A stretch of DNA of 64,000 bases from Modestobacter versicolor. Its GTDB lineage: Bacteria > Actinomycetota > Actinomycetes > Mycobacteriales > Geodermatophilaceae. The stretch is taken from contig NZ_JACIBU010000001.1 of NCBI RefSeq assembly GCF_014195485.1, forward strand, positions 1,674,001-1,738,000, in the 5' to 3' direction. Positions 1-64,000 of the stretch are shown piece by piece. A program made the position numbers and the translations under genes. A model generated the notes under the pieces. It did no database searches. It was given only the letters and a program-made list of their open reading frames with translations, and was not told the origin of the DNA. Each line of letters opens with the position of its first letter. Positions within the stretch are counted from its first letter, which is position 1.

Positions 1-563
1 GGGCACGGGCGGCTGGCGATGACCTGGCCGAGGAACGAGCGCTGCACGCTCTGCACCTCGCCGCGGCCGCCGCAGGTGGAGCAGGTCTCGGGGTGCGTGC
101 CCGGCGCCGTCCCGGCCCCGGTGCAGACGTCGCAGAGCACCGCGGTGTCGACGGTGATCTCGGTCGTCGTCCCGAAGACCGTCTCGCTCAGGTCCAGGTC
201 GACCCGGATCAGCGCGTCCTCGCCCTCGCGGGTGCGGCTGCGCGGCCCGCGGGCACCGGCGCCACCGAAGAAGGCGTCCATGATGTCGCCGAGGCCGCCG
301 AAGCCGGCGCCGCCGCCGAACGGGCTGCCCGCGCCGGCGCGACCGGTCTCGTACGGGTCACCGCCGAGGTCGATGATCCGCCGCTTCTCCGGGTCGGTCA
401 GCGCCTCGTAGGCCTTGCTGACCTGCTGGAACTCGTCCTTCGCACCCGGCTCGGGGTTGACGTCGGGGTGCAGGTCGCGGGCCTTCTTGCGGTAGGCGCG
501 CTTGATGTCGGCGTCGCTGGCCCCGGGCTGGAGGCCCAGCACGCCGTAGTAGTCGGTTGCCAT
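1..563 (-). CDS. dnaJ: DnaJ co-chaperone (Hsp40), C-terminal part missing at window edge
   Basis: DnaJ stimulates the ATPase of DnaK and hands it unfolded clients in the cytoplasm. The visible 187 residues hold a J domain with the HPD tripeptide at residues 32-34, a Gly/Phe-rich linker (about 78-100), and the first Cys-rich zinc repeats (CDVC, CSTC). The rest lies beyond base 1. The ATG at 563 is 15 bases below the hrcA stop, so the pair form an hrcA-dnaJ operon under the upstream CIRCE element. This context points to the HrcA-regulated second DnaJ of actinobacteria (dnaJ2 type) rather than the copy in the dnaK operon. Family call is certain; paralogue assignment is inference. Confidence 0.95.
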
Positions 564-578
564 GAAGCGTTCTCGTCC

Positions 579-1601
579 TCAGCTCTCGGCCAGCAGGTGG
601 CCGACGTAGCGCGCCACGGCTCGTACCGCGGCGATGTTCCCTGCGTAGTCCATCCGGGTCGGGCCGACCACGCCGAGGCCGCCGAGGGCCTGGTCGCCCG
701 CGCCGTACCCGACGGAGACGAAGGAGGCGCCGGTGAGCGCCTCGTGCTCGTTCTCCTCGCCGATGCTCACCGTCACGGTGCTCGGCCCCACCTCGGCCAT
801 CAACCGCAGCACCACGACCTGTTCTTCCAGCGCCTCCAGCAGCGGCCGGACGGTGCCCGGGAAGTCCAGGGCGCTGCCGCGGGCCAGGTTCGCCGTCCCG
901 CCGATGACCAGCCGGTCCTCCGAGGGCTCGACGAGGGTCTCCAGCAGGGTGGCGCTGACCGCGGCGACCAGCGGGCGCAGCGCCGGCGGGGCGTTGTCGA
1001 CCAGGTCGCCCACCTTGTCGCTGGCCTCGGCCAGCTTGGCCCCGGTGAAGGCGGCGTTGAGCCGGGCGCGCAGGTCGGCGACGGTGTCGGCCTCGGTGTC
1101 GACCGGCACCTCGACGATGCGCTGCTCGACCCGGCCGGTGTCGGTGATGAGCACCATCAGCAGCCGGGACGTCGACAGCGGCACGAGCTCGAGGTGCCGG
1201 ACGGCGCTGCGCGACAGCGTCGGGTACTGGACGACGGCGACCTGCCGGGTCAGCTGGGCGAGCAGCCGGACGCTGCGGCCCAGGACGTCGTGCAGGTCGA
1301 CGGCGCCGTCGAGGAACTTCTCGATCGCTTTGCGCTCGGCGGCGCTCAGGGGCTTGACCGAGTTCAGCCGGTCGACGAAGAAGCGGTAGCCCTTGTCGGT
1401 GGGCACCCGCCCGGCGCTGGTGTGCGGCTGGGTGATGTACCCCTCCTCCTCCAGCACCGCCATGTCGTTGCGGATGGTGGCCGGGCTGACCCCGAGGTCG
1501 TACCGGGCGGCCAGCGCCTTGCTCCCCACCGGGTCGTTGGTGGAGACGTAGTCCTGGACGATCGCCCGCAGCACCCGCAGGCGCCGGTCGTCGTGCGCCA
1601 C
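579..1601 (-). CDS. hrcA: Heat-inducible transcriptional repressor HrcA
   Basis: HrcA represses chaperone genes by binding CIRCE operators, with GroESL normally feeding back on its activity. The 340-residue product begins with a winged-helix segment (about residues 20-60, including the run [10 protein letters not shown]) followed by the GAF-like HrcA core, and ends in the usual YVGHLL-type tail. The GTG start at 1601 is chosen because GGGAGGT lies 7 bases upstream and translation then begins just before the conserved [14 protein letters not shown] segment. A longer open frame continues upstream without a better start. dnaJ follows on the same strand. The CIRCE element 50 bases upstream implies autoregulation. 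Confidence 0.96.
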
Positions 1602-1650
1602 GGCTGACACCTCCCGTACCGGTCGACGGGCCCGCTCGACTGTGGGTGCC

Positions 1651-1677
1651 TTGGCACTCAGGCGGACCGAGTGCCAG
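1651..1677. promoter_or_regulatory. CIRCE operator of hrcA-dnaJ
   Basis: TTGGCACTC, nine bases, then GAGTGCCAG matches the CIRCE consensus TTAGCACTC-N9-GAGTGCTAA, with both half-sites intact apart from GC-rich changes. It sits 50 bases upstream of hrcA. On the minus strand a TATGCT (plus bases 1676-1681) that could be the -10 overlaps the distal half-site, so bound HrcA would block RNA polymerase. Confidence 0.93.
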
Positions 1678-1862
1678 CATACGACCGGACTCCCCCGCCG
1701 TCCTCCGGCTCGCTGACGACCGACGGCGCACGCCTGCGGGGGTCGGCCGCGGTGGAATCGATACCGCCACCCCGGGCGTCGGCGAGGCCCCCGGAATCCC
1801 ACTAGGGTGGTTCGCGTCGACGGGCTCCAGCATCGGGGCCCGGGGAGCGGGAGGACCGGGCC

Positions 1863-2222
1863 CTGATCTTCAAAGCGGTGCGGGACGGACGGCCCTACCC
1901 CGACCACGGCTTCTCCACCCGCGACTGGGCGATGATCCCGCCCCGCCAGATCCGGCTGGACACCCTGGTCACGACCAAGCGCGAGCTCGCCCTCGACGCG
2001 CTGCTCGCCGACGACTCGACCTTCTACGGCGACCTGTTCCCGCACGCGGTCCAGTGGCACGGCGAGATGTACCTCGAGGACGGCCTGCACCGGGCCCTGC
2101 GCGCCGCGCTGCAGCAGCGCAACGTGATCCACGTCCGGGTGCTCGACCTCGACGCGCTGATGCCGGCGCAGACCGAGCAGCCCGCCGAGGGCGCCCCCGC
2201 CGAGGCCGGCCGGCCGCTCTAG
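1863..2222 (+). CDS. Conserved actinobacterial protein of unknown function, probable CTG start
   Basis: I do not know its function. The product (119 residues from 1863) reads [12 protein letters not shown] at its N terminus, followed by a compact domain rich in Asp/Leu with the segment [20 protein letters not shown], and a short acidic/Ala-rich tail. From memory, actinobacterial relatives begin MIFK and are sometimes labelled VapB-like antitoxins, though no toxin partner is seen here. The only ATG/GTG/TTG in frame is GTG 1878, which would cut off IFKAV. A CTG at 1863 restores it and has GGGAGG at 1849-1854, eight bases upstream. It is divergent from hrcA and ends with TAG. Confidence 0.75.
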
Positions 2223-2232
2223 CGCCGGTCGC

Positions 2233-2841
2233 TCAGAGCCAGCCCTTCTCCTGCGCCACCCGGGCGGCCTCCACCCGGGTCCGCGCACCGGTCTTCCCGA
2301 TCGCCGAGGACAGGTAGTTCCGCACCGTCCCCTCGGACAGGAACATCCGCCCGGCGATGTCGGCGACCGTCGCGCCGTCCGCGGCCGCCCGCAGCACGTC
2401 GGCCTCCCGCGCCGACAGCGGCGTCGCCCCCAGCGCCAGCGCGGCGGCGGCCAGGTCGCGGTCGATCACCCGCTCCCCCGCCACCACCGCCCGGATCGCC
2501 CGGGCCAGCTCGGCCACCGGCGAGTCCTTGACCAGGAACCCGGCCGCCCCGACCTCCATCGCCCGGCGCAGGAAGCCCGGCCGGCCGAACGTGGTCAGCA
2601 CGACGGCCCGGACGCCGGGCAGCTCGGCCGCCAGCTCCGCGGCCGCCTCCAGCCCGTCCCTGCCCGGCATCTCGATGTCCAGCAGCGCGACGTCGGGCCG
2701 GTGCTCGCGCGCCGCGGCGAGCACCAGGTCACCGCGGCCGACCTCCGCCACGACCTCGATGTCGTCCTCCAGGTCCAGCAGCGCCCGCAACGCCCCGCGC
2801 ACCAGCGTCTGGTCCTCGGCCAGCAGCACCCGGATCGTCAC
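2233..2841 (-). CDS. NarL/FixJ-family response regulator
   Basis: Cytoplasmic response regulator of 202 residues, the partner of the histidine kinase encoded just upstream. The receiver domain has the acidic pocket E9/D10, phospho-acceptor Asp55 (LLDIEMP) and the LVKD lysine near residue 105. The C-terminal LuxR-type HTH (about 137-195) contains LSAREADVL and SEGTVRNYL. The GTG start at 2841 overlaps the kinase stop by four bases, implying translational coupling. Four genes (ATPase, permease, kinase, regulator) form one operon. This layout is typical of DesKR-like systems that sense membrane or envelope stress and control their own ABC exporter. Confidence 0.93.
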
Positions 2842-3980
2842 GCGGTCACCACGGCCGGCAGCAGCGGCACGACCGCGCGCACCCGGTAACCGCCGCCGTC
2901 CACCGGCCCGGCCTCGAGCTCGCCGCCCAGCGCCGTGACCCGCTCGCGGAGCCCGGCCAGCCCCGAGCCCGACGAACCGCCCAGCACGGTCACCCGCTCC
3001 CCCGTCCCCGCGCCGTCGTCGGTCACCGCCAGCACCGCCTGCCCGCCGTCCTCGGTCAGCTCGACGGTCACCCGGCCGGCGCCGCTGTGCCGCAGCACGT
3101 TGGTCGTCGCCTCGCGCACCACCCAGCCCAGCGCGGCGTCCACGGTGCCCGGCAGCACCGGCACGACCTCGGGCAGCCGGACGGCGATGCCCGCCCCGGT
3201 CAGCGCCGCCCGCGCCTCGGCGAGGGCCTGCGCGCAGGTGACCTGGCGGTAACCGCTGACCGCGTCGCGCACCTCGGCCAGCGCCCGGCGGGCGGCCTCC
3301 TCGACGTCGGCCATCTCCCGCCCGGCCCGCGCCGGGTCGACCTCGGCCAGCCGCCGGGCCAGCTCGCTCTTCAGCGCGATCAGCGACAGCGAGTGCCCGA
3401 GCAGGTCGTGCAGGTCGCGGGCGAAGCGCAGCCGCTCCTCGGCGACGGCGTTGCGGGCCAGCTCCTCGCGGGCCTCCTGCAGCTCCCGGTTCACGGTGAT
3501 CAGGTAGCCGGTGCCGCGGATGGCGAAGGCGGTGAGCAGGCAGATCGGCGGCAGGAACAGCAGGCCGGTGGCGTCGTCGAGCAGGATGACCGCGCCGCAG
3601 AAGACCGCCGCGGCGACCACCGACGGCCACACCCAGCGCATCGGCAGGGTGGCCGCGATCGCCGCCGACACGTAGATCATCAGGCCGGACCAGTTCGCCC
3701 CGTAGCCCACCGCCAGGGCCACGGCGAGCGCCGTCATCACCACGAAGTCCGCCCGCAGCGCCCGCGGCCGGCCCAGCTGACCGATGACGCTGAGGTAGGC
3801 CACGGTGAACGCCAGCAGCCCGGCGGCGGCGACCCAGCGGGCCAGCGCGGGCCGGTCGGTGGTCACGATGTCGGTGATCGGGAAGACCTGGAACAGCAGC
3901 CACGGCGCCGCCCAGGCCGCCTGCGCCCACCGGCTCGACCTGTTCACCGGCCGGACGCTATCGCCCACGTCCCGTCCCAC
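2838..3980 (-). CDS. DesK-type sensor histidine kinase
   Basis: Membrane sensor kinase of 380 residues. The N-terminal half holds five or six hydrophobic segments (about residues 18-165) without a large extracellular domain, so the signal is probably sensed within or at the membrane. The HisKA_3 box RDLHDLLGHSL places the phospho-His at 191. The ATP-binding domain follows, with the N box VVREATTNVLRH and the G box GSGLAGL. The ABC permease stop lies just upstream, and the gene overlaps its regulator by four bases. The stimulus is unknown; linkage to the ABC-2 exporter suggests a membrane-active compound or envelope stress. Start 3980 is the first in frame; a later GTG is possible. Confidence 0.92.
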   Translation of the reverse strand: MGRDVGDSVRPVNRSSRWAQAAWAAPWLLFQVFPITDIVTTDRPALARWVAAAGLLAFTVAYLSVIGQLGRPRALRADFVVMTALAVALAVGYGANWSGLMIYVSAAIAATLPMRWVWPSVVAAAVFCGAVILLDDATGLLFLPPICLLTAFAIRGTGYLITVNRELQEAREELARNAVAEERLRFARDLHDLLGHSLSLIALKSELARRLAEVDPARAGREMADVEEAARRALAEVRDAVSGYRQVTCAQALAEARAALTGAGIAVRLPEVVPVLPGTVDAALGWVVREATTNVLRHSGAGRVTVELTEDGGQAVLAVTDDGAGTGERVTVLGGSSGSGLAGLRERVTALGGELEAGPVDGGGYRVRAVVPLLPAVVTA

Positions 3981-3983
3981 GGC

Positions 3984-4724
3984 TCAGCCCGCCACGGCGT
4001 GCAGCGGACGGCGCCGGGCGACCAGCAGCGCGGCCGCGGCGAACAGCGCACCGAACAGGGCGAGCACCAGCACCGGCGCGGTCGACGGGGTGCCCGCGAC
4101 CACGTCCCGGCCCAGCTCGGCGTACCAGTAGGAGGGCATCGCGTGGGCCAGGGCCACCATGCCCGACGGGAAGAGCTCCACCGGGATCCAGAGGCCGCCC
4201 AGCGCGGCGAGCACCGTGCCGAGGACGCCGATCGCCGCCCCGGCCGCCTGGGCGTCCAGGGCCAGGCCGACCGCCAGCCCGAGGGCGACGAACACCACCG
4301 AGCCGGCCCACAGCACGCCAACCAGCGCGACCCAGGTGCCCAGCCCCAGCTGGACGTCGTTGACGAACCGGCCGACCAGCGCGACGACGACCAGGCTCGG
4401 CAGCACCAGCAGCGCCCCGACCAGCACGTCGACGGCGAACGTGGCCCCGGGCGGCACCGGCGTGACCCGCAGCTGCCGCAGCCAGCCCGTGGACCGGTCG
4501 AAGGCCAACCGGATCGTCGCGCCCAGCGCCGCGCCGATCGCGCCGTAGGCCATCATCGAGATCATCGTGGCGCCGGCGACGTCCTGGTACTCCCCGGCCG
4601 GCATCCGCCCGCCGAGGATCTTGGTGAAGAAGATCGTGAACAGCGCGGGCAGCAGCACCGTGAAGAACAGGTACTGCTTGTTGCGGCCCACCCGGCGCAG
4701 CTGGAAGAGCAGCAGGTCGGTCAC
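3984..4724 (-). CDS. ABC-2 type transporter permease
   Basis: Integral membrane subunit of an ABC exporter, 246 residues with about six hydrophobic segments and the ABC-2 fold. The N terminus ([20 protein letters not shown]) is a cytoplasmic amphipathic stretch followed by TM1; a conserved GLWIPVELFPSGM loop lies near the C-terminal third. GTG 4724 overlaps the ATPase stop by four bases (stop 4721-4723), so the two subunits are coupled. The substrate cannot be read from sequence; relatives paired with DesKR systems export lipids or drugs. Confidence 0.9.
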   Translation of the reverse strand: MTDLLLFQLRRVGRNKQYLFFTVLLPALFTIFFTKILGGRMPAGEYQDVAGATMISMMAYGAIGAALGATIRLAFDRSTGWLRQLRVTPVPPGATFAVDVLVGALLVLPSLVVVALVGRFVNDVQLGLGTWVALVGVLWAGSVVFVALGLAVGLALDAQAAGAAIGVLGTVLAALGGLWIPVELFPSGMVALAHAMPSYWYAELGRDVVAGTPSTAPVLVLALFGALFAAAALLVARRRPLHAVAG

Positions 4725-5620
4725 CGGTGGGCTCCCGTCCGGTCGATGAGGTGCAGGAAGGCCTCTTCCAGCGTGGCGCCGCGGACCTCGAGGTCCGGCA
4801 GCGGGCGGGGCCCGGCGAGCAGTGCGCGCAGCGTGGCCTCGGCGTCGGCGGTGGCGAGCTCGACGACCTCGTCGTCCCCGCCGACGCCCGTGACGCCGGG
4901 GAGCCCGGCGAGGCCCTCCCGCGGCCCGGAGCAGCCGAACCGGATCGTGCGGCCGGACACCCGGGACCGGATCGACGCCGCGGTGCCGTCGGCGACCACC
5001 CGCCCGGCGGAGACCACGACGACCCGGTCGGCGACCGCGTCGGCCTCCTCGAGGTGGTGGGTGGCGAAGACGACGGTGTGGCCGCGCCGCGCGAGCGCGC
5101 GCATCGTCGTCCAGAAGGCGCGGCGGGCCTCGACGTCCATCGCCGCGGTCGGCTCGTCCAGCAGCAGCAGCGGCGGTGCGCCGGCCAGCGCGAGGGCCAG
5201 CAGCACCCGCTGCCGCTGACCGCCGGAGAGCGCGTCGACCCGGCGGTCCAGCAGCCCGTCGATGCCGGCGGTGGCGACCAGGTCGTCGAGCGGCCAGGGC
5301 TCGGCGTGCCGGCGCCGGACCAGCGCCAGCACCTCGCCGACGCGGGTCTCGCTGGGCAGCCCGCCGTGCTGCAGCATCGCGCCGACTCCCCCGGCCCGGA
5401 TGGCCTCGGCCGGCGCCCGGCCGTGCAGCAGCACCCGGCCCGCGGTCGGCCGGAACAGGCCCAGGGCGGCGTTGAGGGTGGAGGACTTGCCGGCGCCGTT
5501 CGCACCGAGCAGGGCGACGGTCTCCCCCGCGGCGATCCGCAGGTCGAGCGCGTCGACGGCGAGCGTGCCGCCGTAGCGGACGGTCAGGCCCTCGATCTGC
5601 AGGGCGGGTGCGGCGGGCAT
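4721..5620 (-). CDS. ABC transporter ATP-binding protein (ABC-2 exporter)
   Basis: Nucleotide-binding subunit of the exporter, 299 residues. Walker [10 protein letters not shown] at 39-47, a Q-loop (MLQHG), signature LSGGQRQRV, Walker B LLLLDEP and H-loop ATHH are all present, so it should be active. The C-terminal 90 residues form the extra domain common in DrrA/CcmA-type exporters. ATG 5620 is chosen because it directly precedes the conserved [13 protein letters not shown] strand. First gene of the exporter/two-component operon. A perfect inverted repeat (5680-5693) lies 60 bases upstream and may be the operator. Confidence 0.93.
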
Positions 5621-5679
5621 GGCCCGAGCCTGGCCGCGCGGGCGGGTCCGGCGGCAGTGCGAGACGTCGTCGGCTGCAC

Positions 5680-5693
5680 CTGACATCTGTCAG
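5680..5693. promoter_or_regulatory. Candidate operator upstream of the ABC exporter/two-component operon
   Basis: CTGACA-TC-TGTCAG is a perfect 6-2-6 inverted repeat in the 200-base divergent region between the ABC ATPase gene (start 5620) and the chemoreceptor-like gene (start 5821). Its distance from the ATPase start suits autoregulation by the NarL-type regulator. Binding is inference only. Confidence 0.4.
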
Positions 5694-5820
5694 TCCCAGC
5701 CGTCCCAGCCGGATCAGTTCCGAGATCACCGGCGAGTCGCCGCTGACCAGCAGGATCACTCGCGCACCCTGTGCGCAGCGGTGCCTCGTCCCGGCCGCAC
5801 CGCGGAGGAGGAGTCGAGTC

Positions 5821-7074
5821 GTGCGCTGGTCCGCTCAGCGGAGCGGTGCCCCGGTGGGCACCACCCCCGCGTCGTCCGCCGGCCTGCCCGCACAACGGGT
5901 GGCCGAGCCGGCCCGCCGGCCGGTCCGCCGGGTCGAGCAGGACGCCAGCATGGAGGCCGCGGCCCAGCAGGCCGGCGTGCTCTCCCAGGCCAGCCGCGAG
6001 GTCTCCGACACCTCCCGGCAGGCCGCCGAGTCGCTCACCGAGCTGCGCGTGGCGATCACCGACATCTCCAGCAGCACCAGCCGCGCGTCCTCGGTCGCCG
6101 AGGAGGCCGTCCGCGACGCGCAGGCCGTCGACGAGCGGATCGCCGCCCTGCAGCAGGCCAGCGAGTCGATCACCGAGATGGTCCGGCTGATCTCGGCGAT
6201 CAGCCAGCAGAGCCGGTTCCTGGCGCTCAACGCCTTCGTCGAGGCCGCCCGCGCCGGCGAGGTGGGCCGCGGGTTCGCCGTCGTCGCCGACGAGGTCAAG
6301 CAGCTCGCCACCCGCACCGCGCAGGCGGCCGAGGACATCGGCCAGCAGATCGCGGCGGTGCAGTCCGAGACCCGGCAGGCGGTCAGCGCCATCCAGCGGA
6401 TCACCGGCACCCTGGGCTCCATCGCCGAGGCGCAGGACGCCATCGCGGCCGCCGTCGAGCAGCAGCGGGCCGCCGCCGACCGGGTCGTGGACAACGTCGA
6501 CCGCGCGGCCAGCGGGTCGGCGCGGATCACCGAGGCGGTCGCGCAGCTGGCCGACAGCCAGCGGCTGGTCTACGTGCGCCGGGCCCTCGCGCTCGCCCAG
6601 GACCTGCTCGAGGAAGCCGGGGGCCTGTCCCTGGGTTCCGGCCAGGTGACCCTCACCGTGCGCGACCAGGCCACGGCGGCCCAGTCCACCGTCCAGCTGC
6701 CCGAGCTGCTGCTCGGTGGCGCCCCGCTCGCCCGGGTCGACGACCCGCGCCGGCCGGCTCCGCTCGTCGACGACGTGGTCGCCCAGGTGGGCGGCACCTG
6801 CACGCTGTTCCAGCGGCTGGACGACGCCGGCAGCATGGTGCGGGTCGCGACGACGGTGGTGACCCCGGCCGGCACGCGCAACACCGGCACCTCGATCGCC
6901 CGGACCAACGCCGACGGCAGCGCCAACCCGGTGCTCGCCGCCGTGCTGGCCGGCAACACCTACACCGGCCCGGCCACGGTCGCCGGGAAGCCGTACTTCA
7001 CCGCCTACACCGGCGTGCACGCACCGTCCGGTGAGCTGGTCGGCATGCTCTACGTCGGCCTCCCCGTGAGCTGA
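5821..7074 (+). CDS. Soluble methyl-accepting chemotaxis-like protein with C-terminal Cache domain
   Basis: 417 residues, domains in unusual order. A methyl-accepting signalling domain comes first (about 40-250), with the conserved hairpin tip around [17 protein letters not shown] and [18 protein letters not shown] Cache_3/Cache_2-like sensory module follows at about 270-417, with [25 protein letters not shown] and the end GMLYVGLPV. No signal peptide or membrane segment is visible, so both domains should be cytoplasmic although Cache domains are normally extracellular. GTG 5821 has GGAGGAG 11-17 bases upstream. No cheA/cheW is nearby. Ends 4 bases from the convergent hemW. Confidence 0.85.
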
Positions 7075-7078
7075 GCTC

Positions 7079-8323
7079 TCAGTCCGTCAGGTCGCGGACC
7101 ACGGCGTCGGCGAGCAGCCGGCCGCGGTCGGTGAGGACGGCGCGACCGGCGGCGTGCGGTGCGGGCTCCAGCAGCCCGCGGCCGACGGCGTCGCCGGCTC
7201 GAGCGCGGCCGACCTCGCTCAGCGCCGCCAGCGGCAGCCCGTCGCGCAGCCGCAGCCCCAGCATCACCCGCTCCAGCGCCTGGTCGGCCGGCGTGAGCAG
7301 CTCGGTGTCGGCGGCCGGGTGCAGCCCGGCGACCAGCCGGTCGGCGTAGGCGGCCGGGTGCTTGACGTTCCACCAGCGCAACCCGCCGACGTGCGAGTGC
7401 GCCCCCGGGCCGATCCCCCACCAGTTGGCGTTCGCCCAGTACAGCTCGTTGTGCCGGCAGCGGGCGGCCCGGTCGCGGGCCCAGTTCGACACCTCGTACC
7501 AGCCGAGCCCGGCGCCGCCGAACGCCCGGTCGGCCTGCTCGTAGCGGTCGGCCAGCACGTCGTCGTCCGGCATGGGCAGCTCGCCCCGGGCGACCCGGCG
7601 GGCCAGCCGGGTGCCGTGCTCGACGATGAGCGCGTAGGCGCTGACGTGGTCGACCGGTGCGGCCAGCACGGCGTCCAGCGAGGCCTGCCAGTCGGCGTCG
7701 GTCTCCCCCGGTGCGCCGTAGATCAGGTCCAGGTTGACGTGCCCGAAGCCCGCAGCCCGCGCCTCGTGCGCGGCCTGCACCGCCCGGCCCGGGGTGTGCC
7801 GGCGGTCCAGCACGGCCAGCACGTGCTCGGCGGCGGACTGCATGCCCAGGCTGATCCGGGTGAAGCCACCGGCGCGCAGCACGGCCAGCGACTCGGGGGT
7901 CACCGACTCGGGGTTCGCCTCGGTGGTCACCTCGACATCCGGGGCGACCGGGAACAGCTCGCGGACGGCGTCCATGACGGCCACCAGGTCATGGGCGGGC
8001 AGCAGGGTCGGGGTGCCGCCGCCGACGAAGACCGTCTGGACGGCCGGGCGGTCGGGGCCGAGCACCTCGGCGGCCAGCCGCAGCTCGGCGATCGCGGTGC
8101 CGGCGTACTCGCTGCGGTTGGCGCCGGGGCCGAGCTCGTCGGAGGTGTAGGTGTTGAAGTCGCAGTAGCCGCAGCGGGTCGCGCAGAACGGCACGTGCAC
8201 GTACAGCCCGAAGGGCGTGCCGGCCAGCCCGGCCCGGGCCGACGCCGGGAGCATCGAGGGGTCGGCCGGCAGGGCGGGGCTCTGGCCGAGCAGGGGGAGG
8301 GTCTGGGGCGTCGTGGCTGTCAT
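7079..8323 (-). CDS. hemW: Heme chaperone HemW (radical SAM, coproporphyrinogen oxidase-like)
   Basis: 414-residue radical SAM protein. The 4Fe-4S cluster motif is Cys47, Cys51, Cys54 (CATRCGYC); the SAM-binding GGGTPTLL, the EANPES motif and the C-terminal HemW domain with HNELYW follow. HemW binds heme and inserts it into target proteins; it is often mis-named HemN but lacks true oxygen-independent CPO activity. ATG 8323 precedes a 35-residue variable leader. In most actinobacteria hemW lies next to lepA and hrcA; here it is split from lepA by about 23 kb of other genes. It is divergent from the enoyl-CoA hydratase with only 39 bases between starts. Confidence 0.93.
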   Translation of the reverse strand: MTATTPQTLPLLGQSPALPADPSMLPASARAGLAGTPFGLYVHVPFCATRCGYCDFNTYTSDELGPGANRSEYAGTAIAELRLAAEVLGPDRPAVQTVFVGGGTPTLLPAHDLVAVMDAVRELFPVAPDVEVTTEANPESVTPESLAVLRAGGFTRISLGMQSAAEHVLAVLDRRHTPGRAVQAAHEARAAGFGHVNLDLIYGAPGETDADWQASLDAVLAAPVDHVSAYALIVEHGTRLARRVARGELPMPDDDVLADRYEQADRAFGGAGLGWYEVSNWARDRAARCRHNELYWANANWWGIGPGAHSHVGGLRWWNVKHPAAYADRLVAGLHPAADTELLTPADQALERVMLGLRLRDGLPLAALSEVGRARAGDAVGRGLLEPAPHAAGRAVLTDRGRLLADAVVRDLTD

Positions 8324-8362
8324 CGCTGCTCCCAGTGTGACCGGTCCCGGCAAGATGACGAC

Positions 8363-9148
8363 GTGACCTCCGCGACCGACGACGACCGCGTGCTCCGGGT
8401 CGAGGTGTCCGCCGGCGTCGCCCGGCTGACCCTGGACTCCCCCGCCAACCGCAACGCGCTGTCCCGCGCGATGCGCGCCCAGCTGCGTGCCGCCCTGACC
8501 GACGCGCTGGCCGACGACTCCGTGCGGGTGGTCGTGCTCGACCACACCGGCCGGGTGTTCTGCTCCGGCATGGACCTCTCCGAGGCGGCCGGTGGTGCCG
8601 CGGCCGACCAGGGCGTCAACGAGTTCCCGGAGCTGCTGCAGCTGATCTGGTCGGCGCCCAAGCCGGTGCTGGCGGTCGTCCGCGGGCCGGCCCGGGCGGG
8701 CGGCGTGGGGCTGGCGGCGGCCTGCGACGTGGTGGTCGCCGGCGCCGGTGCGACGTTCGCCTTCACCGAGGTGCGGATCGGCGTCGTCCCGGCGGTGATC
8801 TCGCTGGTGTGCCGACCGCGGATGCTGCCGCACGCCGTGCACCGGCTGATGCTCACCGGCGAGGTGTTCGACGCGGCCACCGCGGCCGGCGCCGGGCTGG
8901 TCGACCTGGCCGTCGCGGACGACGAGGTGGACGCGGCGGTGGCCGGGCAGGTGGCCGCCCTGGCCGCCGGTGCGCCGGCGGCGCTCGCGGAGACGAAGCG
9001 GCTGCTGCGCTCCGGGACCGACCTGGCCGGTCAGGTGCCGACGCTGCTCGAGCTGTCGGCGCGGTTCTTCGCCAGCGAGGAGGGCCAGGAGGGGATCGCG
9101 GCCTTCCGCGAGAAGCGCCCGGCCCGCTGGGTCCCCTCAGCTGAGTAG
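8363..9148 (+). CDS. Enoyl-CoA hydratase/isomerase family protein
   Basis: Crotonase-fold protein of 261 residues, normal family length. Visible landmarks are the N-terminal VARLTLDSPANRNALS, the oxyanion-hole segment VFCSGMDLSEAA, and the second oxyanion helix AGGVGLAAACDVVVAG, followed by FAFTEVRIGVVPA. Both oxyanion-hole peptides are intact, so a CoA-thioester hydratase or isomerase in fatty-acid or amino-acid degradation is likely; substrate unknown. GTG 8363 begins just before the conserved domain. It ends in TAG, and a perfect 13-bp hairpin begins on the last base of the stop codon. Because this genome carries a UAG-decoding tRNA-Sec the stop was examined: the protein is complete at the TAG. 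Confidence 0.88.
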   Translation: MTSATDDDRVLRVEVSAGVARLTLDSPANRNALSRAMRAQLRAALTDALADDSVRVVVLDHTGRVFCSGMDLSEAAGGAAADQGVNEFPELLQLIWSAPKPVLAVVRGPARAGGVGLAAACDVVVAGAGATFAFTEVRIGVVPAVISLVCRPRMLPHAVHRLMLTGEVFDAATAAGAGLVDLAVADDEVDAAVAGQVAALAAGAPAALAETKRLLRSGTDLAGQVPTLLELSARFFASEEGQEGIAAFREKRPARWVPSAE

Positions 9149-9177
9149 AGCTCTGCCCACAGGAGTGGGCAGAGCTC
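9148..9177. repeat. Hairpin repeat copy 1 (13-bp perfect stem, AGGA loop)
   Basis: GAGCTCTGCCCAC, loop AGGA, then its exact complement. It begins on the final base of the enoyl-CoA hydratase stop codon, so it could end that transcript. The sequence is nearly repeated at 9211-9246, which marks it as a member of a repeat family and not just a terminator. Confidence 0.85.
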
Positions 9178-9210
9178 GACTCGCGGAGGAGGCGCTCGGC
9201 CCTCCGCCCA

Positions 9211-9246
9211 GTCGAGCTCTGCCTACCGGAGTGGGCAGAGCTCGAC
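9211..9246. repeat. Hairpin repeat copy 2 (16-bp stem with one wobble, CGGA loop)
   Basis: GTCGAGCTCTGCCTAC, loop CGGA, then GTGGGCAGAGCTCGAC. It is almost identical to copy 1 plus three extra outer pairs. The single G-T wobble means the two arms have diverged by one base. A smaller stem (GCGGAGG 9183-9189 with CCTCCGC 9201-9207) lies between copies 1 and 2. Confidence 0.85.
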
Positions 9247-9283
9247 TCTCCGGGGAGTGGTGCCGTGGGAAGTGGTGTCCTGG

Positions 9284-9326
9284 GACGTCGTGCTCTGCGT
9301 ACCCGGGGTACGCAGAGCACGACGTC
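9284..9326. repeat. Hairpin repeat copy 3 (21-bp perfect inverted repeat)
   Basis: Two 21-base arms (9284-9304 and 9306-9326) are exact complements around a single central G. The core TCGTGCTCTGC resembles the TCGAGCTCTGC core of copies 1 and 2. No poly-U follows on either strand, so a simple intrinsic terminator is less likely than a mobile palindromic repeat or a structured RNA. Confidence 0.8.
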
Positions 9327-9374
9327 GCGACGGAGCACTTGTCCCGGCCCGACCGAGGCGAGCATCCTCAGCGG

Positions 9375-9524
9375 ATGAGCGAGGTGACCGACCCCCGGGC
9401 GCAGTTCCGCGAGCTCCCCGACCCGGTGCTGCCCGCCGAGGCGGTGGAGACCGTCGACACCCGGCGGGTGCCCGAGCACGACCTCCGCGCCGACGAGGAG
9501 CGCTTCCTGCACAACGCCGGCTGA
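9375..9524 (+). CDS. Small acidic protein of unknown function (49 residues)
   Basis: Not recognised. ATG 9375 to TGA 9524 encodes a 49-residue, Pro/Asp/Glu-rich soluble peptide (start MSEVTDPRAQF, end FLHNAG) with no membrane segment. Amino-acid use fits real coding: acid-rich and not Arg-rich like the out-of-frame reading of this DNA. The upstream ribosome-binding signal is weak (GAGGCG about 16 bases upstream). It lies just past the third hairpin repeat and ends 10 bases from the convergent PH-domain gene. Could be a lineage-specific small protein; moderate confidence that it is translated. Confidence 0.55.
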   Translation: MSEVTDPRAQFRELPDPVLPAEAVETVDTRRVPEHDLRADEERFLHNAG

Positions 9525-9534
9525 GGCTCGCGGA

Positions 9535-9909
9535 TCAGAGCACGTACGTCGCGATCATCTGCCCGAGCTGTCGGATGTCGGCACTGCCCTTGAACTCGAG
9601 CCGCACCTTGCCCAAGCCGCTGAACCAGAGGTCCAGCTCTGCATCGAGGTCGAAGGTGCCCGCCGTCTCGATCGAGAAGGCCTGGACCTTGCTGTAGGGA
9701 AGCGACGTGAAGTCGCGCTTCTTGCCGGTGATGCCCTGGACGTTGACCGCGATCAGCCGCTTGTCGGTGAAGACGACGAAGTCGCGCACCGCCTTGAACG
9801 AGGCGACGAACTGCTCGCCCGGGATGATCAGCGGGGCGACGGCCGGCGCGATCTCGTCAGGGGCGCAGGGACTGAGCTTGAAGACGGAGCCGTTCGAGAA
9901 GTCGATCAC
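9535..9909 (-). CDS. Bacterial PH-domain protein (DUF1696/YvbH-like)
   Basis: 124-residue soluble protein consisting of one bacterial pleckstrin-homology domain. Landmarks are the GEQFVASFKAVRDFVVFTDKRLIAVNVQGITGKK core and the LPYSKVQAFSIET strand pair, typical of the bPH family with unknown ligand. GTG 9909 is the first start in frame. Its composition is less GC-biased than neighbours (many Lys, Ile, Phe), which hints at horizontal acquisition. It stands between the 49-residue gene and selB without an obvious operon partner. Confidence 0.8.
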   Translation of the reverse strand: MIDFSNGSVFKLSPCAPDEIAPAVAPLIIPGEQFVASFKAVRDFVVFTDKRLIAVNVQGITGKKRDFTSLPYSKVQAFSIETAGTFDLDAELDLWFSGLGKVRLEFKGSADIRQLGQMIATYVL

Positions 9910-9957
9910 CGGGTGACCGTACGGACGGAGCCGTCCGGAAGTCGGCTCCCACGCCGT

Positions 9958-11703
9958 TCAGCGGAGCCGGCGGGTGTTGTCCGGCTGGCGCACGGTGATG
10001 CCGCGGGCGTCCAGCCACTCGGCCAACGGCACCGCGACCCGACGGGTGGTCTGCCACGCCTGGCGGGCGTCGCTGAGGGTGAACGGCTGCGGCAGCGCCG
10101 CGAGCCGGGCCCGCGCCACCTCGGCGATCCCCGGCGCGAGGTAGATCCCCTCGGAGATCCGCACCAGCTGCTCGTCGCGCACCGCCGCCGCGAGCTCCCG
10201 TGGCCCCAGTCCCGCCGCGGTCAGGTCACCGGCCTCGGGCGCGGCGAACGGCGCCCCGGCCAGCCGGGCCCGGACCCCGTCCACGGCCTGCTGCACCTCC
10301 GGCGGGAGCGCCGCCGCACCGGCCACGACCCGCCCGTCGCGCAGCGCCAGCGGCTCCCGCACCAGGGCGGGCACCAGCTCCACGTCAGGCAACTCGAGCG
10401 CCGAGCGCAGCACCGCGATCGGCGGCCCCGGCTCCAGCGGCCGCAGCTGGCGGTACCGGGCCACCACCCGCGGCACCCGCGCTGCCAGCTCGTCGGCCAG
10501 CCCGGGGGCGATCAGCCACCGCCCGACGGCGGTCGCCTCCGCCGGCACCGGCCACCCCATCGCCACGAAGTCCGCGCGCCGCACGAACCGCCGGCGCACC
10601 AGGTCCGCCCGCGCGCCGGCCTCACCCAGCGGCTGCTCCGCCAGCTCCGCCGCGCGGCTGCGGGCAGCGCCCCGCCGGCGCAGCTCCGGAGGGTCGACGT
10701 CGCGCACGTCGGCGCCGAACACCCGCCGCGCCCCCGGGTCGCGCAGCAGCAGCCGGTCGCCCACCCGCAGCGGCAGCTCTGCGGCCAGCCGGAGCCGCAG
10801 CGCCGTCCCGTCCAGCGGCCGCACCCGGGCCGCGACCGTCGCCGAGCCGATGTGCACCACCAGCTCCGCGGGCAGCCGGTCCTCGACAGCCGCGACCAGC
10901 GAGACGTCGAGGTCCGCGGTGCGCCGGAACGCGTCGGGGGTGAGCAGCGCGTCGCCGCGGGAGATCTCCTCGACCGCCACACCGCGCAGGTTCAGCGCGA
11001 CCCGGGCCGTGGCCGTCGCCGACTCCACCGCGGCACCCAGCGACTGCAGCCCGCGCACGGTCACCGGCCGGCCGCCCAGGTCGAGCCGGTCGCCGCTGGT
11101 CACCGTCCCGGCGGCCAGCGTGCCGGTGACCACCGTGCCCGCACCGCGGATCGTGAACGCCCGGTCCACCCACAGCCGCACCGGTGCGGCCGGGTCGGGC
11201 GCCGGCAACCCGGCGAGCACCTGCTCCAGCACACCGGACAGCTCCGGCAGCCCGTCGCCGGACCGAGCGCTGACCGCCACCGCCGGCAGCCGACCCAGCG
11301 ACGTCCCCGCCAACCGGTCCAGCGCGTCGGCGAGCACCGGGGCGGGATCGGCCAGGTCGGACTTGGTGACCGCGAGCAACCCGTGCCGCACGCCCAGCGC
11401 GTCCAGCACGGCGACGTGCTCGGCGGTCTGCGCCGACCACCCGTCGTCCGCCGCGACGACGACGAGCGCGGCCGGGACCGAGCCGACGCCGGCGAGCATG
11501 TTGCCGACGAACCGCTCGTGGCCGGGCACGTCGACCACGGCGAGCCGGCGGCCCGAGGGCAGCGTGGTCCAGGCGAACCCGAGGTCGATGGTCAGGCCGC
11601 GCCGCCGCTCCTCCTCCCACCGGTCCGGCTCCATGCCGGTGAGCGCCCGCACCAGCGTCGACTTGCCGTGGTCGACGTGGCCGGCAGTGGCGATCACGTC
11701 CAC
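9958..11703 (-). CDS. selB: Selenocysteine-specific elongation factor SelB
   Basis: SelB delivers Sec-tRNA-Sec to ribosomes stalled at a recoded stop codon next to a SECIS hairpin. The 581 residues show an EF-Tu-like G domain (G1 GHVDHGKST at 8-16, G3 DVPGHE, G4 TKSD), two beta-barrel domains, and a C-terminal run of winged helices (about 390-581) that would bind SECIS RNA. In this genome the cognate tRNA reads UAG. GTG 11703 overlaps the end of selA by ten bases, so the two are coupled. Order selC-selA-selB on one strand. Confidence 0.95.
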   Translation of the reverse strand: MDVIATAGHVDHGKSTLVRALTGMEPDRWEEERRRGLTIDLGFAWTTLPSGRRLAVVDVPGHERFVGNMLAGVGSVPAALVVVAADDGWSAQTAEHVAVLDALGVRHGLLAVTKSDLADPAPVLADALDRLAGTSLGRLPAVAVSARSGDGLPELSGVLEQVLAGLPAPDPAAPVRLWVDRAFTIRGAGTVVTGTLAAGTVTSGDRLDLGGRPVTVRGLQSLGAAVESATATARVALNLRGVAVEEISRGDALLTPDAFRRTADLDVSLVAAVEDRLPAELVVHIGSATVAARVRPLDGTALRLRLAAELPLRVGDRLLLRDPGARRVFGADVRDVDPPELRRRGAARSRAAELAEQPLGEAGARADLVRRRFVRRADFVAMGWPVPAEATAVGRWLIAPGLADELAARVPRVVARYRQLRPLEPGPPIAVLRSALELPDVELVPALVREPLALRDGRVVAGAAALPPEVQQAVDGVRARLAGAPFAAPEAGDLTAAGLGPRELAAAVRDEQLVRISEGIYLAPGIAEVARARLAALPQPFTLSDARQAWQTTRRVAVPLAEWLDARGITVRQPDNTRRLR

Positions 11704-13004
11704 CGACGAGCCACCTCCAGCACCGCGGCGGTCAGCGCCCGGTCGTCGTCCGGGGCGAGGCTGCGCAGGTCGAGCAACGTCCGGTCCTCGTCGACGTAGC
11801 CGACGACCGGAACGGGCCCCAGCCGCAGCGGCTCGGCGAACCGGACGTCCAGCGCCACGGCCACGCTGGGCAGCGGGAACTCCGGCGCCCCTCCCCCGCC
11901 CACCCGGGCGGTCGAGCCGACGACGGCGGCCCGCACCCCGGCGACCCGCAACGCCTCCGCCACCGCCGTCGCCCGGGACCGCAGCCCGCCCAGGTCGGCG
12001 TCGAGCATCTGCCGCACCGGCGGCACCGGCCCGCGCAGCGTGGCCTCCAGCGCGGCCAGCGTCGTCTTGTCCACCCGCAGCGCCCGGTACAGCGGGTGCC
12101 GGCGCAGCCGCTGGACCAGCTCGGCCCGGCCGAGCACGATGCCGGCCTGCGGTCCGCCGAGCAGCTTGTCGCCGCTGCACAGCGCCAGGTCGGCGCCGGC
12201 CGCCAGGGTGGTCTGCAGGTCGGGCTCACCGGGCAGCAGCGGGTGCGGGCGCAGCAGCCCGCTGCCGACGTCGGCGACCAGCGGCACACCGGTGCCGGCC
12301 AGCGCGGGGGCCAGCTCGTCGACCTCGACGGCCCGGGTGAAGCCGCGGACGACGAAGTTCGACGGGTGCACCTTGAGCACCGCGCCGGTGCCCGGGCCGA
12401 GCGCGTCGGTGTAGTCGGCGAGCGAGACCCGGTTCGTCGTGCCGACCTCGCGCAGCCGGGCGCCGGTGCTGACCAGCAGGTCCGGGATCCGGAAGCCGTC
12501 GCCGATCTCGACCAGCTCGCCGCGGGCGATGACCAGCTCACCGCCCAGCGCCGTCGCGACCAGGGCCAGGGCGGCGGCGCAGTTGTTCACCACCAGCGCG
12601 GCCTCGGCAGCGGGGACGGCGTCCAGCAGCGCCGACAGCGCACCCTCCCCGCGCGGGCCGCGCCGGCCGGTGCGCAGGTCGAGCTCGACGTCGGTGGTGC
12701 CGCTGGCCGCGGCGACGGCGTCCACGGCGGCCGGTGACAGCGGCGCCCGGCCGAGGTTGGTGTGCACCAGCACGCCGGTCGCGTTCAGCACCGGGCGCAG
12801 GCTGCTCGCGGTGCCGGGCAGCGCGCCGAGCACCGCGGCCACGACGTCGCCCGGGGGCAGGTCGCCGTCCCGGACCCGCTGCTGGGCGGCCTGCACCGCG
12901 CTCTTCACCAGCTCCCGGCCCAGCCGCGCGGCCGCGGCCGCCACCGGCGGCTCGGCCAGCACGGCGTCGGTGCGGGGAACCGAGCGGCGGGGGTCTCCGG
13001 TCAT
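11694..13004 (-). CDS. selA: L-seryl-tRNA(Sec) selenium transferase SelA
   Basis: Pyridoxal-phosphate enzyme that converts Ser-tRNA-Sec to Sec-tRNA-Sec with selenophosphate. 436 residues, close to the family norm. The N-terminal tRNA-binding region (about 1-70) is followed by the fold-type-I core; the PLP lysine is Lys280 in SGDKLLGGPQ. NATGVLVHTNLGRAPLS and VEIGDGFRIPD are typical SelA segments. It starts 88 bases after the tRNA-Sec gene (13093-13188) and overlaps selB, giving a compact selC-selA-selB unit. SelD, which supplies selenophosphate, is encoded at 21667 on the other strand. Confidence 0.96.
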   Translation of the reverse strand: MTGDPRRSVPRTDAVLAEPPVAAAAARLGRELVKSAVQAAQQRVRDGDLPPGDVVAAVLGALPGTASSLRPVLNATGVLVHTNLGRAPLSPAAVDAVAAASGTTDVELDLRTGRRGPRGEGALSALLDAVPAAEAALVVNNCAAALALVATALGGELVIARGELVEIGDGFRIPDLLVSTGARLREVGTTNRVSLADYTDALGPGTGAVLKVHPSNFVVRGFTRAVEVDELAPALAGTGVPLVADVGSGLLRPHPLLPGEPDLQTTLAAGADLALCSGDKLLGGPQAGIVLGRAELVQRLRRHPLYRALRVDKTTLAALEATLRGPVPPVRQMLDADLGGLRSRATAVAEALRVAGVRAAVVGSTARVGGGGAPEFPLPSVAVALDVRFAEPLRLGPVPVVGYVDEDRTLLDLRSLAPDDDRALTAAVLEVARRWT

Positions 13005-13055
13005 GATCGGCTCAGCCTAGGTCGCGGCGGCCGGCCCGGTGGAGTGACGGCCAGG

Positions 13056-13086
13056 CGCGGAGCCGGCCACGGGGGCCGGCTCCGCG
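13056..13086 (-). terminator. Hairpin between selC and selA
   Basis: CGCGGAGCCGGCC (13056-13068), loop ACGGG, exact complement to 13086: a 13-bp stem starting 6 bases after the encoded CCA end of tRNA-Sec. It probably ends or attenuates the tRNA transcript or marks its 3' processing site. No U-tract is seen. Confidence 0.6.
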
Positions 13087-13092
13087 GGCAGC

Positions 13093-13188
13093 TGGCGGAG
13101 ACGGACGGGAATCGAACCCGCCTGACCGAGGTGCTCGGCCACGTCGGCTTTAGAGGCCGCGGGGGTCACCAGACACCCTGACGTCTCC
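13093..13188 (-). tRNA. selC: tRNA-Sec with anticodon CUA (decodes UAG), CCA encoded
   Basis: 96 nt including the encoded CCA. The 5' GGAGACG pairs with CGTCTCC; this stacks on a six-pair T stem around the loop TTCGATT, giving the 13-pair acceptor/T helix typical of tRNA-Sec. An extended D arm with a TGGT loop and a long variable arm (TGGCCGA with TCGGTCA) fit Sec. The discriminator is G73. The anticodon loop is CTCTAAA closed by GGC/GCC, so bases 34-36 are CTA (plus strand 13151-13153 reads tag). The normal anticodon is UCA. It lies 88 bases before selA. A TAGGCT that could be the -10 lies 7 bases upstream of the 5' end. Confidence 0.95.
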
Positions 13189-13195
13189 GGGGCAG

Positions 13196-13201
13196 AGCCT
13201 A
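13196..13201 (-). promoter_or_regulatory. Candidate -10 element for tRNA-Sec
   Basis: Minus-strand TAGGCT ends 7 bases before the first base of the tRNA, so transcription would start at or next to the mature 5' end. No clear -35 is seen inside the end of the upstream ATPase gene. Low to moderate confidence. Confidence 0.4.
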
Positions 13202-13213
13202 GGGCCGTCGGGG

Positions 13214-14299
<1,086 letters not shown>

Positions 14300-14469
14300 C
14301 AGCGGGCCTCCAGTGGTGTCGGAATGGGAGTGGGGAATGGTCCAGGACGGTGCCGGAATGCGGTCCGCCGGACGACGCCGGCGGCGGTGCGGAACGGATC
14401 CGCGAATGGCAGGTGGACCCGCCGGAAATCGTCGGCGAGGCACCGCGCGCTCGGCGTCGACAATGGCGC

Positions 14470-14492
14470 GAACGGGCCACTAGGGTCCGTTC
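14470..14492. promoter_or_regulatory. Candidate operator between the ATPase and GH3 genes
   Basis: GAACGG (14470-14475), eleven bases, CCGTTC (14487-14492): a perfect 6-11-6 inverted repeat, 58 bases upstream of the GH3 start, in the 251-base divergent spacer. Could be bound by the ROK or another sugar regulator. Short, so chance is possible. Confidence 0.3.
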
Positions 14493-14550
14493 CCGACCAC
14501 CGGCGCACCGGCCGGCGGACCACCGCGCACACCGACCGGTCAGGAACCCC

Positions 14551-16014
14551 ATGTCGCCCTCGGACGAACTCGTCAACGCCTGCCTCATGCCCGGCTTCCT
14601 CGGCGACCGGGTGCCCGGCTGGGTGACCGACGCGCTGGGCGCGGGCCTGGCCGGGGTGTGCCTCTACGGGCACAACCTGGGCGCCGGGGCCGAGCCTGCG
14701 GCCGACCGGGTGCGGTCGCTCACCGACGCGCTGCAGGCGGCCCGGCCCGACGCCCTGGTGGCCGTGGACGAGGAGGGCGGCGACGTCACCCGGCTCGAGT
14801 ACCTGACCGGCAGCAGCTACCCGGGCAACCTCGCGCTCGGCGTCGTCGACGACGTGGCGCTCACCGAGCGGGTGGCCGCCGCGATCGGCGCCGACCTGCG
14901 CCGGGCCGGGGTGAACGTCGACCTCGCCCCGTCGGTCGACGTCAACAGCGACCCCCGCAACCCGGTGATCGGCGTGCGCTCCTTCGGTGCCGACGCGGCC
15001 GCCGTCGGCCGGCACGGGGTGGCCGCCGTGCAGGGCCTGCAGGCCGCCGGGGTCGCCGCCACCGCCAAGCACTTCCCCGGGCACGGCGCCACCACGGTCG
15101 ACTCGCACCTGGGCCTGCCGGTCATCGACGCCGACGAGGAGACCTTCCGCCGCCGCGACCTGCCGCCGTTCGCCGCGGCCGTGGGGGCCGGGGTCGACCT
15201 GGTGATGACCTCGCACGTGGTCTTCACCGCCCTGGACGACGCCCCGGCCACGCTGAGCCGCCGGCTGCTGGTCGACCTGCTCCGCGACGAGCTCGGGTTC
15301 ACCGGCGTCGTGGTCACCGACGCGCTCGACATGGCCGGCGTCCGGGCCGCCCACGGCATCGCCGGCGCCGCGGTCCGCTCCCTGGCCGCCGGCGCCGACC
15401 TGCTGCTGCTGGGCGCCGAGGACGGCGAGGAGCACTGCGCCGACGTCCGCCGGGCGGTCGAGCAGGCGCTGCGCGACGGGCAGCTCACCGAGGACCGGCT
15501 GGCCGAGGCAGCCGGCCGGGTGACCGCACTGCGCGCCCGGCTGGCCGCGGCGGGGTCCGCCCCGGCCACCGCCGACCGCGATGCCGGGCAGGTCGCTGCC
15601 CGGGCGGCGCTCCGGCCGCGTCACGCCCAGCCCCTGTCCGGGCCGGCACTCGTGGTGGAGCTGCGGGCCGGCGCCAACATGGCGGTCGGGCACGCCAAGT
15701 GGAGCCTCGCCGAGCCGCTGGACGCGCGGGGCCTGCTGGCCGGGCTGGTCACCGTCGGCGCGGACGGGCCCGCGCCGGAGGCGGCGCTCGCCGAGGCGTC
15801 CGGCACCCCCGTGGTGCTCGTCGTCCGGGACGCGTACCGCAGCGCCTGGCAGCGCGACTGGCTGCAGCGCGCGGTCGCCGCACGGCCGGACGCGACCGTC
15901 GTGGCGCTGGGCATGCCCGACGACCTCGACCTGGTCAGCGGCCCGGCGCTGGCCACCCACGGCGCCGCCCGGGTGCTCACCGAGGCCGCGGCCGACCTGC
16001 TGGCCGGCCGCTGA
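14551..16014 (+). CDS. Glycoside hydrolase family 3, NagZ-like beta-N-acetylglucosaminidase or phosphorylase
   Basis: 487 residues. The GH3 barrel carries the NagZ signature: Lys173-His174 in KHFPGHG and the Asp184-Ser185-His186 acid/base dyad (VDSHLGLP). Nucleophile Asp257 lies in VTDALDM. These mark the beta-N-acetylhexosaminidase branch rather than beta-glucosidases. Actinobacterial members of this branch (Nag3 of Cellulomonas fimi) act as phosphorylases releasing GlcNAc-1-phosphate. No signal peptide is seen, so it works on imported oligosaccharides in the cytoplasm, matching the linked importer and ROK kinase. It is convergent with the kinase gene (7 bases apart). ATG 14551 begins the conserved MPGF-containing N terminus. 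Confidence 0.88.
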   Translation: MSPSDELVNACLMPGFLGDRVPGWVTDALGAGLAGVCLYGHNLGAGAEPAADRVRSLTDALQAARPDALVAVDEEGGDVTRLEYLTGSSYPGNLALGVVDDVALTERVAAAIGADLRRAGVNVDLAPSVDVNSDPRNPVIGVRSFGADAAAVGRHGVAAVQGLQAAGVAATAKHFPGHGATTVDSHLGLPVIDADEETFRRRDLPPFAAAVGAGVDLVMTSHVVFTALDDAPATLSRRLLVDLLRDELGFTGVVVTDALDMAGVRAAHGIAGAAVRSLAAGADLLLLGAEDGEEHCADVRRAVEQALRDGQLTEDRLAEAAGRVTALRARLAAAGSAPATADRDAGQVAARAALRPRHAQPLSGPALVVELRAGANMAVGHAKWSLAEPLDARGLLAGLVTVGADGPAPEAALAEASGTPVVLVVRDAYRSAWQRDWLQRAVAARPDATVVALGMPDDLDLVSGPALATHGAARVLTEAAADLLAGR

Positions 16015-16021
16015 GGACGGC

Positions 16022-17002
16022 TCACGGGACCGCGGCCACCTGCGGCGCCCGGGCGACGTCCCGGGCGCGCAGGGCGGCCCCGATCGGCGCGACCGGCACG
16101 TCGCGGGGCACCACCTGCACCCGGTCGGCGATGCGCAGGCTGCGCAGGAACGGCGACCCGGTCGCCTGCTCCCCCAGCTGCCGCACGACGGCCGCCAGCA
16201 GCGGCTCCCCGACCTCGGCGACCCCACCGCCGAGCACGACGTGCTCGACGTCGCAGGTGAGCACCACCAGCCGGACGGCGGCGGCCACGGCGGCGGCGAA
16301 GGTGTCCTGGAGGCCCTGGGCCACCGGGTCACCGCCCGCCGCGGCGGCGAAGAGCTCGGCCGCCGCCGGCCGGCCGGACCGGCTGGGCCACGCTGCGTCG
16401 ATCGCCGACCCGGAGGCGTAGAGCTCCAGGCAGCCCCGCTGACCGCACGGGCAGACCGGACCGGCCGGGTCGTAGGGCACGTGCCCGATCTCCCCCGCCC
16501 CGCCCCGGTGGCCGCGCCGCAGCTGCCCGCCGAGCAGCAGCCCGGCGGCCACCCCGGTGCCCAGCCCGAGGAAGGCCAGGTCACCGCGGAGCCCGAGGAC
16601 CCGGGCAGCACCGACGGCGGCGACGTTCAGGTCGTTCTCCACCACCACCGGCACCCCGCGCACCTGGGCGGCGAGCAGCGGCGCCAGCGCGACCCCGCGG
16701 TCGTGGATGCCGAGGTTCACCGCGTGCGAGACCTCCCCGGTGACCGGGTCGACCAGACCGGGCACCCCGGCGCCGACGCCGGCGAGGTCGGCCGGGGACA
16801 GCCCCGCGGCGGCGCAGAGCCGGTCGACCACCTCCGCGGCCGCACCGACCACCCCCTCGGTGCCCCAGCGGGTGGGCACCCGGACGCTGCCGCGCACCAC
16901 CCCGCCGGCGTCCAGCAGGACGCCGAGCACCTTGGTGCCGCCGATGTCCAGGCCGACCGAGCAACGCCCGGCGACGGGGTCGGCGGTCGCGGGGGCGGTC
17001 AC
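16022..17002 (-). CDS. ROK-family sugar kinase (probable N-acetylglucosamine kinase or glucokinase)
   Basis: 326-residue kinase without an N-terminal HTH, so an enzyme and not a repressor. ATP-binding DIGGTK starts at residue 19, the sugar-binding segment VENDLNVAAVG and the ROK zinc motif CPCGQRGCLE are present. It should phosphorylate the monosaccharide released by the GH3 enzyme. GTG 17002 overlaps the upstream permease stop by four bases, so it is part of the importer operon. GlcNAc is the best guess given the NagZ-like neighbour; glucose or another hexose cannot be excluded. Confidence 0.88.
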   Translation of the reverse strand: MTAPATADPVAGRCSVGLDIGGTKVLGVLLDAGGVVRGSVRVPTRWGTEGVVGAAAEVVDRLCAAAGLSPADLAGVGAGVPGLVDPVTGEVSHAVNLGIHDRGVALAPLLAAQVRGVPVVVENDLNVAAVGAARVLGLRGDLAFLGLGTGVAAGLLLGGQLRRGHRGGAGEIGHVPYDPAGPVCPCGQRGCLELYASGSAIDAAWPSRSGRPAAAELFAAAAGGDPVAQGLQDTFAAAVAAAVRLVVLTCDVEHVVLGGGVAEVGEPLLAAVVRQLGEQATGSPFLRSLRIADRVQVVPRDVPVAPIGAALRARDVARAPQVAAVP

Positions 17003-17871
17003 CCCTTCACCGCGCCGGCGACCAGCCCGGCGGACAGCCGGCGCTGGACGAAGAGGAAGAAGACGATGACCGGGACGGCGATCAGCGCGGCGCCGGCCAT
17101 GACCAGGCCCCAGTCGGTGGCCCGGTTGGCCTCCACCAGCCCCTGCAGCCAGAGCGGCAGGGTGCGCTGGTCGGGGTCGGTCATGACGACCAGGGCGAGG
17201 GTGTACTCGTTCCACGCCTGCAGGAAGCCGTAGACACCGGAGGCGACCAGCCCGGGGGCCAGCAGCGGGAAGGTGATCCGGAAGAACGCCTGGGTGCGGG
17301 ACAACCCGTCCACCATCGCCGCCTCCTCCAGCTCGACCGGGACGCCGCTCACGAAACCGCGCAGCATCCAGATCGTGAACGGCAGCACGGCCGCCGTGTA
17401 CACGATGCTCAAGCCGAGGAAGGAATTGACCAGACCCCAGTTGTCGAGCATCTGGTACTGCGAGATGAAGAGCCCTTCCGCCGGGATCATCTGCACCACG
17501 AGAATGGTCACGATGAACGACCGCCGCCCGCGGAAACGGAATCGGCTGAGCGCGAGTGCGGCCACGAACGCGCACAGCACCGCGACGACGAGCGTGACGC
17601 CGACGACGGCGAGGGAGACCTTCATCGAGGCGTAGAAGCTCGAGTCGCTGAACACCCGCCGGAAGTTGGCGAGCGTGCCGTCGAAGGGGAAGAAGGTGGG
17701 CTCGGCCGTCCGCAGCCGGTTGGTCGGCAGGAAGGCGCTGCTGATCATCCAGTAGATCGGGAAGACCCAGACGAGGGCGACCACCACCGCCAGCGCGCCG
17801 AGCAGCCGGCGGCCCAGCCGGGTGCGGGCCGGGGGGCGGCGGCGCGCCGGGGCCGGCCGGAGGGCGGTCAC
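16999..17871 (-). CDS. Carbohydrate ABC transporter permease, MalG/NgcG type
   Basis: 290 residues with six transmembrane segments. The EAA loop that docks the ATPase is ELEEAAMVDGLSRTQAFFRI; it ends with the typical GLVAGAVKG. It pairs with the permease encoded upstream (4-base overlap) and is followed by the ROK kinase (4-base overlap). CUT1 family importer for an oligosaccharide. GTG 17871 is chosen by the overlap and because the upstream frame is a shadow. Confidence 0.92.
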   Translation of the reverse strand: MTALRPAPARRRPPARTRLGRRLLGALAVVVALVWVFPIYWMISSAFLPTNRLRTAEPTFFPFDGTLANFRRVFSDSSFYASMKVSLAVVGVTLVVAVLCAFVAALALSRFRFRGRRSFIVTILVVQMIPAEGLFISQYQMLDNWGLVNSFLGLSIVYTAAVLPFTIWMLRGFVSGVPVELEEAAMVDGLSRTQAFFRITFPLLAPGLVASGVYGFLQAWNEYTLALVVMTDPDQRTLPLWLQGLVEANRATDWGLVMAGAALIAVPVIVFFLFVQRRLSAGLVAGAVKG

Positions 17872-18869
17872 AGCTCCTCCTCGCGCAGCGTGCGGCGGAT
17901 GTAGGAGCCGGTGAGGACCAGGGTGATCAGCAGCATGATCGTGGCCATGGCGCCGGCCATGGAGAACTCCTTCGACAGCGAGTAGATGTAGGTGCCGAGC
18001 AGGTGCGTCTCCCGGGTCGGGGCACCGGCGCGCTGCAGGACGTAGATCTGGGTGAACACCCGCAGGTCCCAGATGACCTGGAGCAGGCCCACCACGAAGA
18101 GCACCGGCTTGATCAGCGGCACCGCCAGGAACCGGAAGCGCTGCCAGCCGGTCGCGCCGTCCAGCTGCGCGGCCTCGACGCACTCCGCGGGCACCTGCAG
18201 CAGGCCGGCGTAGACCGAGAAGACGACGAACGGCACGCTCATCCAGACCACGATCACCGTGGCCACGAAGTAGAACGACAGCGGCTCGATCAGCCAGGAG
18301 TGCTGGCTCATGCCGCTGAAACCCAGCGGCTCGGCGAGCAGCCAGTTGACCACCCCGTACTGGGAGTCGAACAGCCACTGCCAGACGGTCATGGTGGCCA
18401 GCACCGGGGTGCCCCAGGCCAGCAGCAGGCCCACCTGCAGGGTGATCCGCGGGCCGCGCGACACCTTGGTCATCAGCACGGCCAGGGCCACCCCGACCGC
18501 CATCGTCACGGCCGCGTTGACCAGGCAGAAGGCGACGGAGCGGGCGATGACCCCCCACACGTAGGGGTCCGACAGCAGCGTGACGTAGTTGTCCAGCCCC
18601 ACCCACTCGGCGGGGCGGCCGAACTGCTGGGCTAGGCCGTACTCCTGGAAGGAGAGGACGAACTGCCGCACCAGCGGGTAGCCCAGCCCGAGCAGGACGA
18701 CCACGGCGGCGGGGACGAGCAGGGCGTAGGGGCCGAGCCGGAAGGCCGGCACCCGGCGGCGGGTCCGGCGCGGGGCGCCGTCGGCGACCGGCTCCGGGTC
18801 GGGCACCACCACCGGCGGGCGGGGTGGGACGGGCGGTGGGACGACGACCGAGTCGGTGCGAGCGGGCAT
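17868..18869 (-). CDS. Carbohydrate ABC transporter permease, MalF/NgcF type
   Basis: 333 residues. A Pro-rich cytoplasmic N terminus (about 1-40) is followed by six transmembrane segments; the EAA loop is ECVEAAQLDGATGWQRFRFL. It is the partner of the MalG-type permease. ATG 18869 lies 74 bases after the binding-protein stop. Same operon as the lipoprotein, second permease and ROK kinase. Confidence 0.92.
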   Translation of the reverse strand: MPARTDSVVVPPPVPPRPPVVVPDPEPVADGAPRRTRRRVPAFRLGPYALLVPAAVVVLLGLGYPLVRQFVLSFQEYGLAQQFGRPAEWVGLDNYVTLLSDPYVWGVIARSVAFCLVNAAVTMAVGVALAVLMTKVSRGPRITLQVGLLLAWGTPVLATMTVWQWLFDSQYGVVNWLLAEPLGFSGMSQHSWLIEPLSFYFVATVIVVWMSVPFVVFSVYAGLLQVPAECVEAAQLDGATGWQRFRFLAVPLIKPVLFVVGLLQVIWDLRVFTQIYVLQRAGAPTRETHLLGTYIYSLSKEFSMAGAMATIMLLITLVLTGSYIRRTLREEEL

Positions 18870-18943
18870 GGCGGTGCTCCGGTGGCCAGGACCTGGGTCG
18901 GGGGCGCGGGTGGGGACCGCGCCCCCGACCGGGGGTCGATCGG

Positions 18944-20281
18944 TCAGTTGAGCGCGTCGGCGATGAGCTGGTCCGCCTCGGCCGCCGCCTCGGCAGGGTC
19001 GGCACCCCCGGCGATCTGCTGGAAGAAGTCCTCCAGGATCCGGGCGCTCTCCACGTCGGCCCACTTCTCCGCCGGCGGGGTGAGCTTGGCGTCGATCGCG
19101 GCGTCCCGGGCCGCCTGGGCGTACGGGTCGTCACCGAGGGAGTCGGCGTACTGGGTGTTCCCGGGGATCAGCCCGTTCTCGCCCAGCATCGTCTGGTACT
19201 CCTCGCTGAAGACGATCTCCAGCAGGTCGCGGGCCAGCTCCTGGTTCGGCGACTTCGCCGGGATGGCGATGTTCGAGCCACCGGCGAAGACCGTCGCCGG
19301 GGTGCCGGCGGACAGGCCCGGGAGCGGGAAGACCCCGGTCTTCTCCTCGTTGCAGGCCTGCTGCTCGGCCAGCAGGGCCTTCGCAGCCTCCGACTCGTCG
19401 TCGGGTGCGACGCCCTTGTTGCACTCGGGCAGGTCGATGCTCCAGCGGGCCCACGTCGGGGCGGAGAACATCGCCGCCTCACCGTTGTTGAACGGGACCC
19501 ACGGGTCGGCCGAGTCGGCGTCCTTGGGTGCGCTGGTCGCGGTGGTGAACAGCCGCTGGACCTCGGCGAGCCCCTTCTGCGACTCGGGGCTGGACAGCGT
19601 GCCGACCCACTCGTCGCCCTGCTTCTCGGCCAGGTCGCCGCCGTTGGTGTAGAGCCAGGCGATGCCGTTGTACCAGTCCTGGCCGGGGAACCAGAACCCG
19701 GAGAAGCTGGCCGCCCCGGCGGGCTTGGCCGCCTGCAGGGCGACCGCCGCGTCGGCGAACTCGGCCATCGTCGTCGGCACCTGCACGCCGGCGGCCTGGA
19801 ACAGGTCCTTGCGGTAGAAGACCGCCCGGGCACCGGAGTAGTAGGGCACCGCGTAGAGGGCGTCGTCGACCCGGCCGGCCTCGACGAAGCCCTGCAGCAG
19901 GTCGTCGCCGCCCAGGTCGTCGTACATGTCGCTGATGTCGCTGAAGGCGCCGGCGTAGGTGAAGGTCGGGCTCTGGGTGTTGCCCACCTCCACCAGGTCC
20001 GGCGTCTGGTCCTCCGAGGCCAGCGAGGTCTGCAGGCGGGAGACCAGGCCGGTCCAGTCCTGCTCCTCGATCACCAGCGTGTCGCCGGGGTGCTGGTCCT
20101 CGAAGGTGGCGATCAGGTAGTCCCGCAGCTCCTGCGGGGTGTCGGCGCCGTTGACCCACATGGTGAGCTCGGTGCCACCCCCGCTGTCGGCCTCGGCGTC
20201 CTCTCCGCCGCCCCCGCAGGCGGCCAGGGTGAGCATGCTGACGGCCACGGCGGCCAGGGCGCTCGTGCGTACCCTCGTCAT
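18944..20281 (-). CDS. Sugar-binding lipoprotein of ABC transporter (SBP family 1)
   Basis: 445-residue extracellular solute-binding protein. A Sec signal with lipobox LAAC gives lipidated Cys22, followed by a Gly/acidic linker, so it is anchored to the outer face of the membrane. The two-lobe fold is apparent (LTMWVNGAD, VPYYSGARAVFYRKDLF, FAGGSNIAIPAKS). It is the receptor for the CUT1 permeases just downstream. Its ligand is not readable, but the operon context (NagZ-like GH3, ROK kinase and repressor) favours GlcNAc oligomers such as chitobiose. Upstream is the ROK repressor gene (92-base gap). Confidence 0.9.
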   Translation of the reverse strand: MTRVRTSALAAVAVSMLTLAACGGGGEDAEADSGGGTELTMWVNGADTPQELRDYLIATFEDQHPGDTLVIEEQDWTGLVSRLQTSLASEDQTPDLVEVGNTQSPTFTYAGAFSDISDMYDDLGGDDLLQGFVEAGRVDDALYAVPYYSGARAVFYRKDLFQAAGVQVPTTMAEFADAAVALQAAKPAGAASFSGFWFPGQDWYNGIAWLYTNGGDLAEKQGDEWVGTLSSPESQKGLAEVQRLFTTATSAPKDADSADPWVPFNNGEAAMFSAPTWARWSIDLPECNKGVAPDDESEAAKALLAEQQACNEEKTGVFPLPGLSAGTPATVFAGGSNIAIPAKSPNQELARDLLEIVFSEEYQTMLGENGLIPGNTQYADSLGDDPYAQAARDAAIDAKLTPPAEKWADVESARILEDFFQQIAGGADPAEAAAEADQLIADALN

Positions 20282-20372
20282 GTCGGTCTTCCTTCCCGAT
20301 GCGCGGACGGCGCCGGACAGCGCCGTTCCAGGGGTTGCGATCTCCGATGTGCAGGAGGTCGGCTCGGGGTGG

Positions 20373-21554
20373 TCACGTCACCCCGAGCTGACCGGACAGC
20401 ACGAGCACGGCCGCCCCGGACAGGACGCCGTCCTCGCCGAGCGAGGTCATCCGCAGCTCCACGTGGCTGCTGATGGCCGGCATGGTGCGCTCCTGGAGGG
20501 CCGCCAGCGCTGCCTCGCGCAGCGGCCCGTCCAGCAGCTCGCGGGGGCCGCTGAGCACGACCTCCGCGAGGTTCATGGCGCTCACCACGGGGGCGAGCAC
20601 GATCCCGAGGCGCCGGCCGACCGCGGCGAGCGCGGTGTCGGCGCCCGCGGCGTCCTGCCCGGCGGTGCGGCGGCGCATCGCCGGGACCGACAGCACGGTC
20701 TCCAGGCAGCCCATCCGGCCGCACGCGCAGGGGGCCGGCCGGCCGAGCGGGGCGTGGTCGACGTCGTCCCGCTCGTCGACGGCGGTGACGTGGCCGAGCT
20801 CGCCGGCCGCGTGCTCGTGGCCCTGGACCAGGGCGCCGTCCAGCACGATGCCGGCGCCCACGCCCTCCCCCACGGTGAGCACCAGCAGGCCGGTGTCGGA
20901 GGCGCCGCCGTAGGTGAACTCGCCCAGCGCCGCGGTGTTGGCGTCGTTAGCCACGTGCACCGGGACGCCGAGCGCCTCGTGCAGCAGGGCGGCGAGCGGG
21001 ACGTCGTACCAGCCGCGGTTGGGCGCCTGGACGACGGTGCCCGCGTGGTCGATGACGCCCGGGGAGCCGACGCCGACGCCGAGCACCGGGTGGGTCGCCG
21101 CGGCGACCAGCTCCCGGCAGAGCTCGACCAGCGCCGCCACGGCGGCCTCGCCGGTGCGGCCGCCGACCGAGGCCGCCCGCCGCTCGCGCACCTCGCCGGA
21201 GAGGTCGAGCACCGCGCCGTGCATCCGCTCGTCGTCGGCGAGGTCGACCGCGACGATCTGGAAGGCGTCGGTGCGCAGGCCGACCAGGGTGCCGGGCTTG
21301 CCGACCTTGCCCTCCGCGCGCAGCCCCAGCTCGGTGACCAGCCCCTCGGTCATCAGCGAGGAGACGAGGTCGGAGACGGTGACCCGGGTCAGGCCGGTGG
21401 TGCGGGCCAGGTCGGCGCGCGAGCAGGGACCGGAGTGGAACAGCTGCTGCAGGACCATCGACCGGTTGTGGGCGCGGGCGTCCTCGGGCAGCACCTTGGT
21501 CGTCGGGCGCAGCAGCCGGCGCTGCCGCTGAGCTCCCTGCGTTGTCGCCGTCAC
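20373..21554 (-). CDS. ROK-family transcriptional repressor (NagC/XylR type)
   Basis: 393 residues. An N-terminal winged HTH (about 30-75, SRADLARTTGLTRVTVSDLVS) is fused to a ROK sugar-binding domain with the zinc-type motif CACGRMGCLE. The HTH distinguishes it from the kinase at 16022. It most likely represses the downstream sugar operon and itself, with a sugar or sugar-phosphate as inducer. GTG 21554 is chosen since a near-perfect palindrome (21559-21577) lies immediately upstream. selD is divergent, 112 bases away. Confidence 0.9.
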   Translation of the reverse strand: MTATTQGAQRQRRLLRPTTKVLPEDARAHNRSMVLQQLFHSGPCSRADLARTTGLTRVTVSDLVSSLMTEGLVTELGLRAEGKVGKPGTLVGLRTDAFQIVAVDLADDERMHGAVLDLSGEVRERRAASVGGRTGEAAVAALVELCRELVAAATHPVLGVGVGSPGVIDHAGTVVQAPNRGWYDVPLAALLHEALGVPVHVANDANTAALGEFTYGGASDTGLLVLTVGEGVGAGIVLDGALVQGHEHAAGELGHVTAVDERDDVDHAPLGRPAPCACGRMGCLETVLSVPAMRRRTAGQDAAGADTALAAVGRRLGIVLAPVVSAMNLAEVVLSGPRELLDGPLREAALAALQERTMPAISSHVELRMTSLGEDGVLSGAAVLVLSGQLGVT

Positions 21555-21558
21555 GTTT

Positions 21559-21577
21559 GTTAGGACACCGTCCTTAC
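21559..21577. promoter_or_regulatory. Candidate ROK operator, autoregulatory
   Basis: GTTAGGAC-ACC-GTCCTTAC is an 8-3-8 inverted repeat with one mismatch, five bases upstream of the repressor start codon, in a locally AT-richer patch (followed by ATATTCCTG). TTAGGA/TCCTAA half-sites are of the type seen for actinobacterial ROK regulators. It could also influence the divergent selD promoter. Confidence 0.6.
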
Positions 21578-21652
21578 ATATTCCTGTCAAGGGGTGTCCA
21601 CGTGCGAGACACGTTCGTGACACTCGCGTCCCACGCGCCTCGGACCGAGGCC

Positions 21653-21658
21653 TAGATT
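21653..21658 (+). promoter_or_regulatory. Candidate -10 of a near-leaderless selD transcript
   Basis: TAGATT ends eight bases before the selD GTG, which would put the transcription start within one or two bases of the start codon. There is no Shine-Dalgarno sequence, which agrees with leaderless translation. No clear -35. Confidence 0.4.
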
Positions 21659-21666
21659 GCTGAGGC

Positions 21667-22674
<1,008 letters not shown>

Positions 22675-22751
22675 GTCCCCCGCCGGGTCGCCCGCCGGCC
22701 CAGGGAGCCGACGCCACGCCACAGGAGTGGGCCGCGTCACAACCTTGGAGC

Positions 22752-22757
22752 TATCTT
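22752..22757 (+). promoter_or_regulatory. Candidate -10 for the ugp operon
   Basis: TATCTT is followed by exactly six bases and then GTG 22764, the spacing of a leaderless actinobacterial transcript. No good -35 at 16-18 bases. Confidence 0.4.
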
Positions 22758-22763
22758 CTCGCC

Positions 22764-22886
22764 GTGAGCACCTGGGGGAAGGTCGTGCGGCAGCACGGGA
22801 ACTGGCCTGTTCACCGGCGCGGGTGCCCGCCGAACCCCGGGCGCCACCTGCCGTTCACCGCACCCGGACAGGGTCCTCGGCTGTGA
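22764..22886 (+). CDS. Putative leaderless upstream ORF (40 residues) coupled to ugpA
   Basis: GTG 22764, six bases after TATCTT, opens a 40-residue frame (start MSTWGKVVRQHGNW, end PGQGPRL) whose TGA at 22884-22886 overlaps the ugpA GTG at 22883 in a GTGA. The peptide resembles nothing I know and has no hydrophobic segment. The overlap gives ugpA, which lacks a strong ribosome-binding site, a means of translational coupling. Codon use is not strongly coding-like, so a chance ORF is possible. Confidence 0.4.
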   Translation: MSTWGKVVRQHGNWPVHRRGCPPNPGRHLPFTAPGQGPRL

Positions 22887-23857
22887 GCGCCGAGCCGATG
22901 ACCGCTGCGCCGGCCCCGGCGCCCCTCCCGGCTCCGCCGTCCGGCACCCCCGGCAAGGTCCGGAAGTCGGGGAACCCGCCGGGCAACCGGCGCCGGGACC
23001 TGCTCATCGCCGCCGCGTTCCTGGTGCCCAACCTGGTCCTGCTCGTGGTGTTCACCTACCGGCCGCTGCTGGACAACATCCGGCTGTCCTTCACCAGCTG
23101 GAACATCTCCTCCCCGAGCGCGACCTTCATCGGCGTCGACAACTACGTCGAGTGGTTCACCAGCGACTCCAGCCGGCAGGTCCTCTGGAACACCATCGTC
23201 TTCACCGGGTCGGCGGTCGTCGGCACGATGGTGCTCGGCCTGGTGCTGGCCCTGCTGCTGGACCAGAAGCTGTTCGGCCGCAACGCGGTCCGCTCCCTGG
23301 TGTTCGCCCCGTTCGTGCTCGCCGGGGCGGCCGTGGGGGTGGCCTTCCAGTTCGTCTTCGACCCGACCTTCGGCCTGATCCAGGACCTGCTGGCCCGGGT
23401 GGGGATCGACGCGCCGCAGTTCTACCAGGACCCGGACTGGGCGTTGTTCATGGTCACCGCCACCTACATCTGGAAGAACCTCGGGTACACCTTCGTCATC
23501 TACCTGGCCGCGCTCCAGGCGCGCCGGGTCGAGCTGGACGAGGCCGCCGAGATCGACGCCGCCTCGACCTGGACGAAGTTCCGGCGGGTCACCTGGCCCC
23601 AGCTGCGGCCGGCGACGTTCTTCCTGCTGATCACGGTGCTGCTCAACAGCTTCCAGGTCTTCGACGTCATCAGCGTCATGACCCGGGGCGGACCGCTGGG
23701 GAACGGCACGACGACGATGGTCTACCAGATCTACCAGGAGACGTTCGTGAACCAGCGGGCCGGCTACGGCGCCACGGTGGCGACCATCATGTTCCTCGGC
23801 CTCCTCGTCATCACCCTGGTCCAGGTCCGCGTGATGGAGCGGGGGCGGGAGTCGTGA
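22883..23857 (+). CDS. ugpA: ABC transporter permease UgpA (glycerol-3-phosphate/glycerophosphodiester type)
   Basis: 324 residues. A Pro-rich cytoplasmic N terminus (1-45) is followed by six transmembrane segments; the EAA loop reads ELDEAAEIDAASTWTKFRRV. The order ugpA-ugpE-ugpB-ugpC matches Mycobacterium tuberculosis. GTG 22883 is chosen for its overlap with the small upstream ORF; ATG 22898 is an alternative. It overlaps ugpE by four bases. Confidence 0.88.
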   Translation: MSAEPMTAAPAPAPLPAPPSGTPGKVRKSGNPPGNRRRDLLIAAAFLVPNLVLLVVFTYRPLLDNIRLSFTSWNISSPSATFIGVDNYVEWFTSDSSRQVLWNTIVFTGSAVVGTMVLGLVLALLLDQKLFGRNAVRSLVFAPFVLAGAAVGVAFQFVFDPTFGLIQDLLARVGIDAPQFYQDPDWALFMVTATYIWKNLGYTFVIYLAALQARRVELDEAAEIDAASTWTKFRRVTWPQLRPATFFLLITVLLNSFQVFDVISVMTRGGPLGNGTTTMVYQIYQETFVNQRAGYGATVATIMFLGLLVITLVQVRVMERGRES

Positions 23858-24756
23858 CCACCGTCGCCCCCCGTCCGGAGACCGACGCCGCAGCCCGCCG
23901 CGGCGCGCACGCCGACACCGCACCGCACCAGCGCACCAGCCCGCTGTCCCGGGTGGGCGGCTACCTCGGGCTGCTGCTGGTGGTGGTGCTGGTCGCGCTG
24001 CCGCTGTACTGGATCCTGGTGACCTCGCTGAAGGACCGCCCGGACATCTACACGGTGCCCGTCACCTGGCTGCCCGACCCGTTCACCAGCGACAACTACC
24101 GCGCGGTCGGCACAGGCGTCTCGTTCACCGACTACCTGCGGAACTCGATCATCATCACCACGGTGCTGACGGTCGTCGAGGTCACGCTCGGGGTGCTGTC
24201 CGCCTTCGCCCTGTCCTTCCTGCGCTTCCCCGGCCGAACGCTGGTGCTGCTGTTCGTCATCGCCAGCCTGATGGTCCCCAACCAGGTGACGGTGATCAGC
24301 AACTACGCGCTGGTCGCCCAGCTCGGCTGGCGGAACACCTTCGCCGGCATCATCGTGCCGCTGGCCGGCGTCGCCTTCGGCACCTTCCTGATGCGCAACC
24401 ACTTCCTGTCGCTGCCGAAGGAGATCATCGAAGCGGCGGAGATGGACGCGGCCGGACCGCTGAAGATGCTGTGGCGGGTCGTGCTGCCGATGTCGTGGCC
24501 GACGCTGATCGCCTTCACGCTCATCACCATCGTCAACGAGTGGAACCAGTACCTCTGGCCACTGCTGATGGCCGACGACTCCTCGACCGCGCCGCTCCCC
24601 GTGGGGCTCGCCCAGCTCCAGGACACGGCCGGGCTCACCAACTGGGGCCCGGTCATGGCGGGGACGGTCATCACCATGCTGCCCATCCTGGTCATCTTCC
24701 TGCTCCTGCAGCGACACATGATCAAGGGGCTCACCGCCGGGGCGGTCAAGGGCTGA
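23854..24756 (+). CDS. ugpE: ABC transporter permease UgpE
   Basis: 300 residues with six transmembrane segments; the EAA loop is EIIEAAEMDAAGPLKMLWRV and the C terminus GLTAGAVKG is the usual one. GTG 23854 overlaps the ugpA stop (23855-23857). Forms the membrane channel with UgpA for the Tat-type lipoprotein UgpB. Same operon. Confidence 0.9.
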   Translation: MTTVAPRPETDAAARRGAHADTAPHQRTSPLSRVGGYLGLLLVVVLVALPLYWILVTSLKDRPDIYTVPVTWLPDPFTSDNYRAVGTGVSFTDYLRNSIIITTVLTVVEVTLGVLSAFALSFLRFPGRTLVLLFVIASLMVPNQVTVISNYALVAQLGWRNTFAGIIVPLAGVAFGTFLMRNHFLSLPKEIIEAAEMDAAGPLKMLWRVVLPMSWPTLIAFTLITIVNEWNQYLWPLLMADDSSTAPLPVGLAQLQDTAGLTNWGPVMAGTVITMLPILVIFLLLQRHMIKGLTAGAVKG

Positions 24757-24830
24757 GCCACCGGACCACCCACCACCGCCCCACCTTGACCGCACGCACT
24801 GCGCACTGATCGACGAACGGGAGCACCGCC

Positions 24831-26126
24831 ATGACCGAACTGGACCGCCGCAGGTTCCTCCAGCTGACCGGCATCACCCTCACCGCCGCCGGCCTCGCCG
24901 CCTGCGCCGGCACCGGCTCCTCCGAGGACTCCGGCGACGACGGCCCCGTCGAGAGCCTGACGTTCTGGTCGAACCACCCGGGAGAGTCCAAGCCGGTCGA
25001 GACCGAGCTGCTCGACGCCTTCACCGCCGACACGGGCATCGCCGTCAAGCTGGTCACGGCGGGTGCGACCTACGAGGAGGTCGCGCAGAAGTTCAACGCC
25101 GCCCTCTCCGGCGGCGAACTGCCCGACCTCGTGGTGGCCTCGGACGTCACCTGGTTCAACTTCGCGCTCAACGAGGCGATCACCCCGATGAACGACCTGT
25201 GGTCGGCCGCGGACCTGGACGTCGACGGTTACGTCGAGTCCCTGGTCTCGGACTACGAGTTCGACGGGAAGAACTACGCGCTCCCCTACGCCCGGTCGAC
25301 CCCGCTCTTCTACTACAACAAGCAGATGTGGGCCGCGGCCGGGCTGCCCGACCGCGGGCCGGAGACCTGGGCCGAGTTCGCCGAGTGGGCGCCCCGGCTG
25401 GCCGCCGCCAACCCGGGCATCCCGCCGCTGGCCCTGCCCGACGGCAGCAACTACCTCGACTGGCACTTCCAGGGGATGATCTGGACCTTCGGCGGCGCCT
25501 ACTCCGACGAGTGGAAGCCGACCTTCACCTCGCCGGAGTCGCTCGAGGCCGGCCAGTACCTGCAGGACCGGTTCAAGCAGGGTCACCTGGCCATCAACAA
25601 CGACCCGAACAGCGTGTTCGGCGCCGGCCAGGCTGCCTCGCTGCTGCAGTCCACCGGTTCCCTGGGCGGGCTGTCGGAGACCGCCGGCTTCGACTTCGGC
25701 ACCGCCTTCCTGCCGGGCCCGACGCCCGGGTGCCCGACCGGTGGCGCCGGTCTCGCCATCCCGCAGCGGATCTCCGACGAGCGGAAGGAGAAGGCGATGC
25801 AGCTGCTCGCCTTCCTGACCAACACCGAGAACACGATCACCTTCACCCAGGCCACCGGGTACATGCCGGTGCGCAAGGACGCCGTCGACGACCCGAAGAC
25901 GCAGGCCTTCCTGGAGGAGCGGCCGAACGCCCGCACCGCGCTGGAGCAGCTCGAGCTGACCCAGTCCCAGGACTACGCCCGGGTCTTCCTCCCCGGTGGC
26001 GGCGCGCGCATCGGGGCGGCCCTGGACCGCATCACCATCGGCGGCGAGGACGTGGAGACCGTCTTCGGGGAGCTGGACGAGGAGTCCACGACGGTGTTCG
26101 AGCGGGACATCGAGCCCAAGCTGTGA
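24831..26126 (+). CDS. ugpB: Tat-exported substrate-binding lipoprotein UgpB
   Basis: 431 residues. The N terminus has a twin-arginine motif (RRRFLQL, residues 6-12) followed by lipobox LAAC (Cys25): a folded lipoprotein exported by Tat. Segments FWSNHPGES, YEEVAQKFNAAL, LPYARSTPLFYYNK, AGLPDRGP, PTGGAGLAIP and QDYARVFLPGG match, as I remember it, mycobacterial UgpB, which binds glycerophosphocholine. So the likely ligands are glycerophosphodiesters from phospholipid turnover, giving phosphate and carbon. ATG 24831. Confidence 0.92.
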   Translation: MTELDRRRFLQLTGITLTAAGLAACAGTGSSEDSGDDGPVESLTFWSNHPGESKPVETELLDAFTADTGIAVKLVTAGATYEEVAQKFNAALSGGELPDLVVASDVTWFNFALNEAITPMNDLWSAADLDVDGYVESLVSDYEFDGKNYALPYARSTPLFYYNKQMWAAAGLPDRGPETWAEFAEWAPRLAAANPGIPPLALPDGSNYLDWHFQGMIWTFGGAYSDEWKPTFTSPESLEAGQYLQDRFKQGHLAINNDPNSVFGAGQAASLLQSTGSLGGLSETAGFDFGTAFLPGPTPGCPTGGAGLAIPQRISDERKEKAMQLLAFLTNTENTITFTQATGYMPVRKDAVDDPKTQAFLEERPNARTALEQLELTQSQDYARVFLPGGGARIGAALDRITIGGEDVETVFGELDEESTTVFERDIEPKL

Positions 26127-26160
26127 CCAGCCTCCGCAGGACGGGTAGGGGGTGCCCGGC

Positions 26161-27270
26161 ATGGCCTCGGTGACCTTCGAGGCGGTGACCCGCTCGTTCG
26201 CCCAGGCCGAGCGGCCGGCCGTCGACCGCCTCGACCTGGAGGTCTCCGACGGCGAGTTCCTCGTCGTCGTGGGGCCCTCGGGATGCGGCAAGTCGACCAG
26301 CCTGCGGATGCTGGCCGGCCTCGAGCCGATCGACTCGGGGCGGGTGCTCATCGACGGGCAGGACGTCACTGGGCGTCGGGCCCGGGACCGCGACGTCGCG
26401 ATGGTCTTCCAGAGCTACGCCCTGTACCCCAACATGACGGCCGGGGAGAACATGGCGTTCGCGCTGAAGAACCTCGGGGTCGGGGCCGACGAGATCCGCA
26501 CCCGGGTGGCCGAGGCGGCGCGGGTCCTCCAGCTCGAGGAGCTGCTGGACCGGAAGCCGGCGAAGATGTCCGGCGGCCAGCGGCAGCGGGTGGCGATGGG
26601 GCGGGCGATCGTGCGCGACCCCAAGGTCTTCTGCATGGACGAGCCGCTGTCCAACCTGGACGCCAAGCTCCGGGTCTCCACCCGCGCGGAGATCGCGAGC
26701 CTGCAGAAGCGGCTGGGCACCACCACCGTCTACGTCACCCACGACCAGACGGAGGCGATGACCATGGGCGACCGGGTGGTCGTCCTCCGCGACGGTCAGC
26801 TGCAGCAGGTCGGCACGCCGATCGACCTCTACGAGCGGCCGGTGAACACCTTCGTGGCCGGCTTCATCGGCTCCCCCGCGATCAACCTCGTCACGGGGGT
26901 GCCGGTCCGTGACGGGCGGGCCGTGCTGATGGAGTCGCTCCAGGTGCCGCTGCCCGCCACGGGTGCTGCGCGCGCCCTCGACCGGGTCACGGTGGGCATC
27001 CGCCCCGAGGGTGCGGACACGGTCGGCGCTGCCGGGTCGACGGGCGACGACCGGCTGACCGTGCGGGTCGCCCGGGTGGAGCGGCTGGGCTCGGAGGTCT
27101 TCGCCTACGTCGACCCGGTCGGGCTGGTCGACGGGGCGGTCGGGACCGCCGAGCACATGGTGTTCCGGCTGGACAAGCGCCAGGACCTCCAGGACGGCGC
27201 GGTGCTGCAACTGCGCGTCCAGCTGCCGGAGGTGCTGGTCTTCGACGCCGACGGGCACGCGCTGCGGTAG
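26161..27270 (+). CDS. ugpC: ABC transporter ATPase UgpC
   Basis: 369 residues. Walker [10 protein letters not shown], signature [14 protein letters not shown], Walker [17 protein letters not shown]-loop YVTHDQ and a C-terminal TOBE/regulatory domain. ATG 26161 is preferred (AGGGGGTG upstream) over the GTG at 26152. Last gene of ugpAEBC; it ends in TAG and is followed by a strong terminator. It is closely similar to the ATPase at 13214, so some sharing between the two importers is possible. Confidence 0.92.
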   Translation: MASVTFEAVTRSFAQAERPAVDRLDLEVSDGEFLVVVGPSGCGKSTSLRMLAGLEPIDSGRVLIDGQDVTGRRARDRDVAMVFQSYALYPNMTAGENMAFALKNLGVGADEIRTRVAEAARVLQLEELLDRKPAKMSGGQRQRVAMGRAIVRDPKVFCMDEPLSNLDAKLRVSTRAEIASLQKRLGTTTVYVTHDQTEAMTMGDRVVVLRDGQLQQVGTPIDLYERPVNTFVAGFIGSPAINLVTGVPVRDGRAVLMESLQVPLPATGAARALDRVTVGIRPEGADTVGAAGSTGDDRLTVRVARVERLGSEVFAYVDPVGLVDGAVGTAEHMVFRLDKRQDLQDGAVLQLRVQLPEVLVFDADGHALR

Positions 27271-27272
27271 CA

Positions 27273-27325
27273 CCAGGGACGCCGTCCGCACCGGTCGCCC
27301 GCCGGTCGGTGCGGACGGCTCCTGG
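27273..27325 (+). terminator. Terminator of the ugp operon
   Basis: GCCGTCCGCACCG (27281-27293) pairs perfectly with 27307-27319 across a 13-base loop, with an outer CCAGG/CCTGG clamp (27273-27277, 27321-27325). It starts just after the ugpC stop. No U-tract, as usual in this GC range. Confidence 0.65.
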
Positions 27326-27366
27326 CCGCAGTGCGCCCCTGGGGGTGGCGGTGCCATAGTCGCCCC

Positions 27367-28332
27367 ATGCTGGCCGCCTTCGTCTCCACCCCCGCCCCGG
27401 ACGACCCGCTCTCGGTGCTGGAGGTCGGTGACCGTCCCGAGCCCGAGGCCCCCGACGGCTGGACGACGGTGACCGTGAAGGCCGCCTCGCTCAACCACCA
27501 CGACCTGTTCAGCCTGCGCGGCGTCGGGCTGCCGGCCGAGCGGATGCCGATGACGCTGGGCTGCGACGCCGCCGGCCTCGACGAGGACGGCAACGAGGTC
27601 GTCGTGCACGCGGTCATCTCGTCGGCCGGCTGGACCGGCGACGAGACCATGGACCCCAAGCGCTCGCTGCTGTCGGAGGTGCACCAGGGCACGCTGGCCG
27701 AGAAGGTCGCCGTCCCGCGGCGCAACCTGGTGCCCAAGCCGGCCGAGCTCTCCTTCGCCGAGGCCGCCTGCCTGCCCACCGCGTGGCTCACCGCCTACCG
27801 GATGCTCTTCGTCCGCTCGGGCCTGCGGCCGGGGTCGACCGTGCTGGTGCAGGGCGCCAGCGGTGGCGTCGCGACGGCGCTGATCCGGCTCGGCAGCGCC
27901 GCCGGCTACCGCATCTGGGTGACCGGCCGCAGCGAGGAGAAGCGGGCGGCGGCGCTCGCGCTCGGCGCGGACCAGGCGTTCGAGTCCGGTGCCCGGCTGC
28001 CCGAGCGGGTGGACGGCGTCATGGAGACCGTCGGCGAGGCCACCTGGAGCCACAGCATCAAGTCGCTGAAGCCCGGCGGCGTCGTCGTCACCTGCGGGGC
28101 GACCACCGGCTTCAACCCCGGCGCCGAGCTCAACCGCGTCTTCTTCACCCAGCTGTCGGTCATCGGCTCGACGATGGGCACCCGCGAGGAGCTCGACGAC
28201 CTGATCCAGATGTGCCGGATCACCGGCGTCCGCCCGGAGATCGACGTCGAGCTGCCGCTGGCCCAGGCCCGCGACGGCTTCGAGCGGATGCTCGAGGGCC
28301 GCACCGCCGGGAAGATCGTCTTCACCCTCTGA
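27367..28332 (+). CDS. Zinc-type alcohol dehydrogenase/quinone oxidoreductase family protein (MDR)
   Basis: 321 residues: GroES-like N-terminal domain (KAASLNHHDLFSLRG, LGCDAAG) and Rossmann domain (VQGASGGVATALIRLG). The NAD(P)H-binding turn is GASGGV. The Cys/Asp zinc ligands of true alcohol dehydrogenases are not evident, so a zinc-free oxidoreductase is likely; substrate unknown. ATG 27367 follows CATAGT by six bases, suggesting a leaderless transcript. It is convergent with the small monooxygenase-like gene (15 bases apart). Confidence 0.85.
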   Translation: MLAAFVSTPAPDDPLSVLEVGDRPEPEAPDGWTTVTVKAASLNHHDLFSLRGVGLPAERMPMTLGCDAAGLDEDGNEVVVHAVISSAGWTGDETMDPKRSLLSEVHQGTLAEKVAVPRRNLVPKPAELSFAEAACLPTAWLTAYRMLFVRSGLRPGSTVLVQGASGGVATALIRLGSAAGYRIWVTGRSEEKRAAALALGADQAFESGARLPERVDGVMETVGEATWSHSIKSLKPGGVVVTCGATTGFNPGAELNRVFFTQLSVIGSTMGTREELDDLIQMCRITGVRPEIDVELPLAQARDGFERMLEGRTAGKIVFTL

Positions 28333-28347
28333 CGCGGCCCGCTCGGG

Positions 28348-28656
28348 TCAGGAGTGGACGTGGGCCGCGGGCACGACCAGGCCCCGCGGCTCGAACTCCT
28401 CCGTGAGCGGCGGAGCCGGCGATCGCCGGCCACCGGAGAGCTCCGCCATCGTCGGACCGACGACCTCGGCCTCGTAGCGGGCGTACTGCTCCCGGGACTC
28501 CCAGACCTCGAGCACCTGGAAGCCGGCCGGCGTCTGCCTCGCGACGTGGCAGAGCAGCCCCTCCACCGGGCCGGTCACCCGCCGGCGGAGCTCGGCGTGC
28601 ATCGCGTCGTAGACCTCGATCGGTGCCGGTACGTCGATGACGATCCCGAAGGTCAT
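28348..28656 (-). CDS. Small dimeric alpha/beta-barrel protein (antibiotic-biosynthesis-monooxygenase-like)
   Basis: 102 residues, one ferredoxin-like ABM domain (FGIVIDVPAPIEVYDAMHAEL, GFQVLEVWESREQYARYEAEVVGPTM). Such proteins dimerise and act as cofactor-free monooxygenases, heme-degrading enzymes or without known function; the active site cannot be assigned. ATG 28656 has a perfect AGGAGGT six bases upstream, unusual strength for this window. It stands alone between the oxidoreductase (convergent) and P55. Confidence 0.75.
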   Translation of the reverse strand: MTFGIVIDVPAPIEVYDAMHAELRRRVTGPVEGLLCHVARQTPAGFQVLEVWESREQYARYEAEVVGPTMAELSGGRRSPAPPLTEEFEPRGLVVPAAHVHS

Positions 28657-28702
28657 GACGACCTCCTCACCCTGGTGCGGGTCATCCGGACGGCGCTCGA
28701 CG

Positions 28703-30427
28703 CTAGTCCGCCGGGCTTCGGCGCGGAAGGCGCAGCAGCGCCAGGGCGGCGACGGCGGCCAGCGCGGCCGCGACCGCCGCGCCGGCGAAGACGGTGTGCA
28801 GCTGGGTGAGCACGGCTGCGTCGGTGGCCTGCTCGTAGGGCGCGCAGTCGGTCGGGGTCTGCGGGCACAGCTCGAACGGTGGGTCGATCGCGGCCACCTC
28901 GGCGGTGAACCGGCGCAGCGCGACCGCGGTGAGCAACGCCAGCCCGACCAGCATGCCGACGGTGCGGGCGACCACCGCCAGGGCCCCGGCACTGCCGTGC
29001 ACCGCCGGCGGGGTGACCGCGAGCAGGACGGCGTTCACCGGCGCGATCGCCAGGCCGAACCCGAGCCCGGCCGCCGCCAGCACGACCGTCGACGCCGCCC
29101 CGTCCAGGGCCTGGGCGTCCCAGCCGGTCATCGCCCACAGCGCCAGGGCGGTGAGCGCCGCTCCCCCGGCGGCGACGAACCGGGGCGCGACCACCCGGCA
29201 CAGCCAGCCCCCCGCCACCGCCCCGACCGGGACGGCGACCAGCAGCCGGACGAGCACCAGCGCGGCGCCCAGCTGGTCGTCCCCGCCGAGCGAGCGGGCG
29301 AACAGCGGGACGTCGACCAGGGCAGCGACCAGCGCGACGCCGACGAGCAGGTTGACCAGCAGCGCGCCCCACGCACCGGCCGGGCGCAGCGCCGCCAGCG
29401 GCAGCACCGGGTCCGGCGTCCGGCGCTCCCACAGCACGAACGCGACCGCGGCCGCAGCGGCCACCGGCAGCAGCACCGGGCCGTGCGCGACGACCTCGGT
29501 GGCCGGGTCGGCGGCGGCGAAGGCCCAGACCAGGGTTCCGAGGGCGACGACGACGAGCACCGAGCCGACGACGTCCAGCTCGCGGGCCAGTGCGGGCAGG
29601 CCGCGCAGCGGGAGCACCGCGCCGGCCGGCCGGGCCAGGCTGCGCACGATCAGGCCGAGCCCGGCGACGACGGCGACCAGCACCAGCGGCGTCACGCCGG
29701 CGACCGGCACCCACAGCAGCCCGAGCGTCACGTCCTCGGCGAGGGCGGCCGGCTCGGCCAGCCGCAGCCCCAGGGCCCCGGCGGCCAGCACGGCGAGCGC
29801 CAGGCCCAGCGGATCGGGCCGGCGGGTGCGGCCGGTGGCGAGCACGCCCGCCGCGAGCGCGAGACCGAGCAGCAGGTTGAGCCAGAAGATGGCCCGCCAG
29901 TCGGCCACGGCGAGCACCGCGGCGCCGGCGAGCGGCCCGAGCACCGCGCCCAGCTCCTGGACGGCGCCGACCACCCCCAGCGGCACCGCGCGGCGCTCGG
30001 GTGGCCAGCGGTCGGCCACCAGCGCGAGGGTCGCCGGCACCAGCCCCCCGGCGCCGACGCCCTGCAGCCCGCGGCCCAGCACGGCCGGCCCCAGCTCGGT
30101 CGCGGTGGCGGTGAGCAGCGAGCCGAGCGCGAACAGCAGCAGGCAGCCGACGAGCACCGGCACCCGGCCGCGCAGGTCGGCCAGCCGGCCGAGCAGCGGC
30201 AGGGTCGCGGTGTAGCCCAGCAGGAAGCCGCCGATGATCGGCGTGGCCCGCTGCAGCTCGTCCAGGCCCACGCCCACGCCGGTCAGGACGTCGGGCAGCG
30301 CCAGGACGACGACGTAGGTGTCGGCCGCGGTGACCAGCACGGCGAGCGCCGCGAGGACGACCACGGCCAGCCCCGGGGCGGCCGGGGCGGCGGCCTCAGC
30401 CGGTGGGCGGTGCGGTGATCTCGACAT
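28703..30427 (-). CDS. P55-like MFS efflux transporter (DHA2, 14 TM)
   Basis: 574 residues with about fourteen hydrophobic segments and the MFS loop GRLADLRGRVPVL between TM2 and TM3; the motif-C region GAVQELGAVLGPLAGA is present. The upstream overlapping gene is lprG, and the pair lprG-P55 is the conserved mycobacterial operon that exports triacylglycerol-type lipids and contributes to drug tolerance and envelope integrity. ATG 30427 lies 32 bases inside lprG, so translation is coupled. Most likely a lipid exporter. Confidence 0.88.
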   Translation of the reverse strand: MSRSPHRPPAEAAAPAAPGLAVVVLAALAVLVTAADTYVVVLALPDVLTGVGVGLDELQRATPIIGGFLLGYTATLPLLGRLADLRGRVPVLVGCLLLFALGSLLTATATELGPAVLGRGLQGVGAGGLVPATLALVADRWPPERRAVPLGVVGAVQELGAVLGPLAGAAVLAVADWRAIFWLNLLLGLALAAGVLATGRTRRPDPLGLALAVLAAGALGLRLAEPAALAEDVTLGLLWVPVAGVTPLVLVAVVAGLGLIVRSLARPAGAVLPLRGLPALARELDVVGSVLVVVALGTLVWAFAAADPATEVVAHGPVLLPVAAAAAVAFVLWERRTPDPVLPLAALRPAGAWGALLVNLLVGVALVAALVDVPLFARSLGGDDQLGAALVLVRLLVAVPVGAVAGGWLCRVVAPRFVAAGGAALTALALWAMTGWDAQALDGAASTVVLAAAGLGFGLAIAPVNAVLLAVTPPAVHGSAGALAVVARTVGMLVGLALLTAVALRRFTAEVAAIDPPFELCPQTPTDCAPYEQATDAAVLTQLHTVFAGAAVAAALAAVAALALLRLPRRSPAD

Positions 30428-31097
30428 CGGCCCCGAAGTCGCTGAGCGCGACCGTGTAGGTGCCGTCCTCGTCGGCGACGAAGAACGGCCCGGTCAGCGC
30501 CACCTCGCGCAGCTGCCCGCTTTCGGTGGCGATCGACATCCGGGCCTGGACGGCCTGCGCGGGGTCCTTGCTGCTGAGCACCTGCTCGACCAGGTCACCG
30601 GGGATCGACGCGGTGACCTCGCGGACGACCTCGCCGTCCACCCGCCGCTCGTCGCCCAGCTCGGCGTCCTGGGCGCCGGTCAGCAGCTGGGAGATGCCGG
30701 ACTCCGGGTCGAGCAGCGCGCCGGGGTCGCCGAGGCCGAACTGGGCCGGGTCGACCACGCTGAAGGTCGAGGCAAAGGGGAGCTGGGCGTAGACGGTGCC
30801 GTCGACCGAGACGACCTCGACGTCGATCGCCCCGCCGAGCGCCGTCACGTTCAGCGTCCCGGCGAAGGACGCCGGCCGGACGATGTCGCCCTCGCCGCCG
30901 ACCAGCGTGGTGCCGGTCGGCGGGGCGCCCTCGCTGTCGAGGACGAAGTGCGCCGACGACGCGTCGTCCAGCGTCGTCCGGGCGCGCTCCAGCAGGTCGG
31001 CGGCCGACTCCTCCGGCTCACCGCCGCAGGCGGTCAGCGCCGGGGCGAGGAGCAGGGCGAGCGCGAGCACCGTGGTGCGTGCGCGGCGGTGCGACAA
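30396..31097 (-). CDS. lprG: LprG/LppX-family lipoprotein
   Basis: 233 residues. A signal peptide with lipobox LTAC (Cys24) is followed by an LppX_LprAFG fold that holds a lipid in a hydrophobic cavity: LERARTTLDDASSAHFVLDSE, FAGTLNVTALG, VEVVSVDGTVYAQLPF. It carries lipid across the periplasmic space in partnership with P55. The TTG start at 31097 is chosen because GGGAGGT stands 4 bases upstream and it gives a full signal peptide. Ends 32 bases inside the P55 gene. Confidence 0.88.
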   Translation of the reverse strand: MSHRRARTTVLALALLLAPALTACGGEPEESAADLLERARTTLDDASSAHFVLDSEGAPPTGTTLVGGEGDIVRPASFAGTLNVTALGGAIDVEVVSVDGTVYAQLPFASTFSVVDPAQFGLGDPGALLDPESGISQLLTGAQDAELGDERRVDGEVVREVTASIPGDLVEQVLSSKDPAQAVQARMSIATESGQLREVALTGPFFVADEDGTYTVALSDFGADVEITAPPTG

Positions 31098-31161
31098 CTG
31101 GACCTCCCCGTCGTGGCCGGCCGGTGCCCGGACCCCGGCGGACCCTAGCGCGGTGGCCCGG

Positions 31162-31830
31162 TCAGGTCTGGGCGGCGAGCCGTCGCTCGATCTTCGCGGC
31201 CAGCTTCGGCTGGTCCTTGAGCGGCAGGTGCGGCAGCGCCGGTGCGAGCTCGGGGAGCCGCGCCTTCTCGGTCATCACGATCCGGAACGCCGTCTCCACG
31301 GTGATCCCGTGGTCGGGCCGGGAGACGACCTCCACGGCGTCGCCGGCACCGAGCTCACCGGTCTCCAGCACCCGCAGGTAGGCACCGGTGGCGCCGTGCG
31401 CGGCGAACCGCTTGACCAGGTCGGGGATGCCCCAGAACCGGGCGAAGTTGGCGCACGGGGTGCGCCAGGCGGTGACCTCGAACAGCGCGGTGCCGATTCG
31501 CCAGCGGTCGCCCAGGACGGCGTCCCGCAGGTCCAGCCCGGTGGTGCGCAGGTTCTCACCGAAGCGGCCGGGCGGCAGGTCGCGGCCGAGCTCGACGGCC
31601 CACCAGTCGGCGTCCTCCTGGGCGTAGGCGTAGACCGCCTGGCCCTCGCCGCCGTGGTGCTTCTTGTTGACCTGGACGTCGCCGTCCAGGCCGAGCGGGT
31701 GGACGGCGACCCGGCCGGCGACCGGCTTCTTGTCGATGCCCGACCGGTTGGGCCGCTTGTCCGGCAGCGGCAGCAGGTCGCTGCCGGAGACGCAGACCGC
31801 CTCGACCCGGCCGCTGGCGAGCACGGTCAC
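31162..31830 (-). CDS. MOSC-domain protein (YiiM-like)
   Basis: 222 residues: MOSC domain with [20 protein letters not shown] and [14 protein letters not shown], and conserved Cys in [15 protein letters not shown] proteins use a molybdopterin or bound sulfur to reduce N-hydroxylated compounds or carry sulfur. A C-terminal extension (about 175-222) resembles the 3-alpha domain of YiiM. GTG 31830 overlaps the lepA stop by four bases, so it is co-transcribed with lepA, probably by position only. Substrate unknown. Confidence 0.82.
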
Positions 31831-33674
31831 TTGGGCTTGGCGGCGGTCGACTCGTTGGTGGAGAGCGCGGCGACGAACGCCTCCTGGGGGACCTCGACGC
31901 GGCCGACCATCTTCATCCGCTTCTTGCCCTCCTTCTGCTTCTCCAGCAGCTTGCGCTTGCGGGTGATGTCACCGCCGTAGCACTTGGCCAGCACGTCCTT
32001 GCGGATCGCGCGGACCGTCTCGCGGGCGATCACCCGGGAGCCGACGGCGGCCTGGATCGGCACCTCGAACTGCTGCCGCGGGATGAGCTCGCGCAGCTTG
32101 CCGGCCATCAGGACGCCGTAGCTGTAGGCCTTGTCCTTGTGCACGATCGCGGAGAACGCGTCGACGGCCTCGCCCTGCAGCAGGATGTCGACCTTGACCA
32201 GCTGCGACTCCTGCTCACCGGCCTCGGCGTAGTCCAGGCTGGCGTAGCCGCGGGTGCGCGACTTCAGCGCGTCGAAGAAGTCGAAGATGATCTCGCCCAG
32301 CGGCAGGGTGTACCGCAGCTCGACCCGGGTCTCGGAGAGGTAGTCCATCCCGGTGAGCGACCCGCGGCGGCTCTGGCAGAGCTCCATGATCGCGCCGGTG
32401 TAGTCGCTCGGGGCGATGATCGTGGCGTTGACGATCGGCTCGTAGACCTTGTCGATCTTGCCCGCCGGCCAGTCGCTGGGGTTGGTGACGACGACCTCGG
32501 ACCGGTCCTCCATCACCACCCGGTAGACCACGTTGGGTGCCGTGGAGATCAGGCTGAGCCCGGCCTCGCGCTCCAGCCGCTCGCGGACGATCTCCAGGTG
32601 CAGCAGGCCGAGGAAGCCGACCCGGAAGCCGAAGCCCAGCGCCGCCGACGTCTCCGGCTCGTAGACCAGCGCGGCGTCGTTGAGCAGCAGCTTGTCCAGC
32701 GCCTCGCGCAGCAGCTGGTACTCGCTGCCGTCGATCGGGTAGAGGCCGGAGTAGACCATCGGCTTGGGGTCGCTGTAGCCGCCGATCGGCTCGGTGGCGG
32801 CGTGGTGCTGCAGGGTGACGGTGTCGCCGACGCGGGACTGGCGGACGTCCTTCACGCCAGTGATGAAGTAGCCGACCTCGCCGACGCCGAGCCCGGCGAC
32901 CGGCTTGGGCTCCGGGGAGATGACGCCGATCTCCAGCAGCTCGTGGACCGCGCCGGTGGACATCATCTTGATCCGCTCGCGGCCGCTGATCCGGCCGTCG
33001 ACGACGCGGACGTAGGTGATGACGCCGCGGTAGATGTCGTAGACCGAGTCGAAGATCATCGCCCGGGCAGGGGCGTCGGCGTCGCCGACCGGGGCCGGGA
33101 TCTTCTCCACGATGGCGTCGAGCAGCTCGGCGACGCCCTCACCGGTCTTGCCGCTGACCCGCAGCACGTCGTCGGGCTCGCAGCCGATGATGTTGGCGAT
33201 CTCCGCGGCGTACTTCTCCGGCTGCGCGGCCGGCAGGTCGATCTTGTTGAGCACCGGGATGATCGTCAGGTCGTTCTCGATGGCCAGGTAGAGGTTGGCC
33301 AGCGTCTGCGCCTCGATGCCCTGGGCGGCGTCGACGAGCAGGACGGCGCCCTCGCAGGCGGCCAGCGACCGGGAGACCTCGTAGGTGAAGTCGACGTGCC
33401 CCGGGGTGTCGATCATGTCGAGGACGAACTCGGTGTCGGTGTGCGCGCCGGTGCGCGGCGTCCAGGGCAGCCGGACGTTCTGCGCCTTGATGGTGATGCC
33501 GCGCTCGCGCTCGATGTCCATCCGGTCGAGGTACTGGGCGCGCATCTGGCGCCCCTCGACGATCCCGGTCACCTCGAGCATCCGGTCGGCCAGCGTCGAC
33601 TTGCCGTGGTCGATGTGGGCGATGATGCAGAAGTTCCGGATCCGGGTGGGATCGGTGGATGCAGGAGTGGTCAC
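31827..33674 (-). CDS. lepA: Elongation factor 4 (LepA), ribosomal back-translocase GTPase
   Basis: 615 residues, typical length. G1 AHIDHGKST near residues 18-26, G3 DTPGHVDF, G4 NKIDLP; then the LepA-specific C-terminal domain ([19 protein letters not shown]). It remobilises stalled ribosomes and helps initiation and assembly. GTG 33674 is chosen as it precedes the conserved [11 protein letters not shown]; an upstream start at 33716 gives a non-conserved leader. It is divergent from rpsT and overlaps the MOSC gene. Confidence 0.96.
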
Positions 33675-33750
33675 AGTGCTCCCATCGTCCCACGAGCAGG
33701 GCCGGCGTCCAGCCATTGCCCGTGACGGGCGTCGTCGCCGCCGGTGCAGC

Positions 33751-33781
33751 GCTGGTGCGGCGCTGGTGCGGCGCTGGTCGG
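33751..33781. repeat. 11-base direct repeat upstream of rpsT
   Basis: GCTGGTGCGGC occurs at 33751-33761 and 33762-33772 with a partial third copy (GCTGGTCGG) after it, in the lepA/rpsT spacer just upstream of the rpsT -35. It may be slippage-derived; a regulatory role is unproven. Confidence 0.55.
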
Positions 33782-33792
33782 ACCGGCGCCGG

Positions 33793-33821
33793 TTGGGCCG
33801 ACCGGGCCGGGCTGGTATCTT
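33793..33821 (+). promoter_or_regulatory. rpsT promoter (sigma-A type)
   Basis: TTGGGC (33793-33798), 17-base spacer, TATCTT (33816-33821): a good housekeeping promoter about 80 bases upstream of rpsT, leaving a roughly 70-base leader before the GTG. Confidence 0.7.
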
Positions 33822-33901
33822 GTGAGGCCGGTCCGCTGTGCGCTCGATTGCGCCGTGGACGCACTGTCAGACACCTCCCTCCGATCACCCGAGGCTCACG
33901 C

Positions 33902-34162
33902 GTGGCGAACATCAAGTCCCAGATCAAGCGGATCAAGACCAACGAGCTGGCGCGCAAGCGCAACGTCGCGGTCAAGTCCGCCCTGAAGACGTCGGTCCGG
34001 CGCTTCCGCACGGCCGCCGACGCCGGGGACAAGGACGCGGCGGTCACCGCCCTCCAGGTCGCCAGCAAGGCGCTGGACAAGGCCGCCAGCAAGGGCGTCA
34101 TCCACAAGAACCAGGCGGCGAACCGCAAGTCGGCGCTGGCCAAGAAGGCCGCCAGCCTCTGA
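33902..34162 (+). CDS. rpsT: 30S ribosomal protein S20
   Basis: 86 residues, Lys/Ala-rich helical protein with the family signature [14 protein letters not shown] and [15 protein letters not shown]. It binds 16S rRNA early in 30S assembly. GTG 33902 gives the canonical ANIKSQ start. Monocistronic, with a promoter at 33793 and a terminator at 34185. Confidence 0.97.
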
Positions 34163-34184
34163 GGCTGCGCACCCGCTCGACGGC

Positions 34185-34214
34185 GAGCCCCTCTCCCTGC
34201 TGGGAGAGGGGCTC
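34185..34214 (+). terminator. rpsT terminator
   Basis: GAGCCCCTCTCCC, loop TGCT, exact complement (13 bp), followed by GTTGCTGT. It begins 22 bases after the rpsT stop. Confidence 0.85.
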
Positions 34215-34262
34215 GTTGCTGTCGGGGGGCTGGTACCCCCGGACTGATCGGAGGAGACCGCG

Positions 34263-34847
34263 ATGGACCGGCGTTTCCTGGTGCTGCACGGCTGGCAGAA
34301 CCACCGGCCGGCCGGGCACTGGCAGTGGCTGCTGACCGAGGCGCTGCGGGCCCAGGGGGAGCATGTGCTGTACCCGCAGTTCCCCTCCGCCGACGACCCG
34401 TCGCAGGCGGAGTGGACGGCGCTGCTGCGGGCCGAGCTGGCGCAGCTGGGCTCCGGTGAGCGGGTCGTGGTCGCGCACTCGCTGGGCGTCTGGCTGTGGC
34501 TGGCCGTCGCCGGCACGCTGACCGCCGACGAGCGGGTCGACCGGGTGCTGCTGGTGGCGCCGCCGTCGGCCGAGGTGCTCGCCGGGTACCCGGAGGTCGC
34601 GGAGTTCGCCCGGGTGCCGCTGGACCCTGCTGCGCTGGCCCGCGGGGCGGCGTCGACCCGGCTGGTCGCGAGCGACGACGACCCGTACTGCCCCGGCGGG
34701 GCGGCCTCCGTCTTCGCCGGGCTCGGGCTGGACGTCGACGTGCTGCCCGGCGCCGCGCACCTGGACCTGGACGCCGGCTACGGGCGCTGGCCGGCGGTGG
34801 AGGCCTGGTGCCGTGACCCGTCGACCCGGCTGACCCCACGGGCCTGA
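34263..34847 (+). CDS. RBBP9/YdeN-family alpha/beta hydrolase
   Basis: 194 residues. N-terminal FLVLHGWQNHRPAGHWQ and nucleophile elbow AHSLGVW (Ser in the middle) define the RBBP9/YdeN serine-hydrolase family; the acid is probably in ASDDDPYC and the base His in PGAAHLD. Physiological substrate unknown. ATG 34263 has GGAGG 6-10 bases upstream. Convergent with holA; three 9-base repeats (34848-34874) lie in the spacer. Confidence 0.87.
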   Translation: MDRRFLVLHGWQNHRPAGHWQWLLTEALRAQGEHVLYPQFPSADDPSQAEWTALLRAELAQLGSGERVVVAHSLGVWLWLAVAGTLTADERVDRVLLVAPPSAEVLAGYPEVAEFARVPLDPAALARGAASTRLVASDDDPYCPGGAASVFAGLGLDVDVLPGAAHLDLDAGYGRWPAVEAWCRDPSTRLTPRA

Positions 34848-34874
34848 ACCGGCTGGACCGGCTGGACCGGCTCG
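34848..34874. repeat. Triple 9-base tandem repeat between a hydrolase gene and holA
   Basis: ACCGGCTGG occurs twice in tandem with a third copy ACCGGCTCG. It sits in the 73-base convergent spacer with no clear terminator. Confidence 0.7.
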
Positions 34875-34920
34875 TCCGACCCGGCTGATCGCGTGAGCCG
34901 GGGCCGCGGAGCGGGCGTGC

Positions 34921-35940
34921 TCAGCGCCCGGAGCGGAGCCGTTCCCCGCGACCGGCGGCGCCAGCCGCCCGGATGGCGACGATCCGGCGGACGGCGCGCT
35001 CGAGGGCGTAGTCCGCGCTGGCCGCGGCGCCCTTGACGTCGGCGTTCAGCTCGGCGGCCACCCCGATCGCCTGCTGCAGGGCGTCGATCGTCCAGCCCCG
35101 TGCCTGGCTCTGCGCCTTCTTCACCTTCCACGGCGGCAGCTTCAGCTGGCGGGCCAGCTCCCCGGTGTTGGTGGTGTTGAGCGAGGCGACCCGGGCGGCG
35201 GTGCGGACCCCGTCGGCGAGGGCATCGGCGATCAGGACGTGCGCGACACCGCGGTCCAACGCCCAGCGGAGCATCTCGATGGAGCCGGCCGAGTCACCGA
35301 CCAGCACGCGCTCGGCCACGGTGAACCCGGTGACCTCGGCCTGCCCGCGGTGGAACCGGGCGACCGCGTCGGCGTCGATGACCCCGCCGAAGTCCGACAC
35401 CAGCTGGCTGGCCGCCGCGGAGAGGTTGCGCAGGTCGTTGCCGACCGCGTCGAGCAGGGCGGTGACCGCGTCCGGGGTGATCTTCCCGCCGGCGTGCCGG
35501 ACCTCGTTGCGCACGAACGCGACCCGTTCCCCGGCGGAACTGATCTTGGGGCACTCGTCGACCGCCGCACCGGCGGCCTTGAACGCCTTGACCAGGGCCT
35601 CGTTGCGCTTGCCCCCGTGGTGCACGAGCACGAGCGTCAGCTCCGGGTCGGGTTCCTTGGCGTAGGCCACCAGGTACTCCGCCAGGGCCGCCGCGGCCTC
35701 GTGCACGCCGGTGACGACGACCAGCCGGTGGCCGCCGAACAGCGAGGGCGCCAGCACGTCGGCCAGGTCGCCGATCGGCAGGCCGGCCGCGGCCAGCTCG
35801 TGCTCCTCGCTGTCCTGGTGGAGCTCGCGCACCGCGGCCCGCACGGCCGAGACGGCGCGGGCGCGCAGCAGCTCCTCCTCGCCCGCCACGACCCGCAGCC
35901 GGGACGTCGGGGCGGGCGGTGCTGCCTGGGGTGCTGCCAC
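34921..35940 (-). CDS. holA: DNA polymerase III delta subunit HolA
   Basis: 339 residues. The AAA-like N-terminal domain (LRVVAGEEELLRARAV), the segment KTLLLVLVHHGGKRNEALVKAF-like (here LVLVHHGGKRNEALVKAF) and the C-terminal collar (LARQLKLPPWKVKKAQSQAR) mark the clamp-loader delta subunit that opens the beta clamp. GTG 35940 is chosen; it starts before the conserved LRVV strand. The comEC reading frame continues 647 bases into this gene on the same strand (see comEC). Standard comEA-comEC-holA order. Confidence 0.92.
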   Translation of the reverse strand: MAAPQAAPPAPTSRLRVVAGEEELLRARAVSAVRAAVRELHQDSEEHELAAAGLPIGDLADVLAPSLFGGHRLVVVTGVHEAAAALAEYLVAYAKEPDPELTLVLVHHGGKRNEALVKAFKAAGAAVDECPKISSAGERVAFVRNEVRHAGGKITPDAVTALLDAVGNDLRNLSAAASQLVSDFGGVIDADAVARFHRGQAEVTGFTVAERVLVGDSAGSIEMLRWALDRGVAHVLIADALADGVRTAARVASLNTTNTGELARQLKLPPWKVKKAQSQARGWTIDALQQAIGVAAELNADVKGAAASADYALERAVRRIVAIRAAGAAGRGERLRSGR

Positions 35941-38380
35941 GCGACCATGCTGCCACGGCGGACCGACGCTCCCGGACCGCTGCGGACCGGCCCGCCGGGA
36001 CCCCGGGGACCCCGTCGGCGGTCGCCCGCTGGACGACGTCCGGTCCGCGCACGGCCACACCCCAGTCCCCCGCCTCCCCCACCACCGCGACGTCACCGTC
36101 CCGGTCGGTCCGGTAGGTGCGCATGCCCCCGTCGGCGACCAGGTCGAGCAGCCGGTCGGTGGGGTGCCCGTAGGTGTTGCCGGCGCCGACCGACACCAGC
36201 GCCACCGCGGCGCCGCTGGCCGCGATGAACCGGGCGTCGGCGTCGGCGCTGCCGTGGTGGGGCACCTTGAGCACGTCGGCGGACAGGTCGGTGCCGGCGG
36301 CGACGATCGCGGCCTCGGCCTCCGCGCCGAGGTCCCCGGTGAGCAGCACCCGCACCCCGCGCTGGGTGGCCCGCAGCACCAGGCTCAGGTCGTTGGGCTC
36401 GGCTCCGGCGGTCGCCCGGTCCGGATCGGGGGCGAGGACCTCGAACGCGGCCCCGCCCACGGTCCGGGTCTGGCCGGGCAGCAGCACCTCGTGGACCGCG
36501 CCCACGCCGGCCAGCACCCGCTCGAACTCCGGCACCCGCTCGTCGGTCGGTGCCAGCGTCCCGGTCGCGACCACGTCGACCGCACGGCCGGCCAGCGCAC
36601 CGGCCAGCCCACCCACGTGGTCGGCGTCCAGGTGCGAGACCAGCACGAGCGGCAGGCGCCGGACACCGAGCCGGTCCAGGCAGCCGGCGACGAGGGCACC
36701 GTCGGGACCGGCATCGACCAGCACCCCCTCCCCCGGCCCGGTCGGCAGCACCAGCGCGTCACCCTGACCGACGTCGCAGGCGACGATCACGGTGTCCGGG
36801 AGCGGCCAGCCCCGGGCGGCCTGCCGGACCGGCCAGCCGATGACGACCACCCCGACCAGCGCCGCGAGCGCCAGCGGGCGCAGCGGTGGCCAGCGGACCA
36901 GCGCCCACGCCGCAGCGATCAGCAGCCCCGCGAGCAGCACCGCTCCCCTGGTGCCGGCCGGCCACCCCGTCGCGCCGTCCGGCACCGCCGCCGCGTGCTC
37001 GGCCACCACCACCAGCCAGCGCACCGGCCAGCCCGCCACCCAGGTCAGCACGTCGGCTCCCCCGGGCCAGACCGGCTCGGCCAGCGCGGCCAGCAGGCCC
37101 AGCACGGTCGCGGGCGCCACCGCCGGGGCGGCCAGCAGGTTGGCCGGCAGCGACACCACGCTGACCACGCCGGACAACGCGGCCACCAGGGGCGCGGTCA
37201 CCACCCCGGCAGCGCCGCTCACCGCGAGGGCCTCGGCCAGCGGACGCGGCAGCCGGCGCCGCCGCAGCTGCCGGGTCCAGCCGGGAGCCAGGAGCACGAT
37301 GCCGGCCGTGGCCGCCACCGAGAGCGCGAACCCGGGATCGGTGGCCAGCTCCGGTTCCACCAGCAGCAGGAGCACGATGGCGGCGCACAGCGCCGGCACC
37401 GCGGTCCGGGACCGCCCGGTGGCCAGGGCGAGCAGCGCCACCCCGCCCATCACCGCGGCGCGCAGCACGCTGGCGCCCGGCCGGGCCAGCACGACGAAGG
37501 CGGCGATCGCCAGCACGGCGACGGCGGCCTGGGCGCGCCGGTCGGCGGCACGGGCCCGCAACGGCCAGAGCACCAGGCCGACCACGATCGCGACGTTGGC
37601 GCCGGAGACGGCAGTCAGGTGGGCCAGCCCGGCTCGGCGGAACTCCGCGGTGAGCTGCGCGTCCATCGCGCTGGTGTCGCCGACGACCAGACCGGGGAGC
37701 AGCCCCGCTGGCCGGTCCGGCAGCGTCCGGTCCGCCGAGGCAGCGAGCCCGGCCCGCAGGTCCCCCGCTGCCTGCTGGACCCGGCCCGGCCCGCCGACCG
37801 CCGCCGGCGGCGACCTGGCCGAGAGCACGGCCAGCACGTGGTCGCCGGGTTCGGCCGCGCGCACCGCAGCCCGCAACCGCACCGACTGCCCGGGCAGCAG
37901 ACCCGCCCACTCGTCGGCCGGCCCGAACAGCAGCACCGCGTCACCGGCGGTCGGGCGGCCGGCGACCTCGAGGGCGGTGCCGGCCACCAGCACCCGCGGA
38001 CCGCCTGCGCCGGCGAGGACCCGCGGGTCCTCGTCCAGCTCGACCACCACCTCCGCCACCGCGCCCCGGGCAGCCAGCTCGGGCAACGGCGAGGCCGCTC
38101 GCGCCTGGGCGCCGACGGCGGCGACCGCCCCGACGACGGTGAGCGCCGCGAGGCAGCCGACCAGCACGCCGGCGGCCGCGCGTCGCGAGCGCAGCAGCAG
38201 CGCTGCACCGCCGGCGGCCGTTCCCGCTCCAGTCCAGAGCAGTCCGGTGGGCAGCGAAGGCGCCAGCAGGGTGGCTGCCCAGACCGTGGCCGCCGGAGGC
38301 ACCAGCCGCAGGTCCAGCCAGGACCACCGCTCCGTCGCGCGCACCCGCCGCACCGGCGCCCCGGACCGTCGCCCGCCCAC
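35294..38380 (-). CDS. comEC: ComEC/Rec2 DNA-uptake channel protein, reading frame running deep into holA
   Basis: Inner-membrane DNA-uptake channel. N-terminal DUF4131 region, the multi-spanning Competence domain (LLPGLVVGDTSAMDAQL, RAGLAHLTAVSGANVAIV), and a C-terminal metallo-beta-lactamase-like domain (SHLDADHVGG, LKVPHHGSADA, GNTYGHPTDRLL). The recognisable protein ends near residue 790 (about base 36020), but no stop occurs until 35294, inside holA. The extra 215 or more residues are Arg/Gly-rich and look like an out-of-frame reading of holA. Either a stop has been lost or a frameshift exists. Downstream of comEA, which is also broken. Confidence 0.8.
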   Translation of the reverse strand: MGGRRSGAPVRRVRATERWSWLDLRLVPPAATVWAATLLAPSLPTGLLWTGAGTAAGGAALLLRSRRAAAGVLVGCLAALTVVGAVAAVGAQARAASPLPELAARGAVAEVVVELDEDPRVLAGAGGPRVLVAGTALEVAGRPTAGDAVLLFGPADEWAGLLPGQSVRLRAAVRAAEPGDHVLAVLSARSPPAAVGGPGRVQQAAGDLRAGLAASADRTLPDRPAGLLPGLVVGDTSAMDAQLTAEFRRAGLAHLTAVSGANVAIVVGLVLWPLRARAADRRAQAAVAVLAIAAFVVLARPGASVLRAAVMGGVALLALATGRSRTAVPALCAAIVLLLLVEPELATDPGFALSVAATAGIVLLAPGWTRQLRRRRLPRPLAEALAVSGAAGVVTAPLVAALSGVVSVVSLPANLLAAPAVAPATVLGLLAALAEPVWPGGADVLTWVAGWPVRWLVVVAEHAAAVPDGATGWPAGTRGAVLLAGLLIAAAWALVRWPPLRPLALAALVGVVVIGWPVRQAARGWPLPDTVIVACDVGQGDALVLPTGPGEGVLVDAGPDGALVAGCLDRLGVRRLPLVLVSHLDADHVGGLAGALAGRAVDVVATGTLAPTDERVPEFERVLAGVGAVHEVLLPGQTRTVGGAAFEVLAPDPDRATAGAEPNDLSLVLRATQRGVRVLLTGDLGAEAEAAIVAAGTDLSADVLKVPHHGSADADARFIAASGAAVALVSVGAGNTYGHPTDRLLDLVADGGMRTYRTDRDGDVAVVGEAGDWGVAVRGPDVVQRATADGVPGVPAGRSAAVRERRSAVAAWSRGSTPGSTARPDVPAAGRGGRGGAAARPRRLGRAGRGARAPPGQRGARAGRGRPADRRPGRRAGALAVRRPPAGRRHRRARGRGGPGGVPGGLRQGTRPGADARARAPRGQAQRGPGQGVQGRRCGGRRVPQDQFRRGTGRVRAQRGPARRREDHPGRGHRPARRGRQRPAQPLRGGQPAGVGLRRGHRRRRGRPVPPRAGRGHRVHRGRARAGR

Positions 38381-38381
38381 C

Positions 38382-39271
38382 TCAGACCCGCACCCGGTCG
38401 ACGAGGTCGGCGAAGATCGCCGGGCCGATGCCGCTGACGTCGTCCAGCTGGTCGACGCTGGTGAACGGTCCCTGGGCCGTGCGGTGGTCGACGATCCGTT
38501 GGGCGAGCACGGGGCCGATCCCGGGCAGCGCGTCCAGGTCCGCTGCCGCCGCGGTGTTCAGGTCCAGCAGACCTCCGCCGGCTCCGGCCGGGGCGGCTCC
38601 GCTGCCCGCCGGCTGGGCCACGCCCGGGACCCCGACCGCGACCTGCTGCCCGTCACCGAGCACCGCCGCGGCGTTCACCGACGCCGGGTCGGCCTCCGGC
38701 AGCAACCCGCCGGCCGCGGCCAGCGCGTCGGCCACCCGCGCACCGGCGGGGAGCGTGACCAGCCCGGGGCGGACACCTGACCGACCACGGAGACCACCAC
38801 GGTGCCGCCGGGTCCCGGTGTCGTGGGCGCCGCGCTGGGGATGGCCGAGCCGGGCTCGGCGGTCCCGCTGGGCACGACGGTGGTGACCGCCGCCGGGACC
38901 TGCTCGACGTCGGGCCGGTCCCACCACGTCCAGCCCACCAGTGCCGCTGCCGCCAGCACGGCCACCGCCCAGAGCGCCCACCCGGCCGGGTGGCCGGGGT
39001 CGAGCCGGGTGGTGCGGCCGGGTGCCCGGTGCCGGCCGAGGGTGGCCGGCAGCCCGTCCTCCCGCGTGGGGTGCTGCTCCCGCTCGTCGTCCGGGTCGTC
39101 GTCCCCGTCGTCGTCCCGGTTGTCGTCCGGGTCGTCGTCCGGGCCGGCCCACGGGTCGGTGGCCGGCTCGTCGTCCTCGGGCACCCAGCCCCGGTCGCGT
39201 TGCCCCTCGGCGAGCAGGGCACGCAGCCGGGCTCGGATGACGTCGTCGTCGTCACGGCTGCGGGTTCGCAC
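38382..39271 (-). pseudogene. comEA: ComEA DNA-binding competence protein, split by a frameshift
   Basis: Two overlapping frames make up one ComEA. The first (GTG 39271 onwards) gives a cytoplasmic Asp-rich stretch (about residues 40-68), one membrane segment (WALWAVAVLAAAALVGWTWW) and the start of the SLBB domain (TVVVSVVGQV). The homologous continuation (RPGLVTLPAGARVADALAAA, then the helix-hairpin-helix LNTAAAADLDALPGIGP) lies in another frame that ends at 38382. The junction is at about 38772-38773 and needs one inserted base to restore. True mutation, sequencing error or recoding cannot be told apart here. Confidence 0.85.
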
Positions 39272-39288
39272 CCGGCGAACGTTAGGAG

Positions 39289-39307
39289 CGCCGGGACGTC
39301 CCCGGCG
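39289..39307 (-). terminator. Weak hairpin downstream of the nadD-rsfS-phosphatase-DegV operon
   Basis: CGCCGGG, loop ACGTC, CCCGGCG (39301-39307), between DegV and comEA on the minus strand. Seven-pair stem, no U-tract. It could be a terminator of the upstream operon or leader structure of comEA. Confidence 0.35.
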
Positions 39308-39409
39308 ACGGCCTCGGCGGACCTGTGGACGGCGTGCTCCGCTGTGGACAGCGGGCAGCGGCCCGGCGCACCTCCGGGTCAGGGTGGCGCGGTGTCCACC
39401 CCTCGCAGC

Positions 39410-40318
39410 TCAGTCCTCGGCGGACTGCCGGTCGGTTCCCTCGCGCGGCGTCGGGTCAACCACCACCCCCACCGCACCGGGGCCGACGTGGGCCCCGACG
39501 GCCGCCCCGAGCTCGCTGACGTACAGCTCCTGCAGCCCGGGCAGCCGCGCGGTCAGCTGGTCGGCGAGCCGCTGCGCCCGCTCGGGCGCCGCGAGGTGGT
39601 GGACGGCGGCGGAGACCGGCCGGTCGCCGGCGACGTCGGCGGCGCGCTGCACCAGCCGGTTCAGCGCTCGGGCCGAGGTGCGTACCCGCTCCAGCGGCAC
39701 GACCTGGCCATCGGCGACGTGGAGCACCGGCTTCACCGCCAGGGCGCTGCCCAGCAGCGCCGCGGCAGCGCCGATCCGCCCGCCCCGGCGCAGGTGCTCG
39801 AGGGTGTCGACGACGAAGAAGGTGCGGGTGGCCAGCGCGGTCTCCCGGGCGGCCGACGCCACCGCCTCGGCGGTGCCCCCGGCTGCGGCTGCCCGGGCGG
39901 CGGCGAGGACGGCGAACCCGGTGCCCATGGCGGCGGACCGGGAGTCCAGCACGGTGACCACGTGCTCCCCCACCTGCCCCGCCGCGACCCGGGCCGCGTC
40001 CCAGGTACCGGAGAGCTCACCGGACAAGTGCACCGACACCACCCGGTCGGCGCCCCCGTCGAGCAGCCGGCGGTAGACCGCGACGAAGTCGCCCGGCGTC
40101 GGCCGCGAGGTGGAGACGTGCCCGCCGCGGACGCCGAGCGACCTCGCGACCTCCGCCGACGTCACGTCGCTGCCCTCCCGGCCGGAGCGGCCGGCGAGCA
40201 CCACGTAGAGCGGCACCACCTCGATGCCGAACCGGTCGACGACGTCGGCGGGCAGGTAGGCCGTCGAGTCGGTGACCACCGCGACCGACAGCGGACGGTC
40301 GCGCTCAGCCGGCGGCAT
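39410..40318 (-). CDS. DegV-family fatty-acid-binding protein
   Basis: 302 residues, two-domain DegV fold. N-terminal VVTDSTAYLP, TSRPTPGDF and the lipid-contact loop HLSGELSGTWD are typical; such proteins (FakB) present a fatty acid to a FakA kinase. ATG 40318 starts 14 bases inside the upstream phosphatase gene. Part of the nadD-rsfS-phosphatase-DegV group. A FakA partner is not in the window. Confidence 0.9.
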   Translation of the reverse strand: MPPAERDRPLSVAVVTDSTAYLPADVVDRFGIEVVPLYVVLAGRSGREGSDVTSAEVARSLGVRGGHVSTSRPTPGDFVAVYRRLLDGGADRVVSVHLSGELSGTWDAARVAAGQVGEHVVTVLDSRSAAMGTGFAVLAAARAAAAGGTAEAVASAARETALATRTFFVVDTLEHLRRGGRIGAAAALLGSALAVKPVLHVADGQVVPLERVRTSARALNRLVQRAADVAGDRPVSAAVHHLAAPERAQRLADQLTARLPGLQELYVSELGAAVGAHVGPGAVGVVVDPTPREGTDRQSAED

Positions 40319-41084
40319 CGGCGTCCTCGACGGGAGCCGGGGGCGCCTCCTCCGGAGTGGCGCCGGACCGGGGTGCGTCCGGCACGTCGGAGGCCGACGG
40401 CCCGGGGAACGGGCCACGGTCACCGGCCGGGCGACGGCCGCCCTCCTGCGGGCCTGCCGCGGGGACCGAGAGGTTGTGCCGCATCAGCCGCCAGCCCGAC
40501 GCCTGGAACGACAGCTCGCTCCAGTGGCAGTTGCCCAGCGGGCCGAACACGCGGCGGTGCTCCGAGCCGAGACCGAGGAGCGCCTCCAGCAGCCGCCCCG
40601 CCGTCCCGCCGTGGGTCACCAGCACCGCGGTCGACGCCGGCGGCAGGTCCGCCACGGCAGCCAGCGCCCGCGCGGCCACGTCGGCCTGCGCCTCGCCGCC
40701 ACGCCCCGGCACCGGCTGACCGGACACCCACTGCTCGTACTGGTCCGGGTGGCGCTCGGCCACCTCGTCGCGGGTCAGCCCCTCCCAGCTGCCGAGCCCG
40801 TGCTCGCGCAGCCGCTCGTCGATGCGCAGTGGCGCGCCCAGCAGCGGCGCCAGGGCCTGCGCCGTGTCCACCGCCCGCTGCAGGTCGCTGGAGACCAGGA
40901 CCGTGTCCTCGTTGCGCAACGCGGCGGCCAGGAACGGGGCGGTGCGGGCGGCCTGGGCCCGGCCCTCGTCGTCCAGCGGCGGGTCGAGCTGGCCCTGGAA
41001 CCGCCCGGTCGCGTTCCACTCGGTGCGCCCGTGCCGCCAGACCAGCAGGCGGCGCACCGGCGGGGCCACCGGGCCCGCGGTCAC
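40305..41084 (-). CDS. Histidine phosphatase family protein (phosphoglycerate mutase-like)
   Basis: 259 residues. The catalytic RHGRTEWN near the N terminus (phospho-His), the second active-site segment LREHGLGSWEG and the late THGGTAGRL are intact. The last 60 residues are a Pro/Asp-rich tail of no known function. In actinobacteria this gene regularly follows rsfS; it has been proposed to be a glucosyl-3-phosphoglycerate phosphatase (GpgP) or broad phosphatase. GTG 41084 overlaps the rsfS stop by four bases. Confidence 0.88.
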   Translation of the reverse strand: MTAGPVAPPVRRLLVWRHGRTEWNATGRFQGQLDPPLDDEGRAQAARTAPFLAAALRNEDTVLVSSDLQRAVDTAQALAPLLGAPLRIDERLREHGLGSWEGLTRDEVAERHPDQYEQWVSGQPVPGRGGEAQADVAARALAAVADLPPASTAVLVTHGGTAGRLLEALLGLGSEHRRVFGPLGNCHWSELSFQASGWRLMRHNLSVPAAGPQEGGRRPAGDRGPFPGPSASDVPDAPRSGATPEEAPPAPVEDADAAG

Positions 41085-41560
41085 CGGTCGGTCTCGCCCG
41101 GCTCCGCGTCCACCGGGTCGGTCGCCGTCTCGCCGGCCGGGCTGCCGTCGGTGTCGTCCGCGGTGCCGGCGGTGGGGGTCGCTGCGGCGGTGGGCGGCAG
41201 CGCCCGGTCGGTGAAGGGGATCACCGGGCAGTCCTTCCACAGCCGCTCGAGGGCGTAGTAGGCGCGCTCCTCGGCGTGCTGGACGTGGACGACCACGTCG
41301 ACGAAGTCCAGCAGCACCCAGCGGCCCTCGGCGACGCCCTCGCGGCGCACCGGCTTGATGCCGTGCTCGCGCAGCCGTTCCTCGACCTCGTCGACGATCG
41401 ACTGCACCTGGCGCTCGTTGGGTGCCGACGTCAGGACGAAGGCGTCGGTGATCGCCAGCCGGTCGCTGACGTCGACGATGGACACGTCGGTGGCGAGCTT
41501 GTCGGCTGCGGCCTGCGCTGCGATCAGCGCGGTCTCACGTGCCTCGGCCGAGGCGGTCAT
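41081..41560 (-). CDS. rsfS: Ribosome silencing factor RsfS
   Basis: 159 residues. RsfS binds L14 on the large subunit and blocks subunit joining during nutrient limitation. The conserved block [22 protein letters not shown] and the [27 protein letters not shown] strand-helix are present. The C-terminal 35 residues are Thr/Ala/Asp-rich and variable. ATG 41560 overlaps the nadD stop by four bases; the gene in turn overlaps the phosphatase. Confidence 0.94.
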
Positions 41561-42324
41561 CGGGGGATCTCCTGCAGGTCGGGGGACGTGCCGTCCCCGG
41601 GGGCTGGGTCGTCGGGCAGCGAGGGCCGGACCGGGCTCGGCGAGTCCGGACCGGCCGCGGCCGGGTGGTGGTCGGCAGCTGGTCCGTCGCGGAACCGCAG
41701 CGCGGTCCCGGGGAGCACCTCGCCCGGGCGGACGGGGTCGCCGTGGTAGAGGCCGCGCTTCTCGATGTACTGCACGACACCGTCGGGCACCAGGTACCAG
41801 ACGGGCATGCCGCGCCGCACCCGGTCGCGGCAGTCGGTGGAGCTGATCGCCAGCGCCGGCACCTCGACCAGGCTGACCGCGCCCTGCGGCAGGTCCGCGT
41901 CGGCCAGCTGGTACCCCGGCCGCGTGACGCCGACGAAGTGGGCGAGGTGGAAGAGCTTGTCCGTCTCGCGCCAGCCCACGATCTGGGCCAGGGCGTCGGC
42001 GCCGGTGATGAAGAACAGCTCCGCGTCCGGGTGCTCGCGGCGCAGGTCCGTGAGGGTGTCGATGGTGTAGGTCGGGCCGCCGCGGTCGACGTCGACCCGG
42101 CTCACCGAGAACCGCGGGTTCGAGGCGGTCGCGATGACCGTCATGAGGTAGCGGTCCTCGGCGGGGCTGACCCCGCGCTCGGACTTCTGCCACGGCTGGC
42201 CGGTCGGCACGAACACGACCTCGTCCAGCCCGAAGAGCCCGGCGACCTCGCTGGCGGCCACCAGGTGGCCATGGTGGACGGGGTCGAAGGTCCCGCCCAT
42301 CACCCCGAGTCGACGTGCTGCCAC
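41557..42324 (-). CDS. nadD: Nicotinate-nucleotide adenylyltransferase NadD
   Basis: 255 residues. NaMN + ATP gives deamido-NAD. The nucleotidyltransferase motif [12 protein letters not shown] starts at residue 10, the [16 protein letters not shown] region and the [10 protein letters not shown] motif (here Cys replaces the more usual Ile) are present. The last 50 residues are Pro/Asp-rich and non-conserved. GTG 42324 is the first in frame. Head of the nadD-rsfS-phosphatase-DegV operon. Confidence 0.94.
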
Positions 42325-42630
42325 CGAGCGAGCCTAGCCCCGGCGCCGTCGGAGCCGGTCGGCGGACCGACCAGCCCCGACGAGCGGGGGCCCCGGGGTC
42401 GGACGGCCGGAGGTCGCCACGACCCCCGTCCAGCGACCGGCCCCCCCGTGCAGCCGGTCGCTGGCGGCACCCCCTGGCACGCCCCGGAGGGCCTCACCAC
42501 GGGCTGCAGTGCCGCCGCCGCACGCTGGTCAACGGGACGATGCCGTTTCGGTTACGGGGTGGACGCGGCCAATCGCGATGGCATCGATCCCACGGGCGTG
42601 TCGGCCCTGGCGAGCCGCCGGGCGGCCGGC
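42325..42630. other. Gene-free spacer between VWA gene and nadD
   Basis: 306 bases. It holds the VWA-gene terminator (42430-42464), a smaller hairpin GGTCGG-CGGA-CCGACC (42357-42372) near nadD, and a less GC-rich patch around 42541-42600 that may contain the nadD promoter; I cannot assign -10/-35 elements with confidence. Short open frames here have no coding character. Confidence 0.6.
42430..42464 (-). terminator. Terminator of the MoxR-VWA operon
   Basis: CCAGCGACCGG (42430-42440) pairs perfectly with 42454-42464 across a 13-base loop, about 165 bases downstream of the VWA stop on the minus strand. No U-tract. Confidence 0.5.
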
Positions 42631-44076
42631 TCAGAGCGTGGTGACGAAGTCGCCCAGCTGCGCGGCGGTGCGCACCTCCACCATCGGGATGACCTCCCGG
42701 TAGCGGTCGGCCGCCGAGTCACCGGTCCCCCACAGCCGGCGGGGCTCGGGGTTCAGCCAGTGCGCCGACCGGGAGCGCCGCACCAGGTCGGCGAGGGTGG
42801 GCAGGCCCGGGTGCCGGTAGTTGGTCCGGCCGTCGCCCAGCACCAGCAGGGAGGTCTTCGGCCCGACCGCCGCTGGCCACTTCTCCGCGAACACCTCGAA
42901 GGCGTTCCCGTAGTCGCTGTGCCCGTCGAAGCTGACCACGTCGGCCTCGCGGCCGATCCGCGCGATCGCGTCCACGACGTCGGCCCCCGGGGTGAAGAAC
43001 CGGGTCACCTCGTCGGTCGAGTCGACGAAGGCGAACGCCCGGACACCGCTGAAGTGCTCGCGCAACGCCTGGGTGAGCATCAGCGTGAAGTGGCTGAACC
43101 CGGCCACCGACCCGCTCACGTCGCAGAGCACGACCAACTCCGGCTTGTGCACCGCCCGCGGGCGGTGGTGGGTCACCAGCGGCATGCCGCCGGTGGCCAG
43201 CGAGGCGCGCACGGTCCGCCGGAAGTCCAGCCGGCCCTCCCGGCCCAGTCGCCGGCGGGCCGACAGCTTGGCGGCGAGCCGCCGGGCCAGCGGCGCCACG
43301 GTGCGGCGCAGCTCGGCCAGGTCCGACTGCTGGGCGCGCAGGAAGTCGACCTGGTCGGCCAGCGGGCGGACGGCGTTGCGGGCGACCTTGTCCCGGCCCT
43401 TCTCCGCGGCGGTCCGCCGGCGCACCTCGGCCTCGACGGCCGTCCGGAACGCGGAGATCCGCTCCCGGGCGGTCTGCCGGGCCACCTGCTCGGCCAGCCC
43501 CCCGCGCTCACCGTCGCCGAGCAGTCCGGCGAGCAGCTGGGCGACCAGGGTGTCCGGCGAGAGCGCCCGCAGCACGCGGTAGCTGAAGAAGGACTGCCCC
43601 GAGGGCGAGGGAGCGCCGGCGCCGAGCTGGTCGACGGCCAGCCGGGCGAAGCGGCGCAGCGCCTCCTCGTCGCCCTCGGTCAGCAGCCGCAGCAGCTCCG
43701 CCCGCAGGGCCTCGGCCAGGGCGCCGGGGTCACCGACCGGCAGCGGCCCGTCGGCCGGGCGCTCGCCGTCCTCGTCGCCGTCCTCGGCCGGGCCCCCGGC
43801 TGCGGGCACCGGCCGGTCGGTGAGCGGCCACCACAGGTCGAACAGCACGTCGTACGCCGGCCGCTGGGCGGCCCGGCGCAGCAGCACCGCGGCCAGCCCG
43901 TGCCGCAGCTGCTCCCGGTCGAGCAGGTCGACGACGGTGAGCACCTCCGCCGCGTCGACGGCCTGGCTGATCCCCACCGGCACCCCGGCCTCGCGCACCG
44001 CCCGGACGAAGCCGTCCAGGTGCCCGGCGAGCCCGCCGGGCTCGACCGCCGAGAGCGGGCCGGCCGGTGAGGTCAT
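42631..44076 (-). CDS. VWA-domain (CoxE-like) protein, MoxR partner
   Basis: 481 residues. The C-terminal von Willebrand A domain has an intact MIDAS motif DVSGS (about residue 315), with further metal ligands likely in DSTDE and DGHSDYG. The N-terminal half is a CoxE-type helical region with an acidic insertion (EDGDEDGERPADGP). VWA proteins work with MoxR ATPases as a metal-insertion or complex-assembly chaperone; the client is not evident. ATG 44076 overlaps the MoxR stop by one base. Confidence 0.9.
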   Translation of the reverse strand: MTSPAGPLSAVEPGGLAGHLDGFVRAVREAGVPVGISQAVDAAEVLTVVDLLDREQLRHGLAAVLLRRAAQRPAYDVLFDLWWPLTDRPVPAAGGPAEDGDEDGERPADGPLPVGDPGALAEALRAELLRLLTEGDEEALRRFARLAVDQLGAGAPSPSGQSFFSYRVLRALSPDTLVAQLLAGLLGDGERGGLAEQVARQTARERISAFRTAVEAEVRRRTAAEKGRDKVARNAVRPLADQVDFLRAQQSDLAELRRTVAPLARRLAAKLSARRRLGREGRLDFRRTVRASLATGGMPLVTHHRPRAVHKPELVVLCDVSGSVAGFSHFTLMLTQALREHFSGVRAFAFVDSTDEVTRFFTPGADVVDAIARIGREADVVSFDGHSDYGNAFEVFAEKWPAAVGPKTSLLVLGDGRTNYRHPGLPTLADLVRRSRSAHWLNPEPRRLWGTGDSAADRYREVIPMVEVRTAAQLGDFVTTL

Positions 44077-44960
44077 CAGTTCAGCCGGAGCTCGGCGGCG
44101 GCCCGGACCTGGTCGCTGGCGTGCTTGAGCACCACGCCCAGCGTCGAGCGCATCGCGGACTCGTCCAGGGTGTCCAGCCCGAGCGCCAGCAGGGTCTGCG
44201 CCCAGTCCAGCGTCTCGGAGATCGACGGCGCCTTCTTCAGCTCCAGCGCCCGCAGCGCCCGCACCGTGCGCACCAGCTGGTCGGCCAGCCCCGGGGCGAG
44301 CTCAGGCACCCGAGACAGCACGATCTCCCGCTCCCGCTCCGCGCTGGGGTAGTCCAGCGCCAGGTACAGGCAGCGCCGCTTCAGCGCCTCGGACAGCTCG
44401 CGGGTGGCGTTGGAGGTGAGCACCACCATCGGTCGGCGGACCGCGGTGATCGTGCCCAGCTCGGGGATCGTCACCTGGAAGTCGCTGAGCACCTCCAGCA
44501 GCAGACCCTCGACCTCGACGTCGGCCTTGTCGGTCTCGTCGATGAGCAGCACGGTGGGCTCGGTGCGCCGGATGGCGGTGAGCAGCGGCCGGGCGAGCAG
44601 GAACTCCTCACCGAAGACGTCGTCGTGCACGGTGTCCCAGTCGGCACCGCCGGACCCGGCCGCGGAGATCCGGAGCAGCTGCTTCTTGTAGTTCCACTCG
44701 TACAGCGCGCGGGCCTCGTCCAGCCCCTCGTAGCACTGCAGCCGGATGAGCTCCGCGCCCGTCGCCGCGGCCATCGCCTTCGCCAGCTCGGTCTTGCCCA
44801 CCCCGGCCGGCCCCTCGACCAGCAGCGGCTTGCCCAGCCGGTCGGCGAGGAAGACCGTCGTCGCGATCTGGTGGTCGGGCAGGTACCCCGCGGCCGACAG
44901 CCGCGTCGTCACGTCCGCCACGTCGGCGAACTGGGCGGCGTGGGTGGGCGTGCGGGACAT
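44076..44960 (-). CDS. MoxR-family AAA+ ATPase
   Basis: 294 residues. Walker A GPAGVGKTEL, Walker B VLLIDETDKAD, sensor 1 TSNATRELSEAL and the helical lid are present. Acts with the downstream CoxE-like VWA protein. The arginine-finger region RCLYLALDYPS is typical of the CGN/APE2 MoxR branch. ATG 44960 lies 27 bases from the end of proA. The pair interrupts the usual proA-nadD neighbourhood. Confidence 0.92.
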   Translation of the reverse strand: MSRTPTHAAQFADVADVTTRLSAAGYLPDHQIATTVFLADRLGKPLLVEGPAGVGKTELAKAMAAATGAELIRLQCYEGLDEARALYEWNYKKQLLRISAAGSGGADWDTVHDDVFGEEFLLARPLLTAIRRTEPTVLLIDETDKADVEVEGLLLEVLSDFQVTIPELGTITAVRRPMVVLTSNATRELSEALKRRCLYLALDYPSAEREREIVLSRVPELAPGLADQLVRTVRALRALELKKAPSISETLDWAQTLLALGLDTLDESAMRSTLGVVLKHASDQVRAAAELRLN

Positions 44961-44987
44961 GCGGCTCCTCCGTCGGTGCGGCAGGCG

Positions 44988-46238
44988 TCAGCGGGTGTGG
45001 CCGGCCCCGGTGACGACGTAGGTGGTCGAGGTCAGCTCGGGCAGGCCCAGCGGACCACGGGCGTGCAGCTTCTGGGTGGAGATGCCGATCTCGGCGCCGA
45101 ACCCGAACTCGCCGCCGTCGGTGAACCGCGTCGAGGCGTTGACCAGCACCGCCGCGGCGTCGACCCCGGCCGTGAAGTCGCTGATCGCCCGCGCGGAGTC
45201 GGCCACGATCGCCTCGCTGTGCCCGGTGCCCCAGCGGGCGATGTGGTCCAGCGCCTGCGGCAGGTCGTCGACCACACGCACGGCCATGTCCATCGACAGG
45301 TACTCCGTGGCCCAGTCCTCGTCGGTCGCCGGGACGACACCGTCGTGCGCGGCCCGGGCGGCGCCGTCGCCGTGCAGGGTCACCCCCGACTCGGCCAGCG
45401 CAGACAGCAGCCGCGGCAGGAACGGGACGTCGCGGTGCACCAGCAGCGTCTCGGCGGAGTTGCAGACGCTCACCCGCGAGGTCTTGGCGTTGACCACGAT
45501 CGCCTCGGCCACCGCCGGGTCGGCCGAGGCGTCCACGTACACGTGGCAGTTGCCCACCCCGGTCTCGATCACCGGGACCGTCGACTCCTCGACGACGCGG
45601 GCGATCAGCGACGCGCCTCCGCGCGGGATCACCACGTCGACCAGCCCGCGGGCGTGCAGCAGCTCGCCCACCGACGCCCGGTCGGCGGGCAGCAGCGCGA
45701 TCGACCCGGCCGGCAGCCCGGCCTTCTCCGCGGCCTCGGTGAGCACGGCGACCAGGGCGGTGTTGGTGCGGTGCGCCGAGGCCGAGCCCCGCAGCAGTGC
45801 GGCGTTGCCGCTCTTGAGGCACAGACCGGCGGCGTCGACGGTGACGTTCGGCCGGGCCTCGTAGACGATCCCGACCACACCCAGCGGCACTCGGACCTGC
45901 CGCAGCTGCAGGCCGTTGGCCAGCGTCGAGCCGCGGACGACGTCGCCCACCGGGTCGGGCAGCGAGACGAGGTCGCGCAGCGCGTCGGCGACCCCGGCCA
46001 GCCGTGCGCGGTCCAGCCGGAGCCGGTCCAGCAGCGAGTCCGGTGTGCCCTCCGCGGCGGCGGCCTCGACGTCGGCGGCGTTGGCGGCGAGCACCTCGTC
46101 GGCCCGCTCGAGCAGCGCCTCGGCCATCGCGGCGAGCGCGGCGTCCTTGGTCTCGGTGGGCAGGGTGCGCAGCACGCGGGCGGCCTCGCGGGCGCGCGTC
46201 GCGGCGGCTCCGATCAGCGGGAGGTCAGCGGCGGACAC
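44988..46238 (-). CDS. proA: Gamma-glutamyl phosphate reductase ProA
   Basis: 416 residues. Second step of proline biosynthesis (gamma-glutamyl phosphate to glutamate-5-semialdehyde, NADPH). The catalytic Cys lies in [39 protein letters not shown] and GTGHSEAIV are family segments. GTG 46238. It is separated from proB by def and an acetyltransferase gene, all in the same direction, so still probably one transcript. Confidence 0.96.
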
Positions 46239-46271
46239 GCATCGAGGCTACGCGGCAGCCGGCCCCGGGCA

Positions 46272-46868
46272 TCAGCCCGAGTGCCGGGCCAGGCGGTGCT
46301 GCAGCCGGTTGCGCACCGCCGGCCACTCGGCGTCGGTGATGGAGAAGACGACGGTGTCCCGCAGCGACCCGTCGGGCTGGCGGCGGTGGTTGCGCAGCAC
46401 GCCGTCCTGCTTGGCGCCGAGCGCGGCGATCGCGGTGCGCGACTGGGTGTTGTGCCAGTGCGTGCGGAACTCGACCGCCAGGCAGCCGAGCACGTCGAAG
46501 GCGTGCCCGAGCAGCAGCAGCTTGCTCTCGGTGTTGACCCCGGAGCGCTGCGCCGAGGCGGCGGTCCAGGTGTAGCCGATCTCCAGCCGCGGGGTCTCGG
46601 CGTCGACGTTGCAGTAGGTGGTCACGCCGACGACCGCGCCGGTGTCGTTGCGCCGCACGGTGAACGGCAGCATCGTGCCGGCGTCGCGCTGGGCGAGCTT
46701 GGCCTCGACGTCGGCCGCCATGCCCTCCCGGGTGGGCACCGAGGTGTACCAGAGCTCCCACAACCGGCCGTCCGACGCCGCGGTGGCCAGCGCGCCGGCG
46801 TGCTCGCGGCGCAGCGGCTCCAGCGTCACCACCTCACCGGCCAGCGTGACCGGCTGCAGGAACGCCAC
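46272..46868 (-). CDS. GNAT-family N-acetyltransferase (RimJ/RimL-like)
   Basis: 198 residues, one GNAT domain with LEIGYTWTAASAQRSGVNTESKLLLLGHAFDVLG, where the acetyl-CoA-binding helix QRSGVNTE replaces the classical Q/RxxGxG/A, as in RimJ/L relatives. Probably acetylates protein N termini or small molecules; placement directly after def (3-base gap) is suggestive of N-terminal protein processing but not proof. GTG 46868. Confidence 0.85.
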   Translation of the reverse strand: MAFLQPVTLAGEVVTLEPLRREHAGALATAASDGRLWELWYTSVPTREGMAADVEAKLAQRDAGTMLPFTVRRNDTGAVVGVTTYCNVDAETPRLEIGYTWTAASAQRSGVNTESKLLLLGHAFDVLGCLAVEFRTHWHNTQSRTAIAALGAKQDGVLRNHRRQPDGSLRDTVVFSITDAEWPAVRNRLQHRLARHSG

Positions 46869-46871
46869 GGC

Positions 46872-47351
46872 TCAGCTCCGCAGCGCGCGGAGGACGCTCT
46901 TGCGCGCCTCGCCGGTGAGCCGGTCGACGAAGAGCTTGCCGTCGAGGTGGTCGACCTCGTGCTGCAGGCAGCGGGCCAGCAGACCGCTGCCCTCGATCCG
47001 CAGCGGCTCGCCGTGCACGTCGAAGCCCTCGGCCACGCAGTGCATCGCGCGCACGGTCGGCGCGTAGATGTTCGGGATGGACAGGCAGCCCTCGTCGCCG
47101 TCCTGGGTCTCCTCGGACCGCTCGGTGATCGACGGGTTCACCAGGTGCCCGATGACCCCGTCGACGTTGTAGGAGAAGACCCGCAGGCCGACGCCGATCT
47201 GGGTGGCGGCGACCCCGGCGCGGCCGGGGTGGTCGACGGTCTCCTCCAGGTCGCGGACGAGAGCGGCGAGGTCCTTGTCGAAGGCGCGGATCGGATCGGC
47301 CGGCGTGCGCAGCACCGGGTCCCCGATCTCGCGGATGGGTCGCACAGTCAC
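46872..47351 (-). CDS. def: Peptide deformylase
   Basis: 159 residues. All three metal-site motifs are present: motif 1 GRAGVAATQIGV, motif 2 EGCLS (Cys ligand), motif 3 HEVDHLDG (two His ligands and catalytic Glu). Removes formyl from nascent N-terminal Met. GTG 47351. It lies between proB and a GNAT gene in the same orientation. Confidence 0.95.
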   Translation of the reverse strand: MTVRPIREIGDPVLRTPADPIRAFDKDLAALVRDLEETVDHPGRAGVAATQIGVGLRVFSYNVDGVIGHLVNPSITERSEETQDGDEGCLSIPNIYAPTVRAMHCVAEGFDVHGEPLRIEGSGLLARCLQHEVDHLDGKLFVDRLTGEARKSVLRALRS

Positions 47352-47445
47352 CGCGACAGTCTCTCAGCCGACCAGCACGCCGGTCGGCATCCACCCCCGG
47401 TCCGCTCCTCGCTCGCCGGCGCTCGCTGCGATGCTCCCGACGGTG

Positions 47446-48567
47446 TCAGCCGACGACGCGGCGCCCGACGAGCACCATCTCGTCGCGGTGCACCACCTCG
47501 CGGCGGTGCTCGGGGTCGAGGTCGGCGGTCTTGCGGCCCAGCAGGTCCGGCAGCTCGCGCGCGTCGTAGGCGACCAGGCCGCGGGCCACCACGGCGCCGT
47601 CCGGGCCGACCAGCTCGACCGGGTCGTCGGCGAGGAACTCCCCCGTCACCCCGGTGACCCCGGCGGCCAGCAGCGAGGCGTGCCGCTCGCGGACCGCGCG
47701 CACCGCGCCCTCGTCCAGCAGCAGCCGGCCGCGCGGCCGGCTGGCGTACCGCAGCCAGAACTGCCGGGCCGACGGCCGCCGCCCGGTCGGCGCGAAGAGC
47801 GTGCCGACCCGCTCGCCGGCCAGCGCCGCCGCGGCCTGCGCGGTCGACGTGACGACCACCGGCACCCCGGCGGCCGAGGCGATGAACGCCGCCTCGACCT
47901 TGGTGGCCATGCCGCCGGTGCCCACGCCGTTGCGGCTGGCCGAGCCCAGGGTCACCGCGGCGAGGTCCTCGGGCCCGTGCACGGTGTCCACCAGCTGGGC
48001 CGGTCCGCTGCGCGGGTCGCCGTCGTAGACGCCGTCGACGTCGGAGAGGAGCACCAGCGCGTCGGCGACGGCCACGTGCGCCACCAGTGCCGCCAGCCGG
48101 TCGTTGTCGCCGAAGCGGATCTCCTCGGTGGCCACGGTGTCGTTCTCGTTGACGATCGGGAGCACGCCCAGGGCCAGCAGCCGCTCGATCGTCTGCTGCG
48201 CGTTGCGGTAGTGGCTGCGCCGGGTGAGGTCGTCGGCGGTGAGCAGCACCTGGCCGACGGTCACCCCGTGCCCGGCGAAGGCGTCGGCGTAGGTCTGCAC
48301 CAGCCGCAGCTGCCCGACGCTGGCCGCGGCCTGGGCGGTGGCCAGGTCGCGCGGGCGGCCGGTCAGCGACAGCGGGGCCAGCCCGGCCGCGATCGCCCCG
48401 GAGGAGACCAGCACGACCTGCCGGCCGGCGGCCCGCAGCGCACCGAGGACGTCGACCAGCGCGCGCAGCCGGTCGACGTCCAGCCCGCCGGGCAGGGTCG
48501 TCAGCGACGACGACCCGACCTTGACCACCACCCGCTGCGCGGAGGCGATCTCCCCGCGCCCGCTCAC
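47446..48567 (-). CDS. proB: Glutamate 5-kinase ProB (with PUA domain)
   Basis: 373 residues. First step of proline synthesis. The kinase domain ([57 protein letters not shown]) is followed by a C-terminal PUA domain from about 285. GTG 48567 overlaps the obgE stop by four bases. Feedback inhibition by proline is known for the family. Confidence 0.95.
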
Positions 48568-50051
48568 CGTTCGGGCGTGCCGTCGATGAGGTCGGCGTCG
48601 ATCCAGCCGTCCTCGGCCACCTCGTAGGGCAGCCGGCGGGCCTTCTTGGCCGCCAGCCGCTCGTCGGCGGAGAGCCGGTTGTTGTTCTCCAGCCGGGTGT
48701 CGGTGCCGCGGCCACCGAGGCCCGCGGTCTCCTCGACGGTGAGCGTGCCGGCCGGCAGCGTCGGCTCCCAGTCGAAGGTGACGTCGCCGACGGTGATCGC
48801 GTCGCCCGGCACGGCGCCGGCCTTGGCCAGCCCCTCCTCGACGCCGAGCCGGTTGAGCCGGTCGGCGAGGTAGCCCACGGCCTCGTCGTTGTTGAAGTCG
48901 GTCTGCCGGATCCACCGCTCGGGCCGGGTGCCGCGGACCAGCCAGCCGCCGGTGCGCGGGTCGGGCTCGACGGTGAAGCCGTCGTCGTTGGCCGCGCGCG
49001 GGGTGAGGGTGATCCGCACCGGCTCCACCTCGGGCATCGAGGCCCGGTACTGCTCGACCTCGCGGGCCAGCGCGAAGCCCAGCTGGTCCAGCCCCTCGTG
49101 GGTGGCCACGCTGACCGGGAAGACCTGCAGCCCGCGCGCCTCCAGGGTCTCGCGCACCAGGTCGACCAGCTCGCGGCCGTCCGGGACGTCGATCTTGTTG
49201 AGCACGGCGATCCGCAACCGGCTCACCAGGTCCAGCTCGTCGCCGCCGTACTCGCGCAGCTCGTGCTCGAGCGCCACGATGTCGCTCTCCGGGTCGCGCC
49301 CGGGCTCCATCGTCGCCATGTCGACCACGTGCACGAGCACGGCGCAGCGCTCGACGTGCCGCAGGAACTGCAGCCCGAGTCCCTTGCCGGTGGACGCGCC
49401 GGGGATCAGCCCGGGGACGTCGGCCATCGTGTACGTGACGTCGCCGGAGCGGACCACGCCCAGCTGCGGCACCAGCGTGGTGAACGGGTAGTCGGCGATC
49501 TTCGGCCGGGCCGCCGACATCGCCGCGACCAGCGAGGACTTGCCCGCTGAGGGGTACCCGACCAGGCCGACGTCGGCGATGCTCTTCAGCTCGAGGACGG
49601 CGTCCACCGACTCGCCGGGTTCACCGAGCAGCGCGAAGCCGGGGGCCTTGCGGCGGGCGTTGGCCAGCGCGGCGTTGCCGAGCCCGCCCTTGCCGCCGTG
49701 GGCGAGGACGAGGCGGGTGCCGGCGCCCATCAGGTCGGCGACGACCTCGCCGCCGACGGAGACGACGGTGCCCGGGGGGACGCGGAGCACCCGGTCCTCG
49801 CCGCGGCCACCGTTCTTGTAGTCCCCGGCCGCCTGCTTGCCGTTGCCGGCCTTCTGGTGCGGGGAGTGGTGGAAGTCGAGCAGGGTGTGCACGTTCGGGT
49901 CGACCTCGAGGACGACGTCGCCGCCGTCACCGCCGTTGCCCCCGTCGGGGCCACCCAGCGGCTTGAACTTCTCGCGGTGGACCGAGCTGACCCCGTGTGA
50001 CCCGTTGCCCGCGGTCACGTGCACCGTGACGCGGTCGACGAAAGCGGCCAT
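48564..50051 (-). CDS. obgE: Obg/CgtA ribosome-assembly GTPase
   Basis: 495 residues, long as in actinobacteria. The Gly-rich Obg fold ([19 protein letters not shown]) comes first, then a G domain ([28 protein letters not shown]), and an OCT domain with acidic C terminus (about 370-495). Needed for 50S maturation and stringent-response control. ATG 50051. It follows the rplU-rpmA terminator; overlaps proB. Confidence 0.97.
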
Positions 50052-50094
50052 GATCGCCGCCTCTCTGCGCTACGGCCGAACTGGTGAATGGGAA

Positions 50095-50129
50095 ACGGGT
50101 GGCGGCGCCAGATCGGCGCCGCCACCCGT
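50095..50129 (-). terminator. rplU-rpmA terminator
   Basis: ACGGGTGGCGGCGCC, loop AGATC, exact complement (15 bp). On the minus strand it is followed by TTTCCC. It stands between the rpmA stop (50172) and obgE start (50051). Confidence 0.88.
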
Positions 50130-50171
50130 CGAAGTTGCTGTTCTCCTCAGCCCTCGTCGGGCCGGAGAGCC

Positions 50172-50447
50172 TTACGCGGAGACGGTCTCGCGGGCCGGGA
50201 CGGCCGAGATCGCGACCTCGCGGCGTCCGCGGCGGAACCCGAAGGTCACCGCACCCGGGACGAGCGCGAACAGCGTGTCGTCCTTGCCGCGGCCGACGCC
50301 GAGACCCGGGTGGAAGTGGGTGCCGCGCTGGCGGACGATGATCTCGCCCGCCTTGACGACCTGGCCGCCGAAGCGCTTCACGCCGAGGCGCTGGGCGTTC
50401 GAGTCGCGACCGTTGCGGGACGACGATGCGCCCTTCTTGTGTGCCAT
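50172..50447 (-). CDS. rpmA: 50S ribosomal protein L27
   Basis: 91 residues, starting [22 protein letters not shown] as usual in species without the N-terminal cleavage extension, with [21 protein letters not shown] in the core. L27 reaches the peptidyl-transferase centre. ATG 50447; seven bases after the rplU stop. Confidence 0.98.
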
Positions 50448-50454
50448 GTCGTCG

Positions 50455-50769
50455 TCAGCCCTTCGTGATGTCGCGGACCACGACGCTGGTCAGGGGCTGA
50501 CGGTGCCCCTGCCGCTTGTGGTAGCCCGTCTTGTTCTTGAACTTGTGGATGTGGATCTTCGGGCCCTTGCCGTGCTCGACGATCTCGCCGGTCACGGTCA
50601 CGGCCGCGAGCGCCTGCGCGTCGGTGGTGACGGTGTCGCCGTCGACCAGCAGGATTGCCGGGAGGGTGACGGTGTCACCGGCCTCCCCGCTCAGGCGGTT
50701 GATGGTGAACGTGTCACCGACACCCACCTTGTGCTGCGTTCCACCGGCCTTGACGACTGCGTACACCAC
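50455..50769 (-). CDS. rplU: 50S ribosomal protein L21
   Basis: 104 residues, with [17 protein letters not shown] at the start and [18 protein letters not shown] near the end (23S rRNA-binding). Two GTG codons stand in tandem (50769 and 50766); the first is used here, the second gives the usual YAVV start. A large stem-loop (50837-50905) lies about 70 bases upstream. Confidence 0.97.
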
Positions 50770-50836
50770 TGACTCCTCGATCGGTCTCTACAGATCCAGC
50801 ACTGTGTCCTGCGCACATCCCGGCGCGCGGCCGAGT

Positions 50837-50905
50837 GCTGGACGGGTTGCCTGCCGACGTGACGCACCACCTGGTGGCCTGTCGTTGCGCAGCAACCCGT
50901 CCAGC
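50837..50905 (-). promoter_or_regulatory. Large stem-loop between rne and rplU (rne terminator or rplU leader)
   Basis: GCTGGACGGGTTGC (50837-50850) pairs perfectly with 50892-50905; the 41-base interior contains a second small palindrome CACCA-CC-TGGTG. It lies 64 bases downstream of the rne stop and 68 bases upstream of rplU. It may terminate rne, or form a structured leader for autoregulation of L21; sequence alone does not decide. Confidence 0.55.
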
Positions 50906-50969
50906 GTACCCGAGCCCGGAGGCCGGGGTCGAACCGCGTGCGGACGGCGCGGTCCGCGCCGTCCTCCTG

Positions 50970-53900
50970 CTACTGGGCCGGGGGCCCCGCCGGGCGGGAC
51001 GCCGCCCGGCGACGCCGGGGACGGGCCACCGGAGGGGCGTCCTCGGCGACCGGCTCGGCGACCGGCTGCGGCGCGACGACCACGGCCGGCGCGGGCTGCG
51101 GGTCGGCGACCGACGGCTGCTCGACGACGGGCAGGTCCTCGGCGACGGCCGGCTCCACCGGCGCCTCGACGACCGGCTCGACCACCTCGGCGGCCGGCTC
51201 GACCGCCTCGACGACCGGCTCCGCCGCATCGACGACCGGGGACTCGGCGAGGTCGCCGGGCGTCCCGGCGATCTCCGCGGCCAGCAGCGTGTCGGGCGTC
51301 GGCCGCTCGACCGGCTCCTCGACGGCCGCGGCCGCGACGGGCGCGGTCTCGACCGGAGCGGTGTCGACGGTCGGGTCCTGGAGCGCGGCCGGCTCCTCGG
51401 CGACGACGACGGCGGTCTCGCCCGCGGGCAGCACCTCGTCGTCGGCGGCGTCGGTGCCGGCCTCCTCGTCCCGGCCGGCGGCGAGCACCGCGGCGTCCTC
51501 GGCGGCCCGCGCCTCACCGGACTGACCGCGACCGCGGCGTCCCCGGCTGCGGCGGCCGCTGCGGCCCTCCCCCGCGGCCGGCTCCGGCGTCTCGGCGCTC
51601 TCGCCGGTCTCCGGCTCCTCGACCGTGGCCTCGGTGGCCTCCACGGCGTCCCGGCGCGGCTGGTCGCCGCGGCCGTTGCCGGCGTCCCGGCCACCGTTGT
51701 CCTTGCCGCCGTTGTCCTTGCCACCGCCCGAGTCGGCACCGCGGTTGCGTCCGCCGCCGTTGCCGCCGCCGGAGTTGCCCCCGCCGCCGTTGCCACCGGC
51801 GCCGCCGTTGCGCTTCTTGTCGTCCACCGGGTCCAGGTGCACCAGCACGCCGCGGCCGCGGCAGTGCTCGCACGGCTCGGAGAAGACCTCGAGCAGGCCC
51901 TGGCCGACCCGCTTGCGGGTCATCTGCACCAGGCCCAGCGAGGTGACCTCGGCGACCTGGTGCTTGGTGCGGTCGCGGCCCAGGCACTCGGTGAGCCGGC
52001 GCAGCACGAGGTCGCGGTTGCTCTCCAGGACCATGTCGATGAAGTCGATGACGATGATCCCGCCGATGTCGCGCAGCCGGAGCTGGCGGACGATCTCCTC
52101 GGCGGCCTCGATGTTGTTGCGGGTGACGGTCTGCTCGAGGTTGCCGCCGGACCCGACGAACTTGCCGGTGTTGACGTCGACGACCGTCATCGCCTCGGTG
52201 CGGTCGATGACCAGCGAGCCACCGGAGGGCAGCCAGACCTTGCGGTCCAGGGCCTTCATCAGCTGCTCGTCGATGCGCAGGTCGCGGAAGACGTCGCCGG
52301 TGCCGGCGTAGCGCTGCAGCCGCTCGGACAGCTCCGGGGAGACGTGCGCGACGTAGGCCTCGACGGTGTCCCAGGCGTCGTCGCCCTGCACGACCAGCCG
52401 CTTGAAGTCCTCGTTGAAGACGTCGCGGATCACCCGGATCGCCAGGTCGGGCTCGCCGTAGAGCAGCGTCGGGGCAGATGAGGTCGAGGAGGCCTTGGTC
52501 TGGATGACCTCCCACTGCGCCTGCAGCCGGGCGACGTCGCGGGTGAGCTCCTCCTCCGAGGCGCCCTCCGCGGCCGTGCGGATGATGACGCCGGCGTCCT
52601 CGGGGACGATCTTCTTGAGGATGTCCTTGAGCCGCTGGCGCTCCTTGTCCGGGAGCTTGCGGCTGATGCCGGTCATCGAGCCACCGGGCACGTAGACCAG
52701 GAACCGGCCGGGCAGGTTCACCTGCTGGGTCAGCCGGGCGCCCTTGTGGCCGATCGGGTCCTTGGTCACCTGGACCAGGACCTTGTCGCCGGACTTCAGC
52801 GCGGTCTCGATCGAGCGGGACTTGCCGGACAGCCCGGCGGCGTCCCAGTTGACCTCGCCGGCGTACAGGACGGCGTTGCGGCCCTTGCCGATGTCGACGA
52901 ACGCCGCCTCCATGCTCGGCAGCACGTTCTGCACGCGGCCGAGGTAGACGTTGCCGGCGAAGGACGTGGCCTGGGCCTGGGTGACGTAGTGCTCGACCAG
53001 GACGTCGTCCTCGAGGACGGCGATCTGGGTGCGCTCGCCCTGCTGGCGGATGACCATGGCGCGGTCGACGGCCTCGCGGCGGGCCAGGAACTCCGACTCG
53101 GACAGGATCGGGGCGCGCTTGCGGCCGCCGTCCCGGCCCTCGCGGCGGCGCTGGCGCTTGGCCTCCAGCCGGGTCGACCCGGCCACGCCGCGGACGTCGT
53201 CGTCGCTGGAGGTGCGGCCGTTGCGGCCGGCGCGCTCGGGGCGGTCGTCGTCGTCGGCGGTCTCCTCGGCACCACCCTCGGCGCTGCTCCCCCGGCGACG
53301 GCGGCGGCGACGCCGGCGGGTGCTCGAGCCCGCGCCACCCTCGGCGGTGTCGTCGTCCTCGTCGTCGTCGCTCTCGGCACCCTCGGCGGCGGAGGTCTCC
53401 TCGGCGTCCTCGGCGGCGTCCGGACCGGCGCCGGCCGGGACGTCGGTCTCGTCGTCGCCCTCGACGTCGCCGGAGTCCTCACCGGTGCGGCCACGGCCGC
53501 GACCGCGACGGCCCCGGCGGCGGCGACGGCTGCCGGAGGCACCGCCGTCCTCGCCGTCCCGGTCGTCGGCGTCGTCCAGGTCGCGGTCGGCGTCGCGGTC
53601 GGCGTCCCGGTCGGCGTCGCGGTCGTCAACGTCGGTGGCCCCGACCTCCTCGACCTCGTCGACCTCGACCGGCTCGACGGGGGCCTCCACCACGTCCCGG
53701 CGGCGGCCGCGGTTGCGGCCGCGCGGCGGGGCCGGCTCGTCGACCTGCTCGACCTCGGCGGCCGGGCTCTCGTCGAGCTCGACCGGGGACTCGGCGGGGC
53801 GGCGGCTGCGCCGGCGCGGCGGGGGCGCGGCGTCGGGCTCGGGGGCCACGAACGACACGAAGGCGGGGACGACCGGGGCCACCGGGGCGGGGGCCGGGGC

Positions 53901-54278
53901 GACCGACTCGGGGTCGGCCGGCAGCGCGGGCCGGGTCGCCCGGCGGCGCGGCCGGGCGGTCACGGCGGTGGGCTCGGGCGAGCTGAACTGCGCACCGAAG
54001 CGGGGCAGCTCGGTGTCGGTGTCGGGCATGGGGGTCGGCGCCGGGTTCTCCAGGACGACCGCCTCGTCCTCGGCCTCGCCGTCGGCCTCCTCGTCGTCCT
54101 CGGGGGTCACCGGGCCGGCCGGGACGACGTCCTCGTCGTCCGCGGTGGCGTCGATCGCCGGGTCCGGCTCGCCGGCCGGGGCCGTGCCGGGCTGCTCGTC
54201 GGGAGCCGCGGCCCCCTCGGGCGGGGTGCCGTCCACCGTGGTGTCGGCGCTGGTGTCGCTGTCGATGCGGTCGGCCAC
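50970..54278 (-). CDS. rne: Ribonuclease E/G
   Basis: 1102 residues. The endonuclease core (about 420-850) has an S1-type RNA-binding region (YLGRVQNVLPSMEAAFVDIG), catalytic Asp residues in VVDVNTGKF and VIDFIDM, and the Zn-link CEHC for tetramer assembly. Unlike the E. coli enzyme, a long acidic N-terminal arm (about 1-400, with DADR repeats) precedes the core, and an Asn/Gly-rich plus Glu/Val/Pro-rich disordered arm follows, as in actinobacterial RNase E. Roles: mRNA decay, rRNA maturation. GTG 54278. Confidence 0.95.
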   Translation of the reverse strand: MADRIDSDTSADTTVDGTPPEGAAAPDEQPGTAPAGEPDPAIDATADDEDVVPAGPVTPEDDEEADGEAEDEAVVLENPAPTPMPDTDTELPRFGAQFSSPEPTAVTARPRRRATRPALPADPESVAPAPAPVAPVVPAFVSFVAPEPDAAPPPRRRSRRPAESPVELDESPAAEVEQVDEPAPPRGRNRGRRRDVVEAPVEPVEVDEVEEVGATDVDDRDADRDADRDADRDLDDADDRDGEDGGASGSRRRRRGRRGRGRGRTGEDSGDVEGDDETDVPAGAGPDAAEDAEETSAAEGAESDDDEDDDTAEGGAGSSTRRRRRRRRRGSSAEGGAEETADDDDRPERAGRNGRTSSDDDVRGVAGSTRLEAKRQRRREGRDGGRKRAPILSESEFLARREAVDRAMVIRQQGERTQIAVLEDDVLVEHYVTQAQATSFAGNVYLGRVQNVLPSMEAAFVDIGKGRNAVLYAGEVNWDAAGLSGKSRSIETALKSGDKVLVQVTKDPIGHKGARLTQQVNLPGRFLVYVPGGSMTGISRKLPDKERQRLKDILKKIVPEDAGVIIRTAAEGASEEELTRDVARLQAQWEVIQTKASSTSSAPTLLYGEPDLAIRVIRDVFNEDFKRLVVQGDDAWDTVEAYVAHVSPELSERLQRYAGTGDVFRDLRIDEQLMKALDRKVWLPSGGSLVIDRTEAMTVVDVNTGKFVGSGGNLEQTVTRNNIEAAEEIVRQLRLRDIGGIIVIDFIDMVLESNRDLVLRRLTECLGRDRTKHQVAEVTSLGLVQMTRKRVGQGLLEVFSEPCEHCRGRGVLVHLDPVDDKKRNGGAGGNGGGGNSGGGNGGGRNRGADSGGGKDNGGKDNGGRDAGNGRGDQPRRDAVEATEATVEEPETGESAETPEPAAGEGRSGRRSRGRRGRGQSGEARAAEDAAVLAAGRDEEAGTDAADDEVLPAGETAVVVAEEPAALQDPTVDTAPVETAPVAAAAVEEPVERPTPDTLLAAEIAGTPGDLAESPVVDAAEPVVEAVEPAAEVVEPVVEAPVEPAVAEDLPVVEQPSVADPQPAPAVVVAPQPVAEPVAEDAPPVARPRRRRAASRPAGPPAQ
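53577..53634. repeat. 12-base tandem repeat encoding (Asp-Ala-Asp-Arg)n in rne
   Basis: Tandem 12-base units (plus strand TCGCGGTCGGCG and one-base variants) encode DADRDADRDADRD in the acidic N-terminal arm of RNase E. In-frame copy-number change by slippage is plausible. Confidence 0.75.
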
Positions 54279-54548
54279 GAAGGGCTCGCCTCCTGTGCGT
54301 CCCCGGGCGCCGATCGTCTCCGACTGGCGGCCGCGCAGGAACGCGGGTTGGGCGGTCGGGGCGGGCCGCGGGATGCGGCTCTGATGCCCCTTCCGCGAAG
54401 TCTGGGTCGCGCCCCGGCCGGTGCGGCTGGGGCCCGGTGGTGCAGCGTGCTGTGCGGGTGGTGCCGGCGGAGCAAGATCGGGGTGGTGCGCTCGCCACGG
54501 CTGGCAGACGTGGCGCGGACGACGCCCGGCGCATCCGGCTCCGCCGGA

Positions 54549-55316
54549 TCAGACCTGCGCGGGCTCCCCCTGGCAGCGGGAGCTGGTCACGCGGTCGGGC
54601 CCGAGCGGATCGGCGACGTCACCGCTGTCGTCGAGCCGGCCCTGCGCCTCACGCACGGCCCGGGGGGGCAACGGCGGGTGCAGGTCGGCGACGGCAGCCA
54701 GAGCAGCCATCACGTCATCCGGTCGAACGGTCGGCGTGAGCTGCCGTACGACCACCTGCAGTATGGCACAACCTGCCTCAACGGCCACCGCCGCACGGAC
54801 GACTGCCTCGCGTGCGTCGACGTCCCGGGTGCCGTTCTTGGTGCGCTTGGCGACCAGCACGACGTCGCGGGCCAGGAAGGCCTGGACGGCGGCGGAGAGC
54901 TCGTCGGCGTCGACGCCGGGCAGGTCGATCCGCCAGCGGGTGGCGTCGAGCCGGTCGGCCAGCGAACCGCTGCCCTCGACGGCCTCGACGCACTCCAGGA
55001 CGTCGATGCCCGGCGGCAGCGAGGCGTCGAGCGCGGCCCGCACCTGCTCCGGGTCGCGGCGCTCGGACAGCCCGATCTCGAAGTACTCCGCCTCCGAGGC
55101 CGCACCGGTGGGCGCCGCCCCCATGTAGGAGATCTTCGGGTGCGGGCTGAACCCGGCCGAGAACGCCATCGGCACCTGCGACCGGCGCAGCGCCCGCTCC
55201 AGCGCCCGCGCCAGGTCGCGGTGCGAGGCGAAGCGCAGCGGCCCGCGCTTGGTGTACCGCAGCCGCAGCCGCTGGACGGTCGGCGGCGGCGGGGGCCCGT
55301 CGGGCTGCCTGGCCAT
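54549..55316 (-). CDS. TIGR03936-family (DUF2344) protein, radical-SAM linked
   Basis: 255 residues, one DUF2344 domain: RLRYTKRGPLRFASHRDLARALERALRRS and FSAGFSPHPKISYMGAAPTG. Function unknown; it is nearly always next to, or fused with, the TIGR03960 radical SAM protein, as here (stop/start share one base at 55316). The pair is widely placed upstream of rne in actinobacteria, hinting at a tRNA or rRNA modification role. ATG 55316. Confidence 0.9.
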   Translation of the reverse strand: MARQPDGPPPPPTVQRLRLRYTKRGPLRFASHRDLARALERALRRSQVPMAFSAGFSPHPKISYMGAAPTGAASEAEYFEIGLSERRDPEQVRAALDASLPPGIDVLECVEAVEGSGSLADRLDATRWRIDLPGVDADELSAAVQAFLARDVVLVAKRTKNGTRDVDAREAVVRAAVAVEAGCAILQVVVRQLTPTVRPDDVMAALAAVADLHPPLPPRAVREAQGRLDDSGDVADPLGPDRVTSSRCQGEPAQV

Positions 55317-57241
55317 CAGCGCACCACGGTGAGCGGGATCAGGCTGCGCCCGGTGGGCCCGATCTGGATCTCGGTGCCCATGGTCGGGCAGACCCCGCAG
55401 TCGTAGCAGCCGGTCCACCGGCAGTCGCCGACCTCGTCCTCGGAGATCGCGTCCTGCCAGTCGTCCCAGAGCCACTCCTTGTCCAGCCCGGAGTCCAGGT
55501 GGTCCCAGGGCAGCACCTCGTGCTCGGTGCGCTCCCGGGTGGTGTACCAGTCCAGGTCCAGCCCGAAGGTCTGCAGCTCCTCGGCGGCGGCCGTCGTCCA
55601 GCGCTCGTAGGAGAAGTGCTCGCTCCAGCCGTCGAAGTGCCCGCCGTCGCGCCAGACCCGCTCGATGACCCGGCCGACCCGGCGGTCGCCGCGGGACAGC
55701 AGGCCCTCGATCACGCCGGGCTTGCCGTCGTGGTAGCGGAGGCCGATCGAGCGGCCGATCCGGCGGTCGGCGTTGATCGCCTCGCGCAGGATCCTCAGCC
55801 GGTGGTCGATCGTCTCGGCGCTCGCCTGGGCGGCCCACTGGAACGGGGTGTGCGGCTTGGGCACGAAGCCACCGATGGAGACGGTGCACCGGATGTCCTT
55901 GGACCCGCTGGCCTCGCGGCCGGCGCGGATCACCTCGACCGCCAGCTCGGCGATCTCCAGCACGTCCTCGTCGGTCTCGGTCGGCAGACCGCACATGAAG
56001 TACAGCTTCACCTGGCGCCAGCCGTTGGCGTAGGCGGTGGTGACCGTGCGGACCAGGTCCTCCTTGGACACGGTCTTGTTGATCACCCGCCGGATCCGCT
56101 CGCTGCCGCCCTCGGGGGCGAAGGTCAGGCCGGAGCGGCGGCCGTTGCGGGACAGCTCGTTGGCCAGGGTGACGTTGAAGGCGTCGACCCGGGTGCTGGG
56201 CAGGCTCAGGCCGGTGTTCGTGCCCTCGTACCGGTCGGCGAGCTCCTTGGCCAGCTGGCCGATCTCGGAGTGGTCGGCGCTGGACAGCGAGAGCAGCCCG
56301 ACCTCCTCGTAGCCGGTGGCCTTGAGGCCGGCGTCGACCATCGAGCCGATGCCGGTGATCGTGCGCTCGCGGACCGGGCGGGTGATCATCCCGGCCTGGC
56401 AGAAACGGCAGCCGCGGGTGCAGCCGCGGAAGATCTCCACGCTCATCCGCTCGTGCACGCTCTCGGCCAGCGGCACCAGCGGCTGCTTCGGGTAGGGCCA
56501 CTCGTCGAGGTCCATGACCGTGCGCTTGCCGACCCGGGCCGGGACGTCGTCGCGGGTGCGCAGCACCTCGGCGATCGTGCCGTCGCCGTGGTAGGTGACG
56601 GCGTAGAAGCGCGGGACGTAGACGCCGTCGACGCGGGCCAGCCGGGCCAGCAGCTCCACGCGCCCGCCGGGGCGACCCTGGGCCTTCCAGGCGGCCACGA
56701 CGTCGGTGATGTCGCCGACGACCTGCTCGCCGTCACCGAGGACGGCGCAGTCGACGAAGTCGCTGACCGGCTCGGGGTTGAAGGCGGCGTGCCCGCCGGC
56801 GACGACGACCGGGTGGGTCTCGTCGCGGTCGACGGCGTGCAGCGGCACGTCGGCGAGGTCGAGCGCCTCGAGCAGGTTGGTGTAGCCCAGCTCGGTGGCG
56901 AAGCTGACGCCGAGGAGGTCGAAGTCGCGGACCGGGCGGTGGGCGTCGACGGTGAACTGGCCGACGCCGTGCTCGCGCATCAGCCCGGCGAGGTCGGGCC
57001 AGACGGCGTAGGTGCGCTCGGCCAGGGCGTCCGGGCGCTCGTTGAGCACCTCGTACAGGATCATGAGGCCCTGGTTGGGCAGGCCGACCTCGTAGGCGTC
57101 GGGGTACATCAGCGCCCAGTGGACGGCGACGTCGTCCCACGGCTTGATCTGGGCGTTGAGCTCACCGCCGACGTACTGGATCGGCTTCTGCACCTGGGCG
57201 AGCAGCGGCTCGAGGCGTGGGTAGAGAGACTCGACAGTCAT
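55316..57241 (-). CDS. TIGR03960-family B12-binding-like radical SAM protein
   Basis: 641 residues. An N-terminal cobalamin-binding-like domain (about 30-230, DLLGVSFATELGYTNLLEALDLAD, VVAGGHAAFNPEP) precedes a radical SAM core with CTRGCRFC cluster Cys and AGMITRPVRERT. The C-terminal Cys-rich tail CRWTGCYDCGVCPTMG may hold a second cluster. Substrate unknown; conserved with the DUF2344 gene and rne. ATG 57241. Confidence 0.9.
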   Translation of the reverse strand: MTVESLYPRLEPLLAQVQKPIQYVGGELNAQIKPWDDVAVHWALMYPDAYEVGLPNQGLMILYEVLNERPDALAERTYAVWPDLAGLMREHGVGQFTVDAHRPVRDFDLLGVSFATELGYTNLLEALDLADVPLHAVDRDETHPVVVAGGHAAFNPEPVSDFVDCAVLGDGEQVVGDITDVVAAWKAQGRPGGRVELLARLARVDGVYVPRFYAVTYHGDGTIAEVLRTRDDVPARVGKRTVMDLDEWPYPKQPLVPLAESVHERMSVEIFRGCTRGCRFCQAGMITRPVRERTITGIGSMVDAGLKATGYEEVGLLSLSSADHSEIGQLAKELADRYEGTNTGLSLPSTRVDAFNVTLANELSRNGRRSGLTFAPEGGSERIRRVINKTVSKEDLVRTVTTAYANGWRQVKLYFMCGLPTETDEDVLEIAELAVEVIRAGREASGSKDIRCTVSIGGFVPKPHTPFQWAAQASAETIDHRLRILREAINADRRIGRSIGLRYHDGKPGVIEGLLSRGDRRVGRVIERVWRDGGHFDGWSEHFSYERWTTAAAEELQTFGLDLDWYTTRERTEHEVLPWDHLDSGLDKEWLWDDWQDAISEDEVGDCRWTGCYDCGVCPTMGTEIQIGPTGRSLIPLTVVR

Positions 57242-57264
57242 GACCCGCCCAGGGTAGACGCCTC

Positions 57265-57298
57265 CCCCGGCGCCGAAGTGGCCACTTCGGCGCCGGGG
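57265..57298 (-). terminator. 34-bp perfect palindrome after ndk
   Basis: CCCCGGCGCCGAAGTGG followed directly by its exact complement, with a CCT/AGG extension over a bulged C. No loop bases. It starts 7 bases below the ndk stop and ends 24 bases above the next start. Likely the ndk terminator or a dispersed palindrome; no U-tract. Confidence 0.7.
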
Positions 57299-57305
57299 AG
57301 GTGGT

Positions 57306-57728
57306 TCAGCCGAGGCCGGGGAAGAAGAGCGCGATCTCGCGCGCGGCCGACTCGGGCGAGTCGGAGCCGTGCACGATGTTGTTCTGCACCTCGAGGGCGA
57401 AGTCGCCGCGGATGGTGCCCGGCGCGGCCTTGACCGGGTCGGTGGCGCCGGCCAGCGCGCGGAAGGCCTCGATGGCGCGGGGGCCCTCGACCACCAGGGC
57501 GAGCAGCGGGCCGCCGGTGATGAACTCGACCAGCGAGCCGAAGAACGGGCGCTCGCGGTGCTCGCCGTAGTGCTCCTCGGCGACCTCGGCGGTCAGCGTG
57601 CGCAGCTCGGCGGCGACCAGGCGCAGGCCCTTGGCCTCGAGGCGGGTGATGACCTGGCCGACGAGGCCACGGGCGACGCCGTCGGGCTTGACCAGGACGA
57701 GCGTGCGATCAGCGGTGGGTGCAGACAC
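57306..57728 (-). CDS. ndk: Nucleoside diphosphate kinase
   Basis: 140 residues. The phospho-His lies in [39 protein letters not shown] opens the domain. Balances NTP and dNTP pools. GTG 57728 is chosen because the conserved domain starts six residues in. The promoter region is shared with the divergent HTH/Clp-N operon (first operator 29 bases away). Confidence 0.96.
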
Positions 57729-57756
57729 GGGCGGGAGCGTACGGGACACCGGGCGG

Positions 57757-57772
57757 GTCAACCCTGGTTGAC
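57757..57772. promoter_or_regulatory. Operator copy 1, overlapping the -35 of the HTH/Clp-N operon
   Basis: GTCAACCCTGGTTGAC: perfect inverted repeat (seven-base arms). It covers the -35 hexamer of the promoter at 57768. It shares the pattern GTCAAC-N4-GTTGAC with copy 2 at 57784-57799. Confidence 0.8.
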
Positions 57773-57796
57773 AACACCGCAGTGTCAACCTACGTT
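57768..57796 (+). promoter_or_regulatory. Leaderless promoter of the HTH/Clp-N operon
   Basis: TTGACA (57768-57773), 17-base spacer, TACGTT (57791-57796), then six bases to ATG 57803. Consensus -35, TANNNT -10 and start-codon spacing are exactly those of a leaderless actinobacterial transcript. Confidence 0.85.
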
Positions 57797-57799
57797 GAC
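57784..57799. promoter_or_regulatory. Operator copy 2, overlapping the -10 of the HTH/Clp-N operon
   Basis: GTCAACCTACGTTGAC: inverted repeat with six-base arms. It covers the -10 and lies 27 bases centre to centre from copy 1. Confidence 0.8.
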
Positions 57800-57802
57800 G
57801 TC

Positions 57803-58024
57803 ATGGCCTCCCCCACCGACGTCACCACCGCCGCGGCGGCCGACGACCCGGACACCGGGTTGCGCGCCATCCGCGCTCTGCGCGACCTGGCCGACCGCCT
57901 CGAGGTCCTCCAGGTCTCCAACGCCCGGGACCGCGGCTGGTCCTGGCAGCAGATCGCCGACGCCCTCGGCGTCAGCAAGCAGGCCGTCCACAAGAAGCAC
58001 GCCACCTCGAGAAGGGACCGCTGA
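57803..58024 (+). CDS. Small HTH DNA-binding protein
   Basis: 73 residues, all of it one helix-turn-helix unit: a helix (LRAIRALRDLADRLEVLQVSNARDRG) and then the HTH SWQQIADALGVSKQAVHKKH. It is the likely repressor of its own promoter, which carries two matching palindromes. ATG 57803 is six bases after the -10, so the mRNA is leaderless. One base separates its stop from the Clp-N gene. It resembles HTH proteins paired with Clp-N-domain proteins in other actinobacteria; physiological role unknown. Confidence 0.88.
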   Translation: MASPTDVTTAAAADDPDTGLRAIRALRDLADRLEVLQVSNARDRGWSWQQIADALGVSKQAVHKKHATSRRDR

Positions 58025-58025
58025 C

Positions 58026-58562
58026 GTGTTCGAGCGCTTCACCGACGAGGCCCGCCAGGCCGTCGTCCGTGCCCAGGAACAGGCCCGCGCGCTGCGGGCG
58101 GAGAAGATCGAGCCGGTGCACCTGCTGCTCGCGCTGGCCGTGGACCAGGGCCGGGGTGGCCACGTGCTGCGCGCCGCCGGCGCCGACCACGCCTCGATCA
58201 GGTCGGCACTGGCCCGCTCCGGCGGTGCGCTGGACGCCGACGCGCTGGCCGCGGTCGGCATCGACCTCGACCAGGTGCGCGCCGCCGCGGAGGCGGCCTT
58301 CGGGCCGGGCGCGCTGGACCGGCGCGCGGGCAGCCCGGCCGGCCACATCGCCTTCGCCGACGGGAGCAAGCGGGCCCTCGAGGAGTCACTGCGCCACGTG
58401 CTGCGGCAGCGGGTCCCCCGCCGGGCCCGGGCCATCGACAGCGGCGCCGTCCTGGCCGGGCTGCTCGCGGTGGCCGACCCGGTGGTCGACCGGGTGCTGC
58501 AGCAGCTGGGCACCGGGGCCGGCGCGCTCCGCGACCAGCTGGGCGACGCCAGCGCGGCGTGA
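58026..58562 (+). CDS. Clp N-terminal-domain protein (ClpC/ClpA N domain, no ATPase)
   Basis: 178 residues with two Clp-N repeat halves: FERFTDEARQAVVRAQEQARALRAEKIEPVHLLLAL (about 3-40) and HIAFADGSKRALEESLRHVLRQR (about 103-125). There is no AAA+ module, so it is not a disaggregase. It may be an adaptor or competitor for Clp unfoldases, or a sensor of substrates that works with the preceding HTH protein. GTG 58026. Co-transcribed with the HTH gene under the double-operator promoter. Confidence 0.87.
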   Translation: MFERFTDEARQAVVRAQEQARALRAEKIEPVHLLLALAVDQGRGGHVLRAAGADHASIRSALARSGGALDADALAAVGIDLDQVRAAAEAAFGPGALDRRAGSPAGHIAFADGSKRALEESLRHVLRQRVPRRARAIDSGAVLAGLLAVADPVVDRVLQQLGTGAGALRDQLGDASAA

Positions 58563-58580
58563 CCGGTCAGCGTCGAGCGG

Positions 58581-58859
58581 TCAGCGGCGGCTGGTCAGGT
58601 CCAGCCGGGCCATGTGCCGCCAGAGCTCCTGGTCCTTGTCGCTGAGCCCGTTCCAGCAGTCGTAGCTGGAGCGGGCGTGCAGCTCGCGGGCGTGCCGGTC
58701 GACCAGGTCGTCGTGCACCTGGTGCCGCACCCGGTGCGCGTACTCGACGATCGTCTGGCTGATCGCCCCGGCCGGTGCGATCACCGGCTCGTCACGACCG
58801 CGCTTCTTGGCAGCCGGGCGATCGTGGTGCGTTGCGCAGCAACGGCTGTGGTCGGCCAT
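58581..58859 (-). CDS. Small protein of unknown function with N-terminal Cys/His cluster
   Basis: Not recognised. 92 residues. Residues 4-13 (HSRCCATHHD) could bind a metal. The rest is mostly helical (AISQTIVEYAHRVRHQVHDDLVDRHARELHARSS), ending WRHMARLDLTSRR. ATG 58859 has GGGGGTGG 4-11 bases upstream; an in-frame upstream start at 58892 exists but would place the hairpin below within coding. Convergent with the Clp-N gene (18 bases apart). Confidence 0.6.
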   Translation of the reverse strand: MADHSRCCATHHDRPAAKKRGRDEPVIAPAGAISQTIVEYAHRVRHQVHDDLVDRHARELHARSSYDCWNGLSDKDQELWRHMARLDLTSRR

Positions 58860-58879
58860 CGTCCACCCCCGTGTCCTCC

Positions 58880-58900
58880 GTGACCGGGACACCCGGTCAC
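58880..58900. promoter_or_regulatory. Palindrome upstream of the small Cys/His gene
   Basis: GTGACCGG-GACAC-CCGGTCAC: perfect 8-5-8 inverted repeat, 20 bases upstream of the 58859 start codon. Operator or leader hairpin of that gene; regulator unknown. Confidence 0.5.
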
Positions 58901-58960
58901 TGACTACTCACTCGACGTCAGCATGCCGCTGCCGCAGGTGGACCGCCCGGCACGCCACCC

Positions 58961-59371
58961 CTACGGGTGACCTGCCGGGTCGGTCGGCGGGGATGCGGCC
59001 GGGGGTGCGGCGGGTGGCGGCCCGAACGGGCTGCCGAGCAGCTCCTTGCGGATCTGCAGCAGGTAGGCCCAGATCAGCACGAACAGCCCGCCGACGAGCC
59101 ACATCGCCGCCCCGAAGAAGCCGGTGAGCAGCAGCGGCACCTGCAGCACGGTGCCGACCACCAGCCCCTGCGGACGGCGCTGCACCCCGCTGGCCAGGAC
59201 CAGCAGCACCGCCAGCACGATCAGCACGGTCAGCCGGAACCCGGTCAGCCCGTCACCGCTCTGCGCGATCCCCCGCGGCACGAACAGGACGGCGATCCCC
59301 TCCAGCAGCAGGATCGCCGCGGCGGCCCCGCCCAGCGCCTTCCCGGCCCGGACCGGGTCGGGCGCCGTCAT
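58961..59371 (-). CDS. DUF4233 membrane protein
   Basis: 136 residues with about four hydrophobic segments (AILLLEGIAVLFV, LTVLIVLAVLLVLASG, GLVVGTVLQVPLLLTGFFGA, MWLVGGLFVLIWAYLLQI) and a Pro-rich cytoplasmic tail. Function unknown; the gene follows folC in many actinobacteria. ATG 59371 overlaps the folC stop by four bases. Confidence 0.85.
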   Translation of the reverse strand: MTAPDPVRAGKALGGAAAAILLLEGIAVLFVPRGIAQSGDGLTGFRLTVLIVLAVLLVLASGVQRRPQGLVVGTVLQVPLLLTGFFGAAMWLVGGLFVLIWAYLLQIRKELLGSPFGPPPAAPPAASPPTDPAGHP

Positions 59372-60765
59372 GAGCGCTTGCCCCCGAGCAGGGCGCGCGC
59401 CTCCCCGGCGGTGATGACGCTGCCGGTGACCAGCACGCCGGACCCGCCCAGGGCATCGTCCGGACCGGCCTCGGCGAGCTCCATCGCCGACTCCAGGGCG
59501 TCGGTCAGCCGCGGGTGCACGCTCACCCGGTCGGCGCCGAAGACGTCGACCGCCAGCGCCCCCAGCTCGTCGGCCGGCATCGCCCGCGAGGAGCTGTTCT
59601 CGGTGACGACGAGCTCGGCGCACAGCCCCTCGAGCTCGGCGAGCATGCCGCTGACGTCCTTGCCGCGCACGCAGCCCACGACGCCGACCAGCCGGGTGAA
59701 GTCGAAGGACTCCCGCACCGCCGCGACGGTGGCCGCCATGCCGGCCGGGTTGTGCGCGGCGTCGACGAGCACCGTGGGCGAGCTGCGCACCCGTTCCAGC
59801 CGCCCGGGCGACCGGACGGCGGCGAACGACTCCCGGACGACGTCCTGCGCGATCACCCCGGTGGCCGCACCCGCGCCGAGGAACGCCTCGACGGCGGCCA
59901 GCGCGACGGCGGCGTTCTGCGCCTGGTGGGCGCCGAACAGCGGCAGGAAGACCTCGTCGTACTCACCGCCCAGGCCCTGCAGGCGCACCTGCTGGCCACC
60001 GACGGCGACCCGGCGCTCGAGCACGCCGAACTCGGTGCCCTCGCGGGCCACCGTGGCGTCGACCTCGATCGCCCGGCGGACCAGCGCCTCGAGGGCACCG
60101 GGGGGCTGGTGGGCGAGCACCGCGACGACCCCGCCGTCCGGGCGGCCGTCGGGCAGCACGCCGTCACCGGTGCTGGGCTTGATGATCCCGGACTTCTCGG
60201 TGGCGATCGTCGCGACGTCGGGGCCGAGGTACTCGGCGTGGTCCATCGAGACCGGCGTGACGACGGCGACCCGGGCGTCGGCGACGTTGGTGGCGTCCCA
60301 GGTGCCGCCCATGCCCACCTCCACCACGGCGACGTCGACCGGGGCGTCGGCGAACGCCGCGTAGGCCATCGCCACCGTCACCTCGAAGAACGACAGCGGG
60401 GCGTCGCTTCCGGCGTCGACCATCTGCACGTAGGGCGCGATGTCGTCGTACACCTCGACGAACCGCTCGGCGCCGATCGGCTCGCCGTCCAGCACGATCC
60501 GCTCGCGCATCGTCTCCAGGTGCGGGCTGGTGAAGCGGCCCACGCGCAGGCCGAACCCGCGCAGCAGCTCGTCGACCATCCGCGCCGTCGTCGTCTTGCC
60601 GTTCGTGCCGGTGACCTGGACGACGGGGAACGCGCGCTGCGGGGAACCCAGCAGGTCCAGCAGCGCCGAGATGCGCGTCAGGGACGGCTCCAGCCGGTTC
60701 TCCGGCCACCGCGCCAGGAGCGCCTGCTCGACCCGGTCGAGGTCACGGGAAAGGGAGGTGCTCAC
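59368..60765 (-). CDS. folC: Dihydrofolate synthase/folylpolyglutamate synthase FolC
   Basis: 465 residues from GTG 60765. The P-loop GTNGKTTTARMVDELL, the Mur-ligase-like DHAEYLG and the C-terminal VLVDAAHNPAGM are present. Adds Glu to dihydropteroate and to folates. An ATG at 60786 is also in frame but its complement overlaps the divergent valS ATG (shared CATG), leaving no promoter room, so 60765 is preferred. It overlaps the DUF4233 gene. Confidence 0.92.
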   Translation of the reverse strand: MSTSLSRDLDRVEQALLARWPENRLEPSLTRISALLDLLGSPQRAFPVVQVTGTNGKTTTARMVDELLRGFGLRVGRFTSPHLETMRERIVLDGEPIGAERFVEVYDDIAPYVQMVDAGSDAPLSFFEVTVAMAYAAFADAPVDVAVVEVGMGGTWDATNVADARVAVVTPVSMDHAEYLGPDVATIATEKSGIIKPSTGDGVLPDGRPDGGVVAVLAHQPPGALEALVRRAIEVDATVAREGTEFGVLERRVAVGGQQVRLQGLGGEYDEVFLPLFGAHQAQNAAVALAAVEAFLGAGAATGVIAQDVVRESFAAVRSPGRLERVRSSPTVLVDAAHNPAGMAATVAAVRESFDFTRLVGVVGCVRGKDVSGMLAELEGLCAELVVTENSSSRAMPADELGALAVDVFGADRVSVHPRLTDALESAMELAEAGPDDALGGSGVLVTGSVITAGEARALLGGKRS

Positions 60766-60784
60766 CGCTCCTAGGATGCCAGTC

Positions 60785-63373
60785 ATGGCAGCCGACACCT
60801 CAGCCCCCGACAGCACCGCTCCGGGAGCTCTCGTCGGCGTACCCGACAAGCCCTCCCTCGACGGCCTCGAGGACACCTGGGTGCGCCGCTGGGCGGAGCG
60901 CGACACCTACGCCTTCGACCGCGCCGCCGCCCTCGCCGCCCCCCGCTCGGAGACGTACGCGATCGACACCCCGCCGCCCACCGCGAGCGGGTCGCTGCAC
61001 GTGGGGCACGTCTTCAGCTACACCCACACCGACATCGTCGCCCGCTACCAGCGGATGCGCGGCCGGCACGTGTTCTACCCGATGGGCTGGGACGACAACG
61101 GGCTGCCGACCGAGCGCCGGGTGCAGAACTTCTACGGCGTGCGCTGCGACCCCTCGCTCCCCTACGACCCGTCGTTCTCCCCGCCGGAGAAGCCGGCCAA
61201 GGACCAGCTGCCGATCTCGCGGCGCAACTTCGTCGAGCTCTGCGAGCAGCTGACCGCGGTCGACGAGGCCGCGTTCGAGGAGCTGTGGCGCCGGGTCGGC
61301 CTGTCGGTGGACTGGTCGAACGTCTACCGGACGATCTCGGAGACCTCGCGGGCCACCGCGCAGCGGATGTTCCTGCACAACCTCGCCCGCGGCGAGGCCT
61401 ACGCCCAGGAGGCGCCGACCCTCTGGGACGTCACCTTCCGGACGGCGGTCGCCCAGGCCGAGCTGGAGGACCGGGAGCGCCCCGGCGCCTACCACCGGAT
61501 CGGCTTCGCCGGCCCCGAGGGCCCGGTGTTCATCGAGACCACCCGCCCCGAGCTGCTGCCGGCCTGCGTCGCCCTGGTCGCCCACCCCGACGACGCCCGC
61601 TACCAGCCGCTGTTCGGGAAGACGGTGCGCACGCCGCTGTTCGACGTCGAGGTGCCGGTCGTCGCGCACCGCCTGGCCGAGCCGGACAAGGGCTCGGGCA
61701 TCGCGATGATCTGCACCTTCGGCGACCTCAACGACGTCACCTGGTGGCGGGAGCTGCAGCTGCCGACCCGCGCCGTCATCGGCTGGGACGGCCGGTTCGT
61801 GCTCGAGCCGCCGGCCGGCGTGCCCGCCGACGTCTACGCCGAGCTGGCCGGCAAGACCTCCTTCAGCGCCCAGCAGCGGATCGTCGAGCTGCTGCGCGAG
61901 TCCGGCGACCTGGTCGGCGACCCGCGGCCGATCACCCACCCGGTGAAGTTCTTCGAGAAGGGCGAGCGCCCGCTGGAGATCGTCACCACCCGGCAGTGGT
62001 ACATCCGCAACGGCGGCCGGGACGCCGACCTGCGCGAGGCGCTGCTGGCGCGCGGCCGGGAGATCCAGTGGGTGCCCGAGCACATGCGGCACCGCTACGA
62101 GAACTGGGTCGAGGGGCTCAACGGCGACTGGCTGATCAGCCGCCAGCGGTTCTTCGGCGTCCCGTTCCCGGTCTGGTACCGGCTGGACGACGAGGGCGAG
62201 CCGGACTACACCTCGCCGCTGCTGGCGCCCGAGTCGGCGCTGCCGGTCGACCCCTCCTCCGAGGTGCCCGAGGGGTTCGACGAGTCGCAGCGCGGCGTGC
62301 CCGGCGGGTTCATGGCCGACCCCGACGTGATGGACACCTGGGCCACCTCCTCGCTGTCACCGCAGGTGGCCTCGGGCTGGGACACCGACCCGGAGCTGTT
62401 CGCGCACGTCTTCCCGATGGACCAGCGGCCGCAGGCGCACGACATCATCCGCACCTGGCTGTTCTCCACCGTCGTCCGGGCGCACTTCGAGCACGGCGCG
62501 GTGCCGTGGACGCACGCCACCATCTCCGGCTTCGTGGTCGACCCGGACCGCAAGAAGATGTCGAAGTCCAAGGGCAACGCGACCACGCCGATCGACGTGC
62601 TGGAGCGCTACGGCACGGACGCGGTGCGCTGGCGGGCGGCCGGCGCGCGGCCGGGTGCCGACTCGCCGTTCGACGAGGCCCAGATGAAGGTCGGCCGCCG
62701 GCTGGCCATGAAGATCCTCAACGTCGGCAAGTTCGTGCTCGGGCTGGGCGCCTCCACCTCGCTCACCTCGGCGCAGGTCACCGAGCCGATCGACCTCGGG
62801 CTGCTCAGCCAGCTGGCCCAGGTCGTCGACGAGGCGACGGCGGCGATGGACGCCTACAACTACACCCGCGCGCTCGAGCTCGCCGAGACGTTCTTCTGGT
62901 CGTTCTGCGACGACTACGTGGAGCTGGTGAAGACCCGGGCCTACGCCGACGACGCCGGTGCGGAGTCCGCCCAGGCGACGCTGGCGCTGGCGCTCTCGGT
63001 GCAGCTGCGGCTGCTCGCCCCGGTGCTGCCGTTCGTCACCGAGGAGGTCTGGTCCTGGTGGCAGAGCGGCTCGGTGCACCGGGCGCCGTGGCCGACCGCG
63101 ACCGAGCTGCCCACCGGTGGTGACCGCGCCGTGCCGGCGGTGGCCGCCGAGGCGCTGGCCGCGGTGCGCAAGGCGAAGTCGGAGGCCAAGCAGTCGATGC
63201 GGGCCGACGTCGCCACCGCCACGGTGACCGCACCGGCCGCGCAGGTGGCGCTCGTCGAGGCCGCGCGCCGCGACCTGACCTCCGCCGGGCGGATCCAGGA
63301 GCTGACCGTCGTCGCCGGCGAGGGCCCGCTGACCGTGGACGTGGTGCTCGCCGAGCTCCCCGCCGAGGGGTGA
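60785..63373 (+). CDS. valS: Valyl-tRNA synthetase
   Basis: 862 residues, class Ia aminoacyl-tRNA synthetase. The HIGH signature is HVGH (PPPTASGSLHVGHVFSYTHTD), the KMSKS loop is KKMSKSKGN, and a CP1 editing domain (about 180-380) and anticodon-binding domain (about 650-790) are visible. ATG 60785 gives the normal N terminus. TAGGAT (60772-60777) seven bases upstream fits a leaderless transcript. It overlaps the next gene by four bases. Confidence 0.96.
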   Translation: MAADTSAPDSTAPGALVGVPDKPSLDGLEDTWVRRWAERDTYAFDRAAALAAPRSETYAIDTPPPTASGSLHVGHVFSYTHTDIVARYQRMRGRHVFYPMGWDDNGLPTERRVQNFYGVRCDPSLPYDPSFSPPEKPAKDQLPISRRNFVELCEQLTAVDEAAFEELWRRVGLSVDWSNVYRTISETSRATAQRMFLHNLARGEAYAQEAPTLWDVTFRTAVAQAELEDRERPGAYHRIGFAGPEGPVFIETTRPELLPACVALVAHPDDARYQPLFGKTVRTPLFDVEVPVVAHRLAEPDKGSGIAMICTFGDLNDVTWWRELQLPTRAVIGWDGRFVLEPPAGVPADVYAELAGKTSFSAQQRIVELLRESGDLVGDPRPITHPVKFFEKGERPLEIVTTRQWYIRNGGRDADLREALLARGREIQWVPEHMRHRYENWVEGLNGDWLISRQRFFGVPFPVWYRLDDEGEPDYTSPLLAPESALPVDPSSEVPEGFDESQRGVPGGFMADPDVMDTWATSSLSPQVASGWDTDPELFAHVFPMDQRPQAHDIIRTWLFSTVVRAHFEHGAVPWTHATISGFVVDPDRKKMSKSKGNATTPIDVLERYGTDAVRWRAAGARPGADSPFDEAQMKVGRRLAMKILNVGKFVLGLGASTSLTSAQVTEPIDLGLLSQLAQVVDEATAAMDAYNYTRALELAETFFWSFCDDYVELVKTRAYADDAGAESAQATLALALSVQLRLLAPVLPFVTEEVWSWWQSGSVHRAPWPTATELPTGGDRAVPAVAAEALAAVRKAKSEAKQSMRADVATATVTAPAAQVALVEAARRDLTSAGRIQELTVVAGEGPLTVDVVLAELPAEG

Positions 63374-64000
63374 GCGCAGCGCTCCCCCGGCCCGAGGGCT
63401 GGGGTCCGCGTCCGGGTCTGGGCACCGGCCGGCGTGCCGTGCTGCTGGTGCTGGTCGTGCTCGGCCTGGCCGCCGCGGCGTGGGCGCGCACGGCGTCGCG
63501 CGGCTGGGGGCTGGCCGCGCTGGGGGTCGTCGTCGTGCTCGCGGCGATCGTGCTCACCGTGCGGCCGCGGCCGGCGACCCGGCTGCCGGAGACCGGCGAG
63601 CTGGAGGTCGGCGGGCGGCGGGTGACCGGGCTGGTGCTGCCGCTGCGCCGGCCGTCGGGGGCGCAGGCGCTCGGGGTGGCGGTGCTGGCGGTGCTGTTCC
63701 TTGGCGCCGCCGTCGTCACGTTCGTGACCCAGCGCCCCGCACCGCCCGACGCGGTGTTCGGGATGGTGCTGCTGGCGGTGTTCGGGGTGCTGTTCGCGGT
63801 GGCCGCGCTGGCGCTGTGGGCGGCTTCGGGCCGGGTGCCCTACGTCGGGCTCACGCCGACCCACCTGCTGGTCTTCCAGGAGACGGCGCAGGTCGAGGTG
63901 CCGTGGTCGGACCTGGCCGGTGTGGCGCCGGTGGTGGCGCGCACGGGTGCGAGCCCGCTGCCCGACGCGGTGGGCAGCTGGGTGGCGGTGCGGGTGCGGA
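63370..64000 (+). CDS. Membrane protein, PH-like domain, C terminus beyond the window
   Basis: The first 210 residues are visible. GTG 63370 overlaps the valS stop. Two hydrophobic segments near the N terminus (AVLLVLVVLGLAAAAWA, LAALGVVVVLAAIVLTV), a small soluble stretch, two more hydrophobic segments (about 95-155), then the start of a beta-rich segment (VGLTPTHLLVFQETAQVEVPWSDLAGV) like bacterial PH domains. No function can be assigned. The frame is open to base 64000. Confidence 0.7.
   Translation, partial: MSAALPRPEGWGPRPGLGTGRRAVLLVLVVLGLAAAAWARTASRGWGLAALGVVVVLAAIVLTVRPRPATRLPETGELEVGGRRVTGLVLPLRRPSGAQALGVAVLAVLFLGAAVVTFVTQRPAPPDAVFGMVLLAVFGVLFAVAALALWAASGRVPYVGLTPTHLLVFQETAQVEVPWSDLAGVAPVVARTGASPLPDAVGSWVAVRVR

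Follow-up and report, generated by a model that had tools for sequence, protein, structure and literature searches.

Modestobacter versicolor almost certainly inserts selenocysteine (Sec) at UAG in a SECIS-directed way, by means of a complete bacterial Sec system with a single tRNA-Sec of anticodon CUA, encoded in the window, the whole 64,000-nucleotide stretch of DNA analysed here. The computed evidence comprises the tRNA and its machinery, the TAG sites, covarying hairpins, a joint switch of codon and anticodon and a single SelA group of CUA genomes. The UAG-decoding tRNA-Sec of Geodermatophilaceae was reportedly described by Mukai et al. in 2016. According to the available parts of PMC5330540, three Geodermatophilaceae genomes have a CUA tRNA-Sec, a discovery attributed there to ref. 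56 (Mukai et al. 2016) and in line with what an earlier, sequence-only reading of the window had stated; the same parts name FDH and UGSC-motif genes, with an AhpC gene added, as selenoproteins read at UAG. The central claim is thus already known, UAG-Sec in this family having been published in 2016-2017, and the present genome is a further, well-supported member. The window contains the following parts of the system.

13093..13188, minus strand: selC, the tRNA-Sec gene, 96 nt, with G73-CCA encoded (Rfam RF01852, ARAGORN, alignment with relatives)
13151..13153, minus strand: anticodon CTA (CUA) in the loop CTCTAAA, with a C-G closing pair (sequence reading and ARAGORN)
11694..13004, minus strand: selA, L-seryl-tRNA(Sec) selenium transferase (TIGR00474, 406.2 bits; PF03841)
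about 9958..11697, minus strand: selB, Sec-specific elongation factor (TIGR00475, 279 bits; GTPase domain; winged helix PF09107)
21667..22674, plus strand: selD, selenide water dikinase (TIGR00476, 390.6 bits)

The Rfam covariance model RF01852, to which the sequence-only reading had proposed folding the RNA, matched positions 13097-13188 of the minus strand with 64.3 bits (E 8.9e-11), above its gathering score of 47, and ARAGORN reported a 96-nt gene at 13093-13188 with anticodon cta. These results, together with direct reading of the sequence, agree with the description of a 96-nt tRNA-Sec with a long variable arm, a G-CCA end and a loop CTCTAAA closed by GGC/GCC that carries the anticodon CTA. 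The 13-pair acceptor/T helix also claimed for it was found by eye to consist, in its 8+5 arrangement, of 12 standard pairs (one of them G.U) and a U8.C mismatch in place of the thirteenth. Both mismatched bases are invariant in the 12 rows of a tRNA-Sec alignment (in which the window gene is present twice), UCA rows included, indicating that the mismatch is no defect peculiar to the window gene. The gene thus shows the marks of a bacterial tRNA-Sec, namely a model score above gathering, a long variable arm, the 8/5 helix and G73. A search of the whole genome with RF01852 (two contigs, 4,593,513 bases, completeness 99.16) found no second tRNA-Sec, with a UCA anticodon or otherwise, which the sequence-only reading had named as the finding that would speak against UAG; the four other matches were three tRNA-Ser genes and one tRNA-Leu gene.

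ARAGORN printed the label 'tRNA-Pyl' for the gene, which we attribute to its CUA anticodon, and CUA tRNA-Sec genes are easily misread in this way. The label is what speaks for a tRNA-Pyl that reads UAG as pyrrolysine, but the gene scores as tRNA-Sec, has a long variable arm where a short one is expected of tRNA-Pyl, and adjoins selA and selB, and TAG occupies the Sec/Cys position in FdhA and UGSC proteins, accompanied by a SECIS-like hairpin. Pyrrolysine is therefore an extremely improbable reading. The profile matches of selA, selB and selD bear out the arrangement noticed from the letters, with selA and selB directly after the tRNA and selD 8.5 kb away, and supply the three proteins of a bacterial Sec-decoding system. 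The start of selB is a GTG at 11697 or 11703 and overlaps the end of selA. The window SelA is 89% identical to that of Geodermatophilaceae bacterium URHA0031 and 86-87% identical to those of the nearest Modestobacter species.

Three genes found in the M. versicolor genome, fdhA and two members of the UGSC family, have TAG in frame at the Sec position, and just 3' of it each has a SECIS-like hairpin to which SelB is predicted to bind. When the genome was searched for molybdopterin oxidoreductases, one gene split by a single TAG came up, fdhA. Read through the TAG, which lies in the context NQARI-U-HSSTVPG with the frame open on both sides, it encodes an actinobacterial formate dehydrogenase whose match to NF041513 (1904 bits) is full-length. 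The first UGSC-TAG gene scored 155.4 bits with NF041046 and 210.6 bits with PF24696; the second (130.3 and 173.8 bits, respectively) was found by protein search, as were two stop-free UGSC paralogues, both with TGC (Cys) at the Sec position. The FdhA homologue that the sequence-only reading had proposed to look for was thus found, plus two UGSC genes, and the selenoprotein genes do not all use TGA, the three found having TAG at the Sec site (the TGA search was of limited sensitivity). The genome therefore combines a CUA anticodon with TAG at the fdhA Sec site, and no competing UCA tRNA-Sec was found in it.

A SECIS model built from relatives and the genome's own fdhA (R1) returned only weak own-genome sites beyond fdhA and placed the first UGSC site at E 0.92, under two chance sites, so that the identity of this gene comes from its protein frame and profile. 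With a second model (R2), the strong scores of the three TAG sites arise by construction, all three being rows of its alignment. None of the best 5 of 25 own-genome R2 hits (E < 0.05) was a TGA selenoprotein gene, and the hits read in G000 and G059, out of 17 loci read from seven genomes, likewise showed no TGA site; this is a weak negative because R2 also missed the TGA hairpin of an AhpD-like gene in G059, described below, whose loop begins 16 nt after the codon versus 18 nt in the others. It is very unlikely that UAG and UGA both encode Sec in the M. versicolor genome through an undetected second system, as Geodermatophilus sp. LHW52908 (G059) seems to do with a second tRNA: the genome has one tRNA-Sec, pairing of CUA with UGA is impossible by standard rules, and the best R2 hits, within the sensitivity of that search, include no TGA site. 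Two further SECIS-like sites of the genome were rejected on our reading, L300 as an ordinary gene end and L379 as an antisense frame. AhpC/TSA selenoproteins were rejected as well, as none of the five AhpC/TSA matches in the genome contains a stop. The pattern GAYTAGGGNWSNTGYAC was matched in 36 of 112 family genomes (8 of 112 for a reversed control pattern), and all 30 places read, out of 40, were UGSC frames; it had no match in the M. versicolor genome because the UGSC genes there read UGSCS, not UGSCT. In three genomes (loci L201, L208 and L209 of G005, G019 and G020, respectively) the UGSC-TAG gene has a CMD/AhpD-like peroxidase-related gene nearby, a hint to UGSC function.

The hairpins of the fdhA and UGSC-TAG genes have a common layout, in which TAG is followed by a stem with an RGUNU loop that starts 18 nt past the codon. 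Up to seven stem pairs are present in fdhA and in the first UGSC type; in all 13 UGSC-TAG genes of one set, the two of M. versicolor included, the outer two pairs are absent and the inner five form. Of 44 fdhA hairpins (45 loci less L151, which was set aside for a wrongly picked-up TAG and whose correct site was read separately), 41 paired at all seven positions and three at six. The fourth pair, formed by the third codon positions of Val and Gly, appears as C-G, G-U, U-A and G-C and is always paired. Covariation in the fdhA stem was 0.610, compared with a shuffled mean of 0.194 and none of 500 shuffles as high (25 distinct sequences), and did not exceed 0.201 when the stem was slid along the alignment. 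A measure of further pair types was less striking, being reached by 50 of 500 shuffles in the fdhA set and 30 of 500 in the combined TAG, TGA and UGSC set. The inner five pairs were standard in 120 of 120 cells across rows of TAG fdhA, TGA fdhA and the second UGSC type. The hairpin thus covaries and is common to TAG and TGA genes.

The loop sequence RGTNT was present in every TAG UGSC gene (13/13 in one set and 30/30 in another) and in none of eight TGC (Cys) paralogues, including the two of M. versicolor; L333, which lacks a readable UGSC motif, was left out of this reading. The loss in the Cys paralogues is an internal control, but not a purely RNA-level signal, because amino acids change at the same place.

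Across the family, codon and anticodon were found to change together. We searched 112 Geodermatophilaceae genomes and found tRNA-Sec at E 1e-9 or better in 108, with 110 matches, all of which were read: 102 had the anticodon CUA and eight UCA. The CUA matches are spread over 101 genomes of nine genera. Seven of the UCA matches are the sole match of genomes in three other genera, and the eighth is a second copy in G059. The pair closing the anticodon stem was C-G in all 102 CUA tRNAs and T-A (U-A) in all eight UCA tRNAs, and U-A also in all 28 UCA tRNAs of a second locus set. L109 gave a false ARAGORN call, which was set aside. G037 has two CUA matches on different contigs, L039 (G037:C168) and L128 (G037:C25); its assembly is fragmented and 88% complete, and the second copy is either a real duplicate or an assembly copy.

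With a cut-off of E 1e-60, fdhA was detected in 100 of the 112 genomes (122 matches). Exactly one TAG was present in 118 of these matches and TGA in none, and the remaining four ended before the site. By genome, TAG was found in 98 of the 100, and the other two had only matches ending before the site. The position of the TAG was read in 45 fdhA loci. At the same threshold, no fdhA match was found in the UCA genera g6-g8. In an order-level sample of 298 genomes, of which 205 had an fdhA match (family members included), every fdhA outside the family had TGA among the matches listed, and TGA stood at the Sec codon in all 12 that were fetched; the fdhA of G209 has an extra TAG besides the TGA, its Sec codon still being TGA. 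The inference in the sequence-only reading that this genome inserts Sec at UAG is supported by the single CUA tRNA-Sec, the three TAG genes with a SECIS-like hairpin and the occurrence of TAG in fdhA within the family and TGA outside it. In G080, both fdhA copies (L174 and L175) are frame-shifted at a place where a stretch carrying the Sec codon and the hairpin is missing, which is likely a deletion or an assembly fault.

In a midpoint-rooted drawing of a SelA tree with 86 rows, the 38 CUA rows lay on one side of one branch (100/100). Fifteen of the 86 rows had no tRNA label, and rows L193 and L194 took theirs from a tRNA at another place in their genome. The CUA group adjoined the UCA genomes G067 and G070 (99/95), and the other UCA members of the family stood apart (100/98), with weak branches in between. 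Most simply, the change from UGA and UCA to UAG and CUA occurred within Geodermatophilaceae, once, with the SECIS hairpins unaltered. SelB reads the SECIS hairpin, and as the unaltered hairpins suggest, codon and anticodon could for this reason shift without a change in SelA, SelB or SECIS. Two minor observations were made on the selA loci. The row L053 (SPQJ01000003.1), titled 'Bacillus sp. AZ43' (UNVERIFIED_ORG), has a CUA tRNA-Sec and lies among Blastococcus rows, and is likely mislabelled. Seven loci of a Saccharopolyspora group (L079, L081, L083, L085, L089, L101 and L107) had no tRNA-Sec by ARAGORN within about 10 kb on either side, unlike many relatives.

UAG also seems to be an ordinary stop in the M. 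versicolor genome. Among 34 window ORFs chosen by composition, 30 ended in TGA, four in TAG and none in TAA; three of the TAG-ending ORFs encode 372-1102 aa, and the fourth is short and doubtful. Hence, of the statement in the sequence-only reading that Sec is assigned to UAG, the insertion at UAG is supported, and the assignment is better described as SECIS-directed recoding. This stop usage would fit in-frame TAGs that are nonsense mutations in pseudogenes or sequencing errors, with the tRNA a general amber suppressor or a relic, but that account has very little probability given that TAG recurs in 98 of the 100 family genomes with an fdhA match, that the fdhA frame is open on both sides of it, that third codon positions covary so as to preserve the hairpin, and that TAG UGSC genes, unlike Cys paralogues, retain the loop. 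The move of Sec to UAG may, as a hypothesis, have eased competition at the commonest terminator of this GC-rich genome, in which TGA looks to be the usual stop.

In SECIS-directed recoding of UAG, charging, decoding, hairpin dependence and release factor competition would proceed by analogy with the known pathway. Seryl-tRNA synthetase would charge the CUA tRNA-Sec with serine, which SelA would turn into Sec with selenophosphate from SelD. SelB would bring Sec-tRNA-Sec to a ribosome paused at UAG, acting only where a hairpin with the apical loop RGUNU (SECIS) stands just after the codon, and the competitor of Sec would be release factor 1 and no longer release factor 2. The targets in this genome would be fdhA and the two UGSC-family genes, and the process as a whole would differ from the standard bacterial pathway in a single part, the anticodon.

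The canonical bacterial UGA system is that of E. coli, with selABCD and fdhF. The M. versicolor system shares with it SelA, SelB, SelD, tRNA-Sec and a SECIS right after the codon, and outgroup actinobacteria have the same fdhA hairpin after TGA; it differs in the CUA anticodon, the UAG codon and, presumably, competition with release factor 1. As far as the available parts of the published account go, the Geodermatophilaceae systems described there agree with the present one in family, in the CUA tRNA-Sec and in the TAG Sec sites of FDH and UGSC-motif genes. Our analysis differs from those parts of the account in two UGSC-TAG genes beside two Cys paralogues, in the reading of 110 tRNA matches in 108 genomes with UCA lineages in the family, and in the U-A to C-G change of the anticodon-stem closing pair. 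In the parts available, PMC5756416 describes an Aeromonas salmonicida tRNA-Sec with the anticodon ACA, which likewise pairs an anticodon variant with a matching codon change, but recodes a sense (Cys) codon whereas M. versicolor recodes a stop, and PMC10778597 names UAG, UAA and ten sense codons as Sec codons. Since UAG has replaced UGA as the Sec codon across this genus-rich family, with tRNA, targets and hairpins all traceable, a codon change can be studied stepwise.

Geodermatophilus sp. LHW52908 (G059) contains two tRNA-Secs. A CUA tRNA-Sec lies beside the only selA found, and TAG is present in fdhA and one UGSC gene. The second tRNA-Sec, on contig C17, is a UCA tRNA with the top score among the family matches, and an AhpD-like gene lies about 300 bp from it.

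L121 1169-1263, minus strand (G059:C17): UCA tRNA-Sec (RF01852, 81.8 bits)
L121 1579-2157, plus strand (G059:C17): AhpD-like gene split by one TGA (PF02627, TIGR01926, NF041238)

Read through the TGA, the AhpD-like gene matched PF02627 (E 1.9e-6) and TIGR01926 (E 1.7e-32), and its match to NF041238, 'AhpD_rel_CFYUT (seleno)protein', was below the cut-off of that model. The TGA takes the place of the second Cys, an active-site cysteine, in a CxxC motif (CFYU in this gene) that is present in all three aligned homologues. The hairpin ACGCAG[AGTTT]CTGCGT begins 10 nt after the TGA. A SECIS pattern scan gave 26 TGA matches in 1.61 Mb of 80 loci. At that rate the 69 kb of C17 would hold about one, and one was found; the scan alone is not significant, and the case for the AhpD-like gene depends on its protein match across the TGA.

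The UCA tRNA and the AhpD-like gene lie in an apparent island (L121 1-6900). Contig C17 starts with a transposase-type gene, and an IS110-type transposase closes a low-GC stretch, the GC content being 59-65% in kb 1-6 and 70% or more beyond. The island also holds a JAB-domain gene and two ORFs of 526 and 275 aa, neither with a Pfam or NCBIfam match. By tetranucleotide use, a rough measure, the first 7 kb is nearest Planotetraspora, a Pseudonocardiales MAG and Nonomuraea, and the rest is nearest Geodermatophilaceae, its last third being nearest a Geodermatophilus, followed by the sel locus of LHW52908 itself. This pattern points to an integrated island, not a foreign contig; a chimeric assembly of C17 is a conceivable alternative. 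We consider it reasonably likely that LHW52908 is a natural dual-code genome, in which the CUA tRNA reads UAG, an acquired island supplies the UCA tRNA-Sec and a UGA-encoded AhpD-like selenoprotein, and one SelA serves both. Among the papers listed by searches of the open-licence literature, none stood out as reporting a genome with two Sec codons. If LHW52908 is such a genome, a selenoprotein gene accompanied by its own tRNA would be able to move into a cell with a different Sec codon, and the two-tRNA state would be a plausible bridge for the change from UGA to UAG in Geodermatophilaceae. The UCA lineages near the CUA group (G067 and G070) and the two-tRNA Geodermatophilus offer a before, an after and a possible in-between.

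Transfer of such an island is plausible because plasmid-borne Sec cassettes exist in Tsukamurella and Arthrobacter. A Tsukamurella plasmid (L388 1646-11198) and an Arthrobacter conjugative plasmid (L389 1375-11248) each carry a whole cassette, consisting of a TGA fdh, its partner subunits, selD, a UCA tRNA-Sec, selA and selB, and the Arthrobacter cassette is adjoined by a Tn3-family transposase.
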